Assembly: GCF_020618415.1 (NCBI RefSeq)
Contig: NZ_CP085344.1
Span: 829,001-893,000 of the forward strand
From: Cupriavidus sp. MP-37
GTDB taxonomy: Bacteria > Pseudomonadota > Gammaproteobacteria > Burkholderiales > Burkholderiaceae
Direction: 5' to 3'
Length of the DNA: 64,000 nt
Numbering within the stretch: the first letter of the stretch is position 1; the number at the start of each line of letters is the position of its first letter. The notes beneath the pieces are model-generated. The model saw nothing but the letters and a program-made list of their open reading frames with translations, had not been told where the DNA came from and did no database searches. A program made the translations under genes and the position numbers. Positions 1 to 64,000 of the stretch are shown piece after piece.

Positions 1-212
1 TCGCGCCGGCCGGCGATGGCCTCGCCGATCATGGCCTCGGACTGGCCTTCGCCATACATCTCGGCGGTATCGATCAGGCGCAGGCCCAGGTCCAGCCCCA
101 GGCGCAGCGTGGCGATCTCCTCCGCGCGCGCGGCGGGCGACTCGCCCATATTCCATGTGCCCATGCCGAGCGCCGGGACGCGCTCGCCGTCGGGCAGGGT
201 GACTTGCTTCAT
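1..212 (-). CDS. Aldo/keto reductase, N-terminal part (runs off the window)
   Basis: The first 70 residues of a minus-strand gene are present; the rest lies to the left of the window. The protein begins [20 protein letters not shown] and contains [16 protein letters not shown], which is the aldo/keto reductase strand-loop carrying the catalytic Asp and Tyr of the NADPH-dependent (alpha/beta)8-barrel family. The start is the ATG at 212. The substrate cannot be told from the fragment. The neighbouring GntP permease is on the same strand about 100 bases upstream of it, so the two could be co-transcribed, but nothing links them functionally. Confidence 0.85.
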
Positions 213-312
213 CGCTTGGCTTCCAGGTTGGCCGGGATCGGGCGCCCGGCGGCACCCAACCACACTAGTTAACAACACCGGCAATGTACAACCGGCGCGC
301 GCCGGCAATGCT

Positions 313-1704
313 TCAAACCAGTCCGGTCAGAAAATACAGCGCGATGACAAAGAACACCGCGGCGGTCTTGATCAGCGTGACCGCGAAGATATCGCGGTAG
401 GACTCGCGGTGGGTCAGGCCGGTCACGGCCAGCAGCGTGATCACGGCGCCGTTGTGCGGCAGGGTGTCCATGCCGCCGCTGGCCATCGACACCACGCGGT
501 GCAGCACTTCCAGCGGGATCTGCATGGCCTGTGCGCCGGCGATGAAGGTCTCCGACATCGCCGCCAGCGCAATGCTCATGCCACCCGAGGCCGAGCCGGT
601 GATGCCGGCCAACGTGCTGACCGAGACCGCGGCATTGACCAGCGGGTTGGGAATCGCGCGCAGCGCGTCGCTGACCACCAGGAAGCCCGGCAGCGCGGCG
701 ATGACGCCGCCGAAGCCGTATTCCGACGCGGTGTTCATCGAGGCCAGCAGCGCCCCGCCGACCGCGCCCTTGGTGCCCTCGGCAAAGCGTTCGCGCAGCG
801 CGCCGAAGGCGCTCACCAGCACCACGGCGATGCCCAGCAGCAGCGCGCCTTCCACCGCCCAGATCGCGGTGACGCTGGCGATCTTGGTTTCCACCGGGCT
901 GGCCAGGCCGGGCAGCGCCACGCTGCTGGATTCGCCGTACCACAGCGGAATCATCCGCGTCAGCCAGAAGTTGGCCACGCCCACCACCACCAGCGGCAGC
1001 AGCGCCAGCAGCGGGTGCGGCAGCTTGCCGGCCTGGCTGCGCTCGGGCTCGTTGCGCAGGTTGGTGCCATAGCCCTCGCCGCGCGCGGCGGCGGCGCGGC
1101 GGCGCCATTCCAGGTAGCTCAGGCCCACCACCAGGATAAACAGCGACCCCGCCACGCCCAGCACCGGCGCGGCCCACGAGGTGGTGTTGAAGAAATTGGT
1201 GGGGATGATGTTCTGGATCTGCGGCGTGCCCGGCAGCGAATCCATGGTGAACGAGAACGCGCCCAGCGCGATCGCACCCGGCATCAGCCGCTTGGGGATG
1301 TTGCTCTGGCGATACAGCTCGGCGGCAAACGGGTAGACCGCGAACACCACCACGAACAGCGACACGCCGCCATAGGTCAGCAGCGCGCACACCGTGACGA
1401 TCACCGCGTTGGCGCGCGAGCGCCCGATATAGCGGATCGCCGCGGCGACGATGGATTCGGAAAAGCCGGACAGCTCGACCACCTTGCCGAACACCGCGCC
1501 TAATAAGAACACGGGGAAATACAGCTTCACGAAGCCGACCATCTTCTCCATGAAGATGCCGCTGAACACCGGCGCCACCGCCGACGGGTCGGTCAGCAGC
1601 ACCGCGGCCAGCGCGGCGATCGGCGCGAACAGGATCACGCTGTAGCCGCGGTAAGCGGCGAACATCAGAAAGGCAAGGGCTGCCAGTACGATCAGGAACG
1701 ACAT
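313..1704 (-). CDS. GntP-family permease (gluconate/hydroxy-acid:H+ symporter type)
   Basis: A 463-residue inner-membrane protein with about 12-14 hydrophobic segments, starting [20 protein letters not shown]. The stretch [20 protein letters not shown] around residues 150-170 and a late [16 protein letters not shown] segment are typical of the GntP family, which takes up gluconate or other small hydroxy acids such as 3-hydroxybutyrate with protons. Length matches the family. The start at 1704 has a strong ribosome site (GAAGGAG) six bases upstream. No catabolic genes adjoin it apart from the truncated aldo/keto reductase, so the substrate is unknown. Confidence 0.85.
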
Positions 1705-1907
1705 CGGATCTCCTTCAGGGTTGCCTTCTCCTGAGGTGCGGTCCGTTGCCGCGCGGGGGGCCTGCGCTTGTGGCGCGTTGTCTCTCTCTGTGCGTCAGGA
1801 AAAGGGATCAGCCGGCGACTGTGCCACAGCCTGGCCGGCGGCGAAACCCTTGGGGCTCGCCGCGGCCGCGGCGGTGGCGGGCGGCGGCAGGAAGGAGACG
1901 GCCGGCT

Positions 1908-2300
1908 TCACCCGTGCTGGTGGCGATACTCCTGCGTGCGTCCGCCGTAGCCATACGCCGCGGCGCGTGCGTCGATCACGTGGACGTAAGAGACCGGATG
2001 CAGGTTGCCGAGCAGGCCGGACATGGTCTCGAACACGGCTGCGATGAACTGCGCCTTCTCCGCCTTGGTGTTGGTTTCATCGGTCACGCTGATGTCCAGG
2101 TGGAAGGCGTTGCGGCCCAGTTCGGACAACGGTGCGTCGGCGATGATCCAGCTGTCGTGCGGGATGTACTGCACCGTCACGGCGATCACGTCGCGCTGCT
2201 TGCGGAGCACGCGCTCGGTCAGGTCGGCGATGGCCCTGGCGCTGCGGCGGGTGAGGTCGGCATCGGGGTGGCCGGACAGGTGCAGGACGATGTGGGGCAT
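1908..2300 (-). CDS. Tautomerase-family protein (4-oxalocrotonate tautomerase-like)
   Basis: A 130-residue protein beginning MPHIVLHLSGHPD. After removal of Met the N-terminal Pro would be the general base used by the tautomerase superfamily. The body (AIADLTERVLRKQRDVIAVTVQYIPHDSWII) follows the beta-alpha-beta fold; the length is about twice that of classical 62-residue 4-OT and similar to MIF/cis-CaaD-like members. It has AAGGAG seven bases before its ATG. It is divergent from the LysR regulator at 2433, a common arrangement in which the regulator controls the enzyme gene. Substrate unknown. Confidence 0.8.
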   Translation of the reverse strand: MPHIVLHLSGHPDADLTRRSARAIADLTERVLRKQRDVIAVTVQYIPHDSWIIADAPLSELGRNAFHLDISVTDETNTKAEKAQFIAAVFETMSGLLGNLHPVSYVHVIDARAAAYGYGGRTQEYRHQHG

Positions 2301-2432
2301 GGCGGGCTCCTTGGGTTTGGGCGGGTTGGTGAAGCCATGTTAGGGCGTGGTGTAGTATCGGAGAAGCGGGAATAACCGATGCGTTCCATCGGCTATGACG
2401 AAACCACTCCAACCCTTGCCGGAGGCCAAGCC

Positions 2433-3305
2433 ATGCGGGGATTCGACATCGACCAGTTGCGCACCTTCGTGATGGTTGCCGACAGCGGCAGTCTGTCGGC
2501 CGCGGCGCCCCGGCTGTTCCTGTCGCAGTCGTCGGTCAGCGAGCAGCTGCGCAAGCTGGAAGAGCGCGCCGGCGTGCCGCTGCTGACGCGCGGCCGCCAC
2601 GGCGCGCAGCCGACGCCGGCCGGACAGCGGCTGCTGGCTCATGCGCGGCGCATCCTGGACCTCAACGAACTGGCCTTGCAGGAGTTGCGCGGCCACGCGC
2701 TGGAGGGCGAGCTGCGGCTGGCGGTGACCGACTATTTCCGCCCCGGCGAGATCGCCGGCATGCTGCGGCGCCTGCGCGAGCGCTATCCGTACCTGCGCCT
2801 GCACGTGACGGTGATGAAGAGCGCGGCGATCGATGCCGCCGCGGCGCGCGACGCCTTCGATATCGGCCTCAGCATGCGGCTGCCAGGCACGCGCGGAACC
2901 GCTGCGCGCGGCACGGTGCTGCGGCGCGAGCCGCTCGCCTGGGTGGCGGCGCCGGCCGAGGCCGAGAGCCTGCCGGCGACCCTGCCGCTGGTGCTGCTGC
3001 CCGATACCTGCTCGCTGCACCAGTACGTGGTGCAGCGGCTCGTGCGCAAGCGCGTGCCGTTCGAGATCGCGCATTCAGCGTCCGGCGTGGCGGGGCTGCA
3101 CCTGGCGCTGGCTGCGGGGCTGGGCCTGTCGTGCCTGAACGCGTCGGCGATCGGGCCGGGCGTGGCGCCGCTTGACGCCGCCTCCATCGCGCGGCTGGGG
3201 TTGCCGCGGCTGCCCGAGGCGGAGTTCTTCCTGCTGCCGGGACGGCGCGGCGAATCGGCATTCATTGCCGAGGCGCGCGATGCGCTCGCTACGCAACTGG
3301 CCTAG
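2433..3305 (+). CDS. LysR-family transcriptional regulator
   Basis: A 290-residue regulator starting MRGFDIDQLRTFVMVADSG. The N-terminal winged helix-turn-helix (residues 5-65, SLSAAAPRLFLSQSSVSEQL) is typical LysR, followed by the effector domain. I chose the ATG at 2433 because GGAGG lies at 2421-2425; an upstream in-frame ATG at 2379 would add 18 residues ahead of the conserved N-terminus. It is transcribed away from the tautomerase gene across a 132-base shared region, so it probably regulates that gene and itself. The inducer cannot be inferred. Confidence 0.9.
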   Translation: MRGFDIDQLRTFVMVADSGSLSAAAPRLFLSQSSVSEQLRKLEERAGVPLLTRGRHGAQPTPAGQRLLAHARRILDLNELALQELRGHALEGELRLAVTDYFRPGEIAGMLRRLRERYPYLRLHVTVMKSAAIDAAAARDAFDIGLSMRLPGTRGTAARGTVLRREPLAWVAAPAEAESLPATLPLVLLPDTCSLHQYVVQRLVRKRVPFEIAHSASGVAGLHLALAAGLGLSCLNASAIGPGVAPLDAASIARLGLPRLPEAEFFLLPGRRGESAFIAEARDALATQLA

Positions 3306-3385
3306 CCGGCCCACCTGAGATCAGAAAGTCACAAATCAAAGCGCGCCGGCCAACCCGGTTGTGTTGAAAGCAACATATCTTGATT

Positions 3386-3440
3386 GGGAATAGGAATAAT
3401 TCGCAATCTCGTTGACCATGACAATTCGGTAATCGATAAT
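3386..3440 (+). promoter_or_regulatory. Sigma70 promoter with possible Fur box for the siderophore receptor
   Basis: TTGACC at 3412-3417 and GATAAT at 3435-3440 are separated by 17 bases, an excellent sigma70 match, placing the transcript start near 3447, about 35 bases before the receptor ATG. Just upstream, 3386-3404 matches the 19-base Fur consensus at about 11 of 19 positions (hexamers GGGAAT and AGGAAT, then ATTCGC). The promoter is well supported; the Fur box is weak and inferred mainly because TonB-dependent siderophore receptors are usually iron-regulated. Confidence 0.5.
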
Positions 3441-3480
3441 TCGCCCGCTTTTTCAAATTATTACAGTCGATTACAGGCCA

Positions 3481-5583
3481 ATGAGAATAAAACTTCACCC
3501 GATTTGTGCCGCGGTGGCGGGGAGCTTCGTTTTTCAACCGATGCTGGTGTGGGCGCAATCCGCACCGGCGACCCCGGCGCAGTTGCCGGAGGTCACCGTC
3601 AAGGCGGACGTCAGCCGTGAACTGGGCGCGGGCTACAACCCGCCCAATGCGGTCAGCGCCACCAAGACCGAAGCGCCGCTGCGCGACGTCCCGCAAACCG
3701 TCAACGTGGTCACCGCCGAAGTCATGCGCGACCAGCACGCCACCTCGATGCAGGACGCACTGAAGAACGTGCCGGGCGTGTCGTTCTCGCACGGCGACGG
3801 CCAGCGCGACCAGGTCTCGATCCGCGGCTTCACCGCCATCGCCGACCAGTTCGTCGATGGCATCCGCGACGATGCGCTGTACTTCCGCGACATGTCCAAC
3901 GTCGACCGTGTCGAGGTCGTCAAGGGACCGGCAGCGGTGCTGTACGGGCGCGGCTCGTCGGGCGGCCTGATCAACCGCGTGACCAAGAAGCCGGGCATCG
4001 ACGTCACCGACTTCGCGCTCAGCTACGGCATGTGGGCCGACCGCCGCGCCGAAGCCGACGTGGGCCGCGTGTTCGCCGACGGCGCCGCCGCGTTCCGCGT
4101 GACCGGCGCGGTGCAAAAGGCCAACAGCTACCGCTCGCAGCAGTTCCTGGACCGCGCGGCGATCGCACCGTCGCTGGAGCTGCGGGTCGCGCCCGAGACC
4201 ACCGTGCTGTTCCAGGCCGACTACCTGGAAGACCGCCGCGTGACCGACTTCGGCATCCCGGCTTACCGCGGCCGGCCGGTGGACGTGCCGGCGTCGCGCT
4301 ACTACGGTGCGGCCAACGCGCGCGATGCGGACTACTCGCAGTCGCGTGTGTTCTCCGGCACTGCCACCATCAACCATCGCTTCAATGAGAACTGGTCGAT
4401 CCGCAATGCGACGCGGTATTACCACTACTCGCTGGATCGGAACAATACGCTGACCGCGGCCGTCAACGAGGCGACGCAACGGCTGACCATGAACCACGGC
4501 AATGTCCGCCGTGAGGAACATGGCTGGTTCAACCAGACCGACCTGATCCAGAAGGCGACGATCTTCGGCACCAGGCACGAAATCCTGTACGGCATGGAGA
4601 TCGGTCAGCAGAACAAGGACCAGATCAACAACACCAAGCCGGTGCCGGGTACCTTCGACCTGTTCAACCCGGTGCTGCCGGTGCTGCCGCGCCAGGCGCC
4701 GGGCAACCCGACCACCTCGAACCTGGGTGTCTTCGACACGCTGGCGTTCTACACCCAGGACATGATCACCTTCAGCGAGCAGTGGAAGGCGCTGGTCGGG
4801 GTGCGCTACGACAACTTCCAGCAGGAGACCAAAAACCGCATCGCCGGCCAGCGTGACTTGTCGCGCAGCGACTCCGCCTGGAGCCCGCGTGCCGGCCTGG
4901 TGTGGCAGCCCAGCAAGACCCAGTCGTACTACGTGTCGTGGAGCAAGTCGTTCCAGCCGTCGGGCGAGGCGTTTGCGCTGGCCGCGAACAACGCCGACCT
5001 GGCCCCGGAGACTACCAACAATACCGAGGTGGGCGCCAAGTACGACTGGCTGAACGGCAAGGCCAGCACCACGATCTCGGTGTTCCGACTGGAGCGCTCC
5101 AACATCAAGGTGAGCTCGCCCAACAACGTGCTGATCCCGATTGGCGAGCAGCGCACCGACGGCGTGGAGATCTCCGGCGCGGCCGAGCTCGGCAGCGGCT
5201 GGCGCATGCTGGCCGGCTACGCCTACCTGGACGCCACCGTCACCAAGTCCAGCGCCGCGTTGCAGGGCAAGCGTGCCACCATCACGCCGCGCCACTCCGG
5301 CAACCTGTGGGTGACCAAGGACCTGGGCCACGGCTTCGGTGTCGGCCTTGGCGCCAACCTGGTGGGCGCGCGCTATGCCGATCCGCAGAACACCGTCACG
5401 CTGCCCGGCTACGTCACCGCCGACGCGATGGCCTGGTACCGCCGCGGCGCCTTCGAGGCCCAGCTCAACGTGTACAACCTGTTCGACAAGGGCTACATCG
5501 TCTCGGCGCACGGCAGCAGCCCCAACCTGAACATGCCGGGCGCTCCGCGCAGCGTCATGGCCACCCTGCGCTACCGCATGTAA
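3481..5583 (+). CDS. TonB-dependent siderophore receptor
   Basis: A 700-residue outer-membrane beta-barrel receptor of the ferrichrome/catecholate type (FhuA/FpvA/Fiu-like). An N-terminal signal peptide (MRIKLHPICAAVAG to about VWAQ) is followed by LPEVTVKAD, the plug domain (VPQTVNVVTAEVMRDQ, VRGF-like SIRGFTAIADQFVDGIRDD, VEVVKGPAAVLYGRGSSGGLIN) and a long barrel with repeated aromatic strands, ending in ATLRYRM. It imports ferric siderophores using TonB/ExbB/ExbD energy. No siderophore synthesis or ABC genes are nearby, so it stands alone as a single transcription unit closed by the terminator at 5601. The siderophore is unknown. Confidence 0.93.
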   Translation: MRIKLHPICAAVAGSFVFQPMLVWAQSAPATPAQLPEVTVKADVSRELGAGYNPPNAVSATKTEAPLRDVPQTVNVVTAEVMRDQHATSMQDALKNVPGVSFSHGDGQRDQVSIRGFTAIADQFVDGIRDDALYFRDMSNVDRVEVVKGPAAVLYGRGSSGGLINRVTKKPGIDVTDFALSYGMWADRRAEADVGRVFADGAAAFRVTGAVQKANSYRSQQFLDRAAIAPSLELRVAPETTVLFQADYLEDRRVTDFGIPAYRGRPVDVPASRYYGAANARDADYSQSRVFSGTATINHRFNENWSIRNATRYYHYSLDRNNTLTAAVNEATQRLTMNHGNVRREEHGWFNQTDLIQKATIFGTRHEILYGMEIGQQNKDQINNTKPVPGTFDLFNPVLPVLPRQAPGNPTTSNLGVFDTLAFYTQDMITFSEQWKALVGVRYDNFQQETKNRIAGQRDLSRSDSAWSPRAGLVWQPSKTQSYYVSWSKSFQPSGEAFALAANNADLAPETTNNTEVGAKYDWLNGKASTTISVFRLERSNIKVSSPNNVLIPIGEQRTDGVEISGAAELGSGWRMLAGYAYLDATVTKSSAALQGKRATITPRHSGNLWVTKDLGHGFGVGLGANLVGARYADPQNTVTLPGYVTADAMAWYRRGAFEAQLNVYNLFDKGYIVSAHGSSPNLNMPGAPRSVMATLRYRM

Positions 5584-5600
5584 AGCGCAGCATCGGGGAC

Positions 5601-5638
5601 AAAAAAACCGGGCGGTTCATCACCGCCCGGTTTTTTTT
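5601..5638. terminator. Bidirectional rho-independent terminator
   Basis: An A-run, the stem CCGGGCGGT/ACCGCCCGG with a short loop, and a run of eight T. It lies between the convergent siderophore receptor (plus) and the DUF2147 gene (minus) and can serve both. Confidence 0.9.
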
Positions 5639-5707
5639 CGCCTGCTGTTTCTCTTTCAGCCGGACATGCAACGGCATGCCCCGGAGAAACCCTGAGTCCG
5701 CCAGCGC

Positions 5708-6172
5708 TCAGTGCTCGCGCTCCCAGGTCTGGGTGCGCCCGATCAGGCTGATGCCGATGAACCCGCGCACGTTGAGCTTGTTGCCGTCCTCGGCCAGCGA
5801 CATCTTGCTCTTGTAGACCTTGCCGTTTTCCGGATCGAGGATCTCGCCGCCGCTCCACTCGTTGTCGCCGGTCTTGCGCAGGCCGGACAGGATGGTCATG
5901 CCGATCAGCGGCTGGTCCTTGCGTGCGTCGGTGCACTTGTCGCACACCCGCGGCTTGCCGTCGCTGTCGACGAAGCTCTTGAGCAGGCGTCCGCTGTAGA
6001 CGCCGTTCTTCTCGGTGATCTCCACCAGCCCGCGCGGCTTGCCGGTGTTGTCGTCGATGGTCTTCCATGTGCCGCTCGGCGTGGCCTGCGCCAGCGCCGC
6101 GGCGCTGCCGAGCAGGGTGGCGGCCAGCACCGCGGCGCGCACGGTGCAGGCAATGAGGGAAGGGCTGCGCAT
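5708..6172 (-). CDS. DUF2147 secreted protein
   Basis: A 154-residue protein starting MRSPSLIACTVRAAVLAATL with a cleavable signal peptide ending near AALA. The mature part opens SGTWKTIDDNTGKPRGLVEI and continues with YSGRLLKSF, CDKCTDARKDQPLIGMTIL and GRTQTWER, the pattern of DUF2147 periplasmic proteins, an uncharacterised calycin-like small beta-barrel family. I chose the ATG at 6172 because a GGAGAC ribosome site precedes it; a further in-frame ATG upstream at 6199 would break the signal peptide. A CxxC pair (CDKC) may be redox-active or metal-binding. Function unknown. Confidence 0.85.
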   Translation of the reverse strand: MRSPSLIACTVRAAVLAATLLGSAAALAQATPSGTWKTIDDNTGKPRGLVEITEKNGVYSGRLLKSFVDSDGKPRVCDKCTDARKDQPLIGMTILSGLRKTGDNEWSGGEILDPENGKVYKSKMSLAEDGNKLNVRGFIGISLIGRTQTWEREH

Positions 6173-7106
6173 GATGTCTCCTTTGAGGTCCGTAGCCACG
6201 CCAATCTACTGGCGCAGCCGCCGCGCCGCAATCCGCCGCGGACCGGCAGGCGCCGATGCGCGGTGCTTGCCTGCTGACCGCCAGCCCGCATGCAGCGGGC
6301 GTTTGCGGGTTTTTGTGGCGCAGCAAAACGCGCCTGCGCGCGGCCGCTGAAGCAATCCTCTAAGCGGACGTACGACGCACCGGGCGGCACCTTGCCGCGT
6401 GCTTCGCGACGGTGCGAGTGCCTGCCGAAAGCGCGCCGCGCGCGCTCCCGATCGCGCGGCACGACGCGACCTCGTCGCAGCGACTGCCGGAGTGTTGCCG
6501 CGATGCTTCGCTGTCGTCGCGGCTTGGCTCGATCGCAACGCTTCGATGCCTCGGCGATGCCTTCGCGCTGCCCTCGCGATGTTGCTTCGATGCAAACCGT
6601 TGCGTGCACGCATCACTCTCTCGCACACTCGGCGATGGTGTCGCGCAGCGACCGATGCCGGTGTCGTCGCGCACTGGCCGCGGTGCGCTGTGCGTGTGCC
6701 GGGTCGCGTGTGTAAAGCATGCAGAGCGCGCGCCGGTGTTCGCGTCGCGCGCGTATCGGAGCTTGCCGACGCACGGCTCGAGGCGTGCCGCCCGTGTTTC
6801 CGTGCATCGCCCGCAAAGCCTTTGTCCATGCGGCTTTTCGGAAAGTGCGAGGACGCGCGGCAGCGACTTTCGCAGTCGCTGCGCGCACGCTGCGCGCCTT
6901 GTCATCGCTACGCGCGGCGGTGTGTAAAAGCTGCGGCGCGCGAAGTCATCGAAGGGGGATCGCGCCGCGCGCGCAAGCACGCGTGATCGGTCTCTGCACG
7001 CGCATGCGCGCGACGCGTTTGCATGTCGTCGGCAACGTCTTCATGACGACGCGCGTGAGAACTAGTTGGAGCGGTGCATGCAGGCAAGTTTTTTTGCACT
7101 TTTTTC
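6173..7106. other. Long stretch without a convincing gene; odd CpG-rich composition
   Basis: Nothing here reads as a native gene. Both strands contain several overlapping open frames of 100-230 codons, but all are extremely rich in Arg, Ala, Ser and Cys, none has the third-position G/C bias of its neighbours, and none shows a recognisable motif. From about 6290 to 7070 the sequence is made largely of shuffled CGCG, TCGC, GCGATG and GCATGC-like words, unlike the flanks. It precedes the promoter at 7107. It may be a spacer, a decayed region or a structured RNA; I cannot decide. Confidence 0.6.
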
Positions 7107-7135
7107 TTAACATCATCGTGCAAACGAATTATGAT
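7107..7135 (+). promoter_or_regulatory. Strong sigma70 promoter upstream of the histone H1-like gene
   Basis: TTAACA (7107-7112), a 17-base spacer and TATGAT (7130-7135), embedded in an AT-rich island (T-runs from 7089) that stands out from the GC-rich surroundings. Transcription would begin near 7142, giving a leader of about 535 nt before the histone-like ATG at 7679, or a separate short RNA. Confidence 0.6.
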
Positions 7136-7182
7136 TCGCCTTGACAAGAGTCTCACTTCATTGCAGCGAAGCAGGAAGCAAG

Positions 7183-7283
7183 ATGGAACCGAAAAGCGCG
7201 ATGCGCGCTTCGATGCAATGACGAAGGTAGTAGCTGAGGAGCACGAGAACTTTGACGCAGACCAGCCCCGACCGGCTTCTTAA
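7183..7283 (+). other. Candidate pair of overlapping leader micro-ORFs
   Basis: Forty bases after the predicted start of transcription an ATG at 7183, preceded by AGGAAGCAAG, opens a 12-codon frame (MEPKSAMRASMQ) whose TGA overlaps the ATG of a second frame in ATGA fashion (7218). The second encodes 21 residues (MTKVVAEEHENFDADQPRPA then S) and is notably acidic, unlike the Arg-rich junk frames around it. A hairpin AAGCGCG-atg-CGCGCTT lies inside the first frame. They could be leader peptides of the downstream gene. There is no homology evidence; treat as speculative. Confidence 0.25.
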
Positions 7284-7652
7284 AACGCGTGCAGTCTCCC
7301 TTGGTCCATTAACGGGTTGGACCCGCTACCACCGAATGAATGCCGCCTGCCGTGCGCGAGGCCAAGCCCGCACCGCAGGCCTGCTGTCCGATATCTCCTC
7401 ATTTCTGGCCGCGCGCCGGCTCAACGGGCGGTGCGGGCTGATCGAATATTCCAGGGCGCGGCATGTGCCCGAGACCCGCTTGCGGGCTCGCGCCGGCCGC
7501 CAAGTCACCGCCATGGGCGGTGCCCCTGCAACCGAATTCATTAGCGTGCAGCAGTGGTCGGGCCGCACGCCGATGAATCGCTCGCTCGACTGGGGCCGCG
7601 CTGCTGTGGCGCGCCTCGGGTCGGTCGGGTCGCCAACTTAGGTCATTCGATA
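7284..7652 (+). other. Untranslated or uncertain leader region before the histone H1-like gene
   Basis: No recognised gene. A 129-codon frame (TTG at 7252 to 7641) crosses it, reading for example LLSDISSFLAARRLNGRCGL, but it has no good ribosome site, no ATG start, and no known motif. If the promoter at 7107 drives the histone-like gene, this is its 5' leader. Confidence 0.35.
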
Positions 7653-7672
7653 TTCACTCTCTAGTGAAGGAG
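7653..7672 (+). promoter_or_regulatory. Hairpin overlapping the ribosome binding site of the histone H1-like gene
   Basis: TTCACT (7653-7658), loop CTCT, AGTGAA (7663-7668) is a perfect 6-bp stem whose 3' arm runs into the AAGGAG ribosome site (7667-7672), seven bases before the ATG at 7679. Formation of the stem would partly sequester the ribosome site, so translational control is possible. This is inference from sequence only. Confidence 0.4.
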
Positions 7673-7678
7673 TTATCC

Positions 7679-8260
7679 ATGGCAACTGCTGCAAAGAAAA
7701 AGCCGGCGGCTAAGAAGGCCGCCAAGCCGGCCGCCAAGAAGGCTGCTGTGAAGAAGGTCGCCGCCAAGAAGGCTGCACCGGCCGCCAAGAAGGCAGCCGC
7801 CAAGAAGGCACCGGCCAAGAAGGCCGCGGTGAAGAAGGTCGCTGCCAAGAAGGCCGCACCGGCCAAGAAGGCAGCCGCCAAGAAGGCAGCACCGGCCAAG
7901 AAGGCCGCAGTGAAGAAGGTCGCCGCCAAGAAGGCAGCACCGGCCAAGAAGGCAGCCGCCAAGAAGGCACCGGCCAAGAAGGCCGCGGTGAAGAAGGTCG
8001 CCGCCAAGAAGGCCGCACCGGCCAAGAAGGCTGCTGCCAAGAAGGCGCCCGCCAAGAAGGCTGCTGCCAAGAAGGCTGCACCGGCCAAGAAGGCTGCTGC
8101 CAAGAAGCCGGCCGCCAAGAAGGCCGCTGCCAAGAAGCCGGCTGCCAAGAAGGCTGCCGCCAAGCCTGCCGCGGCCCCTGCCGTTGCTCCCGCTTCGGCT
8201 GCCAAGACCGCGCTGAACCCGGCTGCTGCCTGGCCGTTCCCGACGGGCAACCGTCCGTAA
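7679..8260 (+). CDS. Histone H1-like, lysine/alanine-rich DNA-binding protein
   Basis: A 193-residue protein made almost only of Lys, Ala, Pro and Val, arranged as repeats of [13 protein letters not shown] and [12 protein letters not shown], with a distinct C-terminal tail ([16 protein letters not shown]). It has no acidic residues. This composition matches the bacterial H1-like nucleoid proteins common in Burkholderiales and related to the eukaryotic H1 C-terminal domain and chlamydial HctB; they bind DNA nonspecifically and compact it. The start is the ATG at 7679 with AAGGAG at 7667-7672. The repeat number varies between strains in such genes, so length is a poor guide. A terminator follows at 8379. 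Confidence 0.9.
7715..8165 (+). repeat. Degenerate tandem repeats within the histone H1-like gene
   Basis: The coding DNA is built from near-identical blocks around GCCAAGAAGGC and GTGAAGAAGGTCGCCGCCAAG, repeated many times at 12-60 base spacings with only synonymous changes. This is coding low complexity, not CRISPR. It is prone to repeat expansion, contraction and assembly error. Confidence 0.85.
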
Positions 8261-8378
8261 GCTGCGCCGCCACGGCGTGGACCTTAGCCGTTCCGCAAGG
8301 AACCACCACGGCACGCAAGTCGTGCCGACATGACCGGATACCGCGTATCCGGTCCGCAAGACAGCTGAGTCTTGCCGA

Positions 8379-8410
8379 CCCGCCGATGGCTAACGCCCGG
8401 CGGGTTTTTT
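8379..8410 (+). terminator. Rho-independent terminator of the histone H1-like gene
   Basis: Stem CCCGCCG/CGGCGGG (8379-8385 and 8398-8404) followed by six T. It lies about 120 bases past the stop codon. Confidence 0.85.
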
Positions 8411-8462
8411 CATGGGCGCGCAAGTCTGGCGACGGCGGGGCCAGGCGACCTGAGCGGCCAAA

Positions 8463-8495
8463 GAAAAAGCGCCGCACCCTTGCGGGTACGGCGCC
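8463..8495 (-). terminator. Minus-strand terminator after the glycine-zipper lipoprotein
   Basis: On the minus strand GGCGCCGTACCC, loop GCAA, GGGTGCGGCGC is followed by CTTTTTCTTT. It sits about 35 bases beyond the stop of the lipoprotein gene at 8530. Confidence 0.8.
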
Positions 8496-8529
8496 CTGGG
8501 TTCGCCCTTGGCGGGGGACCTGCCGGCCG

Positions 8530-9006
8530 TCAGTGCGTGACGCGGGTCACGCCGCCCGACGACAGCAGCCGCACCCGTTCGCCGGGGCGGAAGGCTTCGT
8601 CGGCCTCCTGCGTGATCGCGCGCATCTCGCCGTTGTCCAGGCGCACCGTGATCTCCAGCGCGCGGCGCTGGTTGATCTTGTTCTCGGCCGCGCTGCCGGC
8701 GATGCCGCCCAGCACCGCGCCGAGGATGCCGGCCGCCACCGCACCGTTGCCGCCGCCGATGGTGCTGCCGGCGGCGATGCCGCCGATGGCGCCGCCGGCC
8801 AGCGTGCCGGCGCCGCTCTGGCTGCCCTGGATGGTGACCTCGCGGATGCCTTCGACCACGCCGTAGCGCACGGTCTGCTCGCGCTGCGCCTGGCCGGTGC
8901 TGTAGACGCTGTTGGAATTGGATTGCGTGGCGCAGCCGGCCGCCAGCGTGGCAACCAGGGTGGCACCAAGGACGGCAAGCGCGCCGCCGCGTAGCTTGTT
9001 GTTCAT
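8530..9006 (-). CDS. Glycine-zipper outer-membrane lipoprotein (SlyB/Pcp-like)
   Basis: A 158-residue lipoprotein starting [18 protein letters not shown], with the lipobox LAAGC, so Cys is lipidated. The middle ([21 protein letters not shown] and [16 protein letters not shown]) is the glycine-zipper 2TM domain, and the C-terminus ([29 protein letters not shown]) matches the SlyB/Pcp family of envelope-stress lipoproteins. The start at 9006 is favoured because an earlier frame start at 9030 would put eight residues in front of the signal peptide. It ends in its own terminator at 8463. The kinase gene upstream on the same strand is 38 bases away. Confidence 0.88.
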
Positions 9007-9044
9007 GTCAGTTCCCGATAAATTCGCCACGCGCCGGCCGCAGC

Positions 9045-9992
9045 TCAGGCGTAGCGGTACCCGAATGCAGACTGGAACCGGTTGCCGATTTCCTCGCGCG
9101 ACAACCAGTGGTTCTGCGGACCCTGCTGCGCGATCTTGACCGACCCCATCAGCGATGCGAGGCGGCCTGTCGTTTCCCAGTCTAATCCGTTTTCAATGCC
9201 GAAGAGCAGGCCGCCGCGGAAGGCGTCGCCACAGCCGGTCGGGTCGACGATGCGCTCGGCCGCAACGGCCGGGATCGCGTACTGGCGGCCATCGGCAAAG
9301 ATGCTGGCGCCGCGTTCGCCGTGCGTGACGATGAAGGCACGAACCTTGGCGGCAACCTCGGCGCTGGTCCACGCGGTGCGCGACAGCAGGATCTGCGCCT
9401 CGTAGTCATTGACTGTCACGTAACTGGCGAGTTCAACGAACTCGCGCAGGTCGTCGCCGTTGAACAGCGGCATCGCCTGGCCCAGATCGAAGATGAACGG
9501 CACGCCGGCTTCGGCGAACTGGCGCGCGTGGTGCAGCATCCCTTCGCGGCTGTCGGGTGCGACGATGCCCAGGCTCGGCACCGGCGTGCCGCCGAGCGCG
9601 TCCTTGACGTGGTTCAGCTGCGACTGGCTCATTGCGCCAGGGTGGAAGGCGGTGATCTGGTTGTTGTCCAGGTCGGTGGTGATCATCGCCTGCGCGGTGA
9701 AGGTCTCCGGCAGCACGCGGATATGGCCGGTGGGGATCCCGAGCTTGCGCAGGTATTCCAGGTAGGGTTCGGCGTCGATGCCGACGGTAGCCATCACCAC
9801 CGGATCGCCGCCCAGCATCTTGAGCGTGTAGGCGATGTTGCCGGCGCAGCCGCCGAATTCGCGCCGCATGCCGGGCACCAGGAACGAGACGTTCAGCATG
9901 TGGATCTGGTCCGGCAGGATGTGTTCGCGGAAGCGTCCGTCGAACGTCATGATGGTGTCGTAGGCGACGGAGCCGCAGATCAGGCTGGCCAT
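9045..9992 (-). CDS. PfkB-family carbohydrate/adenosine kinase
   Basis: A 315-residue ribokinase-fold kinase. FGGCAGNIAYTLKMLGG near residue 46 is the first PfkB signature region and DPTGCGDAFRGG at residues 250-261 is the second, with the catalytic Asp of GCGDA and its anion hole. The family phosphorylates sugars or nucleosides with ATP; close betaproteobacterial relatives are often labelled adenosine kinase or ribokinase, but sequence alone does not settle the substrate. It precedes the lipoprotein gene on the same strand and follows tpx after an intervening terminator. Confidence 0.88.
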   Translation of the reverse strand: MASLICGSVAYDTIMTFDGRFREHILPDQIHMLNVSFLVPGMRREFGGCAGNIAYTLKMLGGDPVVMATVGIDAEPYLEYLRKLGIPTGHIRVLPETFTAQAMITTDLDNNQITAFHPGAMSQSQLNHVKDALGGTPVPSLGIVAPDSREGMLHHARQFAEAGVPFIFDLGQAMPLFNGDDLREFVELASYVTVNDYEAQILLSRTAWTSAEVAAKVRAFIVTHGERGASIFADGRQYAIPAVAAERIVDPTGCGDAFRGGLLFGIENGLDWETTGRLASLMGSVKIAQQGPQNHWLSREEIGNRFQSAFGYRYA

Positions 9993-10060
9993 GCTCTCTC
10001 CAGGTGTCGGGTTTGGGGTTTCGGTGGATCGGCGCCCTTGCGGGCAGAAGCGGTAACGCA

Positions 10061-10100
10061 GAAAACAGAAGCGGCCGCCCCGTGGTTGCGGGCGGCCGCT
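10061..10100 (-). terminator. Minus-strand terminator after tpx
   Basis: On the minus strand AGCGGCCGCCC (from 10100) pairs perfectly with GGGCGGCCGCT across a 9-base loop and is followed by TCTGTTTTCTG. It separates tpx from the kinase gene. Confidence 0.75.
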
Positions 10101-10122
10101 GACATCGCAGGCGCGCCGCCTG

Positions 10123-10623
10123 TTACTTCAGCGCGGCCAGGGCGGCGTCGTAGTCGGGCTCGTTCTTGATCTCGGGCACCAGCTGGCTGTACTTGACGGT
10201 GTCGTTCTCGTCCAGCACCACCACGGCGCGGGCGGTCACGCCGGCGAGCGGGCCGGTCTTGATGTCGACGCCGTAGTTGCCCTTGAACTCGGCGCCGCGC
10301 ATGGTCGACAGCGGCACCACGTTGGCCAGGCCCTCGGCGGTGCAGAAGCGGCCCATGGCGAACGGCAGGTCGGCGGAGATGGTCAGCACCACGGTGTTGG
10401 CCAGGCCGCTGGCGGCCTCGTTGAACTTGCGCGCGGACGCCTGGCACACCGGCGTATCCAGGCTCGGCACGATGTTCAGCACCTTGCGCTTGCCGGCGAA
10501 GTCGGCCAGCGTGACGTCCTTCAGGTCCTTGCCGACCAGCGAGAAGGCGGGCGCCTTGTCGCCGGCTTGCGGGAACTTGCCTGCGACTTCGATGGCGTTG
10601 CCGCCGAGGGTGACGTTGCTCAT
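10123..10623 (-). CDS. tpx: Thiol peroxidase (atypical 2-Cys peroxiredoxin)
   Basis: A 166-residue cytoplasmic or periplasm-facing peroxidase that reduces hydrogen and alkyl peroxides with thioredoxin. The peroxidatic Cys60 lies in [10 protein letters not shown] and the resolving Cys94 in MGRFCTAEG, the spacing diagnostic for Tpx. Length matches the 165-168 residue family. The ATG at 10623 is preceded by AAGGAGTAGAC. It forms a single unit between the DUF3426 gene and its own terminator at 10061. Confidence 0.95.
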
Positions 10624-10720
10624 GTCTACTCCTTGATATCTGATGGATTCCGGTTGCGGTCCGGAGCGGGGGCGAGGCTCGCTGCCAGACTCGGATTCGG
10701 TCAGGCGGCGGGCCAGTAAT

Positions 10721-12187
10721 TCAGGGGTAAAAAATCAGCACGCGATAGTTGGCTGGCGCCTGCTGCGTCCGGAATCGTACCCGAACCGGCAGCTCCATGC
10801 CCGCGCGCAGCCCTTGCGCGGCAAAGGCCTGCTGCGACGGCTCCAGGTATTCGGCGGGCTGCAGCACCCGGCGCAGCAGCAGCTGGTCCTGCAGGTCGGT
10901 CATCACCAGCTCGATCGCCGGCAGCGCGGTGCTGGCCCGGCCCAGGTTGCGCAGCGTGACGGCCAGCAGGTAGGTGTCGCCGCCTTCATCCTGGCGCTGC
11001 AGCTGCGAGGTCTCGATGCGCAGCGCATCGATGTCGCGCCACGGCGGCACCGTGCAGCCCAGCGGCGCGCATGCCGCCTCGAGCGCGGGGCGCAGCATCG
11101 GCAGATGCCCGGCGAGCTGGCTGCGTCCCAGGTACGCCAGCTGCAACAGTGCGGCGATGGCGAGCACCACGGCCAGCGCGCGCCACGCGGCGCGGGGCAC
11201 CGCAAGGGGCTGGCGCGGCTGGCGTTCCCGCTCGCGCTCGCGCGCATGCCGCAGGAAGTCCGGGGCGAAGACCGGGCCGGCCGGTGCTTCGGTGCGGACC
11301 CAGCGGCGGGTGGCCTGCTCGCGTGCGACCGCGCCGCCGGTGACGCTGGCGATGGGGTCGGCGGCGCTGGCAGGCGCGTCATCTTCGTCGGCAGCGGCGG
11401 GGACTGGGGCCGGCGAGGATGGCGAGGACGGCGAGGACGGCGAGGGCGGGCGGGATGGGATCTCAGCCGGGCGCGGCGTGTGATCCGGCCACGGCGCAGG
11501 CTCGGTGCCTTCATCGGCCGATGCCGCGCGCAGGAACTCGCTCGCGCTGCGGATGGCGCCCGGGGCCGGCGCCGCAGGTTTCGCGGCCGGCGTATCGAGC
11601 GCGCCGTGATCGAGCGCCGGCCAGGCAACGGCCGCAGTCGGCTGCTGCGCCGCCGGTGCCGGTGCCGGTGCCGGTGCTGCATCGGCGACCGGTCCTGCAG
11701 CCTGGCGCTGCGCGTCGCGCGCATCGCGGTCGGCCACGGCTGCGTTGGCTTCCCGCAGCGCGCGCTCGATCTCGGCATCGTCCATGCCGGCTTGCGGCGG
11801 CACTGCCATGTCCTCGGGCGAGGACATCAGCATGGTCGGCGCATCCAGCGCCGGCACGTCGTAGCCGGGATCGATGGTCGGTGTGACGGCGGGAGTCGGG
11901 ACGGGCGTCGGCGCGGCTGCCGCCGGTGACGATGCGGGTGGCGCGGTGGTTTCAGCGGCAGCCGGGGCAGGCGCGGGGGATGCTGCCGGCTTCTGTGCCG
12001 GAGCAGGGGCGCTGCCCGCGGTAGTGCCCGCCGGCATCGGAATCTCGATCAGGTGCTCGCGCGCGTCGAACACCGTTTCGCACTGGCCGCAGCGCACCAG
12101 CCCCTGGCGCAGGCGCAGCTGGTCGGCGACCAGCCGGAAGGCGGTGCGGCAGGCCGGGCAGCGCGTGACTAGCTTGACGGCGGCCAT
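10721..12187 (-). CDS. Zinc-ribbon and DUF3426 membrane protein
   Basis: A 488-residue protein. Residues 7-40 ([20 protein letters not shown] then GLVRCGQC) are the MJ0042-type zinc ribbon with two CxxC pairs. A long Pro/Ala-rich low-complexity linker follows (about 60-330), then one transmembrane helix ([18 protein letters not shown]) and a C-terminal DUF3426 domain ([37 protein letters not shown]). It lies nine bases after prmA and is probably co-transcribed with prmA and accBC. Family function is unknown; the topology suggests a cytoplasmic zinc sensor joined to a periplasmic domain. Confidence 0.85.
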
Positions 12188-12196
12188 CGGGCGGAA

Positions 12197-13090
12197 TCAG
12201 GGGCGGGTGCCGTGCAGGCAGACCCAGCCTTCCTCGCTGCGCCACACCGTCAGCGGCAGCCAGGGCGCGTAGGCCGCGGCGACTTCTTCGGCCTGGCGCT
12301 CCAGCACGCCGGACAGCACCAGCCGTCCGCCGCTGCGCACGCGCGCGCTCAGCATCGCGGCCATCAGCTTGAGCGGATTGGAGAGGATATTGGCGACCAC
12401 CAGGTCGTAGCTCGCGTCGGACACCGATTCCGGCAGCGCGAACGACGCCTCGACGCGGTTGCGTTCGGCGTTGTAGCGCGACGCTTCCACGGCGTTGGGG
12501 TCGATGTCGATGCCGACCGTATCGCCCGCGCCGAGCTTGCGCGCGACGATGGCCAGGATGCCGGAGCCGCAGCCGTAGTCGAGCACGGTTTCGCCCGGCT
12601 TCAGGTTCTGCTCCAGCCACTGCATGCACAGCCGCGTGGTGGGATGGCTGCCGGTGCCGAAGGCCAGGCCCGGGTCGAGCTCCAGCACCACGGCGTCGGG
12701 CTCGGGCGCGTCGTGCCACGACGGCACCACCCAGATGCGCTCGCCGACGCGGATCGGCTCGAACTGCGACTGCGTCAGCCGCACCCAGTCCTGGTCCTCG
12801 ACCGCGCGCAGCTGGTACGCCGGCACCGGGTCGATGCCGAGCTGGTTGGCGGCGGCTGCCACCACCACGGCCGGATCGGCGTCGTCGCCGAACAGCGCGA
12901 CCACGCGCGAGCGGTTCCACGCGAGTTGCTTCGGTTCCAGCCCGGGCTCGCCGAACAGCGGCTGCTCATCGGGCGTGTCGGCGTCGGCGTCTTCCACCGA
13001 GACCGACAGCGCGCCGAGGTCGAACAGGGCGTCAGACCAGGCCTCGGCCTGGTCCTGCGCCACTTCGATCACACATTCCTGAAATGCCAC
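12197..13090 (-). CDS. prmA: Ribosomal protein L11 methyltransferase
   Basis: A 297-residue class I SAM-dependent methyltransferase that trimethylates ribosomal protein L11. The N-terminal L11-recognition domain ([20 protein letters not shown]) is followed by the catalytic domain with [19 protein letters not shown], the SAM motif [19 protein letters not shown] and [14 protein letters not shown] containing the NIL motif typical of PrmA. The start is GTG at 13090, fitted to the conserved N-terminus. It sits between accC and the DUF3426 gene on one strand, the usual betaproteobacterial order. Confidence 0.95.
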
Positions 13091-13129
13091 GGGCTTCCTT
13101 CTGTTGCTGCGGGTTGCTCAGACCGGTGC

Positions 13130-14482
13130 TCAGGCCTTCGCGCGTTCTGCCAGGCGATGCTCGAGATAGTGGATGCTGGTGCCGCCTTCGACGAAGTTGG
13201 CGTCCATCATCAGCTCGCGGTGCAGCGGCACGTTGGTCTGGATGCCGTCCACCACCATTTCCGACAGCGCGATGCGCATGCGGGCGATGGCCTGCTCGCG
13301 CGTGGCGCCGTAAGTGATGATCTTGCCGATCATCGAATCGTAGTTGGGCGGGACGAAGTAGCCATCATACGCGTGCGAGTCGACCCGCACACCGGGTCCG
13401 CCGGGCATGTGCCAGGCCGTGATGCGCCCCGGCGACGGGGTGAACTTGAACGGATCTTCGGCGTTGATGCGGCATTCGACGGCGTGGCCGCGGAACTGCA
13501 CGTCCTTCTGGCGGAAGCGCAGCTTCTCGCCGAAGGCAATGCGGATCTGCTCCTGCACGATGTCGATGCCGGTGATCATCTCGGTGACCGGGTGCTCGAC
13601 CTGCACGCGCGTGTTCATCTCGATGAAGTAGAACTCGTTGTTCTCGTACAGGAACTCGAAGGTGCCGGCGCCGCGGTAGCCCATCTTCTTGCAGGCCTCG
13701 GCGCAGCGGTCGCCGATGCGCTCGATCAGGCGGCGCGGGATATGCGGCGCGGGCGCTTCCTCGATCACCTTCTGGTGGCGGCGCTGCATCGAGCAGTCGC
13801 GCTCGCCCAGCCAGATGGCCTGCTTGTGCTGGTCGGCCAGGATCTGGATTTCCACATGGCGCGGGTTCTCGAGGAACTTCTCCATGTAGACCTCGGGATT
13901 GCCGAAGGCGCGGCCGGCTTCTTCGCGCGTCATGTTGACGGCGTTGATCAACGCGGCTTCGGTATGCACCACGCGCATGCCGCGGCCACCGCCGCCGCCG
14001 GCGGCCTTGATGATCACCGGGTAGCCCACGCGGCGCGCGGTCGCCAGGATTTCCTTGGGATCGTCGGGCAGGGCGCCGTCCGAGCCGGGCACGCACGGCA
14101 CGCCGGCCTTGATCATGGCCTGCTTGGCCGAGACCTTGTCGCCCATCAGGCGGATGCTGTCGGCGGTCGGGCCGATGAAGACGAAGCCCGACTTTTCCAC
14201 GCGCTCGGCAAAGTCCGCGTTCTCGGACAGGAAGCCGTAGCCGGGGTGGATGGCCTGCGCGTCGGTCACCTCGGCGGCCGAGATGATGGCGGGCATGTTC
14301 AGGTACGACAGCGGCGACGGGGCCGGGCCGATGCAGACGGCTTCGTCTGCCAGGCGCACGTACTTGGCCTCCTTGTCGGCCTCGGAGTACACCACGACCG
14401 TCTTGATGCCCAGTTCGCGGCAGGCGCGCTGGATGCGAAGAGCGATTTCGCCGCGGTTCGCGATCAGAATTTTTTCAAACAT
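13130..14482 (-). CDS. accC: Biotin carboxylase subunit of acetyl-CoA carboxylase
   Basis: A 450-residue enzyme that carboxylates the biotin of AccB using ATP and bicarbonate, the first step of fatty acid synthesis. It starts [17 protein letters not shown], contains the ATP-grasp glycine loop [42 protein letters not shown] and the catalytic [14 protein letters not shown]. The ATG at 14482 gives the exact family N-terminus; an open frame continues 58 codons upstream but is non-conserved. AccB lies 249 bases upstream in the same direction. Confidence 0.97.
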
Positions 14483-14731
14483 GGTCTCTCTCTGCGAGAA
14501 CAGTAGCGGTCCCGCTGCGCAGCGCGATGGCACGCCGGGCGCGCTCGATGATGGCCTGTAGCCACACCGGCGGCGAAACTGCGGGAACTTGCCTGGAACT
14601 GCTCGGAACGGGCCGCGAAGCCCACAACGTCCCTGGCGCGGGAAGCACCGTGGCATGCCGCGCGGGACGGGCCGCAGTGGACCGCTTGCGCGGCCGGCGG
14701 CGTTCTTTCCGGCCCGGCATGCCGGTCAGGA

Positions 14732-15199
14732 TCAGCCGATGACGAACAGCGGCTGGCCGTATTCCACCGCCTGGCCGTTCTCGACCAGGATTTCCTTGAT
14801 GACGCCGGCCTTGTCGCACTCGATCTCGTTGAGCAGCTTCATGGCTTCGATGATGCAGACGGTCTGGCCTTCCTTGACCGCGTCGCCGACGTTGACGAAG
14901 GGCGCGGCACCCGGCGACGGGGCACGGTAGAACGTGCCCACCATCGGCGAGGTCACCACATGGCCGGCGGGCAGCTGCGCAACCGGCTCGGCGGCCGGTG
15001 CGGCCGCGCTGGCGGGGGCAGCCGCGGCCGGAGCGGCGGCGGGCAGGGCCTGCATCTGCGGCATGGCCATCGGCGCGGCGACGACTTGCGGCGGTTGCTT
15101 GACGATGCGTACCTTGCCGTCGCCTTCGGTGACTTCCAGCTCGGAGATGCCGGATTCGGCCACCAGGTCGATAAGCGTCTTCAGCTTGCGCAGGTCCAT
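14732..15199 (-). CDS. accB: Biotin carboxyl carrier protein of acetyl-CoA carboxylase
   Basis: A 155-residue carrier protein. It starts [20 protein letters not shown], has an Ala/Pro-rich linker (about residues 40-78) and a biotinyl domain in which Lys121 of [12 protein letters not shown] is the biotinylated residue. It shuttles carboxylate between AccC and the AccAD transferase. The ATG at 15199 follows an AGGAGGAT ribosome site. It lies between aroQ and accC, the conserved Burkholderiales arrangement. Confidence 0.97.
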
Positions 15200-15365
15200 C
15201 TTTTTATCCTCCTGAATCGGGTTTTCCGCCGCTGCCCGGGACGGGCCGAGGCGGAACAGTCGTTGTGCCGGCCACCGGAATCCGCGCCCGCCGTGCCGAG
15301 GCACGCCAACGGGCGCAGGCCGCCGGGCGGCGCGCGCAGGTTGTCGAAAAAATCCTTGTGGGGGT

Positions 15366-15863
15366 TCAGCTCCCCGAACCCTCGGGTGGGGGCTGCTCCT
15401 GGCCCAGTACATAGTCCAGCGCCAGCAGGTAACCCTGCCAGCCCAGCCCGCAGATCACCCCGACCGCCACGTCCGAGAAATAGGAGTGGTGCCGGAAGCT
15501 TTCGCGCCGGTGCACGTTCGACAGGTGCACCTCGACGAACGGGATCGCCACGCCGGCCAGCGCGTCGCGCAGCGCCACGCTGGTATGCGTATAGGCAGCC
15601 GGGTTGATGATGATGAACTCGACCCCTTCCGCGCGCGCGGCGTGGATGCGGTCGACCAGTGCTCCCTCGTGGTTGGACTGGAACGTCTGCAGCGACATGC
15701 CGGCTTTCGCCGCACGCTCGGCCAGGGCCGCGTCGATGTCGGCCAGCGTCGTATGCCCGTAGGTCTCCGGCTCGCGCGTCCCCAGCAAGTTCAGGTTAGG
15801 TCCATGCAGGACCAGCACCTTGCGGTAGCGGGGTGAGCGACGGATAGAGCGGGTTGCAGTCAC
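15366..15863 (-). CDS. aroQ: 3-Dehydroquinate dehydratase, type II
   Basis: A 165-residue shikimate-pathway enzyme that removes water from 3-dehydroquinate. [21 protein letters not shown] carries the active-site Asn, Arg and Tyr; [14 protein letters not shown] and [19 protein letters not shown] carry the catalytic His region. The start is taken as GTG at 15863; no ATG lies between it and the conserved core, and the resulting N-terminus is about ten residues longer than typical, so the true start is uncertain. It leads the accB-accC-prmA cluster. Confidence 0.95.
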
Positions 15864-16060
15864 GGCGCCTCGACCAGATCAACGAAATTGCGCGGAGATT
15901 ACCGTAGCTTAGAGGGATTTGTCTAGCGCGCGATACAAGGGTTCACGGCCTGCATTGTTGCTTCCGAGGCGTTTTGAGCACTTTCGCACGAAAGCGCGAC
16001 ACGGCTTCGACAAATTCCGAAAGAAGGGCGAAATTGCGCGAACTTGTCCGAAGAAACCGC

Positions 16061-16609
16061 TCAGGTGCGGGGCAGCACGGCGCGCAATTCATCCGCGGTC
16101 ACCCGACCCATCTTGCGATACTTCACCGACCCGTCGGGATTGATGACGACGGTGTAGGGCAGGCCGCCCGCGCTATTGCCGAAATTGCGCGACAACTCGG
16201 TGCCGGCGAAGCCCGCCACCGCCAACGGATACGCAACCGGCACCTTCTTGGTGAACTGCTGGATGTTCGCCGCGGAATCGATGCCGATGCCGACAAATTC
16301 CACCTGGCGGTGCTTGAACTCCTCATGCAGGGCAGTCAGTTCGGGCATTTCCTCGACACACGGGCCGCACCACGGCGCCCAGAAGTTGACCACCACGGTC
16401 TTGCCGCGCAGCTTGCCCAGATCCAGTTCGCTCCCGGCGGGATCCGGCAGGCGCGACTGGAACAAGGTTTCGACGGCCTGATCGTTGGCGGGCTTCGGCG
16501 AGAACACGAAATGCCCGGCGAGCGCACCGGCGGCACAGGCGACCACGGCGACGGCGATCCACAGCCAGAGACGGGAGCGGCGGGCGGGCGGGACGACGGT
16601 TTCAGTCAT
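16061..16609 (-). CDS. TlpA/ResA-like membrane-anchored thioredoxin
   Basis: A 182-residue protein starting MTETVVPPARRSRLWLWIAV with one N-terminal membrane anchor and a thioredoxin-like domain facing the periplasm. The active site is WAPWCGPCVEEMPELTAL (CGPC), and VGIGIDSAANIQQF and YPLAVAG are typical of the TlpA/ResA group, which reduces disulfides in apocytochromes or other envelope proteins. I chose the ATG at 16609; an upstream ATG at 16765 would overlap the neighbouring gene. It follows the conserved hypothetical gene by 37 bases and is probably co-transcribed with it. Confidence 0.88.
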   Translation of the reverse strand: MTETVVPPARRSRLWLWIAVAVVACAAGALAGHFVFSPKPANDQAVETLFQSRLPDPAGSELDLGKLRGKTVVVNFWAPWCGPCVEEMPELTALHEEFKHRQVEFVGIGIDSAANIQQFTKKVPVAYPLAVAGFAGTELSRNFGNSAGGLPYTVVINPDGSVKYRKMGRVTADELRAVLPRT

Positions 16610-16646
16610 GGAAGTGGCTTGACCAATAGAAGGTAAGGCGGGGGCT

Positions 16647-17336
16647 TCAGGCGTTGCCCGCGGCGTCAGCGGCATCCAGCAGGGCCTGCACGGCCTGCAC
16701 ATCGGCGCGGGCTGAGCGCCCGGAGGCGTCCGTGCGCATTGCGCCGCGTTCATCGACGGCATCATACAGTGCTATATGGATGCCGACTGGCGCACCCAGT
16801 TCCGCACGGACCTCGCCGGCCAGCAGCCGGGCCTCGCGGCGGTCGGGCCACTGGCCTTTCCACAGGAAGCTCAGGGTCTCGACCTCGCCGCGGCCGCCGA
16901 AGTGGCGGCTTTCGCTGGTTTCGAAGTCGACCCCGGCGTTGATCAGGTGCAGTGCGGCGTCCTTGGCGCTGTCGCAGAAGCACTGCAAATAGATATCGGA
17001 GTGTTCGGTGGCGGTGCCGTTGAGCACGGCGCCGACCAGATAGGGCCGGAACGGCGCCAGGTCTTGCATGGCCATCAGCGCCAGCCGGCGCAGCAGCGCC
17101 AGCACGCGCGGCTGGGTGTCGCCGTGGAACAGCGCCTGGTAGGCGCGTACTTCGGCTTCGACCTGCTCGTTGTCGGGCAGCCATTCGCCCGGGACGCGTT
17201 GTTCGCCGAGCACCTGGCGCGCGGCCTTGCGCTTGGCGGTGGCGTAGTCGGCACCGTCCTCGGCAATCATGCGGGCGGCGGCCTGGGCGATTTCCTCGCG
17301 CAGGCGCGTGGGGTCTGGGGCGGTACGTCGGTTCAT
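16647..17336 (-). CDS. Conserved hypothetical protein (nucleotidyltransferase-like family of Burkholderiales)
   Basis: A 229-residue protein of uncertain function. Its N-terminal third (RLREEIAQAAARMIAEDGAD then YATAKRKAARQVLG) is a predicted helical segment found in a conserved Burkholderiales family; the middle (FRPYLVGAVLNGTATEHSDIYL) resembles a nucleotidyltransferase-fold GxxxxGTA segment, and FCDSAKDAALHLINAGVDFE follows. I started at the ATG at 17336 because the frame further upstream crosses the divergent mpl leader. It lies 37 bases ahead of the TlpA-like gene. No catalytic function is claimed. Confidence 0.75.
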   Translation of the reverse strand: MNRRTAPDPTRLREEIAQAAARMIAEDGADYATAKRKAARQVLGEQRVPGEWLPDNEQVEAEVRAYQALFHGDTQPRVLALLRRLALMAMQDLAPFRPYLVGAVLNGTATEHSDIYLQCFCDSAKDAALHLINAGVDFETSESRHFGGRGEVETLSFLWKGQWPDRREARLLAGEVRAELGAPVGIHIALYDAVDERGAMRTDASGRSARADVQAVQALLDAADAAGNA

Positions 17337-17524
17337 GCCCCATGATACCGGAGGCGTCCGCCCGCGCGGCGGCGCACTGCCGCAGTGCCGCGAAGGGCGC
17401 TGGCGCTCGGGTACAATCGAAGGCTTCCTGCCCGCCGCCGCCGCACCACATGGCTTCAACCCAGCCGCCGCGCCGCCGGGCCCGAATCCCCACGCCTGCG
17501 GGCTTCAAGTCTTTCCGGGAACCC

Positions 17525-18913
17525 ATGCATATTCATATCCTCGGCATCTGCGGCACCTTCATGGGCGGCCTGGCGGTGCTGGCCAAGCAGGCCGGCCACC
17601 GCGTCACCGGCTGCGATGCCAACGTCTACCCGCCGATGAGCACCCAGCTCGAAGCCCAGGGCATCGAACTGATCGAGGGCTTCGACCCGGCCCAGCTGTC
17701 GCTGGAGCCGGACCTGTTCGTGATCGGCAACGTGGTCTCGCGCGGCAATCCGCTGATGGAGGCCATCCTCGACCGCAACCTGCCTTATGTGTCCGGCCCG
17801 CAATGGCTGGGCGAGCACGTGCTGGCGCGCAAGTGGGTGCTGGCTGTGGCCGGCACGCACGGCAAGACCACCACCACGTCGATGCTGGCCTGGATCCTCG
17901 AGGACGCCGGCTACAACCCGGGTTTCCTGGTAGGCGGGGTGCCGCAGAACTTCGGCATCTCGGCGCGCGTGACCGAATCCGACTTCTTCGTGATCGAGGC
18001 CGACGAGTACGACACCGCCTTCTTCGACAAGCGCAGCAAGTTCGTCCACTATCGCCCGCGCACCGCGATCCTGAACAACCTGGAATACGATCACGCCGAC
18101 ATCTTCCCGGATCTGGCCGCGATCGAGACCCAGTTCCATCACCTGGTGCGCACCGTGCCGGGCCAGGGCCGGATCGTCGTCAACGGCGTGGAAGAGAGCC
18201 TGGCGCGCGTGCTGGAGCGCGGCTGCTGGAGCGAAGTCGAGCAGTTCGGCGTCGGCGACTGGCGCGAGAGCGACGCCGCCGGCACTGATGCAGCGCCGGG
18301 CAAGGATGCGTTCGATGTCTGGTTCGGCGACGCCGTTGCCGGCACCGTGGTGTGGGACCTGCAGGGCACCCACAACCGCATGAACGCGCTGGCCGCGATT
18401 GCCGCCGCGCGCCACGTCGGCGTGCCGGTTGCGCAGGCAATCGCGTCGCTGTCGCGCTTCGCCAACGTCAAGCGCCGCATGGAAGTGCGCGGCGTGGCCG
18501 GCGGCGTGACCGTCTACGACGACTTCGCTCATCATCCCACCGCGATCCAGACCACGCTGGAAGGGCTGCGCCGCCGCGTCGGCAGTGCCCGCATCCTGGC
18601 GGTGCTGGAGCCGCGCTCCAACACCATGAAGCTGGGCGTGATGAAGGCGCAGCTGCCGGCCAGCCTGGAGCAGGCCGACCTGGTGTTCGGCTACGGCGCT
18701 CCCGCCGGCAAGGACGCGCTGGGCTGGGACCTGGCCGAAGCGCTGGCGCCGCTGGGCGACACCGCCACCGCGTTCCAGGACCTGGGCGCGCTGGTGCAGG
18801 CGGTGCGCGCCGCGGCACGGCCGGGCGACCATGTGCTGGTGATGAGCAACGGCGGCTTTGGCGGCGTGCACCAGAAGCTGCTGGACGCGCTGGCCCAGGG
18901 CGCGGTGGACTGA
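17525..18913 (+). CDS. mpl: UDP-MurNAc:L-alanyl-gamma-D-glutamyl-meso-DAP ligase
   Basis: A 462-residue Mur-ligase family enzyme that re-attaches recycled murein tripeptide to UDP-MurNAc. It starts MHIHILGICGTFMGGLAVLA, has the ATP loop AGTHGKTTTTSM at residues 109-120, DEYDTAFFDKRSKFVHYRP, and the C-terminal DDFAHHPTAIQTTL. The GTFMGG N-terminus distinguishes Mpl from MurC. The ATG at 17525 gives the family start; the open frame extends 61 non-conserved codons upstream. A TACAAT -10-like hexamer lies at 17412. The yqiA-like gene follows after 13 bases. Confidence 0.95.
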   Translation: MHIHILGICGTFMGGLAVLAKQAGHRVTGCDANVYPPMSTQLEAQGIELIEGFDPAQLSLEPDLFVIGNVVSRGNPLMEAILDRNLPYVSGPQWLGEHVLARKWVLAVAGTHGKTTTTSMLAWILEDAGYNPGFLVGGVPQNFGISARVTESDFFVIEADEYDTAFFDKRSKFVHYRPRTAILNNLEYDHADIFPDLAAIETQFHHLVRTVPGQGRIVVNGVEESLARVLERGCWSEVEQFGVGDWRESDAAGTDAAPGKDAFDVWFGDAVAGTVVWDLQGTHNRMNALAAIAAARHVGVPVAQAIASLSRFANVKRRMEVRGVAGGVTVYDDFAHHPTAIQTTLEGLRRRVGSARILAVLEPRSNTMKLGVMKAQLPASLEQADLVFGYGAPAGKDALGWDLAEALAPLGDTATAFQDLGALVQAVRAAARPGDHVLVMSNGGFGGVHQKLLDALAQGAVD

Positions 18914-18926
18914 CGGAAGCACCGCC

Positions 18927-19541
18927 ATGCTGCTGTATCTGCACGGATTCCGCTCCTCGCCTCAATCGTTCAAGGCCCAGCTGGTGCAGGCGCGCATGCG
19001 CGAGTGGGGCGTGGGACGCTACTACGCCTGCCCCACGCTCAATGTCTCGCCGGCGCTCGCGGTGGCCCAGGCGCAGGCAGCGATCCGCGCCGCGCAAGCC
19101 GGCGGCGACCAGGAAATCGCCCTCGTCGGCTCCTCGCTGGGCGGCTTCTATGCGCGCTGGCTGGCCGAGCAGCACGGCTGCAAGGCCGTCTTGCTCAATC
19201 CCGCGGTCCATCCCTGGACCGACCTGGAAAGCTACCTGGGCGAACAGCCGCTGTGGCACGGCGGCGGCTCGGTCACGGTCGAACGCCGCCACCTGCAGGA
19301 ACTGCTGGACCTGCGCGTGGACACCATCACCCGGCCCGAGCGCTACTACCTGATCGCGGCCACCGGCGACGAGGTGCTGGATTACCGCGAGATGGTACAG
19401 GCCTGCCCCGGCGCGAAGATCCGCGTGATCGAGGGCAGCGACCATGGCATCAGCGAATTTGCCGACTACGTCGACGATGTGCTTGGCTTCTGCGGCTATG
19501 GCCCCGGCGGCCAGGTGCCGGCCGGCGCCGGCGCGGCATGA
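18927..19541 (+). CDS. YqiA-like alpha/beta-hydrolase esterase
   Basis: A 204-residue hydrolase with the [15 protein letters not shown] opening and the nucleophile elbow [10 protein letters not shown] containing the catalytic Ser; the late [12 protein letters not shown] and [10 protein letters not shown] supply the Asp and His. This is the YqiA/YcfP family of small esterases, often with activity on short acyl esters; the physiological substrate is unknown. It follows mpl by 13 bases and its TGA overlaps the ATG of ubiC, so the three are very likely one operon. Confidence 0.88.
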
Positions 19542-20191
19542 GCGCGCAGTCGGTGCGCCGCGGCGGCTGGAGTCCGCACCTGGCTTTCGATGCGGCCATC
19601 CCGCCCAACCTGCGGCGCTGGGTCACCGGCGATGACGGCTCGCTGACGGCGCGGCTGGTGGCCGCCTCCGCGCGCTTTCGCGTGGCGCGGCTGCTGCAGG
19701 CGCCGCGGCGCCCGCTGGCCGACGAATGGCAGGCGCTGGGCCAGCCCGACCGCACCCCCGCGCTGACGCGCGAGGTACTGCTGATCTGCGACGACATCCC
19801 CGCCGTATTCGCCCACACCGTGGTGCGGCTGCGCCATGCGCGCCGCGACTGGCCGTTCCTGCGCGGGCTCGGCGAGCGCCCGCTGGGCGGGCGCCTGTTC
19901 GTCGATCCGGCGGTGCAGCGCGAGCCGTTCCAGTTTGCGCGCCTGCTGCCGCATCACCCGCTGCGCCAGGCCCTGCACCGCGTGCTGCCGGCCATGGCGG
20001 CCGTGCCCATGCTGGCCGCGCGGCGCTCGGTGTTCCGGCGCGGCGGCGGCGTCATGCTCGTGACAGAAGTGTTCCTGCCGGACCTGCTGTCGCGCCCATC
20101 CCCGGGGACCGAGGCGGTACCGCATCCCAGGTATTTGCGGACCGCGGACCGGGGCGCTTCGACACCCGCTGCCGAAACCGGCAAAGGCTGA
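19538..20191 (+). CDS. ubiC: Chorismate lyase
   Basis: A 217-residue protein that converts chorismate to 4-hydroxybenzoate and pyruvate, the entry to ubiquinone. Supporting motifs are [50 protein letters not shown] and a terminal [10 protein letters not shown], in the order seen in UbiC. The ATG at 19538 overlaps the stop of the esterase gene as ATGA. The last 30 residues are low complexity. No ubiA is adjacent. Confidence 0.88.
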
Positions 20192-20446
20192 CGCCCCGTG
20201 CCGGTGCTGCGCCCGGGGCGGCCGGACCGGCGTGCGGTATCATTCCGGGTCTCACGCCGTGCCTGTGCGGCGCGGCCGGCGGTTCGCGACAGGCCTCCGC
20301 AGGGCCCCGCGCGCGCCGTATTCGTTTCCGTTCGCGCGTGTTCAGGCAGGTGCGCGCGGTGGCACCATTCCTCCCACGGGATCCGCTCCAGCGCTGGCCA
20401 CAGGCCTGCCCGGCGCGGTTCCGCGCATAGTTGAAAGTACCGATCG

Positions 20447-22549
20447 ATGCAGTTGCTGTTCGAAGAAGGCGGCGAGATCCGCGCCGGCACCGTGCTGAAC
20501 CAGCAGGGCGAGGCTTACCAGGTTGAGCTGCCGGCCGGCAAGCGCACCAAGGTCAAGTCGCGCGACGTGCTGCTGCAGTTCGCGCAGCCGTCGGCGCCCG
20601 AGCTGGTGCGCCAGACCGGCGAGCTGGTGGCCGAGATCGACCTGGACTTCCTGTGGGAATGCGCGCCCGAGGCCGAGTTCGGCTTTGCCGAGCTGGCCGC
20701 CGAATACTACGGGGCCGAGCCCGGCGCGGTGCAGCAGGCGGCGCTGGCGATGGCGCTGCACGGCAACCCGGTGTACTTCCGCCGCAAGGGGCGCGGCCGC
20801 TACCAGCGCGCGCCCGAAGACCAGCTCAAGGCCGCGCTGGCCGCGCTCGAGCGCAAGCGCCAGCAGGCGCTGGTGCAGGCCGAATATGAAGACCAGCTCA
20901 AGGCGCTGACGCTGCCGGAATCGTTCCGCAGCAAGGTGCTGCAGCTGCTGTTCAAGCCGGACAAGAACAGCCTGGAATACAAGGCCATGGATGCCGCCTG
21001 CACCGCGCTCGGCATGTCGCCGATGCGGCTGATGGTGGCCGCCGGCGGCGTCGCCAGCGCGCGCGCGCTGCACGAGGCCAAGTTCCTCGCCGAGTGCTTC
21101 CCCAAGGGCACCGGCTTCCCCGATACCGACGTGCCCGAGCCGCCCGCCGACCTGCCGCTGGCCGAGGTCGAGGCGTTCTCGATCGACGACGTCACCACCA
21201 CCGAGATCGACGATGCGCTGTCGGTGACGCCGCTGCCCGACGGCAAGCTGCGCATCGGCATCCATATCGCCGCGCCGGCACTGGGCATCCGCCGCGGCGA
21301 GCCGCTCGACGCGATCGCGCGCCAGCGCCTGTCGACGGTCTATTTCCCCGGCGACAAGATCACCATGCTGCCGGACCCGGTGGTAGAGCGCTACACGCTG
21401 CAGGAAGGGCGCACCTGTCCGGCGCTGTCGCTGTACGTGACGGTGGACCCGTCGGTGTGGCTGATCACCGGCAGCGAAACCCGCGCCGAGCTGGTGCCGA
21501 TCGCCGCCAACCTGCGCCATAACCTGCTCGACGACGTCATCACCGAGGCCTCGCTGGCCGAGGGCAGCGGCGACTACCCGTTCCGCGACGCGCTGACGCA
21601 ACTGTGGCACTTTGCCGGCTATCTCTACGACGAGCGCCAGAAGGCGCGCCTGGCCAGCGGCCTGCGTCCCGAGACCCACAACCGCGCCGACTTCAATTTC
21701 TACCTGGACGACCAGGCCGACGGCAGCCAGCGCGTGCGCATCGAGCAGCGCAAGCGCGGCTCGCCGCTGGACAAGATCGTCGCCGAGATGATGATCCTGG
21801 CCAACAGCACCTGGGGCAAGCTGCTGGCGGACCACGGCGTGCCCGGCATCTACCGCACGCAGAAGGCCTGGGGCATGCATCGCACGCGCATGCAGACCTA
21901 TCCGGCGCCGCACGAAGGCCTGGGCGTGGCGCAGTACGCGTGGAGCACCTCGCCGCTGCGCCGCTATGTCGACCTGGTCAACCAGTGGCAGATCCTGGCG
22001 GTGGCCCAGCACGGCGTCACCGCCAAGCTGGTGGCGCCGTTCAAGCCCAAGGACGCCGACCTGCTGGCCGCGGTGGCCGACTTCGAAGGCACCTACGCCG
22101 CCTATGCCGACCACCAGTCGACCATGGAGCGCTACTGGTGCCTGCGCTGGCTCAAGCAGGAAAACCGCGAGCGCATGGTGGCCTCGGTGCTCAAGGAAGG
22201 CGCGGTGCGCTTTACCGAGATCCCGCTGGTCACGCGCGTGCCCGAGCTGGTGCAGGCGCAGCGCGGCACCCAGGTGCTGCTGGAAATCGGCGAGACCGAC
22301 GAGATCACGCTGGAGGTCTCGTGCCGGGTGCTCGAGATCTTTGCCGGTGAAGGCGAAGTCCCCGAAGAAGAGCTCGAAAGCGACGAGGAAGCCGCTGAGT
22401 TGTCCGCCGAAGCCGCAGCCGAGGCCGCGGCCGAGGATGCCGCCGAGCAGGCCGCGGGCGTGGCCGATCCGGAGCCGGCCGACGCCGGCGGCGACGATGC
22501 CGGCGAGGCGTCGGGCGAGCGCGACACCGGCACCCCGGCGGCCGGCTGA
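20447..22549 (+). CDS. RNB-domain exoribonuclease (RNase II/R family)
   Basis: A 700-residue 3'-5' exoribonuclease. It begins MQLLFEEGGEIRAGTVLNQQ, a small beta domain, and carries the RNB catalytic block at about residues 245-260 (FSIDDVTTTEIDDALSV), whose Asp cluster binds the two metals. Later RNB motifs include LSTVYFPGDKITMLPD and YAWSTSPLRRYVDLVNQWQ. The C-terminus (from about 640) is a very acidic Glu/Asp/Ala tail, unlike the Lys-rich tail of E. coli RNase R. It is shorter than RNase R and lacks clear cold-shock domains, so the family name is safer than rnb or rnr. Confidence 0.88.
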   Translation: MQLLFEEGGEIRAGTVLNQQGEAYQVELPAGKRTKVKSRDVLLQFAQPSAPELVRQTGELVAEIDLDFLWECAPEAEFGFAELAAEYYGAEPGAVQQAALAMALHGNPVYFRRKGRGRYQRAPEDQLKAALAALERKRQQALVQAEYEDQLKALTLPESFRSKVLQLLFKPDKNSLEYKAMDAACTALGMSPMRLMVAAGGVASARALHEAKFLAECFPKGTGFPDTDVPEPPADLPLAEVEAFSIDDVTTTEIDDALSVTPLPDGKLRIGIHIAAPALGIRRGEPLDAIARQRLSTVYFPGDKITMLPDPVVERYTLQEGRTCPALSLYVTVDPSVWLITGSETRAELVPIAANLRHNLLDDVITEASLAEGSGDYPFRDALTQLWHFAGYLYDERQKARLASGLRPETHNRADFNFYLDDQADGSQRVRIEQRKRGSPLDKIVAEMMILANSTWGKLLADHGVPGIYRTQKAWGMHRTRMQTYPAPHEGLGVAQYAWSTSPLRRYVDLVNQWQILAVAQHGVTAKLVAPFKPKDADLLAAVADFEGTYAAYADHQSTMERYWCLRWLKQENRERMVASVLKEGAVRFTEIPLVTRVPELVQAQRGTQVLLEIGETDEITLEVSCRVLEIFAGEGEVPEEELESDEEAAELSAEAAAEAAAEDAAEQAAGVADPEPADAGGDDAGEASGERDTGTPAAG

Positions 22550-22683
22550 AGCCTTCGGAAATCCGCGGGGCTCCCTTACAATGCGGGTCTGATCCGGGCC
22601 TGATCCGCGCTTCGGCGCCCGGTCTGCCAGCCGGCACCGGCCGGTCTCGCCGCGGTTGTCTCCCGAGCCCTCATCCATCCATC

Positions 22684-23616
22684 GTGAACGCCACTCTTGC
22701 CGCTTCCCGCCCCTGGTGGCATGCCAGGTGGCACCACAGCAGTATGCTGGCCCGGGCGCTGGCCATTTCCGTGGCCGTGCACGCGCTGCTGCTGATGGTG
22801 CGGGTGGCCGCGCCGGAAGTGTTCGAGATCAAGCGCACCGATGCCGCGCTGGACGTGGTGCTGGTCAACGCCAAGTCGGCGCAGAAGCCGCGCAACCCGA
22901 CCGCGCTGGCGCAGGCCAACCTCGACGGCGGCGGCGACCATGACCTGCAGCGCGCCACCACGCCGCTGCCGGCGCAGACCCTGACGCAGGAGGGCGACCT
23001 GGTGCGCCAGGTGCAGCGCCGGGTCGAGCAGCTGGAACAGGAGCAGCAGCGCCTGCTGACGCAGGCGCGCGAAGCCGCGCCCGCGGTGCGCAACCAGCCG
23101 CTCAAGCCGGGCGAGAAGCGCCAGGACACGCCGCAGCGCGGCCAGGACGAGCGCACCTCGGCAGACGAGATGGCCAGGCTGGAAGCGGAGATCGGCCGCA
23201 ACCTCGAGCACTACGCCAAGCGGCCCAAGCGTTTCCAGTTGACCGCCACCAGCGCGCAGGCGGTTGACTACGCGCAGTACTACGACCGGCTGCGCCGCAA
23301 GATCGAGGCGCGCGGCACCACCGATTTCCCGCAACGCAACGGCAAGCCGCTCTACGGCCAGCTGATCCTGGTGATCAACGTCAACCGGCAGGGCAAGCTG
23401 GGCTACAACCGCGATGGCTACAACGTCGATGCCATCGACGTGGTCAAGAGTTCGGGCGATCCCGCGCTCGACCGCCAGGCGGTGGCGATCGTGCGCGCGG
23501 CCGCGCCGTTCGGCGCCTTTACCGCGGAGATGTCGGCGCGCCAGGACATCCTCGAAGTCATATCCACCTTCAAGTTTTCGCGCAGCGGGCTGGAAACCCG
23601 CTTGCAGGCACGCTGA
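22684..23616 (+). CDS. TonB-like energy transducer protein
   Basis: A 310-residue protein with an N-terminal membrane anchor (ALAISVAVHALLLMVRVA, residues 22-39), a probable periplasmic coiled coil (LVRQVQRRVEQLEQEQQRLL, about 102-121) and a TonB C-terminal domain (YGQLILVINVNRQGKLGYNR, AVAIVRAAAPFGAFTAEMSA). It could transmit proton-motive force to outer-membrane receptors, but it lacks the Pro-rich spacer of classical TonB and no exbBD genes adjoin. Its TGA overlaps the aroE ATG, so the two are translationally coupled. Conserved next to aroE and mtgA in this group. Confidence 0.8.
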   Translation: MNATLAASRPWWHARWHHSSMLARALAISVAVHALLLMVRVAAPEVFEIKRTDAALDVVLVNAKSAQKPRNPTALAQANLDGGGDHDLQRATTPLPAQTLTQEGDLVRQVQRRVEQLEQEQQRLLTQAREAAPAVRNQPLKPGEKRQDTPQRGQDERTSADEMARLEAEIGRNLEHYAKRPKRFQLTATSAQAVDYAQYYDRLRRKIEARGTTDFPQRNGKPLYGQLILVINVNRQGKLGYNRDGYNVDAIDVVKSSGDPALDRQAVAIVRAAAPFGAFTAEMSARQDILEVISTFKFSRSGLETRLQAR

Positions 23617-24503
23617 TGACATCCACTGACCCTTCCCAAGCCAGCGCCGACCGCTATGTGGTGATCGGCAACCCGGTCGCACACAGCCGTTCGCCGGCGA
23701 TCCACGCCGCCTTCGCGCGCCAGACCGGCGAGGCCGTGCAATATGACCGCCTGGAGGCGCCGCTGGACGGGTTTGCCGACACCGTGCGCCGGTTCTTCGC
23801 CGACGGCGGCTACGGCTGCAACGTGACCGTGCCGTTCAAGCTCGAAGCCTATGACTTGGCCGACCGCCTGACCGAGCGCGCCGAGGCCGCGGGCGCGGTC
23901 AATACGCTGTGGATCGAAGAGGGTTTGATCCATGGCGACAATACCGACGGCATCGGCCTGGTGCGCGATATCCAGGACAACCTCGACACGCTGATCGAAG
24001 GCAAGCGCGTGCTGCTGCTCGGCGCCGGCGGCGCCGCGATGGGCGCGATGCTGCCGCTGATCGAATGCCGGCCCTCGCGCATCGTGGTGGCCAACCGTAC
24101 CGCGTCGCGCGCCAGCGACATGCTCGAAGAGTTTGTCGAGGCCGCCGACCAGTATGGCGTCGAGCTGTGGGGCGGCGGCCTCGATGCGCTCGAAGGCCTG
24201 TCCGAGGATGAAGCCGTCGACGTGGTGATCAATGCCTCGTCCAGCAGCCTGCAGGGCGAGGTGCCGCCGGTGCCTGAGTTCCTGCTGGGCGAGGGCGTGC
24301 TGGCCTACGACATGATGTACGGCGCCGAGCCCACCGTGTTCCTGCAGTTCGCCGCACGCTGCGGCGCGCGCGTCAGCGACGGCCTCGGCATGCTGGTCGA
24401 GCAGGCCGCCGAGGCCTTCTATATCTGGCGCGGCGTGCGGCCCCGCACCGCGCCCGTGCTGGCCGAGCTGCGCGCCGCGCTGCAGGCCGAACGCAAGGGC
24501 TGA
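23616..24503 (+). CDS. aroE: Shikimate dehydrogenase (NADP+)
   Basis: A 295-residue enzyme that reduces 3-dehydroshikimate to shikimate. [19 protein letters not shown] binds the substrate, [11 protein letters not shown] contains the catalytic Lys, [10 protein letters not shown] the catalytic Asp, and [14 protein letters not shown] the NADP loop with ANRTASRA. The usual NATS motif reads [10 protein letters not shown]. The ATG at 23616 overlaps the upstream stop by one base (TGATG). It is the second shikimate-pathway gene in the window, with aroQ at 15366. Confidence 0.95.
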
Positions 24504-24517
24504 CCGGGCCGCCAGCC

Positions 24518-25291
24518 GTGGCCAACCGCAACCGCACGGCCAGTGCCGCCCGTACCCACGCGGCGCCGGCCCGCGCCGTCTTCAATCCGGTGCGCTGGCT
24601 CGGCTACCTGCTGGGCTGCGTGGTTGCCGGCGTGGTGGCGATGCAGCTGTACTTCTTCGTGCAGATCGCCAGCTGGCAGTATCTCAATCCCACCACCACC
24701 ACCTTCATGCGCGCCGAGCGCTGGCGCCTGTGCGGCATCAACGTATGGAGCTGCGGCCTCGACCGCCAGTGGGTGCCGTACGACCGCATCTCGCGCAACC
24801 TCAAGCGCGCGGTGATCGCCAGCGAGGACGCCGACTTCGTCAACCATCCCGGCTATGAGCTCGATGCCATGCTCGATGCCTGGGAGCGCAACAAGAAGCG
24901 CGGGCGCATCGTGCGCGGCGGTTCCACCATCACGCAGCAGCTGGCCAAGAACTTGTTCCTGTCGTCCGAGCAGCATTACCTGCGCAAGGGCCAGGAGCTC
25001 GCCATCACGTGGATGCTCGAGTTCTGGCTCGACAAGCAGCGCATCTACGAGATCTATCTGAATTCGGTGGAGTGGGGCGAGGGCGTGTTCGGCGCGCAGG
25101 CCGCGGCGCAGCACTACTTCCGCACCAGCGCCGACAAGCTCAGCGTGGGCCAGTCAGCGCGCCTGGCAGCGGCGCTGCCGGCGCCCAAGTGCTTCGACAA
25201 GAAGGAATACTGCGCCCACGTGCGCGTGAACTTCCGCGCCAAGGCGGGCATCATCGCGCGGCGGATGGGGGCAGCCACGCTGCCCGACTGA
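24518..25291 (+). CDS. mtgA: Monofunctional biosynthetic peptidoglycan transglycosylase
   Basis: A 257-residue membrane-anchored GT51 glycosyltransferase that polymerises lipid II into glycan strands. An anchor ([20 protein letters not shown]) is followed by the catalytic [14 protein letters not shown] with its Glu, [18 protein letters not shown], and [19 protein letters not shown]. Start is GTG at 24518, 15 bases after aroE. It is convergent with corA, only 12 bases apart, with no clear terminator between. Confidence 0.93.
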
Positions 25292-25303
25292 GTCCCGCCA
25301 GCC

Positions 25304-26266
25304 TCAGCTCAGCCACCCCTTCCTGCGGAAATACACCAGCGGGATCGCCGCCGACACCGCCATCAGCGCAATCGCCCACGGATAGCCGGCACCCCAGTCC
25401 AGTTCCGGCATGAACTTGAAGTTCATGCCGTAGATGCTGGCGATCAGCGTGGGCGGCATCAGCGCCACCGACACCACCGAGAACAGTTTGATGATCTTGT
25501 TCTGGTTGATGTTGATGAAACCGACGGTCGCATCCATCAGGAAGTTGATCTTGTCGAACAGGAACGCGGTGTGGTTCTCGATCGAGTCGATGTCGCGCAG
25601 GATCTGGCGCGCCTCGTCCTGCTGCTCGGCCGACAACAGCTGGCTGCGCATCAGGAACGACACCGCGCGGCGCGTGTCCATCACGTTGCGCCGGATGCGC
25701 CCGTTCAGGTCTTCCTCGCGCGCGATGGTTTCCAGCACGTCGGCGGCGGCGGCATCGGTCACGTTCTCGGCCAGCACGCGGCGGCTGGCTTCTTCCAGGC
25801 GTTCGTAGATTTCCTCGATCGAGTCGGCCGAGTATTCCGCGTCGGTCGCGTACAGGTCCATCAGCACGTCCTTGGCGTTGCGCACCGAGCCCGGGCGCAT
25901 GCGCGCGCGCAGCCGCACCAGGCGGAACACCGGCAGGTCTTCGTCGTGGATGGAGAACAGCACGTCCTTGGTCAGCACGAAGGCGACGCGCACGTTGCGC
26001 GACACCTCTTCCTCGTCGAGCAGGAAGTCGGTGCGGATATGGATATTCTCGTCCTCGCCCTCGAAATAACGCGCGGACGCTTCCAGGTCGCCCAGGTCTT
26101 CCAGTTCAGGAAGGGCGACGCCATAGGCTTCCTTGATCCAGTTCAGTTCCTCATCGTCGGGATTGACGACATCGATCCAGATCGGCTTGTGCTGCAGCAG
26201 CTCATTGCGCTCGTCGACCTGCTCCTGGGCGAGCCGGCCTTTTTGCAGGACGAACAGGTTGATCAT
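25304..26266 (-). CDS. corA: CorA-type magnesium/cobalt transporter
   Basis: A 320-residue divalent-cation channel. A large N-terminal cytoplasmic domain rich in acidic and helical segments is followed by two C-terminal membrane helices; the signature YGMNFKFMPELDW between them gives the GMN selectivity filter. The last helix ends with basic residues (YFRRKGWLS). It moves Mg2+ (also Co2+, Ni2+). The gene is preceded by a long leader from a promoter near 26729, which may sense Mg2+. Confidence 0.95.
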   Translation of the reverse strand: MINLFVLQKGRLAQEQVDERNELLQHKPIWIDVVNPDDEELNWIKEAYGVALPELEDLGDLEASARYFEGEDENIHIRTDFLLDEEEVSRNVRVAFVLTKDVLFSIHDEDLPVFRLVRLRARMRPGSVRNAKDVLMDLYATDAEYSADSIEEIYERLEEASRRVLAENVTDAAAADVLETIAREEDLNGRIRRNVMDTRRAVSFLMRSQLLSAEQQDEARQILRDIDSIENHTAFLFDKINFLMDATVGFININQNKIIKLFSVVSVALMPPTLIASIYGMNFKFMPELDWGAGYPWAIALMAVSAAIPLVYFRRKGWLS

Positions 26267-26728
26267 CCCCGGGATTCCTTATTGCTGATTGCGACGAAAA
26301 ACAAAGACAAGCGCGAAGACAAGCGCAGGCGGCTCGCCGCATTCCCAGGTATTGCACCATGCCCGTCATGGCCCCGCGCAAGCCGCGCAAGGCCGGGCCA
26401 CGGGCAAGCGTGATCGCGCTGTCCCGCGGCTGCACGGGGCAGGAGCGGACAAGGCGATGGCGTTTGCCTGGGTTGGCTGGCTAGCCGGGAGAGGGAAGAT
26501 CCGCCACGGTGGGCGCGCATGGAGGCGCCGCCAGTGGCATGGAAAGACACTCGCCCGCAGTTCTGACTGCGGGCAAGGCCGACGAAGCGCGGAGCCGGAT
26601 GCTCCGGGCGGGTCGTCGTTACGCAGCCCGCAGTGACATGGCATTCGCGGAGGTCGCAGCGTTGCTGCGGCAACTCGAACACCCGATGCTACTGCCCACG
26701 TAATTTCTCCGGGATTGTGATGGCCGCG
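26267..26728 (-). ncRNA. Long structured leader of corA (candidate regulatory RNA)
   Basis: About 455 nt lie between the predicted transcript start (near 26722) and the corA ATG. No frame here looks like a native gene. It holds a perfect 9-bp hairpin (GCCCGCAGT/ACTGCGGGC at 26553-26574) plus other GC stems, for example around 26590-26610. I tried to match it to M-box, cobalamin, manganese and 6S RNAs and could not. It may be an unknown Mg2+-responsive leader, a separate small RNA, or simply a long 5' UTR. Confidence 0.35.
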
Positions 26729-26758
26729 AGTGTAGCCCAACGAAGGGCCGCTTGTTAA
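26729..26758 (-). promoter_or_regulatory. Sigma70 promoter upstream of corA
   Basis: On the minus strand TTAACA (26758-26753), an 18-base spacer and TACACT (26734-26729). It lies between the DMT exporter stop and corA and reads toward corA. Confidence 0.5.
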
Positions 26759-26819
26759 GTGAAATCTCCGCGACGGGCGCGCGCCGTTGCCGGCTCGCGA
26801 CCGCGGCACGCGCTCCGGC

Positions 26820-27719
26820 TCAGCCCGGCACGCCGCGCAGCCGGCGCCACAGCAGCGGCGCCAGCATCACCGAGGACAGCGCCAGGAACATCAGCACGAT
26901 CGCGGCGTAGTCCTGCCAGTGCGGCTGTTCGCCCAGCAACCACATCCCGGAGAACACGCCGACCACCGGGATGAACATGATCGACAGGCTCGACACCACC
27001 GGCGGGAGGCTGCGCGCCAGGCCGAACCAGACCAGGTGGCAGAAGGCGAAGACCACCACCGCGTTGTAGACGATCGCGGCCCATTCGATGGCCGTGGGCA
27101 TGCGCCAGCCGTCTTCCAGCAGCAGCGAGCCCAGCGCCAGGAAGGGCAGCGTCACGGCCAGCATCCAGAAGGTCATGGCGCCGATCGGCACGTCGGTCTG
27201 GGTGCGCTTCATCAGCTGGGTGCCGAAGCCCCAGCCGGCCGCGGCCAGCAGCATCAGCAGCGTGCCGGCGGGGCTGCCGGTCAGCGCCGCGAGCTCGCCC
27301 GACAGCAGCAGCACCGTGCCCGCCAGCGCGCAGGCGATGCCCAGCCAGGCCCACGCGCCGATGCGCTCGCGGAAGAACACCAGGCCCCAGACCACTGCCC
27401 AGATCGGCATGGTGTAGCCCAGGATCGCGGCGCGGCCCGACGACAGCATCTTGACCGCGCAGATCGCGAACAGGTGCCAGATCACCATGTTGGGCAGCGC
27501 CAGCCGCAACACCGTGCCCCACTCGCGCCGCGGCACCGCCAGCGAATCGCCGCGCAGCCGCAATGCCAGCCCCAGCGCCACCAGCCCGCCGGCCATGCAC
27601 AGCAGGCGGAAGCCCATGGCCGGAAAATGCGCCACGCCCACTTTCATGATGGGCCAGTTGATGCCCCAGGCGAGCGTCAGCACGACAAGCAGGAAGAGAC
27701 CGCGGCGATCAAGAGACAT
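26820..27719 (-). CDS. EamA/DMT-family inner-membrane exporter
   Basis: A 299-residue protein starting MSLDRRGLFLLVVLTLAWGI with about ten membrane helices arranged as two EamA repeats (residues about 8-140 and 150-290). GINWPIMKVG and the second-half FIPVVGVFSGMWLLGE are typical. Members export amino acids, metabolites or drugs; the substrate here is unknown. I chose the ATG at 27719 over the frame start at 27782 because it fits the first helix. It is divergent from pyrF. Confidence 0.87.
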   Translation of the reverse strand: MSLDRRGLFLLVVLTLAWGINWPIMKVGVAHFPAMGFRLLCMAGGLVALGLALRLRGDSLAVPRREWGTVLRLALPNMVIWHLFAICAVKMLSSGRAAILGYTMPIWAVVWGLVFFRERIGAWAWLGIACALAGTVLLLSGELAALTGSPAGTLLMLLAAAGWGFGTQLMKRTQTDVPIGAMTFWMLAVTLPFLALGSLLLEDGWRMPTAIEWAAIVYNAVVVFAFCHLVWFGLARSLPPVVSSLSIMFIPVVGVFSGMWLLGEQPHWQDYAAIVLMFLALSSVMLAPLLWRRLRGVPG

Positions 27720-27927
27720 GACGGGACGCGGCTGTGCGGGATGCCGCGCATTGTTTTGAGAGGAAGCGCAAAACGATAGCACGCAGCGGGTAAAATTGCC
27801 GAAAGCGACATATGCTGCAGGGATGAAAGGTTTTCACGCCGCTGCGGCCAACCGTGCCGGCCGAGTCCATCGGCCACGATGGGTTTGATGATGAGACGCC
27901 GGCGCCACCAGGACATTCCGAGTACCC

Positions 27928-28746
27928 ATGACTTTCACCGAGCAGCTTGCTGCCGCCTGGCAGCGCAACGATTCCCTCCTGTGCGTCGGGCTCGATCCTG
28001 ACCCGCACAAGCTGCCGCTGTCCCTGACCGGGGCGGGCGGCGCCATCTTCTCGTTCTGCCGCGAGATCGTCGACGCCACCGCCGACCTGGTCTGCGCCTT
28101 CAAGCCGCAGATCGCCTACTTCCATTCGCAGCGCGCCGAAGACCAGCTCGAGCAGCTGATCCACTATATCCACGACGCCCATCCCGGCATCCCGGTGATC
28201 CTGGACGCCAAGCGCGGCGATATCGGCTCGACCGCCGAGCACTATGCGCTGGAAGCGTTCGAGCGCTACCGGGCCGATGCGGTCACGGTCAGCCCGTATA
28301 TGGGCTTCGACTCGATGCAGCCCTATCTCGCCTACCCGGACCGCGGCGTGATCGTGCTGTGCCGCACCTCCAACCCGGGCGGTTCCGACGTGCAGTTCCT
28401 GCAGGTCGACGGCAAGCCGCTGTACCAGCTGGTGGCCGAGGCCGCGCGCGAGCGCTGGAACACCACCGGCCAGATGGGCCTGGTGGTCGGCGCGACCTTC
28501 CCCAACGAGATCGCGCGGGTGCGTCAGATCGTCGGCGACATGCCGCTGCTGATTCCCGGTATCGGCGCCCAGGGCGGCGATATCGAAGCCACGGTGAAGG
28601 CCGGGCGCACCGCCGACGGCACCGGCATGATGATCAATTCGTCGCGCGCCATCCTGTACGCCAGCCGCGAGAAGGACTTCGCGGCGGCGGCGCGCAACGT
28701 CGCGCTGCAGACGCGCGAGACCATCAACCGCTATCGGCACGGCTGA
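27928..28746 (+). CDS. pyrF: Orotidine 5'-phosphate decarboxylase
   Basis: A 272-residue enzyme catalysing the last step of UMP synthesis. [12 protein letters not shown] opens the barrel, [17 protein letters not shown] and [22 protein letters not shown] carry the catalytic Asp-Lys-Asp array, and [20 protein letters not shown] the phosphate site. It belongs to the longer PyrF subfamily 2 (about 270 residues rather than 230). A TAAAAT -10-like hexamer occurs near 27791. It ends at the bidirectional terminator at 28761. Confidence 0.96.
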
Positions 28747-28760
28747 GCGCCGGCCAGGAC

Positions 28761-28793
28761 AAAAAAAACCGCGCCCGAAACGGCGCGGTTTTT
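28761..28793. terminator. Bidirectional rho-independent terminator
   Basis: Eight A, the stem AACCGCGCC/GGCGCGGTT with a 6-base loop, and a T-run. It serves convergent pyrF and pncC. Confidence 0.9.
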
Positions 28794-28836
28794 CGTTGGG
28801 ATGACGGCCTGGCGCCGGAACTTGCGGGCGGCTGTC

Positions 28837-29334
28837 TCAGGCCTCGTTGCGGATCAGTTCCAGCAGTCCCCGCATCGCGTGCTCGGCCGCCTGGCGGCGG
28901 ATCTGCCCGCGGTCGCCGCGAAAGCGCTGGGTTTCGGTACGGGTGGTGATGCGGTTGCTCCAGCCGAAGCACACCATGCCCACCGGTTTTTCCGGGGTGC
29001 CGCCGTTCGGGCCGGCGACCCCGGTGATCGACAGTGACACCTGCGCGCGGCTGTTCAGCAGTGCCCCCTCCGCCATGGCGCGCGCGACCTCCTCGCTGAC
29101 CGCGCCGCAGTCGCGGATCAGCTTGGCAGGCACGCCCAGCATGGTCGACTTGGCCTCGTTGGAATACGTGACAAAGCCGCGCTCGAACCAGCCCGACGAG
29201 CCCGACACGTCGGTAATGGCAGCGGCCACCAGGCCGCCGGTGCAGGATTCGGCGGTGGCCAGCATCAGGGATTTGTCGGCTAGGGCGACGCCGGCCTGGA
29301 TGGCGAGCTGGTCGAGCAGGCGGCTGACGGACAT
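28837..29334 (-). CDS. pncC: Nicotinamide-nucleotide amidohydrolase (CinA C-terminal family)
   Basis: A 165-residue protein that deamidates NMN to nicotinate mononucleotide in the pyridine nucleotide cycle. LMLATAESCTGGLVAAAITD contains the catalytic Ser, FVTYSNEAKSTMLGV and SITGVAGPNGGTPEKPVGMV complete the family pattern. It is the stand-alone CinA-C form, without the N-terminal molybdopterin-binding-like domain. It lies about 47 bases downstream of pgpA on the same strand and may share its transcript. Confidence 0.92.
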   Translation of the reverse strand: MSVSRLLDQLAIQAGVALADKSLMLATAESCTGGLVAAAITDVSGSSGWFERGFVTYSNEAKSTMLGVPAKLIRDCGAVSEEVARAMAEGALLNSRAQVSLSITGVAGPNGGTPEKPVGMVCFGWSNRITTRTETQRFRGDRGQIRRQAAEHAMRGLLELIRNEA

Positions 29335-29380
29335 GATGGGTGCAGGGGTTGTTTGGGGAAATCAGTCGGGCGTTCGCCGC

Positions 29381-29947
29381 TCAGAACGAGCGCCACAGCG
29401 CAAACACCAGCAGGGTGTAGAACGCCGCGAAGATGTCGTCGAACATCACGCCGAAGCCGCCGCGCAGGCCCGGGCCTTTCAACGTACGGTCATAGTGGCC
29501 GATCGGCGCCGGCTTGGCGATATCGAACAGGCGGAACCACAGGAACGCGGCGAACTGGCCCCAAAAGCCGGTCGGCATGACAAACGCCAGCACCAGCCAG
29601 AACGCAACGATCTCGTCCCAGACCATGCTGCCGTGGTCGTGCACGCCCATGTCGCGCGCGGTGCGGGCACACGCCCACAGGCCCAGGACAAAGCCGCCGG
29701 CGATGATCCACAGCCAGCTGGCAGGCTCGATCCACAGCGAAATCACCACGAACGAGAGCCAGGCGAACAGCGTGCCGACGGTGCCGGGACCGACCGGCGA
29801 CAGGCCCGAACCGAAGCCGAAGGCGATCAGGTGCGCCGGATGGGCCAGCATGAAGCGCGCGCTCGGGTGCGTGACCTTGACGGTCTGGCCGGCTTCCAGG
29901 GTCAGGGCGGGGTCGCGCGGCGCGGCCCCGGGAGGAAAGGTGGACAT
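29381..29947 (-). CDS. pgpA: Phosphatidylglycerophosphatase A
   Basis: A 188-residue membrane enzyme that dephosphorylates phosphatidylglycerol phosphate. AFGFGSGLSPVGPGTVGTLF near residue 45, VHDHGSMVWDEIVAFWLV and FRLFDIAKPAPIGHYDR give the PgpA acidic and Pro-Gly motifs; four hydrophobic helices are visible. The ATG at 29947 is preferred over the TTG directly before it. The thiL-pgpA-pncC order on one strand is common in proteobacteria. Confidence 0.93.
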   Translation of the reverse strand: MSTFPPGAAPRDPALTLEAGQTVKVTHPSARFMLAHPAHLIAFGFGSGLSPVGPGTVGTLFAWLSFVVISLWIEPASWLWIIAGGFVLGLWACARTARDMGVHDHGSMVWDEIVAFWLVLAFVMPTGFWGQFAAFLWFRLFDIAKPAPIGHYDRTLKGPGLRGGFGVMFDDIFAAFYTLLVFALWRSF

Positions 29948-30072
29948 CAAAGTTGGCTCGTGTGGTGCGGATACGGCTTATGGTTATGGCCGGCTTGCGC
30001 TGCGATGCGTGCGGGACTCCCGTGCCCGCGCAGGCGCCGATGCCGGCATCATGACATGCCTGTGACCCGGTG

Positions 30073-31053
30073 TCAGGGGGCAGCGAAATGGTCGAAGCTG
30101 GCGCCCTCGTAGCGGGTCGGGTTGCCGGCGCGGTCGACCAGCCGCAGGCCCGGCTCGGGCGTGATCGCGCCGACACGCGTCAGCGGCAACGCCAGCCGCT
30201 CGCCGATCGCGGCAATGGCGTCGCGGTGGCCGGCCGGCGCGGTGAAGCACAGTTCATAGTCGTCGCCGCCGGCCAGCACGCATTCGCGCTGGATCGCGTC
30301 GGGCTGGCCGGCCAGCACTGCCGAGCGGGGCAGGGCATCGACATCGACCAGCGCGCCGACCTGTGAGCGCGCCAGGATATGGCCGAGGTCGCCCACCAGG
30401 CCGTCGGAGACGTCCAGTGCGGCATGCGCCACGCCGCGCAAGGCCATGCCCAGCGCCACCCGTGGCGTGGGGGTGTCCATGCGCGGGCGGACCTGGCTGA
30501 ATTCGGGTTCGGGCAGCAGCCATTCGCCACGGCAATCGCCCAGCGCCAGGCGCGCATCGCCCAGGGTGCCGGAGATCCAGATATCGTCGCCTGGGCGGGC
30601 GGCGTCGCGGCGCAGGGCCGCGCGCAGCGGCACATCGCCGAATACCGTCAACGACAGCGTCAGCGGGCCGCGCGTGGTATCGCCCCCCACCAGTTCGCAG
30701 CCGTGTTCGTCGGCCAGCGCCAGCATGCCGCCGGCCAGTTCGGCCAGCCACTCGGGCTCGGCCTCGGGCAGTGCCAGCGCCAGCGTGAAGGCGCGGGGCT
30801 CGGCGCCCATGGCGGCCAGGTCGGACAGGTTCACGGCCAGGGCCTTGTGGCCGAGGGCGCGCGGCGCTACGTCCGCGAAGAAATGCCGGCCGCTGACCAG
30901 CATGTCGGTGCTGATCGCCAGATGGTGGCCGGGACGGCCCTCGACCAGCGCGCAGTCATCGCCCACGCCGAGCGCGGCCTTGCGCACCGGCCGCGTGAAG
31001 TAGCGGCGGATCAGGTCGAACTCGGAAAGCTGGGCGGGCTGGGCGTTGGGCAT
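30073..31053 (-). CDS. thiL: Thiamine-monophosphate kinase
   Basis: A 326-residue enzyme that phosphorylates thiamine phosphate to the active diphosphate. LSEFDLIRRYFTRP, LGVGDDCALVEGRPGH, ISTDMLVSGRHFF and VNLSDLAAMGAEPRAF give the metal-binding Asp residues of the ThiL/PurM fold. The ATG at 31053 fits the conserved N-terminus; a further 53 upstream codons are not conserved. It is divergent from maeB and heads a possible thiL-pgpA-pncC transcript. Confidence 0.94.
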   Translation of the reverse strand: MPNAQPAQLSEFDLIRRYFTRPVRKAALGVGDDCALVEGRPGHHLAISTDMLVSGRHFFADVAPRALGHKALAVNLSDLAAMGAEPRAFTLALALPEAEPEWLAELAGGMLALADEHGCELVGGDTTRGPLTLSLTVFGDVPLRAALRRDAARPGDDIWISGTLGDARLALGDCRGEWLLPEPEFSQVRPRMDTPTPRVALGMALRGVAHAALDVSDGLVGDLGHILARSQVGALVDVDALPRSAVLAGQPDAIQRECVLAGGDDYELCFTAPAGHRDAIAAIGERLALPLTRVGAITPEPGLRLVDRAGNPTRYEGASFDHFAAP

Positions 31054-31315
31054 TGTCGAGCGGCGGCCCGGGCGGGCGGATGGGGTGACGGCGGTTTTCG
31101 AGGGAGATCCGTGGCGTTTGCCGGCCGTTCCCTGGAACGCAGGCGGCGTCAGCATGGGGCGCATCCGGCGTTTCAGCAAGATACTGCCGCGCATCACAGC
31201 CATGACCGCCATGCGCTGCGGCGCTCCGGCGCGCGCACGCTACGCTTGCTGGTGTTGCCCCCGAGGATGGGGCATATTGTACCGAATCGCAAAGGTGCCC
31301 CAAGCAAAAGGCTTA

Positions 31316-31344
31316 TTGTGAAATAGTTTTTCACTATATAAAAT
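31316..31344 (+). promoter_or_regulatory. Promoter of maeB with an inverted repeat in the spacer
   Basis: TTGTGA (31316-31321), a 17-base spacer and TAAAAT (31339-31344) in an AT-rich island. GTGAA (31318-31322) and TTCAC (31330-31334) form an inverted repeat inside the promoter, the position expected for a repressor site. The rest of the 390-base gap between thiL and maeB shows nothing else I can name. Confidence 0.5.
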
Positions 31345-31443
31345 GCTGGGTTCCAAAGGAAGAGAAGGGCGGACGCGTGGAGCCGGTCCGCCGATCGTCC
31401 CCCGCCTTGTCAATGACGGCTCCACCGATTGGAAGATGCGCCG

Positions 31444-33765
31444 ATGACCAGCCCACAGTCCCCGTCCCAAGACGATCTGAAACAGCAGCAGCGCGAGGCG
31501 CTGCGCAAAGCGGCGCTCGAGTATCACGAGTTTCCCACCCCCGGCAAGATCTCGGTCACGCCGACCAAGCCGCTGTCGAACCAGCGCGACCTGGCTCTGG
31601 CCTATTCGCCGGGCGTGGCCGCGGCATGTGAAGAAATCGTTTCCGATCCGGCCAACTCGTTCCGCTACACCGCGCGCGGCAACCTGGTCGCGGTGATCAC
31701 CAACGGCACCGCCGTGCTGGGGCTGGGCGACATCGGCGCCGCGGCCTCCAAGCCGGTGATGGAAGGCAAGGGCGGGCTGTTCAAGAAATTTGCCGGTATC
31801 GACGTGTTCGATATCGAAATCGACGAGAAGGACCCGGAAAAGCTGGTCCAGATCATCGCCGCGCTGGAGCCCACCTTCGGCGGCATCAACCTGGAAGACA
31901 TCAAGGCACCGGAGTGCTTCTACGTCGAGCGCAAGCTGCGCGAGAAGATGAAGATCCCCGTCTTCCACGACGACCAGCACGGCACCGCCATCGTGGTGGC
32001 CGCGGCCATCATCAACGGCCTGAAAGTGGTCGGCAAGGACATCCGCCAGGTCAAGCTGGTCGCCTCGGGCGCCGGCGCCGCCGCGCTGGCCTGCCTGGAC
32101 CTGCTGGTCGACATCGGCCTGCCGATCGAGAACATCTGGGTGACCGACCTCGCCGGCGTGGTCTATGAGGGCCGTACCGAGCTGATGGACCCCGAAAAGG
32201 CCCGCTTCTCGCAAAAGACCGACAAGCGCAAGCTGGGCGAAGTGATCGACGGCGCCGACATCTTCCTGGGCCTGTCCGCGGCGGGCGTGCTGAAGCAGGA
32301 CATGGTCCAGCGCATGGCCGACAAGCCGCTGGTGCTGGCGCTGGCCAACCCGAATCCGGAAATCTCGCCGGAACTGGTCAAGGAAGTGCGTCCGGACGCG
32401 GTGATGGCCACCGGCCGTACCGACTACCCGAACCAGGTCAACAACGTCCTGTGCTTCCCGTTCATCTTCCGCGGGGCGCTGGACTGCGGCGCCACCACCA
32501 TCACGCGCGAGATGGAAATCGCCGCGGCCAATGCGCTGGCCGAACTGGCGCGCCAGGAGCAGAGCGATATCGTCGCCACCGCCTACGGCATCCAGGACCT
32601 GTCGTTCGGTCCCGAATACCTGATTCCGAAGCCGTTCGACCCGCGCCTGATCGTCAAGGTGGCGCCGGCGGTGGCCGAAGCCGCGATGAAGTCCGGCGTG
32701 GCCGCGCGCCCGATCGAGGACATGGACGCGTACCGCCTGCAGCTGCAGCAGTTCGTGTACCACTCCGGCACGGTGATGAAGCCGATCTACGCCGCCGCGC
32801 GCAAGGTCGAGATGGAGAAGAAGCGCATCGTCTTCGCCGAGGGCGAGGAAGAGCGCGTGCTGCGCGCGGTGCAGGTGATCGTCGATGAAAAGCTGGCCAA
32901 CCCGATCCTGATCGGCCGCCCGGCGGTGCTGCAGCACCGCATCGAGCGCTTCGGCCTGCGCCTGCGCGCCGGCGTGGACTTCACCGTGGTCAACCCGGAA
33001 CACGACGAGCGCTTCCGCGACTATTCGGACGCCTACTACCGCATGATGGCCCGCCAGGGCATCACGCCGCAGTACGCCAAGCTGGAAATGCGCCGCCGCA
33101 CCACGCTGATCGGCGCGATGTTGGTGCACAAGGGCGAGGCCGACGGCATGATCTGCGGCACCGTCAGCAACACCGCGGCGCACCTGCGCTATATCGACCA
33201 GGTGCTGGGCGGCACCAACAAGGTCTATGCGGCGATGAACGGACTGGTGCTGCCGGGCCGCCAGATCTTCCTGGTCGACACCCATGTCAACGTCGACCCG
33301 AGCGCCGAGGAACTGGCGGCGATCACGCTGATGGCCGCCGAGGAGCTGAAGCGCTTCGGCATCGAACCCAAGGTCGGCCTGCTGTCGCACTCGAACTTCG
33401 GCTCGTCCGAGGCGCCGTCGGCGCGCAAGATGCGCGAGACCCTCGCCATCCTGCGCGAGCAGGCCCCGGAACTGGAGATCGACGGCGAGATGCACGGCGA
33501 CTGCGCACTCGACCAGAAGCTGCGCGACCAGCTGGTGCCGGACGGCACGCTCAAGGGCGAAGCCAACCTGCTGGTGTGCCCGAACATCGATGCGGCCAAC
33601 ATCTCGTACAACCTGCTCAAGGTTGCCGCGGGCAACAATGTCGCGATCGGGCCGATCCTGCTGGGCGTGAAGGCGCCGGTGCACATCCTGACGCCGTCGG
33701 CAACGGTGCGCCGCATCGTCAACATGACGTCGCTGGTGGTGGTCGACGCCGCCGCCAAGCGCTAA
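31444..33765 (+). CDS. maeB: NADP-dependent malic enzyme with C-terminal phosphotransacetylase-like domain
   Basis: A 773-residue two-domain enzyme that decarboxylates malate to pyruvate with NADP+. Residues 1 to about 430 are the malic enzyme ([67 protein letters not shown]). Residues from about 440 are a phosphate acetyl/butyryltransferase-like domain ([39 protein letters not shown]), probably a regulatory site for acetyl-CoA rather than an active transferase, as known for MaeB. I chose the ATG at 31444; an upstream in-frame start exists at 31429. A terminator follows at 33804. Confidence 0.95.
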
Positions 33766-33803
33766 CTCAATTCCGCTGGCCCTGGCCGGGCCAATGTGAC
33801 GGA

Positions 33804-33829
33804 AAGCCGGGTTCGCCCGGCTTTTTTTG
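33804..33829 (+). terminator. Rho-independent terminator of maeB
   Basis: Stem AGCCGGG/CCCGGCT with loop TTCG and seven T. The remaining sequence to 34125 holds only a small GTATG/CATAC inverted repeat (33850-33865) and no gene. Confidence 0.9.
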
Positions 33830-34125
33830 TCCCTGCGCAAGGGTGGTTAGTATGCGCACACATACGCTTAACATATTGAAACAATTGAGGAAATCGCGCT
33901 GCAACAGAGCCGGGATTGATTAATTGCGTGCATGCGCGTAACCTTACGCCTTTGATACAGGCGCTCGCCATGAGCGCCCCGGTGCGGCCGGCATTCCTCG
34001 CGCGACGCTTCACGCAGCGCAGAGGGGCAGGCCAGGGTGGCCCGGACAGATCGTCTACCCAACCAGCGGCAGGCTCGATTTCCGGTTCAACCAAGACAAG
34101 CAACGTGGGTTTCCAAGTTTCTCCG

Positions 34126-34515
34126 ATGCGGCACGCAACGCGCATGCTGGCCCGGTCCCTGACCGGCGCGGCGCTGGTGCTGGCCCTGGCGCAGCCGACG
34201 CTGGCGCGCCAGGCGCAGACCGAAGGGCTGGGAACCATTGCAGTGCAGCAGTTGCCCAACGAAGCGCGGCAGACCCTGGAGCGCATCGAAGCCGGCGGCC
34301 CGTTCCCGTATGACAAGGACGGCTCGAGATTCGGCAATTACGAACGCATCCTGCCGCTAAAAGAACGCGGTTATTACCGCGAATACACGGTCAAGAGCGC
34401 CAGGAGCCGGAACCGGGGAGCCAAGCGGATCGTCTGCGGCGGGGAACAGCGCGCTGCCAACGATTGTTACTACACGGAAGACCACTACAACAGCTTCAAA
34501 CGGATACTCAAATGA
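34126..34515 (+). CDS. Secreted barnase-like (N1/T1 family) ribonuclease
   Basis: A 129-residue protein with a signal peptide (MRHATRMLARSLTGAALVLA to about QPTLARQ) and a mature microbial RNase fold. The catalytic set of the barnase/RNase Sa family is visible: Glu86 in YYREYTVK, Arg97 or Arg101 in NRGAKRIV, and His120 in TEDHYNSF. Cys104 and Cys114 could form a disulfide. It would cleave RNA after guanosine. The ATG at 34126 lies at the signal-peptide start; the frame is open 70 codons further up without conservation. Its TGA overlaps the ATG of the barstar-like inhibitor gene, which is the expected partner. Confidence 0.85.
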   Translation: MRHATRMLARSLTGAALVLALAQPTLARQAQTEGLGTIAVQQLPNEARQTLERIEAGGPFPYDKDGSRFGNYERILPLKERGYYREYTVKSARSRNRGAKRIVCGGEQRAANDCYYTEDHYNSFKRILK

Positions 34516-35129
34516 TGACTGACATTTTCGGACTGGGCGACGCCCTTGCCGCCCGCGAAGAGCGCGGCGCCGGAGATGGCTGGCAGCGGGCTCAGCAGCA
34601 GGCCCAGAACCTATACGACAACGTGCTGATGATGCCGAGCCACGAGCTCATGCAAAAACTCCCGCCCGCGACCGTGCCCGTGGCCATGCCCACCGGTCCC
34701 GGTTGGAACGACGGCACCAGCGAGGGGGCCATGAACCTGTTCAAGACGGTGCGTCCGAACATCGTCCAGTCGATCCGCGCCTTCCGCGTGCCGGAACTGG
34801 CCCAGGCGGCGGCCGATCTCGGCCAGCATTTCCTCTATGCCAATTGCGCGCATTGCGCGAGCAAGGCGGAGATCCTGGAAACCATCGCCACCTCGTTCAC
34901 CTTCCCCAAGCATTTCGGCAAGAATTTCGACGCGCTGGCCGACTGCCTGACCGACATGATCTACAAGGCCGGCCCGCAGCCGGGTTTCGTGATCGTGCTG
35001 GAAGGCTTGCCGATTGCGCAGAAGTTCGACAAGGAAGCGCGCGAAGTGCTGCTCGACGTGTTCCGCGACGCCGCCGAGTTCTGGGGCGAGCGCAAGGTGC
35101 AGTTCCGCGTGTTCTATTCGTTCGCCTGA
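34512..35129 (+). CDS. Barstar-family ribonuclease inhibitor with a long N-terminal extension
   Basis: A 205-residue protein. Residues about 105-205 (CASKAEILETIATSFTFPKH, FGKNFDALADCLTDMI, GFVIVLEGLPIAQKF, FWGERKVQFRVFYSF) match barstar, which caps the active site of barnase-type RNases in the cytoplasm. The first 100 residues (including NLYDNVLMMPSHELMQKLPP) are an extension not present in the 90-residue classical barstar; its role is unknown. The ATG at 34512 overlaps the stop of the RNase gene (ATGATGA), coupling inhibitor to toxin synthesis. A strong terminator follows. Confidence 0.85.
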   Translation: MMTDIFGLGDALAAREERGAGDGWQRAQQQAQNLYDNVLMMPSHELMQKLPPATVPVAMPTGPGWNDGTSEGAMNLFKTVRPNIVQSIRAFRVPELAQAAADLGQHFLYANCAHCASKAEILETIATSFTFPKHFGKNFDALADCLTDMIYKAGPQPGFVIVLEGLPIAQKFDKEAREVLLDVFRDAAEFWGERKVQFRVFYSFA

Positions 35130-35153
35130 TTGGTTCTGTGTGCAGTCTCATGT

Positions 35154-35179
35154 AAAAAGCCCGCAATTGCGGGCTTTTT
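35154..35179 (+). terminator. Rho-independent terminator after the barstar gene
   Basis: AAAAAGCCCGC, a short loop, and GCGGGCTTTTT. It closes the ribonuclease-inhibitor pair. Confidence 0.9.
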
Positions 35180-35220
35180 GCTTATTGTTGCCAACAAGCG
35201 TTGAATCCCGCTTGTTTGCT

Positions 35221-35380
35221 CCCTCTCCCGCCTGCGGGAGAGGGTTGGGGTGAGGGCAGGCGCGGGCCGAAGCCATCGTGCTGGAAAAAACCGTTTGCTT
35301 TGCCAAGGTCGGCTTTGGGAAAAAACCGCTGGCCCCGCTTCATGTGGTTCCTAGCTAGACCACCCCTCACCCCGACCCTT
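35221..35380. repeat. Left part of a composite extragenic palindrome, interrupted by the IS
   Basis: CCCTCTCCCGC, CT, GCGGGAGAGGG followed by TTGGGGTGAGGGC (35221-35257) is the left unit of the repeat family seen intact at 50357, 57480 and 60612. The inverted right unit starts at 35363 (CCCCTCACCCCGACCCT) and is cut at 35379; its remaining palindrome reappears beyond the IS at 36813. The unit spacing is larger here (about 105 bases) than in the other copies (about 45). Confidence 0.8.
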
Positions 35381-35395
35381 ATATGAACACCGCCC

Positions 35396-35659
35396 CGGTT
35401 GCAAGGTTTTGGAACCAGCTTGACGTCGCAGGATGGGGCTGCTGCCTTATATCCGGCCTGGAGCGAGTACTTGTTCTCGCGGGCCACAATGGAAGCTGCT
35501 GAGAACCGTCCTCAATCTCTCGCCACGGGCTTGTAAGCCGCTTGGGTTGGGGCAGGTTTGGGTTCCCACGGTCCTACCTGTTTCGTCATTGCTGTTTCTT
35601 GCCTGTGCAGCCGTGAAGGTTAATCAAGCGCTGGTTAAGGGAAGGTGATGCCCCCCGGC
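35396..35659 (-). ncRNA. Candidate guide (bridge/seek) RNA region of the IS1111-like element
   Basis: This 264-base non-coding stretch lies inside the element, between the transposase stop and the inverted repeat. In IS1111-subgroup elements the RNA that guides target choice is encoded on this side. It contains CCCCAACCC on the minus strand (35552-35544), identical to nine bases of the extragenic palindrome that the element targets. Open frames crossing it have no coding character. RNA ends and folding are not determined. Confidence 0.45.
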
Positions 35660-36682
35660 TCAGGCCGGGCGCAAGCTCACATGTCCGGGATCGTATTGGC
35701 GCCCATGGGCCATTAATGCCCAGGCTGTCCGGGCGATCTTGTTGGCCAGCGCCACGACCACCACGTTCTTGGGGCGCCGCTGCAGCATGGACAGTGCCCA
35801 GGCCGGCGGATGTTTGGTGCGCGTGAGCATCGTGCGTCCGGCGTTGACCAACTGTCGTCGCACGTAAGCGTCGCCGCGCTTGCTGATGTGACCGAGCCGT
35901 ACGTTGCCGCCCGTGCCGGTCTGCGCGGGAACCAGTCCCAGGCTTGCAGCGAAGGCTCTGCCTGAGCGGAAGGCCTGGGCACAGCCCATGGTCGCGACCA
36001 AGGCGGTGGCGGTAATGGGGCCGACGCCGGGAATCTTCTCCACGATCTGCGCGGCCGGATCAGACCTCAGCCATTCCTGGAGGTCACGCTCAACCAGTTG
36101 GATCTGTTCGTCGAGTTCGCGCAGCGCACAGACCTGCCGCTCCAGCGCGCGCATCAACAAGGGCGGTACGACCTGAGCGACCTCAGCCCAGCGCTGGCGC
36201 AGCTCGGCCCGGAAGGCCAGCCGCCCCGTGCGGAAGTGCAGGCCATATTCGCCCAGCAGCCCGCGCATCTGGTTGCTCTGCCGGGTGCGCGTCTTGACCA
36301 GCCCGTCCCGTATACGATGCAACGAGAGCACAGCCTGCTGCGCTTCGGTCTTGACCGACACGACCGGCATGTCGGGTTGCCGGGCTGCAGTCCAGATGGC
36401 TCGGGCGTCCGCCGCGTCGTTCTTGTTCGTACGCACGAAGGCGCGTACGTAACCCGGGTTGAGCAACACCACTTCGTGGCCAAGGCTCTGGATCTTGCGC
36501 GCCCACCAGTGGGCACCGCCACAGGCCTCCAGTGCGATCTGCCCAGGCTGGCAATTGGACAGGAATTCGATGAGCGCGGTGCGGCTGAATCGCCGGTTCT
36601 GGGGCTTCCCCGTAATGGGGTCTATCCAGTACATCTGGAACACTGTCTTTGCAATGTCCAGCCCATATGTCATAGCATTCAT
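35660..36682 (-). CDS. IS110-family transposase
   Basis: A 340-residue transposase starting MNAMTYGLDIAKTVFQMYWI. The N-terminal DEDD RuvC-like domain shows the catalytic Asp in GLDIAKT, Glu in LEACGGAHWWA and the NKNDAADARAIW motif; the C-terminal Transposase_20 domain has IPGVGPITATALVAT, GRAFAASLGLVPAQTGTGG and SKRGDAYVRRQLVNAGR, with the serine-region typical of IS110. It appears intact. I chose the ATG at 36682, though an upstream in-frame ATG at 36733 is possible. The element lies between the ribonuclease pair and the yidB-like gene. Confidence 0.92.
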   Translation of the reverse strand: MNAMTYGLDIAKTVFQMYWIDPITGKPQNRRFSRTALIEFLSNCQPGQIALEACGGAHWWARKIQSLGHEVVLLNPGYVRAFVRTNKNDAADARAIWTAARQPDMPVVSVKTEAQQAVLSLHRIRDGLVKTRTRQSNQMRGLLGEYGLHFRTGRLAFRAELRQRWAEVAQVVPPLLMRALERQVCALRELDEQIQLVERDLQEWLRSDPAAQIVEKIPGVGPITATALVATMGCAQAFRSGRAFAASLGLVPAQTGTGGNVRLGHISKRGDAYVRRQLVNAGRTMLTRTKHPPAWALSMLQRRPKNVVVVALANKIARTAWALMAHGRQYDPGHVSLRPA

Positions 36683-36812
36683 TTGGGCTCTCCTCGACCT
36701 TGAGTGTTGGATCGAACTTTCACTCTGGCACATCGATGCCGTCGGTCAAGCGAGAGCCCCTTTGTTTTCTAGGCCGCGGCCTGGCTTGGCGGTGGATGGG
36801 CGGTGTTCATTC

Positions 36813-36840
36813 CATCTCTCCCCATGAGGGGAGAGGGGGA
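36813..36840. repeat. Right remnant of the IS-interrupted extragenic palindrome
   Basis: CTCTCCCC-AT-GAGGGGAGAG plus GGGGA. Placed next to the left flank at 35379 it restores a CCCTCACCCC...CCCTCTCCCC palindrome half. The sequence from here to 36900 holds no gene. Confidence 0.7.
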
Positions 36841-36900
36841 ACACCCTTGGGCTAGTTCGGGCGGCTTGGGAGCACCCAACACCGTCGGCCCCTTCTATGC

Positions 36901-37527
36901 CTACTCCTGCGCCGGCACATGGCCATGCGGCGTGAGCCGGTCGATCAGCTCCGGCAGGCCTTCGCTCAACTGCGCCGCGACGTCGTCCTGCGACATGCCG
37001 GTGCTCTGCGCCAGCGACTGCAGCGCGCCGGTGTCGTTCAGCGCATCGCTCAGCGCCGACGGCGTGACCGGCTGGTTGGCGCCGCTGCCGATCCACGAAT
37101 TGACCTGTTCACCGAGCCCGGCCTGCGCCAGGATCTGCTGCAGCGCGCCGATACCGCCGGCGGCCGCGCCCAGTGCCTGGCTGTTGGCTGGCGCGCCGCC
37201 CTGGCCGCCCAGCAGGCCGCCGAGCAGCGAGCCCAGGTCGAGTCCGCCGGTAGCCCCGCCCGGCGCGGCGCCGGCACCGCCGCCAAGCATGCCGCCCAGC
37301 AGCCCGCCGAGGCTGCCCAGCCCGCCCAGGCCATCATCGGACGCGGCCGCACCGCCGGCGGCATCGCCGCCTTGCGCGCGGCTGCGCATGGCCAGCGTTG
37401 CCAGCAGGCCGAGCGCAATCATCAGCTTGGGGTCGAGCCCGCCGGCCTGGCCGGCCTGGCCGTCCTCACCGCGCGCGCCGCCGAGCTGGCCGAGCACACC
37501 GCCCAGCACGCTATCGAGTAGTCCCAT
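36901..37527 (-). CDS. YidB-family (DUF937) protein
   Basis: A 208-residue protein starting MGLLDSVLGGVLGQLGGARG. The middle is a Gly/Leu/Ala-rich low-complexity stretch (GGLGSLGGLLGGMLGGG), and the C-terminal third (LAQAGLGEQVNSWIGSGANQ, MSQDDVAAQLSEGLPELIDR, LTPHGHVP) is the conserved YidB/DUF937 domain. Family function is unknown. The ATG at 37527 is preceded by AAGGAG. It lies downstream of rsmE on the same strand. Confidence 0.88.
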   Translation of the reverse strand: MGLLDSVLGGVLGQLGGARGEDGQAGQAGGLDPKLMIALGLLATLAMRSRAQGGDAAGGAAASDDGLGGLGSLGGLLGGMLGGGAGAAPGGATGGLDLGSLLGGLLGGQGGAPANSQALGAAAGGIGALQQILAQAGLGEQVNSWIGSGANQPVTPSALSDALNDTGALQSLAQSTGMSQDDVAAQLSEGLPELIDRLTPHGHVPAQE

Positions 37528-37584
37528 GGTCGACTCCTTTCAGTCAGGGTTGCAAGGTGACGCAGGGCCGGGCCGGCCCCGTCG

Positions 37585-38364
37585 TCAGAATCCGCCCAGC
37601 AAGGCGTTCAGGGTTGCCAGGCACGCAAGCCCGGCGGTTTCGGTGCGCAGGATGCGCGGGCCGAGCGACACGCCGGTGAAACCCGCCCGCAGCGCGGCCT
37701 GTTCTTCGTCGGGGGCCAGGCCGCCTTCCGGGCCGATCAGCAAGGTGACGCCATCGGCGAGCAGCGCCTGGCGCCGTTCTGCCGCCAGCGCCGGCAGCGA
37801 TTGCGCGGCACGCGGCGACACCAGCAGCCTGGTGCCGCCGTTGCCGCCGTCGCCGACGTTACTGGCCTGCGCGACGCGCGCCAGCCACGTATCCAAGTTA
37901 GTGACCTCCGCCACCGCCGGCAAACGATTTCGGCCGCATTGCTCGCAGGCGGCCTGGACCAGCGCCTGCCAGTGCGCGTGGCGCTTCTGCGCGCGCTCGC
38001 CGGACAGGCGCACCACCGAGCGGCTGGCCTGCAGCGGCTGGATTGCCGCGACGCCCAGTTCGACGGCCTTCTCGATCAGCCAGTCCATCTTGTCTCCGCC
38101 CGCCAGGCCCTGTGCCAGCGTGACGCGGAAGGGCGGCTCGGCCTCGGCGGCGTCATGTGCGCCGATGCGCGCCAGCGCGTGGCGCTTGCCCAGTTCGACC
38201 AGCGTCGCGGCATGGCTGCCGCCGCGGCCGTCGAACAGGGTGATGGCGTCGCCGGGCGCCAGGCGCAGCACCTGCGCGTGGCGCACCACCGCCTCGGGCA
38301 GCGGGAAGTCCGACTCGGCGGCCAGCACGGTGTCTGCGCCGCCGACAAAAAATCGTGGTGCCAT
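37585..38364 (-). CDS. rsmE: 16S rRNA (uracil-1498-N3)-methyltransferase
   Basis: A 259-residue SPOUT-class methyltransferase that modifies U1498 of 16S rRNA. It starts MAPRFFVGGADTVLAAESDF, with VRHAQVLRLAPGDAITLFDG in the PUA-like N-domain, then WLIEKAVELGVAAIQPL and the SAM knot LLIGPEGGLAPDEEQAALRA, GPRILRTETAGLACLATLNA. The ATG at 38364 overlaps the TGA of the VOC gene (TGATG), which fixes the start and implies coupling. Confidence 0.95.
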   Translation of the reverse strand: MAPRFFVGGADTVLAAESDFPLPEAVVRHAQVLRLAPGDAITLFDGRGGSHAATLVELGKRHALARIGAHDAAEAEPPFRVTLAQGLAGGDKMDWLIEKAVELGVAAIQPLQASRSVVRLSGERAQKRHAHWQALVQAACEQCGRNRLPAVAEVTNLDTWLARVAQASNVGDGGNGGTRLLVSPRAAQSLPALAAERRQALLADGVTLLIGPEGGLAPDEEQAALRAGFTGVSLGPRILRTETAGLACLATLNALLGGF

Positions 38365-38798
38365 CAGCTTGCCTGGCCTGCCTGGTTGGCCTGGGCCAGC
38401 GGCTTGCCGAAGCCCCAGCGGTAGCCGTCGGGATCCTCGACCATGCAATAGCGGTCGCCCCAGAACTGGTCGGCCGGCGCCATCAGGCTGACCGCGCCGG
38501 CGTCAACCGCGCGCTGGTGCATGGCATCGACATCGTCGCAATAGACATAGAAGGTTTGCGGGCATTCCACGCCCAGCGAGCGCGGCGTGCGCGCGGTGCT
38601 GCCCCAGGCGCCCTCGGGCGCGAACATCACCACCAGCTGGCCCCGGTAGTGCATCTCGGCGTGGGTCGGGACGCCGTTCTCGTCGACCACGTTGCCGGGG
38701 GTAAAGCCGAAGGCGCGGCCGTAGAAGTCCAGCGCGGCGCGCCCGTTGGCGACGGTCAGGTAGGGGGTGAGCCAGGGGGTGTTGGCCGGTCTGGTCAT
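38364..38798 (-). CDS. VOC-superfamily (glyoxalase/bleomycin resistance-like) protein
   Basis: A 144-residue protein starting MTRPANTPWLTPYLTVANGR. Paired beta-alpha-beta-beta-beta repeats are visible: AALDFYGRAFGFTPGNVVDE with HAEMHYRGQLVVMF, and FYVYCDDVDAMHQRAVDAGA with DRYCMVEDPDGYRWGF. These are the PhnB/glyoxalase-like features; metal-binding His and Glu are plausible but substrate is unknown. GGAGACGATC precedes the ATG at 38798. It overlaps rsmE downstream. Confidence 0.87.
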   Translation of the reverse strand: MTRPANTPWLTPYLTVANGRAALDFYGRAFGFTPGNVVDENGVPTHAEMHYRGQLVVMFAPEGAWGSTARTPRSLGVECPQTFYVYCDDVDAMHQRAVDAGAVSLMAPADQFWGDRYCMVEDPDGYRWGFGKPLAQANQAGQAS

Positions 38799-38929
38799 GA
38801 TCGTCTCCTGGTTGCGGGAAACCCGGCGCGGCTGTGGGCCGCGCGGTGCGAGAGTGCATCTTACGCGTGCCACGCTACGCTGTCGAAGTGCCGTGCCACG
38901 GTTCGGGCATGGCGCCGGTGAAGCATCAG

Positions 38930-38968
38930 GCATGCCGGCACCCCCGATAGTTCCGCTTGCCGGCATGC
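38930..38968. repeat. Perfect 11-bp inverted repeat upstream of tkt
   Basis: GCATGCCGGCA (38930-38940) and TGCCGGCATGC (38958-38968) separated by 17 bases, in the divergent region between the VOC gene and tkt. It could be a regulator site or an RNA hairpin. A TAAAAT -10-like hexamer for tkt occurs at 39050. Confidence 0.55.
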
Positions 38969-39097
38969 GGCGGCGCGGGCGGCCTGCGATGATCGCCCGG
39001 CCTCCGCCGGCGGGGCGTCCGGGAGTCCGGAAACCCCCCTGGCTTCTGCTAAAATTGCGGTTTTCCTGCCGCCAAGGCTCACGCCGAATCCGCCCGC

Positions 39098-41131
39098 ATG
39101 TCCGCCCTTGCCCATCCCGCCACAAGTCCTTTTGCTTCCCAGCCCGCCAAGCTGATGGCCGACGCCATCCGCGTGCTTGCCATGGACGCCGTCCAGCAGG
39201 CCAATTCCGGCCACCCCGGTGCGCCGATGGGCATGGCAGACATCGCCGTGGCGCTGTGGGGCCGGCACCTGAAGCACAACCCGGGCAATCCGCAGTGGGC
39301 CGACCGCGACCGCTTCGTGCTGTCCAACGGCCACGGCTCGATGCTGATCTACGCGCTGCTGCACCTGACCGGTTACGACCTGCCGATCGAAGAGCTGAAG
39401 AACTTCCGCCAGCTGCACAGCAAGACCGCCGGCCACCCGGAATACGGCATCACCCCGGGGGTGGAAACCACCACCGGCCCGCTTGGCCAGGGCATCACCA
39501 ACGCGGTCGGCATGGCGCTGGCCGAGCGCCTGCTGGGCGAGGAATTCAACCGCCCGGGCTACGACATCGTCGACCACTACACCTACGTGTTCCTGGGCGA
39601 CGGTTGCCTGATGGAAGGCATCTCGCACGAAGCCTGCTCGCTGGCCGGCACGCTGAAGCTGAACAAGCTGATTGCGCTGTGGGATGACAACGGCATCTCG
39701 ATCGACGGCGACGTGGTGCACTGGTTCAACGACGACACCCCGAAGCGCTTCGAAGCCTACGGCTGGAACGTGATCCGCGGCATCGACGGCCACGACGTGG
39801 TCGCGGTCGACAACGCCATTGCGCAGGCCAAGGCCAGCGACAAGCCCACCCTGATCTGCTGCCGCACCAAGATCGGCAAGGGCGCGCCCAACAAGGAAGG
39901 CGGCCACGACGTGCACGGCGCCCCGCTGGGCGGCGCCGAAGTGCTGGCCACGCGCGAGGCGCTGGGCTGGGCCCATGCCCCGTTCGAGGTGCCGGCCGAA
40001 GTCTATGACGCCTGGGATGCCAAGGCCAACGGCCAGGCGCTGGAGCGCGCGTGGAATGCGCTGTTCGAATCGTATGCCGAGCGCCACCCGTACGAAGCCG
40101 GCGAGTTTACCCGCCGCATGAAGGGCGAACTGCCCGGTTCCTTCGACGCCGCGGTCGAAGCCTTTATCGCCAAGTGCGAGGAAAAGGCCGAGACCATCGC
40201 CACCCGCAAGGCCAGCCAGAACACCATCGAGGCCTTCGGCCCGGTGCTGCCCGAGTTCCTCGGCGGTTCGGCCGACCTGACCGGCTCCAACCTGACCAAC
40301 TGGTCGGGCAGCAAGGCCGTGCGCGTCGATGCCTGGGGCAACCACATCAACTACGGCGTGCGCGAGTTCGGCATGAGCGCGATCATGAACGGCATCGCGC
40401 TGCATGGCGGCTACATCCCCTACGGCGCGACCTTCCTGACGTTCTCGGACTACAGCCGCAATGCGCTGCGCATGGCGGCGCTGATGAAGATCCGCTCGCT
40501 GTTCGTGTTCACCCATGACTCGATCGGCCTGGGCGAAGACGGCCCGACGCACCAGTCGATCGAGCACGTCGCCAGCCTGCGCCTGATCCCCAACCTGGAC
40601 GTCTGGCGTACCGCCGACACCACCGAGACCGCCGTGGCCTGGGCCGAGGCGATCCGCCGCGAGAACGGCCCGAGCTGCCTGATCTTCAGCCGCCAGAACC
40701 TGCCGTTCCAGCAGCGCGATGACGCCACCCGCGCCAATATCGCGCGCGGCGGCTACGTGCTGCGCGACAGCGTCAATGCCAGGACTGGCCGCCCGGACGC
40801 CGTGATCCTGGCCACTGGCTCCGAAGTTGGCCTGGCCGTCGGCGCCGCCGATGCGCTGGCCGCCGAAGGCGTGCACGTGCGCGTGGTGTCGATTCCGGCG
40901 ACCACCGTGTTCGACAAGCAGGACACCGCCTACAAGGCCAGCGTGCTGCCCGCGGGCGTGCCGCGCGTGGCGGTCGAGGCGGGCGTGACGGACTTCTGGT
41001 GGAAGTACCAGGTCCAAGCGGTAGTGGGCATCGACACCTTCGGTGAATCGGCCCCGGCCGGCGTGCTGTTCAAGCACTTCGGCTTTACCGTCGAGAACGT
41101 GGTCCGTACGGTGAAGGACACCCTTATCTAA
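39098..41131 (+). CDS. tkt: Transketolase
   Basis: A 677-residue thiamine diphosphate enzyme of the pentose phosphate and Calvin pathways. [20 protein letters not shown] and [15 protein letters not shown] carry the active-site His, [13 protein letters not shown] and [16 protein letters not shown] the ThDP/Mg2+ motif, and [20 protein letters not shown] the catalytic His loop. Length is typical. It is followed by gapA after 84 bases in the same direction, so sugar-phosphate genes are clustered. Confidence 0.97.
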
Positions 41132-42214
<1,083 letters not shown>

Positions 42215-42236
42215 TCCCGCGCCTGCCGCGCTCGGG

Positions 42237-42262
42237 AAAACGCGCCTGCGGGCGCGTTTTTC
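42237..42262 (+). terminator. Rho-independent terminator of gapA
   Basis: AAAACGCGCC, loop TGC, GGGCGCGTTTTT followed by CTTTTTT. Confidence 0.9.
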
Positions 42263-42588
42263 TTTTTTCAGGCAGGATGCTGGTCTGCTGCCGCTGCTGA
42301 AATAGTTGCGTCAGAAAAGAATGATAAAAATGGAACCCTAAGGTTCGCGGATAGCGACGGCGAAGTGCTGGTTGAGGCGCCGCCAATGTACGCATCTACG
42401 ATCAATTGCGGCAAAATCGCGCAATTTTTCGGAGTTATGTCGGGGGCGGCCCTTTCAGAAATGCCGAATTTGCTTTCCGAGCTTGATTTTTCCTCTTACA
42501 CTATTAAGACGCTGTTGAAATCTGATGTGCAGCCAGTGCAAGTGGTGGGGCCATCTTAGCTGTGAAAAATCTGACCGGGGGCCTGATC
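42263..42588. other. AT-rich control region before the LysR-family gene
   Basis: No supported gene. The region is clearly less GC-rich than its neighbours. It contains GAACC-CTAA-GGTTC (42333-42346), a small palindrome. A 64-codon frame beginning with GTG at 42365 lacks a ribosome site and homology clues. Confidence 0.5.
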
Positions 42589-43583
42589 ATGGTGAACGTA
42601 GACACAAAGCTTCTAGTGATCTTCACCGAGCTGCTGAGCAAGCGTAATGCCACCTACGTGGCTGAGAAGATGCACATGACCGCGCCGGCGGTCTCGCATT
42701 CGCTGGGCAGGCTGCGCGAAATCTTTGACGATCCACTCTTTATCCGCGTCCCGCACGGGCTGACGCCGACGCCGCGCGCGCTCGAACTGGGCCCGAAGAT
42801 CCGCGACATGCTGGACCTGTGGTCGTCCATCAACGAGGGCGACGCGGATAACTTCGATCCCGCCACCGCCACCGGCACGCTGAGCATCGGCTTTGCCGCG
42901 GAACTGGGGGATACGGTGTTCAACCGTTTCGTGCTGCGCATCAAGGCGCTGGCGCCGGAGCTGCATATCAAGCTGGTCGAGTCCCATTCGTGGGAAACCG
43001 ATGTGGCATCGATGCGCGCCAATGAGCTCGACCTGGCATTCTCGCCGTTCCCGACCCGCCATCCGGAAATCGTCGAGGAAATGGTGACGTCGCTGAACCT
43101 GTGGGTGTGCGCGCGCAAGGATCATCCGGTGCTGAAGGGCCACTGCACGCTCGAGCAATACCTGGACTGCGGCCATATCTTCATGGCGCATTCCGGCGGC
43201 TCCGGCCGCCCGGCGCCTTCGCTGATCCCGCTCGACTACGCGCTGCAGCAGCGCGGCCTGAAGCGCAACGCATCGCTGACGGTACATTCGTGGCGGGCCA
43301 GGCCGAACTGGCATCGCAGACGGACATGATCTTCACGGTCAATGCGCTGACCAAGGACATGGCCTGCGAAACCTACGGCCTGAAGGCCTTCCCGCTGCCG
43401 GCGGAGCTGAACACCACGCTCGGCCTGAACATGTTCTGGCACCGCAGCCGCAACACCCACCCGATGCTGGTGTGGGCGCGCGGCCTGTTCCGCCAGGTGG
43501 TGGGCGAGTTCGTCGGCCTGCCGCCGGCGCGCCCGGCACGGGCGGTGACCGAGCAGGACCTGCAGGACCTGCAGGCACGCTGA
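42589..43583 (+). pseudogene. LysR-family regulator interrupted by a one-base frameshift
   Basis: The first frame encodes MVNVDTKLLVIFTELLSKRN, a winged helix (YVAEKMHMTAPAVSHSLGRL) and most of the effector domain to residue 232, then goes out of frame and stops at 43329. The rest of the effector domain (TFVAGQAELASQTDMIFTVN and onward to LQDLQAR) continues in another frame to 43583. The shift lies at about 43285: GTA-CA-TTC would read Val-Pro-Phe if one C were restored. Both halves keep native codon bias, so the event is recent or a sequencing/assembly error. The ATG at 42589 has GGGGG upstream; GTG at 42562 is an alternative start. If intact it would be about 331 residues. Confidence 0.8.
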
Positions 43584-43602
43584 CCCGCGGCAGCAAGCCT
43601 CC

Positions 43603-43637
43603 AACAAAAAACCGGCGCCTGGCGCCGGTTTTTTGTT
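43603..43637. terminator. Bidirectional rho-independent terminator between the LysR gene and fur
   Basis: AACAAAAAACCGGCGCC and GGCGCCGGTTTTTTGTT with a one-base centre. It serves the convergent genes. Confidence 0.92.
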
Positions 43638-43670
43638 GCCCGTCTGCGCTCCGGCAACGGAGCGAGCGGC

Positions 43671-44102
43671 TTATCGTTTGGGTCTGTGGGGACAGTTGGT
43701 CTTGGTGCAGTTGCCGTACAGCGACAACGCGTGTTCCTGCAGGGTAAAGCCGCGCTCGCGCGCAATGCTTTGCTGGCGCTGCTCGATCTCGGAATCGAAG
43801 AATTCCTCGACCCGGCCGCAATCCAGGCACACCAGGTGGTCGTGGTGCTTGCCTTCGTTGAGTTCGAAGATCGCCTTGCCGGACTCGAAGTTGTTGCGCG
43901 ACAGCAGGCCGGCCTGCTCGAACTGGGTCAGCACGCGGTAGACGGTGGCCAGGCCGATATCCATATGCTCGTTGAGCAGGATACGGTAGACGTCTTCCGC
44001 GCTCAGGTGACGCTGCTCGCTGGTCTGAAAAATTTCAAGAATCTTCAGCCTGGGCACGGTCGCCTTCAGGCCAATATTCTTGAGGTCCGCCGGACTCGGC
44101 AT
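43671..44102 (-). CDS. fur: Ferric uptake regulator
   Basis: A 143-residue iron-responsive repressor. [19 protein letters not shown] begins the winged helix; the metal sites are visible in [19 protein letters not shown] (HHDH and CxxC) and the terminal [12 protein letters not shown] adds further Cys residues. With Fe2+ it binds Fur boxes and shuts off iron uptake genes, plausibly including the receptor at 3481. It is divergent from bamE; the shared region has GATAGTTGAATCATAA (44132-44147), a weak resemblance to a Fur box. Confidence 0.96.
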
Positions 44103-44346
44103 GTGGGTGACTCCCTAGAGTACAATGTCTCGATAGTTGAATCATAAGGGTTTTGGCAGCAAAAGTCGCTCGTGCCGACGATGTCCCAAGGTCGGCATCG
44201 CGTGCCCGGCAAGGTTGCCGCCCGATGTGGTCGCGGCGGCAGATGCCATTCGCTCGTGTGTTGCAATCGGCGCATTTTGCGCCGTTTTCATGCCTGCGCA
44301 GCGTCCTCTGCCGCGTTACTTTTCTTTCCCTCCGGAAACGAGATCC

Positions 44347-44988
44347 ATGCGTTCTATCCGTTCGTCCGCCATGCGTCCGACGCTGGTTGTCTCCCTGCTG
44401 GCCGCGGCCCTGCTGGCCGGCGCCTGCTCGGCCTACGATTCCACTTCGCGCAAGGTAGCCAACGCCATCACGCCGTACCGGATCAACATCGTGCAGGGCA
44501 ACTTTGTCTCGCGCGAAGCCGCCTCGCAGTTGCGCGAGGGCATGACCCGCGACCAGGTCAAGTTCCTGCTCGGCACGCCGCTGCTGACCGACGTGTTCCA
44601 TGCCAACCGCTGGGATTATGTGTTTTCGTTCCGCCGCGGCAATACCTCCGTGGTGCAGCAGCGCCGCTACACGGTGTTCTTCGACGGCGACCGGCTGGTC
44701 AAGTTTGGCGGCGATGAACTGCCGTCCGAGTATGAGCTGATTGCCGAAATCGACGGCATGAAGAAGGCGCTCAAGGAGCAGACGCCGGGCAAGATCTCGA
44801 CCAGCGCAGCCGCGGCGCCGGCCGAGCCGCAAACCACGGTCGAGAACTTTGTGCCGCGGCAGGCCCAGCAGCCTGAAACGGCCGGTGCGGCTGCACAATC
44901 GGCCCAGCCGGCCCAGCCGGCAGCCGAACCGGCGGCCCCGGCCCAGGCCACCGCGCCCGCCGACACGGCCAAGCCCGCCGCCAACTGA
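44347..44988 (+). CDS. bamE: Outer-membrane assembly lipoprotein BamE
   Basis: A 213-residue lipoprotein of the BAM complex. The signal peptide ends in the lipobox LLAGAC with Cys27 as the lipid site. The SmpA/OmlA domain follows ([64 protein letters not shown]). From about residue 140 an Ala/Pro/Gln tail extends well beyond the usual 110-120 residue BamE, a betaproteobacterial feature. It lies divergent from fur and 107 bases before dapB. The ATG at 44347 is chosen by the lipobox distance. Confidence 0.93.
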
Positions 44989-45095
44989 TCATCGCGCGCG
45001 CCGGCCGCGGCGCGCTGCCGGTATCCCGGGCCGGCCAGGCATGGCCGGCTCGTTTCTCTTTCGCGCACCGCGCATATTCCGCAGAGCCAGACACC

Positions 45096-45893
45096 ATGAA
45101 CATCGCCATTGCAGGCGCATCGGGCCGCATGGGCCGCATGCTGATCGAACAAGTGCTGAACACCGAAGGCGTGACGCTGTCGGGCGCGCTCGACGTGCCG
45201 GGTTCGCCGGCGCTGGGCCAGGATGCGGGCCTGTTCCTGGGCCGCAACACCGGCGTGGCGATCACGGCGGACCTGGAGGCGGGGCTGGCCGGTGCCGACT
45301 GCCTGATCGACTTCACCCGTCCGGAAGGCACGCTGGCGCACCTGGCCGCGGCGAAGAAGCTGGGCGTCAAGATGGTGGTCGGCACCACCGGCTTCGACGA
45401 GGCGGGCAAGGCCGCGCTGGCCGAGGCCGCGAAATCGATTGGCATCGTCTTCGCCGCCAACTTCAGCGTCGGCGTCAACGCCACCTTCAAGCTGCTTGAA
45501 GTGGCGGCCAAGCTGCTGTCGACAGGCTATGACATCGAGGTGATCGAGGCTCACCACCGCTTCAAGGTCGACGCCCCCTCGGGCACCGCGCTGAAGATGG
45601 GCGAAGTGATTGCCGATGCGCTGGGCCGCGACCTGAAGACCTGCGGCGTCTTTGCCCGCGAAGGACACACCGGCGAGCGCGATCCCGGTTCGATTGGCTT
45701 TGCCACCATCCGCGGCGGCGACATCGTCGGCGACCACACCGTGATGTTCGCCGGCATCGGCGAGCGCATCGAGATCAGCCACAAGTCGTCGAGCCGCCAG
45801 TCGTATGCCGACGGCGCGGTGCGTTCGGCCCGCTTCCTGGCCGACAAGCCCAACGGGCTGTTCGACATGCAGGACGTGCTGGGCCTGAAGTAA
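45096..45893 (+). CDS. dapB: 4-Hydroxy-tetrahydrodipicolinate reductase
   Basis: A 265-residue enzyme of lysine and diaminopimelate synthesis using NAD(P)[20 protein letters not shown] binds the nucleotide, [14 protein letters not shown] and [11 protein letters not shown] follow, and [20 protein letters not shown] carries the catalytic His-His and Lys. The ATG at 45096 is at the conserved start. It runs in the same direction as bamE and leuS. Confidence 0.97.
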
Positions 45894-45928
45894 GGCCGGC
45901 TCCGGGCGGCCAGCGCTGCCGCCACGGT

Positions 45929-48696
<2,768 letters not shown>

Positions 48697-48740
48697 TTGC
48701 GCCGTCCGCCCGCCGGAACCCGACAAAGGAATCGCCAACC

Positions 48741-49256
48741 ATGAAGCGACTGAACCTGGGACGCCGCAAGCTGCTCGCGGCCCTGCTGGCCGTGCCGGCC
48801 TCCGGTCTGCTGGCCGGCTGCGGCTTCCATCTGCGCGGCAACTCGGACTTCGCCTTCAAGCGGCTGTATATCGGCATCCCGCCCAACTCGCTGATGGGCG
48901 CCGACCTGCGCCGCGCCATCCGCGGCGGCTCCGACACCCAGGTGGTGGCCGACCAGAAAGAGGCCGACGCGCTACTGGACGTGCTGCAGGACACCCGCAC
49001 CAAGTCCATCCTGTCGATCACGACCGAGGGCGTGGTGCGCGAATACCGCCTGACCCAGCGCTTCACCTTCCGCCTGCGCGACCCCGCCGGCAAGGAGCTG
49101 ATCGCGCCGTCGCAACTGGTGCTGACGCGCGACCTGACCTACAACGAAGCCAATACGCTGGCCAAGGACTACGAAGAGCAGCAGCTGTACCGCGACATGC
49201 AGCGCGACATCGTGCAGCAGCTGATGCGCCGGCTGGCAGCGGTCAAGGCCATTTGA
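48741..49256 (+). CDS. lptE: LPS-assembly lipoprotein LptE
   Basis: A 171-residue outer-membrane lipoprotein that plugs LptD during lipopolysaccharide insertion. The signal peptide ends with the lipobox LLAGCGFHLRG, a near-invariant LptE start. FKRLYIGIPPNSLMGADLRR and RDLTYNEANTLAKDYEEQQL complete the family pattern. The ATG at 48741 lies 44 bases after leuS and is eight bases from holA at its end; this leuS-lptE-holA order is conserved in proteobacteria. Confidence 0.95.
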   Translation: MKRLNLGRRKLLAALLAVPASGLLAGCGFHLRGNSDFAFKRLYIGIPPNSLMGADLRRAIRGGSDTQVVADQKEADALLDVLQDTRTKSILSITTEGVVREYRLTQRFTFRLRDPAGKELIAPSQLVLTRDLTYNEANTLAKDYEEQQLYRDMQRDIVQQLMRRLAAVKAI

Positions 49257-49263
49257 CGCACGC

Positions 49264-50322
49264 ATGCAGCTCAAGCTCGACGGGCTCGACGCGCACCTGA
49301 AGCAGGCCAAGGCCAAGGGCCTGGCGCCGCTGTACGTGGTGCATGGCGACGAGCACCTGCTGGTGCTCGAAGCGGTCGACCGCCTGCGCGCGTCGGCGCG
49401 CGAAGCCGGCTTCTCCGAACGCGAGGTGCTGGTGGCCGAGCGCGGCTTCCACTGGGGCCGGCTGGTTGAGGCGCAGCAGTCGATGTCGCTGTTCGGCGAC
49501 CGCAAGATCGTCGAGCTGCGCATCCCCTCGGGCAAGCCCGGCAAGGACGGCGGCGAGGCGCTGCGCGCCGTCGCCGCGCAGCCGTCGCCCGACGTGGTGA
49601 TGCTGGTGACGCTGCCGCGGCTGGATTTTGCCGCGTCCAAGTCGGCGTGGTTCCAGGCGCTGGAAGGCGCCGGCGTGTCGATCAAGGTCGACACCGTGGA
49701 CCGCACGCGGCTGCCGGCCTGGGTCGGCGAGCGGCTGGCGCTGCAGCAGCAGCGCGTGCAGGGTGGTGAGCCGGGCCGGCGCGCGTTGCAGTTCATCGCC
49801 GACAAGGTCGAGGGCAACCTGCTGGCGGCGCACCAGGAAATCCAGAAGCTGGGCCTGCTGTATCCGCCCGGCGAACTCAGCTTTGAGCAGGTCCACGACG
49901 CGGTGCTGAACGTGGCCCGCTACGACGTGTTCAAGCTGTCGGAATCGATGCTCTCGGGCGACGTGCCGCGGCTGGTGCGCATGCTCGAAGGGCTGCGCGG
50001 CGAGGGCGAGGCCACGGTGCTGGTGCTGTGGGCGCTGACCGAGGAAATTCGCGTATTATCCAAGGTCCGGCAAGGGCTCGCCGCCGGCAAGCCGGCGGGC
50101 GTGCTGATGCGCGAACTGCGCGTCTGGGGCCCGCGCGAACGGCTGGTGCCGCAGGCCGCGCAGCGCCTGGCGCAGCCGCGGCTGGACGCGGCGCTGGCGC
50201 TGGCCGCGCGGCTGGACCGCCAGGTCAAGGGCCTGCAGGACCTGCCGCCGCCAGGCAGCGCGCCACTGCCGGCCGAGCCGTGGGATGGCTTGCAGCAGCT
50301 GGCGCTGATGATTGCGCGCTAG
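49264..50322 (+). CDS. holA: DNA polymerase III delta subunit
   Basis: A 352-residue clamp-loader subunit that opens the beta clamp. The start MQLKLDGLDAHLKQAKAKGL, then APLYVVHGDEHLLVLEAVDR and the later FKLSESMLSGDVPRLVRMLE and VLVLWALTEEIRVLSKVR match HolA. It has no own ATPase motif, as expected for delta. It follows lptE by seven bases. An extragenic palindrome lies beyond it at 50357. Confidence 0.94.
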   Translation: MQLKLDGLDAHLKQAKAKGLAPLYVVHGDEHLLVLEAVDRLRASAREAGFSEREVLVAERGFHWGRLVEAQQSMSLFGDRKIVELRIPSGKPGKDGGEALRAVAAQPSPDVVMLVTLPRLDFAASKSAWFQALEGAGVSIKVDTVDRTRLPAWVGERLALQQQRVQGGEPGRRALQFIADKVEGNLLAAHQEIQKLGLLYPPGELSFEQVHDAVLNVARYDVFKLSESMLSGDVPRLVRMLEGLRGEGEATVLVLWALTEEIRVLSKVRQGLAAGKPAGVLMRELRVWGPRERLVPQAAQRLAQPRLDAALALAARLDRQVKGLQDLPPPGSAPLPAEPWDGLQQLALMIAR

Positions 50323-50356
50323 GGGACAGCCTGGCAGGTTTGCTCCCTGGCGGTGT

Positions 50357-50480
50357 GCTCCCCTCTCCCGCTTGCGGGAGAGGGGCAGGGGGTGAGGGCA
50401 GGCGCTCGCAAACCGACGGCCGTACTTCGTAGAGATTCCCGCCCTCACCCCAACCCTCTCCCGCTCGCGGGAGAGGGAGA
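50357..50480. repeat. Composite extragenic palindrome, about 124 bp (holA-proA)
   Basis: Left unit CCCTCTCCCGC-TT-GCGGGAGAGGG followed by GGGTGAGGGC; about 45 bases later the inverted unit GCCCTCACCCC, AA, CCCTCTCCCGC-TC-GCGGGAGAGGG. The two units face each other like a BIME. The same arrangement and length recur at 57480 and 60612. Confidence 0.9.
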
Positions 50481-50515
50481 AACCAATACTGACGGCCTTC
50501 CCCCCGGCCACTGAC

Positions 50516-51796
50516 ATGACCGAGCTCGACCTCAACCAATACATGGACCGCGTCGGCCGCCAGGCCCGCGCGGCGTCGCGCGCGATGGCGCGTGCCTCCA
50601 CCGCCGACAAGAACCGTGCGCTGCTGACCATTGCCGCGGCGATCCGCCGCGATGCCGACCAGCTCAAGGCCGTCAACGCGCGCGATGTCGAGCGCGCCCG
50701 CGCCAACGGCCAGGACGCCGCCTTCGTCGATCGCCTGACGCTGTCGGACAAGGCCATTGCCACCATGGCCGCCGGCCTGGAGCAGATCGCCGCGCTGGCC
50801 GACCCGATCGGCGAGATCTCGAACATGAAGTTCCGCCCGACCGGCATCCAGGTCGGCCAGATGCGCGTGCCGCTGGGCGTGATCGGCATCATCTACGAAT
50901 CGCGTCCCAACGTGACCATCGACGCCGCGGCGCTGTGCCTGAAGTCGGGCAACGCCACCATCCTGCGCGGCGGCTCCGAAGCGATCGAATCCAACACCGC
51001 GCTGGCCGCGCTGGTGGCCGAAGGCTTGTCTGCGGCCGGCCTGCCGTCCGAGGCCGTGCAGGTGATCGAAACCACCGACCGCGCCGCGGTCGGCCGGCTG
51101 ATCACCATGACTGAATACGTCGACGTGATCGTGCCGCGCGGCGGCAAGAGCCTGATCGCGCGGCTGATGGCAGAAGCGCGCGTGCCGATGATCAAGCACC
51201 TGGACGGCATCTGCCACGTCTATATCGACGCCGAAGCCGACCTCGACCGCGCCGTGCGCGTCTGCGACAACGCCAAGACCCAGCGCTACGCGCCCTGCAA
51301 CACCATGGAAACGCTGCTGGTGTCGCAGGACATCGCCGCCACTGCGCTGCCGCCGCTGTGCCGCATCTACCAGCAGAAGGGCGTCGAGCTGCGCGTGTGC
51401 CCGGCCACCCGCGCCACGCTGGAAGCGGCGGGCTTCAGCGGCCTGGTCGATGCCAGCGAGGAAGACTGGCGCCTGGAATACCTGGCGCCGATCCTGGCCA
51501 TCAAGACCGTTGCCGGCCTCGATCAAGCGATTGCGCATATCAACGAATACGGCTCGCACCATACCGACTCGATCATCACCGAGAACTACTCGGCGGGCAT
51601 GCGTTTTATCCGCGAGGTCGACTCGGCCAGCGTGATGATCAATGCCTCGACCCGCTTCGCCGATGGCTTCGAGTACGGGCTGGGCGCGGAGATCGGCATC
51701 TCCAACGACAAGCTGCATGCGCGCGGCCCGGTCGGGCTGGAAGGGCTGACCTCGCTCAAGTACGTGGTGTTCGGGCACGGCGAGATCCGCACCTGA
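50516..51796 (+). CDS. proA: Gamma-glutamyl phosphate reductase
   Basis: A 426-residue NADPH-dependent enzyme of proline synthesis. [38 protein letters not shown] and [14 protein letters not shown] form the nucleotide domain; the catalytic Cys is in [14 protein letters not shown] and the end is [13 protein letters not shown]. The ATG at 50516 gives a typical N-terminus ([20 protein letters not shown]). It is preceded by the extragenic palindrome and followed by the HemJ-like gene. Confidence 0.97.
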
Positions 51797-51844
51797 CACA
51801 AGCGCCGCCAACAATAAGAACCGTTCACCGCCGACCGCCTGCCG

Positions 51845-52267
51845 ATGCTCTGGATCAAAGCGCTGCATATCGTCTTTGTCGTTTCGTGGTTCGCCGGCCT
51901 GTTCTACCTGCCGCGCATCTTCGTCAACCTGGCGATGGAGACCGACGCCGCCAGCACGCAGCGCCTGCTGCTGATGGCGCGCAAGCTGTTCCGCTTCATG
52001 ACCATGCTGGCGGTGCCGGCGCTGGTGTTCGGGCTGTGGCTGTACCTGGGCTACGGCATCGGCCGCGGCGCCGGGCAGGGCTGGATGCACGCCAAGCTGG
52101 CGCTGGTGCTGGTGCTGATCGGCTACCACCACGGCTGCGGCGTGCTGCTGCGCAAGTTCGAGGCGGGGCGCAACACGCGCTCGCACAAGTTCTATCGCTG
52201 GTTCAACGAGCTGCCGGTGCTGGTGCTGCTGGCAGTGGTGATCCTGGTCGTGGTCAAGCCGTTCTGA
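51845..52267 (+). CDS. HemJ-like/CopD-family small membrane protein
   Basis: A 140-residue protein with four membrane helices. MLWIKALHIVFVVSWFAGLF followed by YLPRIFVNL is the conserved N-terminal motif of the HemJ (UPF0093) family, with the first His expected to be a heme or substrate ligand; FYRWFNELPVLVLLAVVILV ends it. HemJ oxidises protoporphyrinogen IX to protoporphyrin in bacteria lacking HemG and HemY. No other haem genes are nearby, so the function is inferred from family only. It lies 48 bases after proA. Confidence 0.75.
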   Translation: MLWIKALHIVFVVSWFAGLFYLPRIFVNLAMETDAASTQRLLLMARKLFRFMTMLAVPALVFGLWLYLGYGIGRGAGQGWMHAKLALVLVLIGYHHGCGVLLRKFEAGRNTRSHKFYRWFNELPVLVLLAVVILVVVKPF

Positions 52268-52322
52268 GGCCGGCCGCCTTTCGCTTTTTTTCCTTGCTGC
52301 CTATTTCGTCGCGGAAACCAAC

Positions 52323-52928
52323 ATGAGCAAGCTGGTCGACTACTACCTGACGCCGCAATCGCCGTACGTCTACATGGGTCATGCCCGTTTCAGCGCCATC
52401 GCCGCGCGCCACGGTGCGCAGGTGAACCTGAAACCGGTCGACCTGGGCAAGGTGTTCTCGGTTTCCGGCGGGCTGCCGTTGGCACAGCGCCCGCCGCAGC
52501 GGCAGGCGTACCGGCTGGTCGAGCTCAAGCGCTGGAGCGCGTTCCTGAACCTCCCGCTGAACCTGGAACCGACGTTCTTCCCGGTGTCGGGCGACGCCGC
52601 CAGCAAGCTGATCATTGCCGCGCAACTGGCGCACGGCACCGCGCGTGCGATGGCACTGACCGGCGCGATCTGCGCGGCGGTGTGGGCGCAGCAGCGCAAT
52701 ATCGCCGATGCCGCCACGCTGGCGCAGATCGCCGACGAGGCCGGCCTGGATGGTGCCGGCCTGCTCAAGGCCAGCGAGGCCCAGTCGGTGCAGGGCGCCT
52801 ATGCGCAGAACACGCAGGAGGCGATCTCGGCCGGCGTGTTCGGCGCGCCGTGGTACGTGTTCGACGGCGAGCCGTTCTGGGGCCAGGACCGCCTCGACTT
52901 TCTCGACCGCGCACTGGCCGCGGCTTGA
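52323..52928 (+). CDS. DsbA-fold 2-hydroxychromene-2-carboxylate isomerase-like protein
   Basis: A 201-residue protein starting MSKLVDYYLTPQSPYVYMGH. The SPYxYMGH motif is that of the kappa-GST/DsbA-like isomerase family, with Ser in place of the thioredoxin CxxC. Later FFPVSGDAASKLIIAAQLAH, AYAQNTQEAISAGVFGAPWY and VFDGEPFWGQDRLDFLDRAL fit the family, which includes the naphthalene-pathway isomerase. No aromatic-degradation genes adjoin, so a glutathione-linked role is the safer guess. Confidence 0.87.
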   Translation: MSKLVDYYLTPQSPYVYMGHARFSAIAARHGAQVNLKPVDLGKVFSVSGGLPLAQRPPQRQAYRLVELKRWSAFLNLPLNLEPTFFPVSGDAASKLIIAAQLAHGTARAMALTGAICAAVWAQQRNIADAATLAQIADEAGLDGAGLLKASEAQSVQGAYAQNTQEAISAGVFGAPWYVFDGEPFWGQDRLDFLDRALAAA

Positions 52929-52991
52929 CCTAAGCTACCGATACTTCCCCGTCCGCCACGGCGGACGTTTTTGTTTGCAGGAATCCCTCTT

Positions 52992-54245
52992 ATGACCCAA
53001 GCCTTCTTTGCCCCTTGCCCGCGCGGCCTGGAGAGCGCGCTCGCCGAAGAACTGCGCGAGATCGCCGCGATGCCGGGCATGGCGGCGCTGGCGCCGTTCG
53101 CGGTGCACCAGGAAGTGCCGGGCGGCGTCAATTTTTCGGGCGAGATGGCCGCCGCCTATGCGGTCAACCTGCATTCGCGCATCGCCAGCCGGGTGCTGAT
53201 GCGCGTGGCCGCGCGCGGGTACCGGCATGAGGACGACATCTACACGCTGGCGCGCGGCGTGCGCTGGGAACAGTGGTTCTCGCCCGACGAGTCGCTGCGC
53301 GTGGATATTACGTCGCACAAGTCGCCGCTGCGCAGCCTCAACTTCACCGCGCTGCGGGTCAAGGACGGCGTCTGCGACGCCATGCGCGAGCGGCTGGGGG
53401 CCCGGCCGAGCGTCGATACCGTCAGCCCCGATGTCCGCATCTACGCCCACCTGACCGAGCGCGACTGCACGCTGTATCTCGACACCACCGGCGAGCCGCT
53501 GTTCAAGCGCGGCTGGCGCACCGAGAAGGGCGAGGCGCCGCTGAAGGAAAACCTGGCGGCCGGCATCCTGCGGCTGGCGGGCTGGGTCCCGGGCCAGACC
53601 TGCCGGCCCTTCTACGACCCGATGTGCGGCAGCGGCACCTTCCTGGTCGAGGCGGCGCAGGTGGCGCTGGGCATCGCGCCGGGCGGCAGCCGCAGCTTTG
53701 CCTTCGAATGGCTCAAGGGCATGGATACCAGGGCCTGGCAGAAGTTGAAGTCGGACGCGCAGCGCGCCCGCATGCTGGCCTCGGCCGATGAACTGCAGGT
53801 GGTGGGTTCGGACATCTCCACCGACATGCTGGCGATCACGCGCGCCAACTGGGAACGCGCCGGCCTGCCGGGCGAGGCGCGCACCAAGCAGGTGGACGCG
53901 CGCTTCGTGCAGCCGCCCTATGACGAGCCGGGGCTGCTGTTGATGAATCCCCCGTACGGCGAGCGGATCGCGGTGCGCGGCCAGCGCCGCGGGCCCGAGG
54001 ACGAACTGCCGCGTGATGAAGTGGAGGAGGCCGCCGCCAACCAGTTTGCCAGCGCCTTTGCCACCACGCTGAAGCAGCATTTCGCCGGCTGGCAGGCGTG
54101 GGTGTTCACCGGCGACCTGGGCTTCCCGCGCCGGCTGCGGCTGAAGGAGTCGCGTCGTACGCCGCTCTACAACGGCAATATCGAGTGCCGGCTGTTCCGT
54201 TTCGACATGGTGCGCGGCGCCAACCGGGCGCCGCAGGCGGAGTGA
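52992..54245 (+). CDS. THUMP-domain RNA methyltransferase (RlmL N-terminal type)
   Basis: A 417-residue SAM-dependent methyltransferase. The N-terminal THUMP-like region (residues about 1-165) starts MTQAFFAPCPRGLESALAEE; the catalytic part has FYDPMCGSGTFLVEAAQVAL, VVGSDISTDMLAITRANWER and the LLLMNPPYGERI motif for N2-methylation of guanine. This is the size of the N-terminal half of E. coli RlmL (m2G2445 of 23S rRNA), without the RlmK half, as usual outside gammaproteobacteria. The ATG at 52992 is chosen on the conserved start. Confidence 0.9.
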   Translation: MTQAFFAPCPRGLESALAEELREIAAMPGMAALAPFAVHQEVPGGVNFSGEMAAAYAVNLHSRIASRVLMRVAARGYRHEDDIYTLARGVRWEQWFSPDESLRVDITSHKSPLRSLNFTALRVKDGVCDAMRERLGARPSVDTVSPDVRIYAHLTERDCTLYLDTTGEPLFKRGWRTEKGEAPLKENLAAGILRLAGWVPGQTCRPFYDPMCGSGTFLVEAAQVALGIAPGGSRSFAFEWLKGMDTRAWQKLKSDAQRARMLASADELQVVGSDISTDMLAITRANWERAGLPGEARTKQVDARFVQPPYDEPGLLLMNPPYGERIAVRGQRRGPEDELPRDEVEEAAANQFASAFATTLKQHFAGWQAWVFTGDLGFPRRLRLKESRRTPLYNGNIECRLFRFDMVRGANRAPQAE

Positions 54246-54267
54246 GCGCGGCGCGGATGCGGTGGCG

Positions 54268-55314
54268 TCAGGGGCGCTTGCGCCCCGTCAGCGCGTCCGG
54301 GTTGCGGCTGAAATCGGCCAGGAAGCTCTGCAGGCTGACCACCGGCTCCTGCAGCAGGTGGCGCGGCAGGTCGAACAGCGCGTAGAAGAACTCTTCCCTG
54401 CCTTCGCAGCGCTCGGCCGGCAGGCAGTATTGTTCCCAGTCGACGCAGGCCGGCGTGTACATGCCGTTGCCGGGCCAGAAGAACGGCACCAGCCGGCCTT
54501 CGCGCAGGCCTTCGATCAGCGCGGCGGGGGCGTCGTAGGCTTCGGCCGATTCCACCTGCGTCATCAGCCCGGCGCGGGTCTCGATCACCATCAGGGTGGC
54601 GTGGCCCTGCGCGGTCAGCAGCAGGATGCCGGCGGGATTGGGGTACAGGTAGTACTCGACAAAACCGTAGCGCGCGGTCAGCTGGCGCACCCGCTCGGTC
54701 ATGGCCGGGTCGGACAGGAACGAGAACGAATGCCGCGTCAGCAGCTCGCGCAGCGTGCGCGACAGCGTGGCGAAGTACGCCTGCTGCATGGCTTCGATTT
54801 CCTGGTCCAGACGCTCGACCATATTGCTGTCGTGCTTTTTCACATAGCGGTCGATCAGCCCGTGGTTGAAGCCCTGCACCGCGATGCTTTCGTCGGCGGT
54901 GCCGGTCAGCAGGATGGTCTTGCACGGCAGGTCCTGCAGCGCCTGGCAGAATTCCAGGCCGTCCATCTGCGGCATCGAATAGTCGACCACCACCACGCCG
55001 GGCTGCAGGAAGCGGTTGACGTCGTGGATCTGGCGGTAGATGCGGTCGATGTCGAGCTGGACCGTGCGCCGCTCGGTCAGGAAAGTCAGGTCGTCGTGCG
55101 TGACGCGCACCGGCAGGAAGCCCGGGAAGCGGGTGGCGTAGGCTTCGCGGATCCACTGCAGCGCTTCGCGCGGGTCGGTGAAGGTGATCACCCCGCGCGC
55201 GGCATCCATCTGGAACGCCAGGCTGTCGATGAAGGACTTGCTGTCATCCACAAGGACAGTCAGGACCGGGTGATGGAAGACCGACAGATTCCTGTCGTGC
55301 GGATTGAAGGTCAT
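54268..55314 (-). CDS. Orphan receiver-domain response regulator with an internal insertion
   Basis: A 348-residue protein. The N-terminal receiver domain has the acidic pair Asp23-Asp24 (LTVLVDDSKSFIDS), the phospho-acceptor Asp111 (VVVVDYSMPQMDG), Thr138 (ILLTGTADES) and a Lys near 159 (DRYVKKH). The distance from the acidic pair to Asp111 is about 88 residues, some 45 more than in normal receivers, so a segment of about 45-50 residues is inserted (around residues 58-103). The C-terminal 180 residues show no DNA-binding, GGDEF or EAL motif. No kinase adjoins. Function unknown; conserved-looking codon use. Confidence 0.82.
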   Translation of the reverse strand: MTFNPHDRNLSVFHHPVLTVLVDDSKSFIDSLAFQMDAARGVITFTDPREALQWIREAYATRFPGFLPVRVTHDDLTFLTERRTVQLDIDRIYRQIHDVNRFLQPGVVVVDYSMPQMDGLEFCQALQDLPCKTILLTGTADESIAVQGFNHGLIDRYVKKHDSNMVERLDQEIEAMQQAYFATLSRTLRELLTRHSFSFLSDPAMTERVRQLTARYGFVEYYLYPNPAGILLLTAQGHATLMVIETRAGLMTQVESAEAYDAPAALIEGLREGRLVPFFWPGNGMYTPACVDWEQYCLPAERCEGREEFFYALFDLPRHLLQEPVVSLQSFLADFSRNPDALTGRKRP

Positions 55315-55517
55315 GGAGCGGCGGGCAGGAGTTGGCACAGGCGTGGCGCAAGTGGCAAGCCAGCGTGCGTATTCGCAGGCCAGTATAGCGCGCCACGGCT
55401 GCCTTGCAAGGCACGCCTTGCGGCCGGGGCCGCTGGCGGCGTGGCATGAAGGGAGGCCGGCCCTTGTTCCAGCAGGGCCGGCGGGCGAGGGCGAGCGCCC
55501 ACGCCGGGGCCACCAAG

Positions 55518-55539
55518 GTCCGCGCCGGCAGGCGCGGAC
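55518..55539 (-). terminator. Hairpin just past pntB (weak terminator candidate)
   Basis: GTCCGCGCC-GGCA-GGCGCGGAC is a perfect stem 20 bases past the pntB stop, but the minus strand then reads CTTGGTGG without a T-run. Confidence 0.35.
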
Positions 55540-55557
55540 CCGAGCGGCTGTGCCGTC

Positions 55558-57033
55558 TTAGTCGACCGCCTTGAACATGTCCTCGACCACCTTCTTGGCG
55601 TCGCCGAACACCATCATGGTCTTGTCCATGTAGAACAGCTCGTTGTCCAGCCCGGCGTAGCCGGCGGCCATCGAACGCTTGTTGACGATGATGGTCTTGG
55701 CCTTGTACGCCTCCAGGATCGGCATGCCCGCGATCGGCGACTTGGGATCGGTCTTGGCCGCCGGGTTGACCACGTCGTTGGCGCCCAGCACCAGCACCAC
55801 GTCGGCCTGGCCGAACTCGCTGTTGATGTCTTCCATCTCGAAGACCTGGTCGTACGGCACCTCGGCCTCGGCCAGCAGCACGTTCATGTGGCCCGGCATG
55901 CGGCCCGCCACCGGGTGGATCGCGTACTTCACGGTCACGCCCTTCTCGGACAGCTTCTCGGTCAGTTCCTTCAGCGCGTGCTGGGCGCGCGCCACCGCCA
56001 GGCCGTAGCCGGGCACGATGATCACGGTCTCGGCATTGCCCATCAGGAACGCGGCGTCGTCCGCCGAGCCCGACTTGACGTTGCGCTGCGCCTGCGCGCC
56101 GCCCGCCGTGGCCGCCGCGGCGTCGCCGCCGAAGCCGCCCAGGATCACGTTGAAGAACGAGCGGTTCATCGCCTTGCACATGATGTACGACAGGATCGCA
56201 CCGGACGAACCCACCAGCGAGCCGGCGATGATCAGCATCGGGTTGTTCAGCGAGAAGCCGATGCCGGCCGCGGCCCAGCCCGAGTACGAGTTCAGCATCG
56301 ACACCACCACCGGCATGTCGGCGCCGCCGATCGGGATGATGATCAGCACGCCCAGCACGAAGGCGATCGCCAGCATCACCAGGAACGGCAGCCATTCCTG
56401 CGTCATGAAGAAGGCGATGCCGAAGCCGACCATGGCCACCGCCAGCGCCAGGTTCAGCATATGCTGGCCGGCGAACACCACCGGCGCGCCCTGGAACAGG
56501 CGGAACTTGTAGCGCCCGGCCAGCTTGCCGAAGGCGATCACCGAGCCCGAGAACGTGATCGCGCCGACGAAGCAGCCGATAAAGAGCTCGATGCGGTTGC
56601 CCAGCGGGATCAGGTGCGAACCGGCCGGGCTGATGCCGAACGCGGCCGGCTCGGCCACCGCCGCCACCGCGATGAACACCGCCGCCAGGCCGATCAGCGA
56701 GTGCATCGCCGCGACCAGTTCCGGCATCTTGGTCATCTGCACCTTGCGCGCAACGTAGGCGCCGATGCCGCCGCCGATCACCAGCGCGGCGAAGATCAGC
56801 GCGATGCCGGTGCCCACCGACGACTGGGCCGTGCCCGCGGCAAGGAATTCGTTCTTCAGCTTGACGATCAGCACCAGCGTGGTAACCACCGCAATCGCCA
56901 TGCCGATCATGCCGAAGGCGTTGCCCTTGCGCGCCGAGGCCGGGTGCGACAGCCCCTTGAGCGCCTGGATAAAGCAGACCGAGGCCACCAGGTAGAGCAG
57001 GGTGACGAGGTTCATGCTGACAAGGCCGGTCAT
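55558..57033 (-). CDS. pntB: NAD(P) transhydrogenase subunit beta
   Basis: A 491-residue membrane subunit. Eight to nine helices in the first 270 residues form the proton channel; the C-terminal domain III binds NADP(H), with VIIVPGYGLAVARAQHALKE, VKYAIHPVAGRMPGHMNVLL, EADVVLVLGAND-type VVLVLGANDVVNPAAKTDP and MAAGYAGLDNELFYMDKTMM. It transfers hydride from NADH to NADP+ using the proton gradient. The ATG at 57033 overlaps the pntAb stop (TGATG); a GTG directly before it is also possible. Confidence 0.96.
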   Translation of the reverse strand: MTGLVSMNLVTLLYLVASVCFIQALKGLSHPASARKGNAFGMIGMAIAVVTTLVLIVKLKNEFLAAGTAQSSVGTGIALIFAALVIGGGIGAYVARKVQMTKMPELVAAMHSLIGLAAVFIAVAAVAEPAAFGISPAGSHLIPLGNRIELFIGCFVGAITFSGSVIAFGKLAGRYKFRLFQGAPVVFAGQHMLNLALAVAMVGFGIAFFMTQEWLPFLVMLAIAFVLGVLIIIPIGGADMPVVVSMLNSYSGWAAAGIGFSLNNPMLIIAGSLVGSSGAILSYIMCKAMNRSFFNVILGGFGGDAAAATAGGAQAQRNVKSGSADDAAFLMGNAETVIIVPGYGLAVARAQHALKELTEKLSEKGVTVKYAIHPVAGRMPGHMNVLLAEAEVPYDQVFEMEDINSEFGQADVVLVLGANDVVNPAAKTDPKSPIAGMPILEAYKAKTIIVNKRSMAAGYAGLDNELFYMDKTMMVFGDAKKVVEDMFKAVD

Positions 57034-57374
57034 CACGCGCCCTCCTTGGCCAGGGCCGGCTTGGCTTCAGGCGCCTTGGCCTTGGGCTCCTTCTTCTTGA
57101 ACATCTCCAGCATGCGCTGCGTGACCAGGAAGCCGCCGAACACATTGACCGCGGCCAGCGCCACCGCCAGCGTGCCCATCACGCGCCCGACGCCGCCTTC
57201 GGTCAGGCCCGCGGCGAGCATGGCGCCGACGATGATGATGGCCGAAATCGCGTTGGTCACCGCCATCAGCGGTGTATGCAGGGCCGGCGTGACCGTCCAG
57301 ACCACGTGGTAGCCCACGTAGATCGCCAGCACGAAGATGATCAGGTTGATCACCGTGTGGTTCACCATCTCCAT
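57033..57374 (-). CDS. pntAb: NAD(P) transhydrogenase subunit alpha, membrane part
   Basis: A 113-residue protein starting [20 protein letters not shown] with four hydrophobic helices (for example [20 protein letters not shown]), corresponding to the C-terminal membrane part of E. coli PntA. In this lineage PntA is split into two genes. A GGAGAAG ribosome site precedes the ATG at 57374. Its stop overlaps pntB. An extragenic palindrome separates it from pntAa. Confidence 0.94.
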
Positions 57375-57479
57375 CGACTTCTCCTCCGTTGCTTTGAAAC
57401 CGGGATGCTGCGTTTTACTGTGTTCTTTTTTGGTGTACAGCGGCGCGCAAGGCCAGCGGCTCTGCATGACCGATTGCGT

Positions 57480-57605
57480 GCTCCCTCTCCCGCTTGCGGG
57501 AGAGGGTTGGGGTGAGGGCGGGTGTGTCGGCGAAGTGCCGGCCTTCGATATTGCCACCGCCTGCCCTCACCCCCGGCCCCTCTCCCGCGAGCGGGAGAGG
57601 GGAGC
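57480..57605. repeat. Composite extragenic palindrome, about 126 bp (within the pnt operon)
   Basis: CCCTCTCCCGC-TT-GCGGGAGAGGG, TTGGGGTGAGGGC, about 45 bases, then GCCCTCACCCC and CCCTCTCCCGC-GA-GCGGGAGAGGG. Same family as at 50357 and 60612. It lies in the 279-base gap between pntAa and pntAb. Confidence 0.9.
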
Positions 57606-57653
57606 AACACCCTCAACAGTCGAGACAGAGAAGCGCTCGCCCGTTGCCGGACA

Positions 57654-58775
57654 CTACGCCGCCTCGCGCACCACCTGGCCGTCCCTGCACATCAGGCAAG
57701 CGGCGACGATGTCGTCTTCGAGGTTGAGCGTGAACTGGCCGTCCTTGTCGATCACCAGCTTGAGGAAGTCCAGCACGTTGCGGGCATAGAGCGCCGAGGC
57801 GTCGGCCGCGACCATGCTGGCCAGGTTGGTATGGCCGATCAGGATCACGCCGTTGTGGTTGACCACCTGGTCGGCCACCGTCAGCGGGCAGTTGCCGCCT
57901 TGCGCGGCAGCCAGGTCGACCACCACCGAGCCGGGCTTCATCTGTGCCACGGTCGCTTCCTGCAGCAGCACCGGCGCCTTGCGCCCCGGGATCAGCGCGG
58001 TGGTGATGACGATGTCGGCCTGCAGCGCGCGCTGGTGCACCAGTTCGGCCTGGCGCTTCATCCAGTCCGGCGGCATCGGGCGTGCATAGCCGCCCACGCC
58101 CTGCGCGATCTCGCGCTCTTCATCGGTCAGGAACGGTACGTCGAGGAACTTGGCGCCGAGCGATTCGATCTGCTCCTTGACCGCGGGACGGACGTCGGAG
58201 GCCTCGATCACCGCGCCCAGCCGCTTGGCGGTGGCGATGGCCTGCAGGCCGGCCACGCCGGCGCCCAGGATCAGCACGCGCGCCGCCTTGACGGTGCCGG
58301 CGGCGGTCATCAGCATCGGCATGAAGCGCTGGTAGTGGTGCGCGGCGACCAGCACGGCCTTGTAGCCGGCGATGTTGGCCTGCGACGACAGCACGTCCAT
58401 GCTCTGCGCGCGCGTGGTGCGCGGCGCGGCTTCGAGCGCGAAGGCGGTGATGTTGGCGGCGGACATGCGCGCGTTGTTGTCGGCATCGAAGGGATTGAGC
58501 ATGCCCACCAGCACCGCGCCCGGCTTCATCTGCGCCAGTTCGGCCGGTTCGGGCGCGCGCACCTTCAGCACCAGTTGCGCGCCGAGCGCATCGGCGGCGC
58601 TGCCGATGGTGGCGCCGACCGCCTCATACGCGCTGTCGGGCTGGCTGGCGTGCAGGCCGGCGCCGGCCTGCACGACCACTTTGTGGCCCTGGGCGACGTA
58701 TTTCTTGACGGTCTCCGGGGTGGCGGCGACGCGAGTCTCGCCGGCCCGCGTCTCCTGCGGGATGCCGATGTACAT
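57654..58775 (-). CDS. pntAa: NAD(P) transhydrogenase subunit alpha, NAD-binding part
   Basis: A 373-residue soluble domain I subunit. MYIGIPQETRAGETRVAATP begins it; VLILGAGVAGLQAIATAKRL and GAVIEASDVRPAVKEQIESL form the NAD Rossmann site, and GYARPMPPDWMKRQAELVHQ and IPGRKAPVLLQEATVAQMKP complete the alanine dehydrogenase/PNT pattern. The ATG at 58775 follows AAAGGAG. It is the first gene of pntAa-pntAb-pntB. The next genes across the 233-base gap are divergent. Confidence 0.96.
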   Translation of the reverse strand: MYIGIPQETRAGETRVAATPETVKKYVAQGHKVVVQAGAGLHASQPDSAYEAVGATIGSAADALGAQLVLKVRAPEPAELAQMKPGAVLVGMLNPFDADNNARMSAANITAFALEAAPRTTRAQSMDVLSSQANIAGYKAVLVAAHHYQRFMPMLMTAAGTVKAARVLILGAGVAGLQAIATAKRLGAVIEASDVRPAVKEQIESLGAKFLDVPFLTDEEREIAQGVGGYARPMPPDWMKRQAELVHQRALQADIVITTALIPGRKAPVLLQEATVAQMKPGSVVVDLAAAQGGNCPLTVADQVVNHNGVILIGHTNLASMVAADASALYARNVLDFLKLVIDKDGQFTLNLEDDIVAACLMCRDGQVVREAA

Positions 58776-59008
58776 CGTCAATTTCTCCTTTAGCTGGCGT
58801 CTTGTCTGGTTGGGCGGACCGACGTCTGGCCCGTGCGCGCTGCCGCACCGAACCAGGGTTAAGCCGCAGCGCACAATTTTTCCGCAGCTTACAGGAATCT
58901 GACAGGCAATGGTGACTGGCCGGTCGGCGATTGCCGGCCCGGCCGGCGTGGCGCTGCACGATGGGGCCGCAACCGGTAGAATGCGGGATTGCCTAAAAAT
59001 TGAGCATC

Positions 59009-59500
59009 ATGTCAAGTGATTGGAATGCCAGCGTGACCGTTGCCGCCGTGATCGAGCGCGGCGGCCGGTTCCTGCTGGTGGAAGAGGAAACCGCCGAGGG
59101 CCTGCGCCTGAACCAGCCCGCGGGGCACCTGGATCCGGGCGAAAGCCTGATCCGCGCCGTGATCCGCGAAACCCTGGAAGAAACCGCGCACACCTTCGAG
59201 CCGCGCGCGCTGCTGGGCTGCTACATGGGGCGCTCGCTGTCGTCGCGCACCGGCAGCGACGTGACCTACGTGCGCTTTGCCTTTACCGGCGACCTCGGCT
59301 CGCTCGATGCCGGCCGCCAGCTCGACACCGGCATCGTGCGCACGGTGTGGATGGGTGCCGATGAACTGCGCGCGTGCCCGGAACGGCATCGCTCGCCGCT
59401 GGTGATGGCGTGCGTCGACGACTACCTGGCCGGCAAGCGCTTCGCGCTGGACGCGCTGTACACGCACCCGTCGGTGCTGCAAGCGGAGGCGCAGTCGTGA
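59009..59500 (+). CDS. nudJ: NUDIX hydrolase, probable phosphatase NudJ
   Basis: A 163-residue protein with the Nudix box [20 protein letters not shown] followed by TA, so the RExxEE catalytic core is present but the usual Gly after it is Ala. It starts [20 protein letters not shown]. NudJ removes phosphate from HMP diphosphate and nucleoside triphosphates. The assignment rests on the box, the length and the direct coupling to mnmA (its TGA overlaps the mnmA GTG), the arrangement known for nudJ-mnmA in proteobacteria. Confidence 0.88.
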
Positions 59501-60582
59501 GCGGTGCCGCAAAGCGTGTCGTGGTGGGCATGTCGGGCGGGGTCGATTCGTCGGTCACCGCGTGGCTGCTCAAGCAGCAGGGCTACGAGGTCATCGGCCT
59601 GTTCATGAAGAACTGGGAAGACGATGACGACAGCGAATACTGCTCTACGCGCCAGGACTGGCTCGACGTGGTCTCGGTGGCCGACCTGATCGGCGTCGAC
59701 GTGGAGGCGGTCAACTTCGCCGCCGAATACAAGGACCGCGTCTTTGCCGACTTCCTGCGCGAATACTCGGCCGGCCGCACGCCCAACCCGGATGTGCTGT
59801 GCAATGCCGAGATCAAGTTCAAGGCGTTCCTGGACCACGCCATGTCGCTGGGCGCCGAAACCATCGCCACCGGCCACTATGCGCGCGTGCGCCGGAACGC
59901 CGCGGGCCGCTTCGAGCTGCTCAAGGCGCTGGACCATACCAAGGACCAGAGCTACTTCCTGCACCGGCTGAACCAGGCGCAGCTGTCGCGCACGCTGTTC
60001 CCGCTGGGCGAGATCCCGAAAACGCGCGTGCGCGAAATCGCCGCCGAGATCGGGCTGCCGAACGCAAAGAAGAAGGACTCGACCGGCATCTGCTTTATCG
60101 GCGAGCGCCCGTTCCGCGACTTCCTGAACCGCTACCTGCCGACCAAACCGGGACCGATGAAGACGCCCGAAGGCAAGGTGGTGGGCGAGCATATCGGCCT
60201 GGCCTTCTACACGCTGGGCCAGCGCAAGGGCATCGGCCTGGGCGGCAGCCGCGACGGCAACGGCGACGCCTGGTATGTCGCGCGCAAGGACATGGCGAAC
60301 AATACGCTTTACGTGGTGCAGGGCCACGACCATCCGTGGCTGCTGACGCCGGTGCTGACCGCGTCGGACCTGTCCTGGGTCGCCGGCGAGCCGCCCGCCG
60401 CGGGCGCGGCAATGGCGGCCAAGACCCGCTATCGCCAGAGCGATGCCGCCTGCACGGTGCAGGCGGTCGACGCCGGGGCGCTGACGCTGGCGTTTGCCGA
60501 GCCGCAATGGGCGGTCACGCCGGGGCAGTCGGCGGTGCTGTATGACGGCGATGTCTGCCTGGGCGGCGGGATCATCCAGTGA
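59497..60582 (+). CDS. mnmA: tRNA-uridine 2-sulfurtransferase
   Basis: A 361-residue enzyme that 2-thiolates U34 of Lys, Glu and Gln tRNAs. [18 protein letters not shown] is the ATP PP-loop; [20 protein letters not shown] has the first catalytic Cys and [16 protein letters not shown] the second; [11 protein letters not shown] and [19 protein letters not shown] follow. Start is GTG at 59497, overlapping the nudJ stop as GTGA. Palindrome repeats follow at 60612. Confidence 0.97.
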
Positions 60583-60611
60583 GCGCCGCCGCAGTAAAAT
60601 GCCCGCGGTTT

Positions 60612-60736
60612 GCTCCCCTCTCCCGCGCGCGGGGGAGGGGCAGGGGGTGAGGGCAGGCGCTGGCATGCCGACGGCATGACTTCATGGATACCCCCGGCCC
60701 TCACCCCAGCCCTCTCCCGCGCGCGGGAGAGGGAGC
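60612..60736. repeat. Composite extragenic palindrome, about 125 bp (mnmA-GST)
   Basis: CCCTCTCCCGC-GC-GCGGGGGAGGGG, GGGTGAGGGC, about 45 bases, then GCCCTCACCCC, AG, CCCTCTCCCGC-GC-GCGGGAGAGGG. It lies between convergent mnmA and the GST gene, and its stems could also stop transcription from either side. Confidence 0.9.
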
Positions 60737-60766
60737 AGGCAATAGGCTAGTCAATGGCGGCGGAGT

Positions 60767-63114
<2,348 letters not shown>

Positions 63115-63152
63115 CGCCACTTCTTGCCGCCTTCGGCCGGCGGCCGAAACGG

Positions 63153-63179
63153 AAAGCCATCCTGCGGGATGGCTTTTTT
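63153..63179 (+). terminator. Rho-independent terminator of purB
   Basis: AAAGCCATCC, loop TGC, GGGATGGCTTTTTT. Confidence 0.92.
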
Positions 63180-63395
63180 GCTTTTCCGGCAGGATTGACG
63201 GCATCCGACGCGCCGTTGTGACGCCTGCGCCGGAATGTCGCTTCAAAGCATTTGAATAACTTAATGAAGGACTGTCCTGCACCGGCGCACATCCGGCCGC
63301 AATAATGCGAGAATCGTCAGCGCACGGGCGGGTGGATCCCGCCGTTGCCTTCCCCAAAATTGTGAAACGCCCGTGACCCGGGCGAGAGGAATCCG

Positions 63396-63950
63396 ATGCG
63401 TTCTACCGCCACTGCCCCCGCCGGCTACGGTGCCACCGCGATCGCCCTGCACTGGCTGGTGGCGCTGGCCATCTTTGCCGCGTTCGGGCTGGGCCTGTAC
63501 ATGACCGGCATTCCGGGGCTGACGCCGACCAAGCTCAAGCTGTACTCGTGGCACAAGTGGCTGGGCGTGACGATCTTCGCCATCGCCGTGCTGCGCGTGC
63601 TGTGGCGCGCCACCCACGCCGCGCCGCCGGTGGCGCCCGGCACCCCGGCGTGGCAGGCCAGGGCGGCGGCCGGGGCCCACCACCTGCTGTACCTGCTGAT
63701 CGTGATCGTGCCGGTCAGCGGCTACCTGTACAGCTCGGCCGCGGGCGTGCCGGTGGTCTACCTGGGCCTGTGGAAGATGCCGGCGCTGATCGAGAAAAGC
63801 GATGCCCTGAAGGAAGTGCTGAAGTTCACCCATATCTGGCTGAACTACCTGATGGCGGCCGTGGTCGTTGTCCATGCGGCCGCGGCGCTGAAACACCAGT
63901 TTGTCGACCGTGACGGCACGCTGGGCCGGATGCTGCCGTTCCTGCGCTGA
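63396..63950 (+). CDS. Cytochrome b561 (diheme, four-helix)
   Basis: A 184-residue membrane cytochrome starting MRSTATAPAGYGATAIALHW. His residues suited to bind two hemes are seen in ALHWLVALAIFAAFGLGLYM, KLYSWHKWLGVTIFA and KFTHIWLNYLMAAVVVVHAA. It carries electrons between quinol and periplasmic acceptors, often beside a YceI gene; the right-hand neighbour lies outside the window. The ATG at 63396 follows GAGAGGAATCCG. Confidence 0.93.
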   Translation: MRSTATAPAGYGATAIALHWLVALAIFAAFGLGLYMTGIPGLTPTKLKLYSWHKWLGVTIFAIAVLRVLWRATHAAPPVAPGTPAWQARAAAGAHHLLYLLIVIVPVSGYLYSSAAGVPVVYLGLWKMPALIEKSDALKEVLKFTHIWLNYLMAAVVVVHAAAALKHQFVDRDGTLGRMLPFLR

Positions 63951-64000
63951 GCCTGGCGCGCCAACTTTTTCGTTCCGCGGCGCCGCTGCGCCGTCCCTGA

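Follow-up and report, generated by a model that had tools for sequence, protein, structure and literature searches.

The element at positions 35380–36817 of the 64,000-nucleotide stretch of Cupriavidus sp. MP-37 DNA analysed here (the window) is a complete IS1111-type insertion sequence, 1438 bp in length, with its transposase encoded on the − strand, as judged from its sequence and from a comparison of its copies. It is very probably an RNA-guided element whose insertion site is one particular arm of a REP-like palindrome, and the evidence points to a guide RNA in the non-coding region of the element rather than to recognition of the shape of the palindrome. This evidence consists of the ends of the element, the target usage of its 11 copies, the match between guide and target, the covariation of the two in relatives and the covariation within an RNA helix, all of which can be read from the sequences.

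A perfect 13-bp subterminal inverted repeat is located near each end of the element, at 35383–35395 (right end) and 36798–36810 (left end), exactly where the original prediction had placed the repeats. This length is within the range of 7–17 bp described for the subterminal inverted repeats of the IS1111 group (PMC11208160). The intact transposase predicted between the repeats is a 357 aa protein encoded at 35660–36733 (− strand), with matches to the Pfam domains DEDD_Tnp_IS110 and Transposase_20. Its translation contains GLVPAQTGTG, which fits the GL-P----S/TG motif of the Transposase_20 domain, a trait of IS1111-group transposases (PMC11187229). According to the domain matches, the protein is apparently of the DEDD type, an assignment made at the level of Pfam domains and not of single catalytic residues. 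The longer non-coding region lies downstream of the transposase gene, as is usual in the IS1111 group; it measures 264 bp from the stop codon to the repeat (35396–35659), against 64 bp upstream of the gene (36734–36797).

Outside the repeats, the element is extended by 7 bp at the left end (36811–36817; AGATGGA on the transposase strand, TCCATCT forward) and by 3 bp at the right end (35380–35382; ATA on the transposase strand, TAT forward). The 3-bp right extension is a feature of the IS1111 group, and ATA is found at this place in most of the relatives among those listed. A 7-bp left extension is also named for IS1111 elements (PMC11187229), and the two extensions, together with the absence of a target duplication, agree with the description of this group. 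On the transposase strand, all the copies read ...GGGAG / AGATGGA-ATGAACACCGCCC ... GGGCGGTGTTCAT-ATA / AGGG..., where the slash marks a junction; the flanks without the element read CCCTCACCCCGACCCT/CTCCCCATGAGGGGAGAGGGG, with no bases repeated and none missing. Since the flanks rejoin as an intact repeat without duplication when the element is taken away with both extensions, its limits are 35380 and 36817; the ends proposed originally, 35381 and 36813, are to be corrected to these positions, which follow the IS1111 convention. The left extension starts with two bases that repeat the AG of the target and that are also found as the first two beyond the right end; this shared AG dinucleotide is likely to be the exchange core. 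The junction of a circularised element would read TTGCAA, 15 bp, TATAAG (window 35380–35400 and 36805–36817), a possible promoter directed into the transposase gene. A similar outward box also exists in the inserted state, because the target too starts with AG.

The window element interrupts one palindrome of an inverted pair. The left half of the interrupted arm, CCCTCACCCCGACCCT, is located at 35364–35379 and the right half, CTCCCCATGAGGGGAGAGGGGG, at 36818–36839; the partner palindrome, CCCTCTCCCGC..GCGGGAGAGGG with the tail TTGGGGTGAGGG, is REP-like, intact and unoccupied (35221–35256). A strict-pattern search of the genome to which the window belongs (G000; 6.11 Mb, two contigs) also recovered this partner as an intact target at G000:C1:864236. 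Three further intact repeat pairs are found in the window near 50377/50442, 57499/57564 and 60632/60698, and they account for the three additional occurrences of the repeat family that had been claimed. The strict target pattern has 127 matches in the genome, compared with none for a reversed control pattern, and, by visual inspection, most of the 30 places shown out of the 127 have inverted pairs. Many palindrome copies, often arranged in inverted pairs, are a trait of REP/REPIN sequences, and the 127 strict matches agree with it. The RAYT trait of REP/REPIN sequences was not found, the repeat core being absent from the 3.3-kb locus (L202) of the one Y1_Tnp (RAYT-like) gene found in the genome (G000:C1:558152–558415). 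The genes on either side of the window copy are Barstar-like (end at 35129) and YidB-like (36901–37527), and both are directed towards the element. This is the only copy for which an extragenic position is clear; an ORF check of the 11 sites gave no decisive answer in this GC-rich genome.

Altogether, 11 full-length, near-identical copies were found in the genome, in a search that scored 40 of 132 first-look candidates and may miss short fragments. Of the 13 occurrences of the end motif, 11 are at the copies; the two extra places were rejected as copies, as they have no similarity to the element. The search for further copies at the same position of the palindrome, proposed with the original prediction, gave a uniform answer: all 11 copies found occupy the identical base of the identical arm, in identical orientation. 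The left half CCCTCACCCCGACCCT, with small variants allowed, adjoins every copy; the right neighbour is AGGGTTGGGG at nine copies, AGGGTCGGGG at the window copy and AGGGCTGGGTG at copy L009. Copy L001 is the same as the window copy; a single-base difference separates seven copies from these two, and the remaining two are one base shorter. The copies L001–L011 fall into near-identical types (C at position 24, T at position 24, and a form shorter by one base), which suggests a recent expansion.

The outer flanks and spacers vary among the 11 copies, while the insertion sequence is nearly identical; the copies are, therefore, separate insertions. This variation speaks against the alternative that the copies travelled with the repeat pair, through mobilisation of the repeats or recombination between them, and did not insert into existing repeats. 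Empty sites in relatives bear on the same question. The L007 and L001 loci were used as queries against ten related genomes, and 12 loci were read for each. Genome G023 keeps an uninterrupted arm between matching flanks at the L007 locus, and genome G056 does so at the L001 locus. In the L007 place, genome G018 has a repeat pair of which one arm is a variant; in the remaining readable loci the repeats are shorter, different or absent, and L218 shows only one flank. What the spread of repeat and element as one unit has in its favour is the window locus, where the palindrome was found between the Barstar-like and YidB-like genes in none of the 15 readable relatives (in 12 of the 15 also by pattern) and where repeat and insertion sequence could have come together. 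This count excludes L162, which runs into other sequence, and 13 further loci (L168–L177 and L179–L181). Given the separate flanks and the two intact arms, such joint spread is improbable in the extreme, and the insertion of an IS1111-like element into a palindrome, as originally interpreted, is supported by 11 of 11 copies and the two uninterrupted arms. The comparison with strains lacking the insertion, also proposed originally, was productive at these two other loci and uninformative at the window locus, which provides no empty-site test because the relatives have no repeat there. The lack of the repeat pair in the 15 relatives means, therefore, that the pair itself was gained or lost at that place; such pairs of repeats come and go among closely related species (window 35221–36839).

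The stem of the palindrome is symmetric and a mirror site is also on offer, which none of the 11 copies uses. On the used side of the stem, the genome has 76 exact sites, compared with 108 on the opposite side. If all the sites were equal, the chance of finding 11 of 11 copies on one side would be roughly 6e-5, a rough figure in that the patterns for the two sides are not of equal length and variants make up two of the 11 used sites. Reading of the hairpin shape or sequence of the palindrome by the transposase itself, with no RNA guide, would account for the palindrome being the target in all 11 copies, and IS elements of other families are also described as targeting REPs (PMC1525189). However, this is very unlikely in view of the unused mirror site and of relatives with related transposases, which have different targets, each matching the non-coding segments of its own element. 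The RR positions of the target are AA in 64, GG in 21, AG in 10 and GA in five places (a hand count of 100 of the 127), and the 11 insertions have AA in nine cases, GA in one and an irregular sequence in one, a distribution that fits the guide and is not statistically significant.

The predicted right-side guide (T segment), CCCCAACCC, is located at 35544–35552 on the − strand (read 35552–35544) and is complementary to the target GGGTTGGGG. The predicted left-side guide (B segment), GAGAGAT, is located at 35515–35521 on the − strand (read 35521–35515) and equals the left junction GAG/AG+AT. In this sequence, GAG/AG belongs to the target and AT to the element, whose next bases these are, so that the segment corresponds to the left junction in its occupied state. 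The T segment precedes the B segment in the 5′ to 3′ direction of the predicted RNA; in seekRNA, similarly, the top-strand match is described as lying 5′ of the bottom-strand match (PMC11187229). Both this order and the downstream position of the published seekRNA agree with the window element (PMC11187229). The guide of the window copy matches its own target in eight of nine positions (A opposite C), and that of the L009 copy in about seven of nine; these imperfect target sites may have been altered after insertion. The left segment of relative L190, AGAGATG, matches part of its left half only.

Relatives of the element were collected by a genome-contig search (80 of 125 found) and from 60 genomes of the genus, including G000. 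The 140 loci examined, some of which represent the same element twice and two of which are element-free, yielded 70 rows, 54 distinct elements (three of them copies of the window element) and, after removal of similar targets, 34 elements. Rows were dropped where there was no detectable inverted repeat (45 listed), where the repeat motif was not that of the family or where the end distance was outside 200–345 nt; degraded relatives in G056, G054, G055, G032 and G023 have no readable guide or ends. With no position imposed, 34 of the 54 elements have their best flank match at a distance of 159–178 nt from the right end; among the 34 elements with dissimilar targets, 17 do so. The guide score is 6.82 of 8 for an element's own target and 4.81 for swapped targets (34 elements), and none of 20,000 re-pairings reaches it, in a position range picked after the best-match positions had been viewed. 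When the whole non-coding region is used, with no chosen position, the result is again 0 of 20,000, compared with 1403, 3022 and 5671 of 20,000 for the reversed-flank control. Depending on the scored length, the own target is not the best-scoring one in six to ten of the 34 elements. The left segment also covaries with the target (one of six versions of the test gave 26 of 20,000 and the other five gave none, on separate non-redundant sets of 7 to 30 elements), and exact runs of up to 12 nt extend across the left junction in relatives. The core dinucleotide is identical at both ends in 46 of the 54 elements and unlike in eight, and lineages differ in their core; by the left end, it is AG in 18, AA in 10, GA in eight, TG in seven, CG in seven, CA in two, GG in one and TA in one. 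Wrongly placed ends are perhaps responsible for some of the core mismatches and for some of the own targets that do not score best.

The alignment of relatives reveals a conserved outer RNA helix, with GGGAACC (35561–35567, − strand) on its 5′ side and GGTTCTC (35501–35507, − strand) on its 3′ side, and an inner hairpin between the two guide segments, GGCTTACAAGCC (35528–35539, − strand). The outer helix encloses both guide segments and shows compensatory changes; 240 of 252 cells are paired, with 26 pair types, in an alignment of 36 elements of at least 45% protein identity from which the misaligned row L134 was left out. When the helix is slid by 1–3 columns, 61–109 of the 252 cells are paired, although these controls lean in favour of the helix, which was derived from the same alignment on which it was counted. 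The RNA structure is visible only in the alignment of relatives. The folding of the RNA of the window element alone, in three pieces, was no better than that of shuffled sequences (z −0.46, +0.99 and −0.40), and an Rfam search around the element gave sub-threshold matches only, with no family at its gathering score.

The window element fits the published seekRNA/bridge-RNA mechanism. By analogy with the published relatives, the non-coding sequence that extends from the transposase stop codon to the right end would give rise to an RNA, which would be bound to the transposase and would fold so as to present two short segments. In the right target half, the segment CCCCAACCC would pair with the top strand (GGGTTGGGG); the partner of GAGAGAT would be the bottom strand over the left half, the AG core and the first bases of the element. 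The DEDD transposase would then recombine at the 2-bp AG core, in one orientation and with no target duplication, and a circular intermediate would be used.

A relative with 75% identity, the same element in G014 and in the Cupriavidus lacunae record NZ_QKWJ01000001.1, occupies the mirror position of the stem. The tail side of the stem, GCGGGAG/AGGGTTGGGG, is where the window element enters, and the C. lacunae element enters from the head side, GCGGGAG/AGGGGAGCAAACC; the guide of the latter, TGCTCCCCT, has nine bases complementary to the head side AGGGGAGCAAACC. Two partial relatives are also found on the C. lacunae side, L185, in which a deletion has removed or altered the guide region, and L199, which is truncated at the end of a contig and has only its left flank to show its position; the side switch is represented by one element with a complete guide. 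It seems rather probable that Cupriavidus IS1111 relatives share out the sides of one REP-like palindrome by exchanging guide segments. If so, a small change in the guide would flip both side and orientation on a symmetric target, with the left half and the cut point unchanged.

More distant relatives in G019 (65% identity) are located at GGGG/AGGACGTCAA or AGGATGTCAA and have the guides TGACGTCC or TGACATCC; the match between guide and target is exact in L187 and L184 and has one mismatch in L189. The G019 loci L184, L187, L188 and L230 sit 10 bp before the point where their right flanks (AGGACGTCAA or AGGATGTCAA) diverge. A TnpB-type gene (Pfam OrfB_IS605) adjoins one of them (L187/L230), L184 has the same left flank, and the TnpB likeness of L188 was judged by eye only. 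The G019 insertion site resembles the right end of an IS200/IS605-type element, and the guides match it.

The window element provides a clean, multi-copy natural case of what is very probably RNA-guided insertion, in which guide, target, core and RNA fold are readable from sequence. Its relatives are natural guide–target pairs on which rules for guide boundaries and for tolerated mismatches can be tested; the palindrome illustrates a way in which an element may switch side while its cut site is kept. For annotation, the ends of the element are fixed and one class of interrupted Cupriavidus repeats is explained. Among the open-licence papers listed (titles and the beginnings of abstracts), no report on the window element was found, in Cupriavidus or among IS1111 guide-RNA/palindrome targets.

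The targeting of REPs by IS110-family elements, stated in the original prediction with family and target named correctly and no mechanism given, is already published for ISPa11, ISPpu9, ISPpu10 and IS621 (PMC1525189, PMC8450116), and the RNA-guide mechanism was published in 2024 (PMC11187229, PMC11208160). ISPa11 of Pseudomonas aeruginosa resembles the window element in belonging to the IS1111 family and in having a REP target; all six of its six copies are described as lying in REPs, all in one strand (PMC1525189), and its seekRNA was co-purified with its transposase (PMC11187229). The two elements differ in host, REP sequence and guide, and the seekRNA is measured in ISPa11 and predicted here. 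IS621 of Escherichia coli, described as a DEDD recombinase with a bridge RNA (PMC11208160), shares with the window element a recombinase of this type, a guide RNA (predicted here) and a REP target, and the window transposase has a distant sequence match to 8wt6 over residues 207–349. Unlike the window element, IS621 belongs to the IS110 group, which is described as usually having the RNA in the left end and very short end repeats.

ISPpu9 and ISPpu10 of Pseudomonas putida KT2440 are each reported at one REP position in seven of seven copies (PMC1525189), and ISPpu9 leaves an AG repeat, reminiscent of the AG core of the window element. These two share their REP position, whereas the two Cupriavidus relatives take opposite sides of the same stem. 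ISEc11 and ISXne4 are described as having close transposases and different targets that match changed guide segments (PMC11187229), so that guide segments and targets change together, as in the Cupriavidus relatives. However, the targets of ISEc11 and ISXne4 share only three of 13 bp, while the Cupriavidus switch is between the two sides of one palindrome; the side switch of the C. lacunae relative is the freshest point in comparison with the known mechanism.
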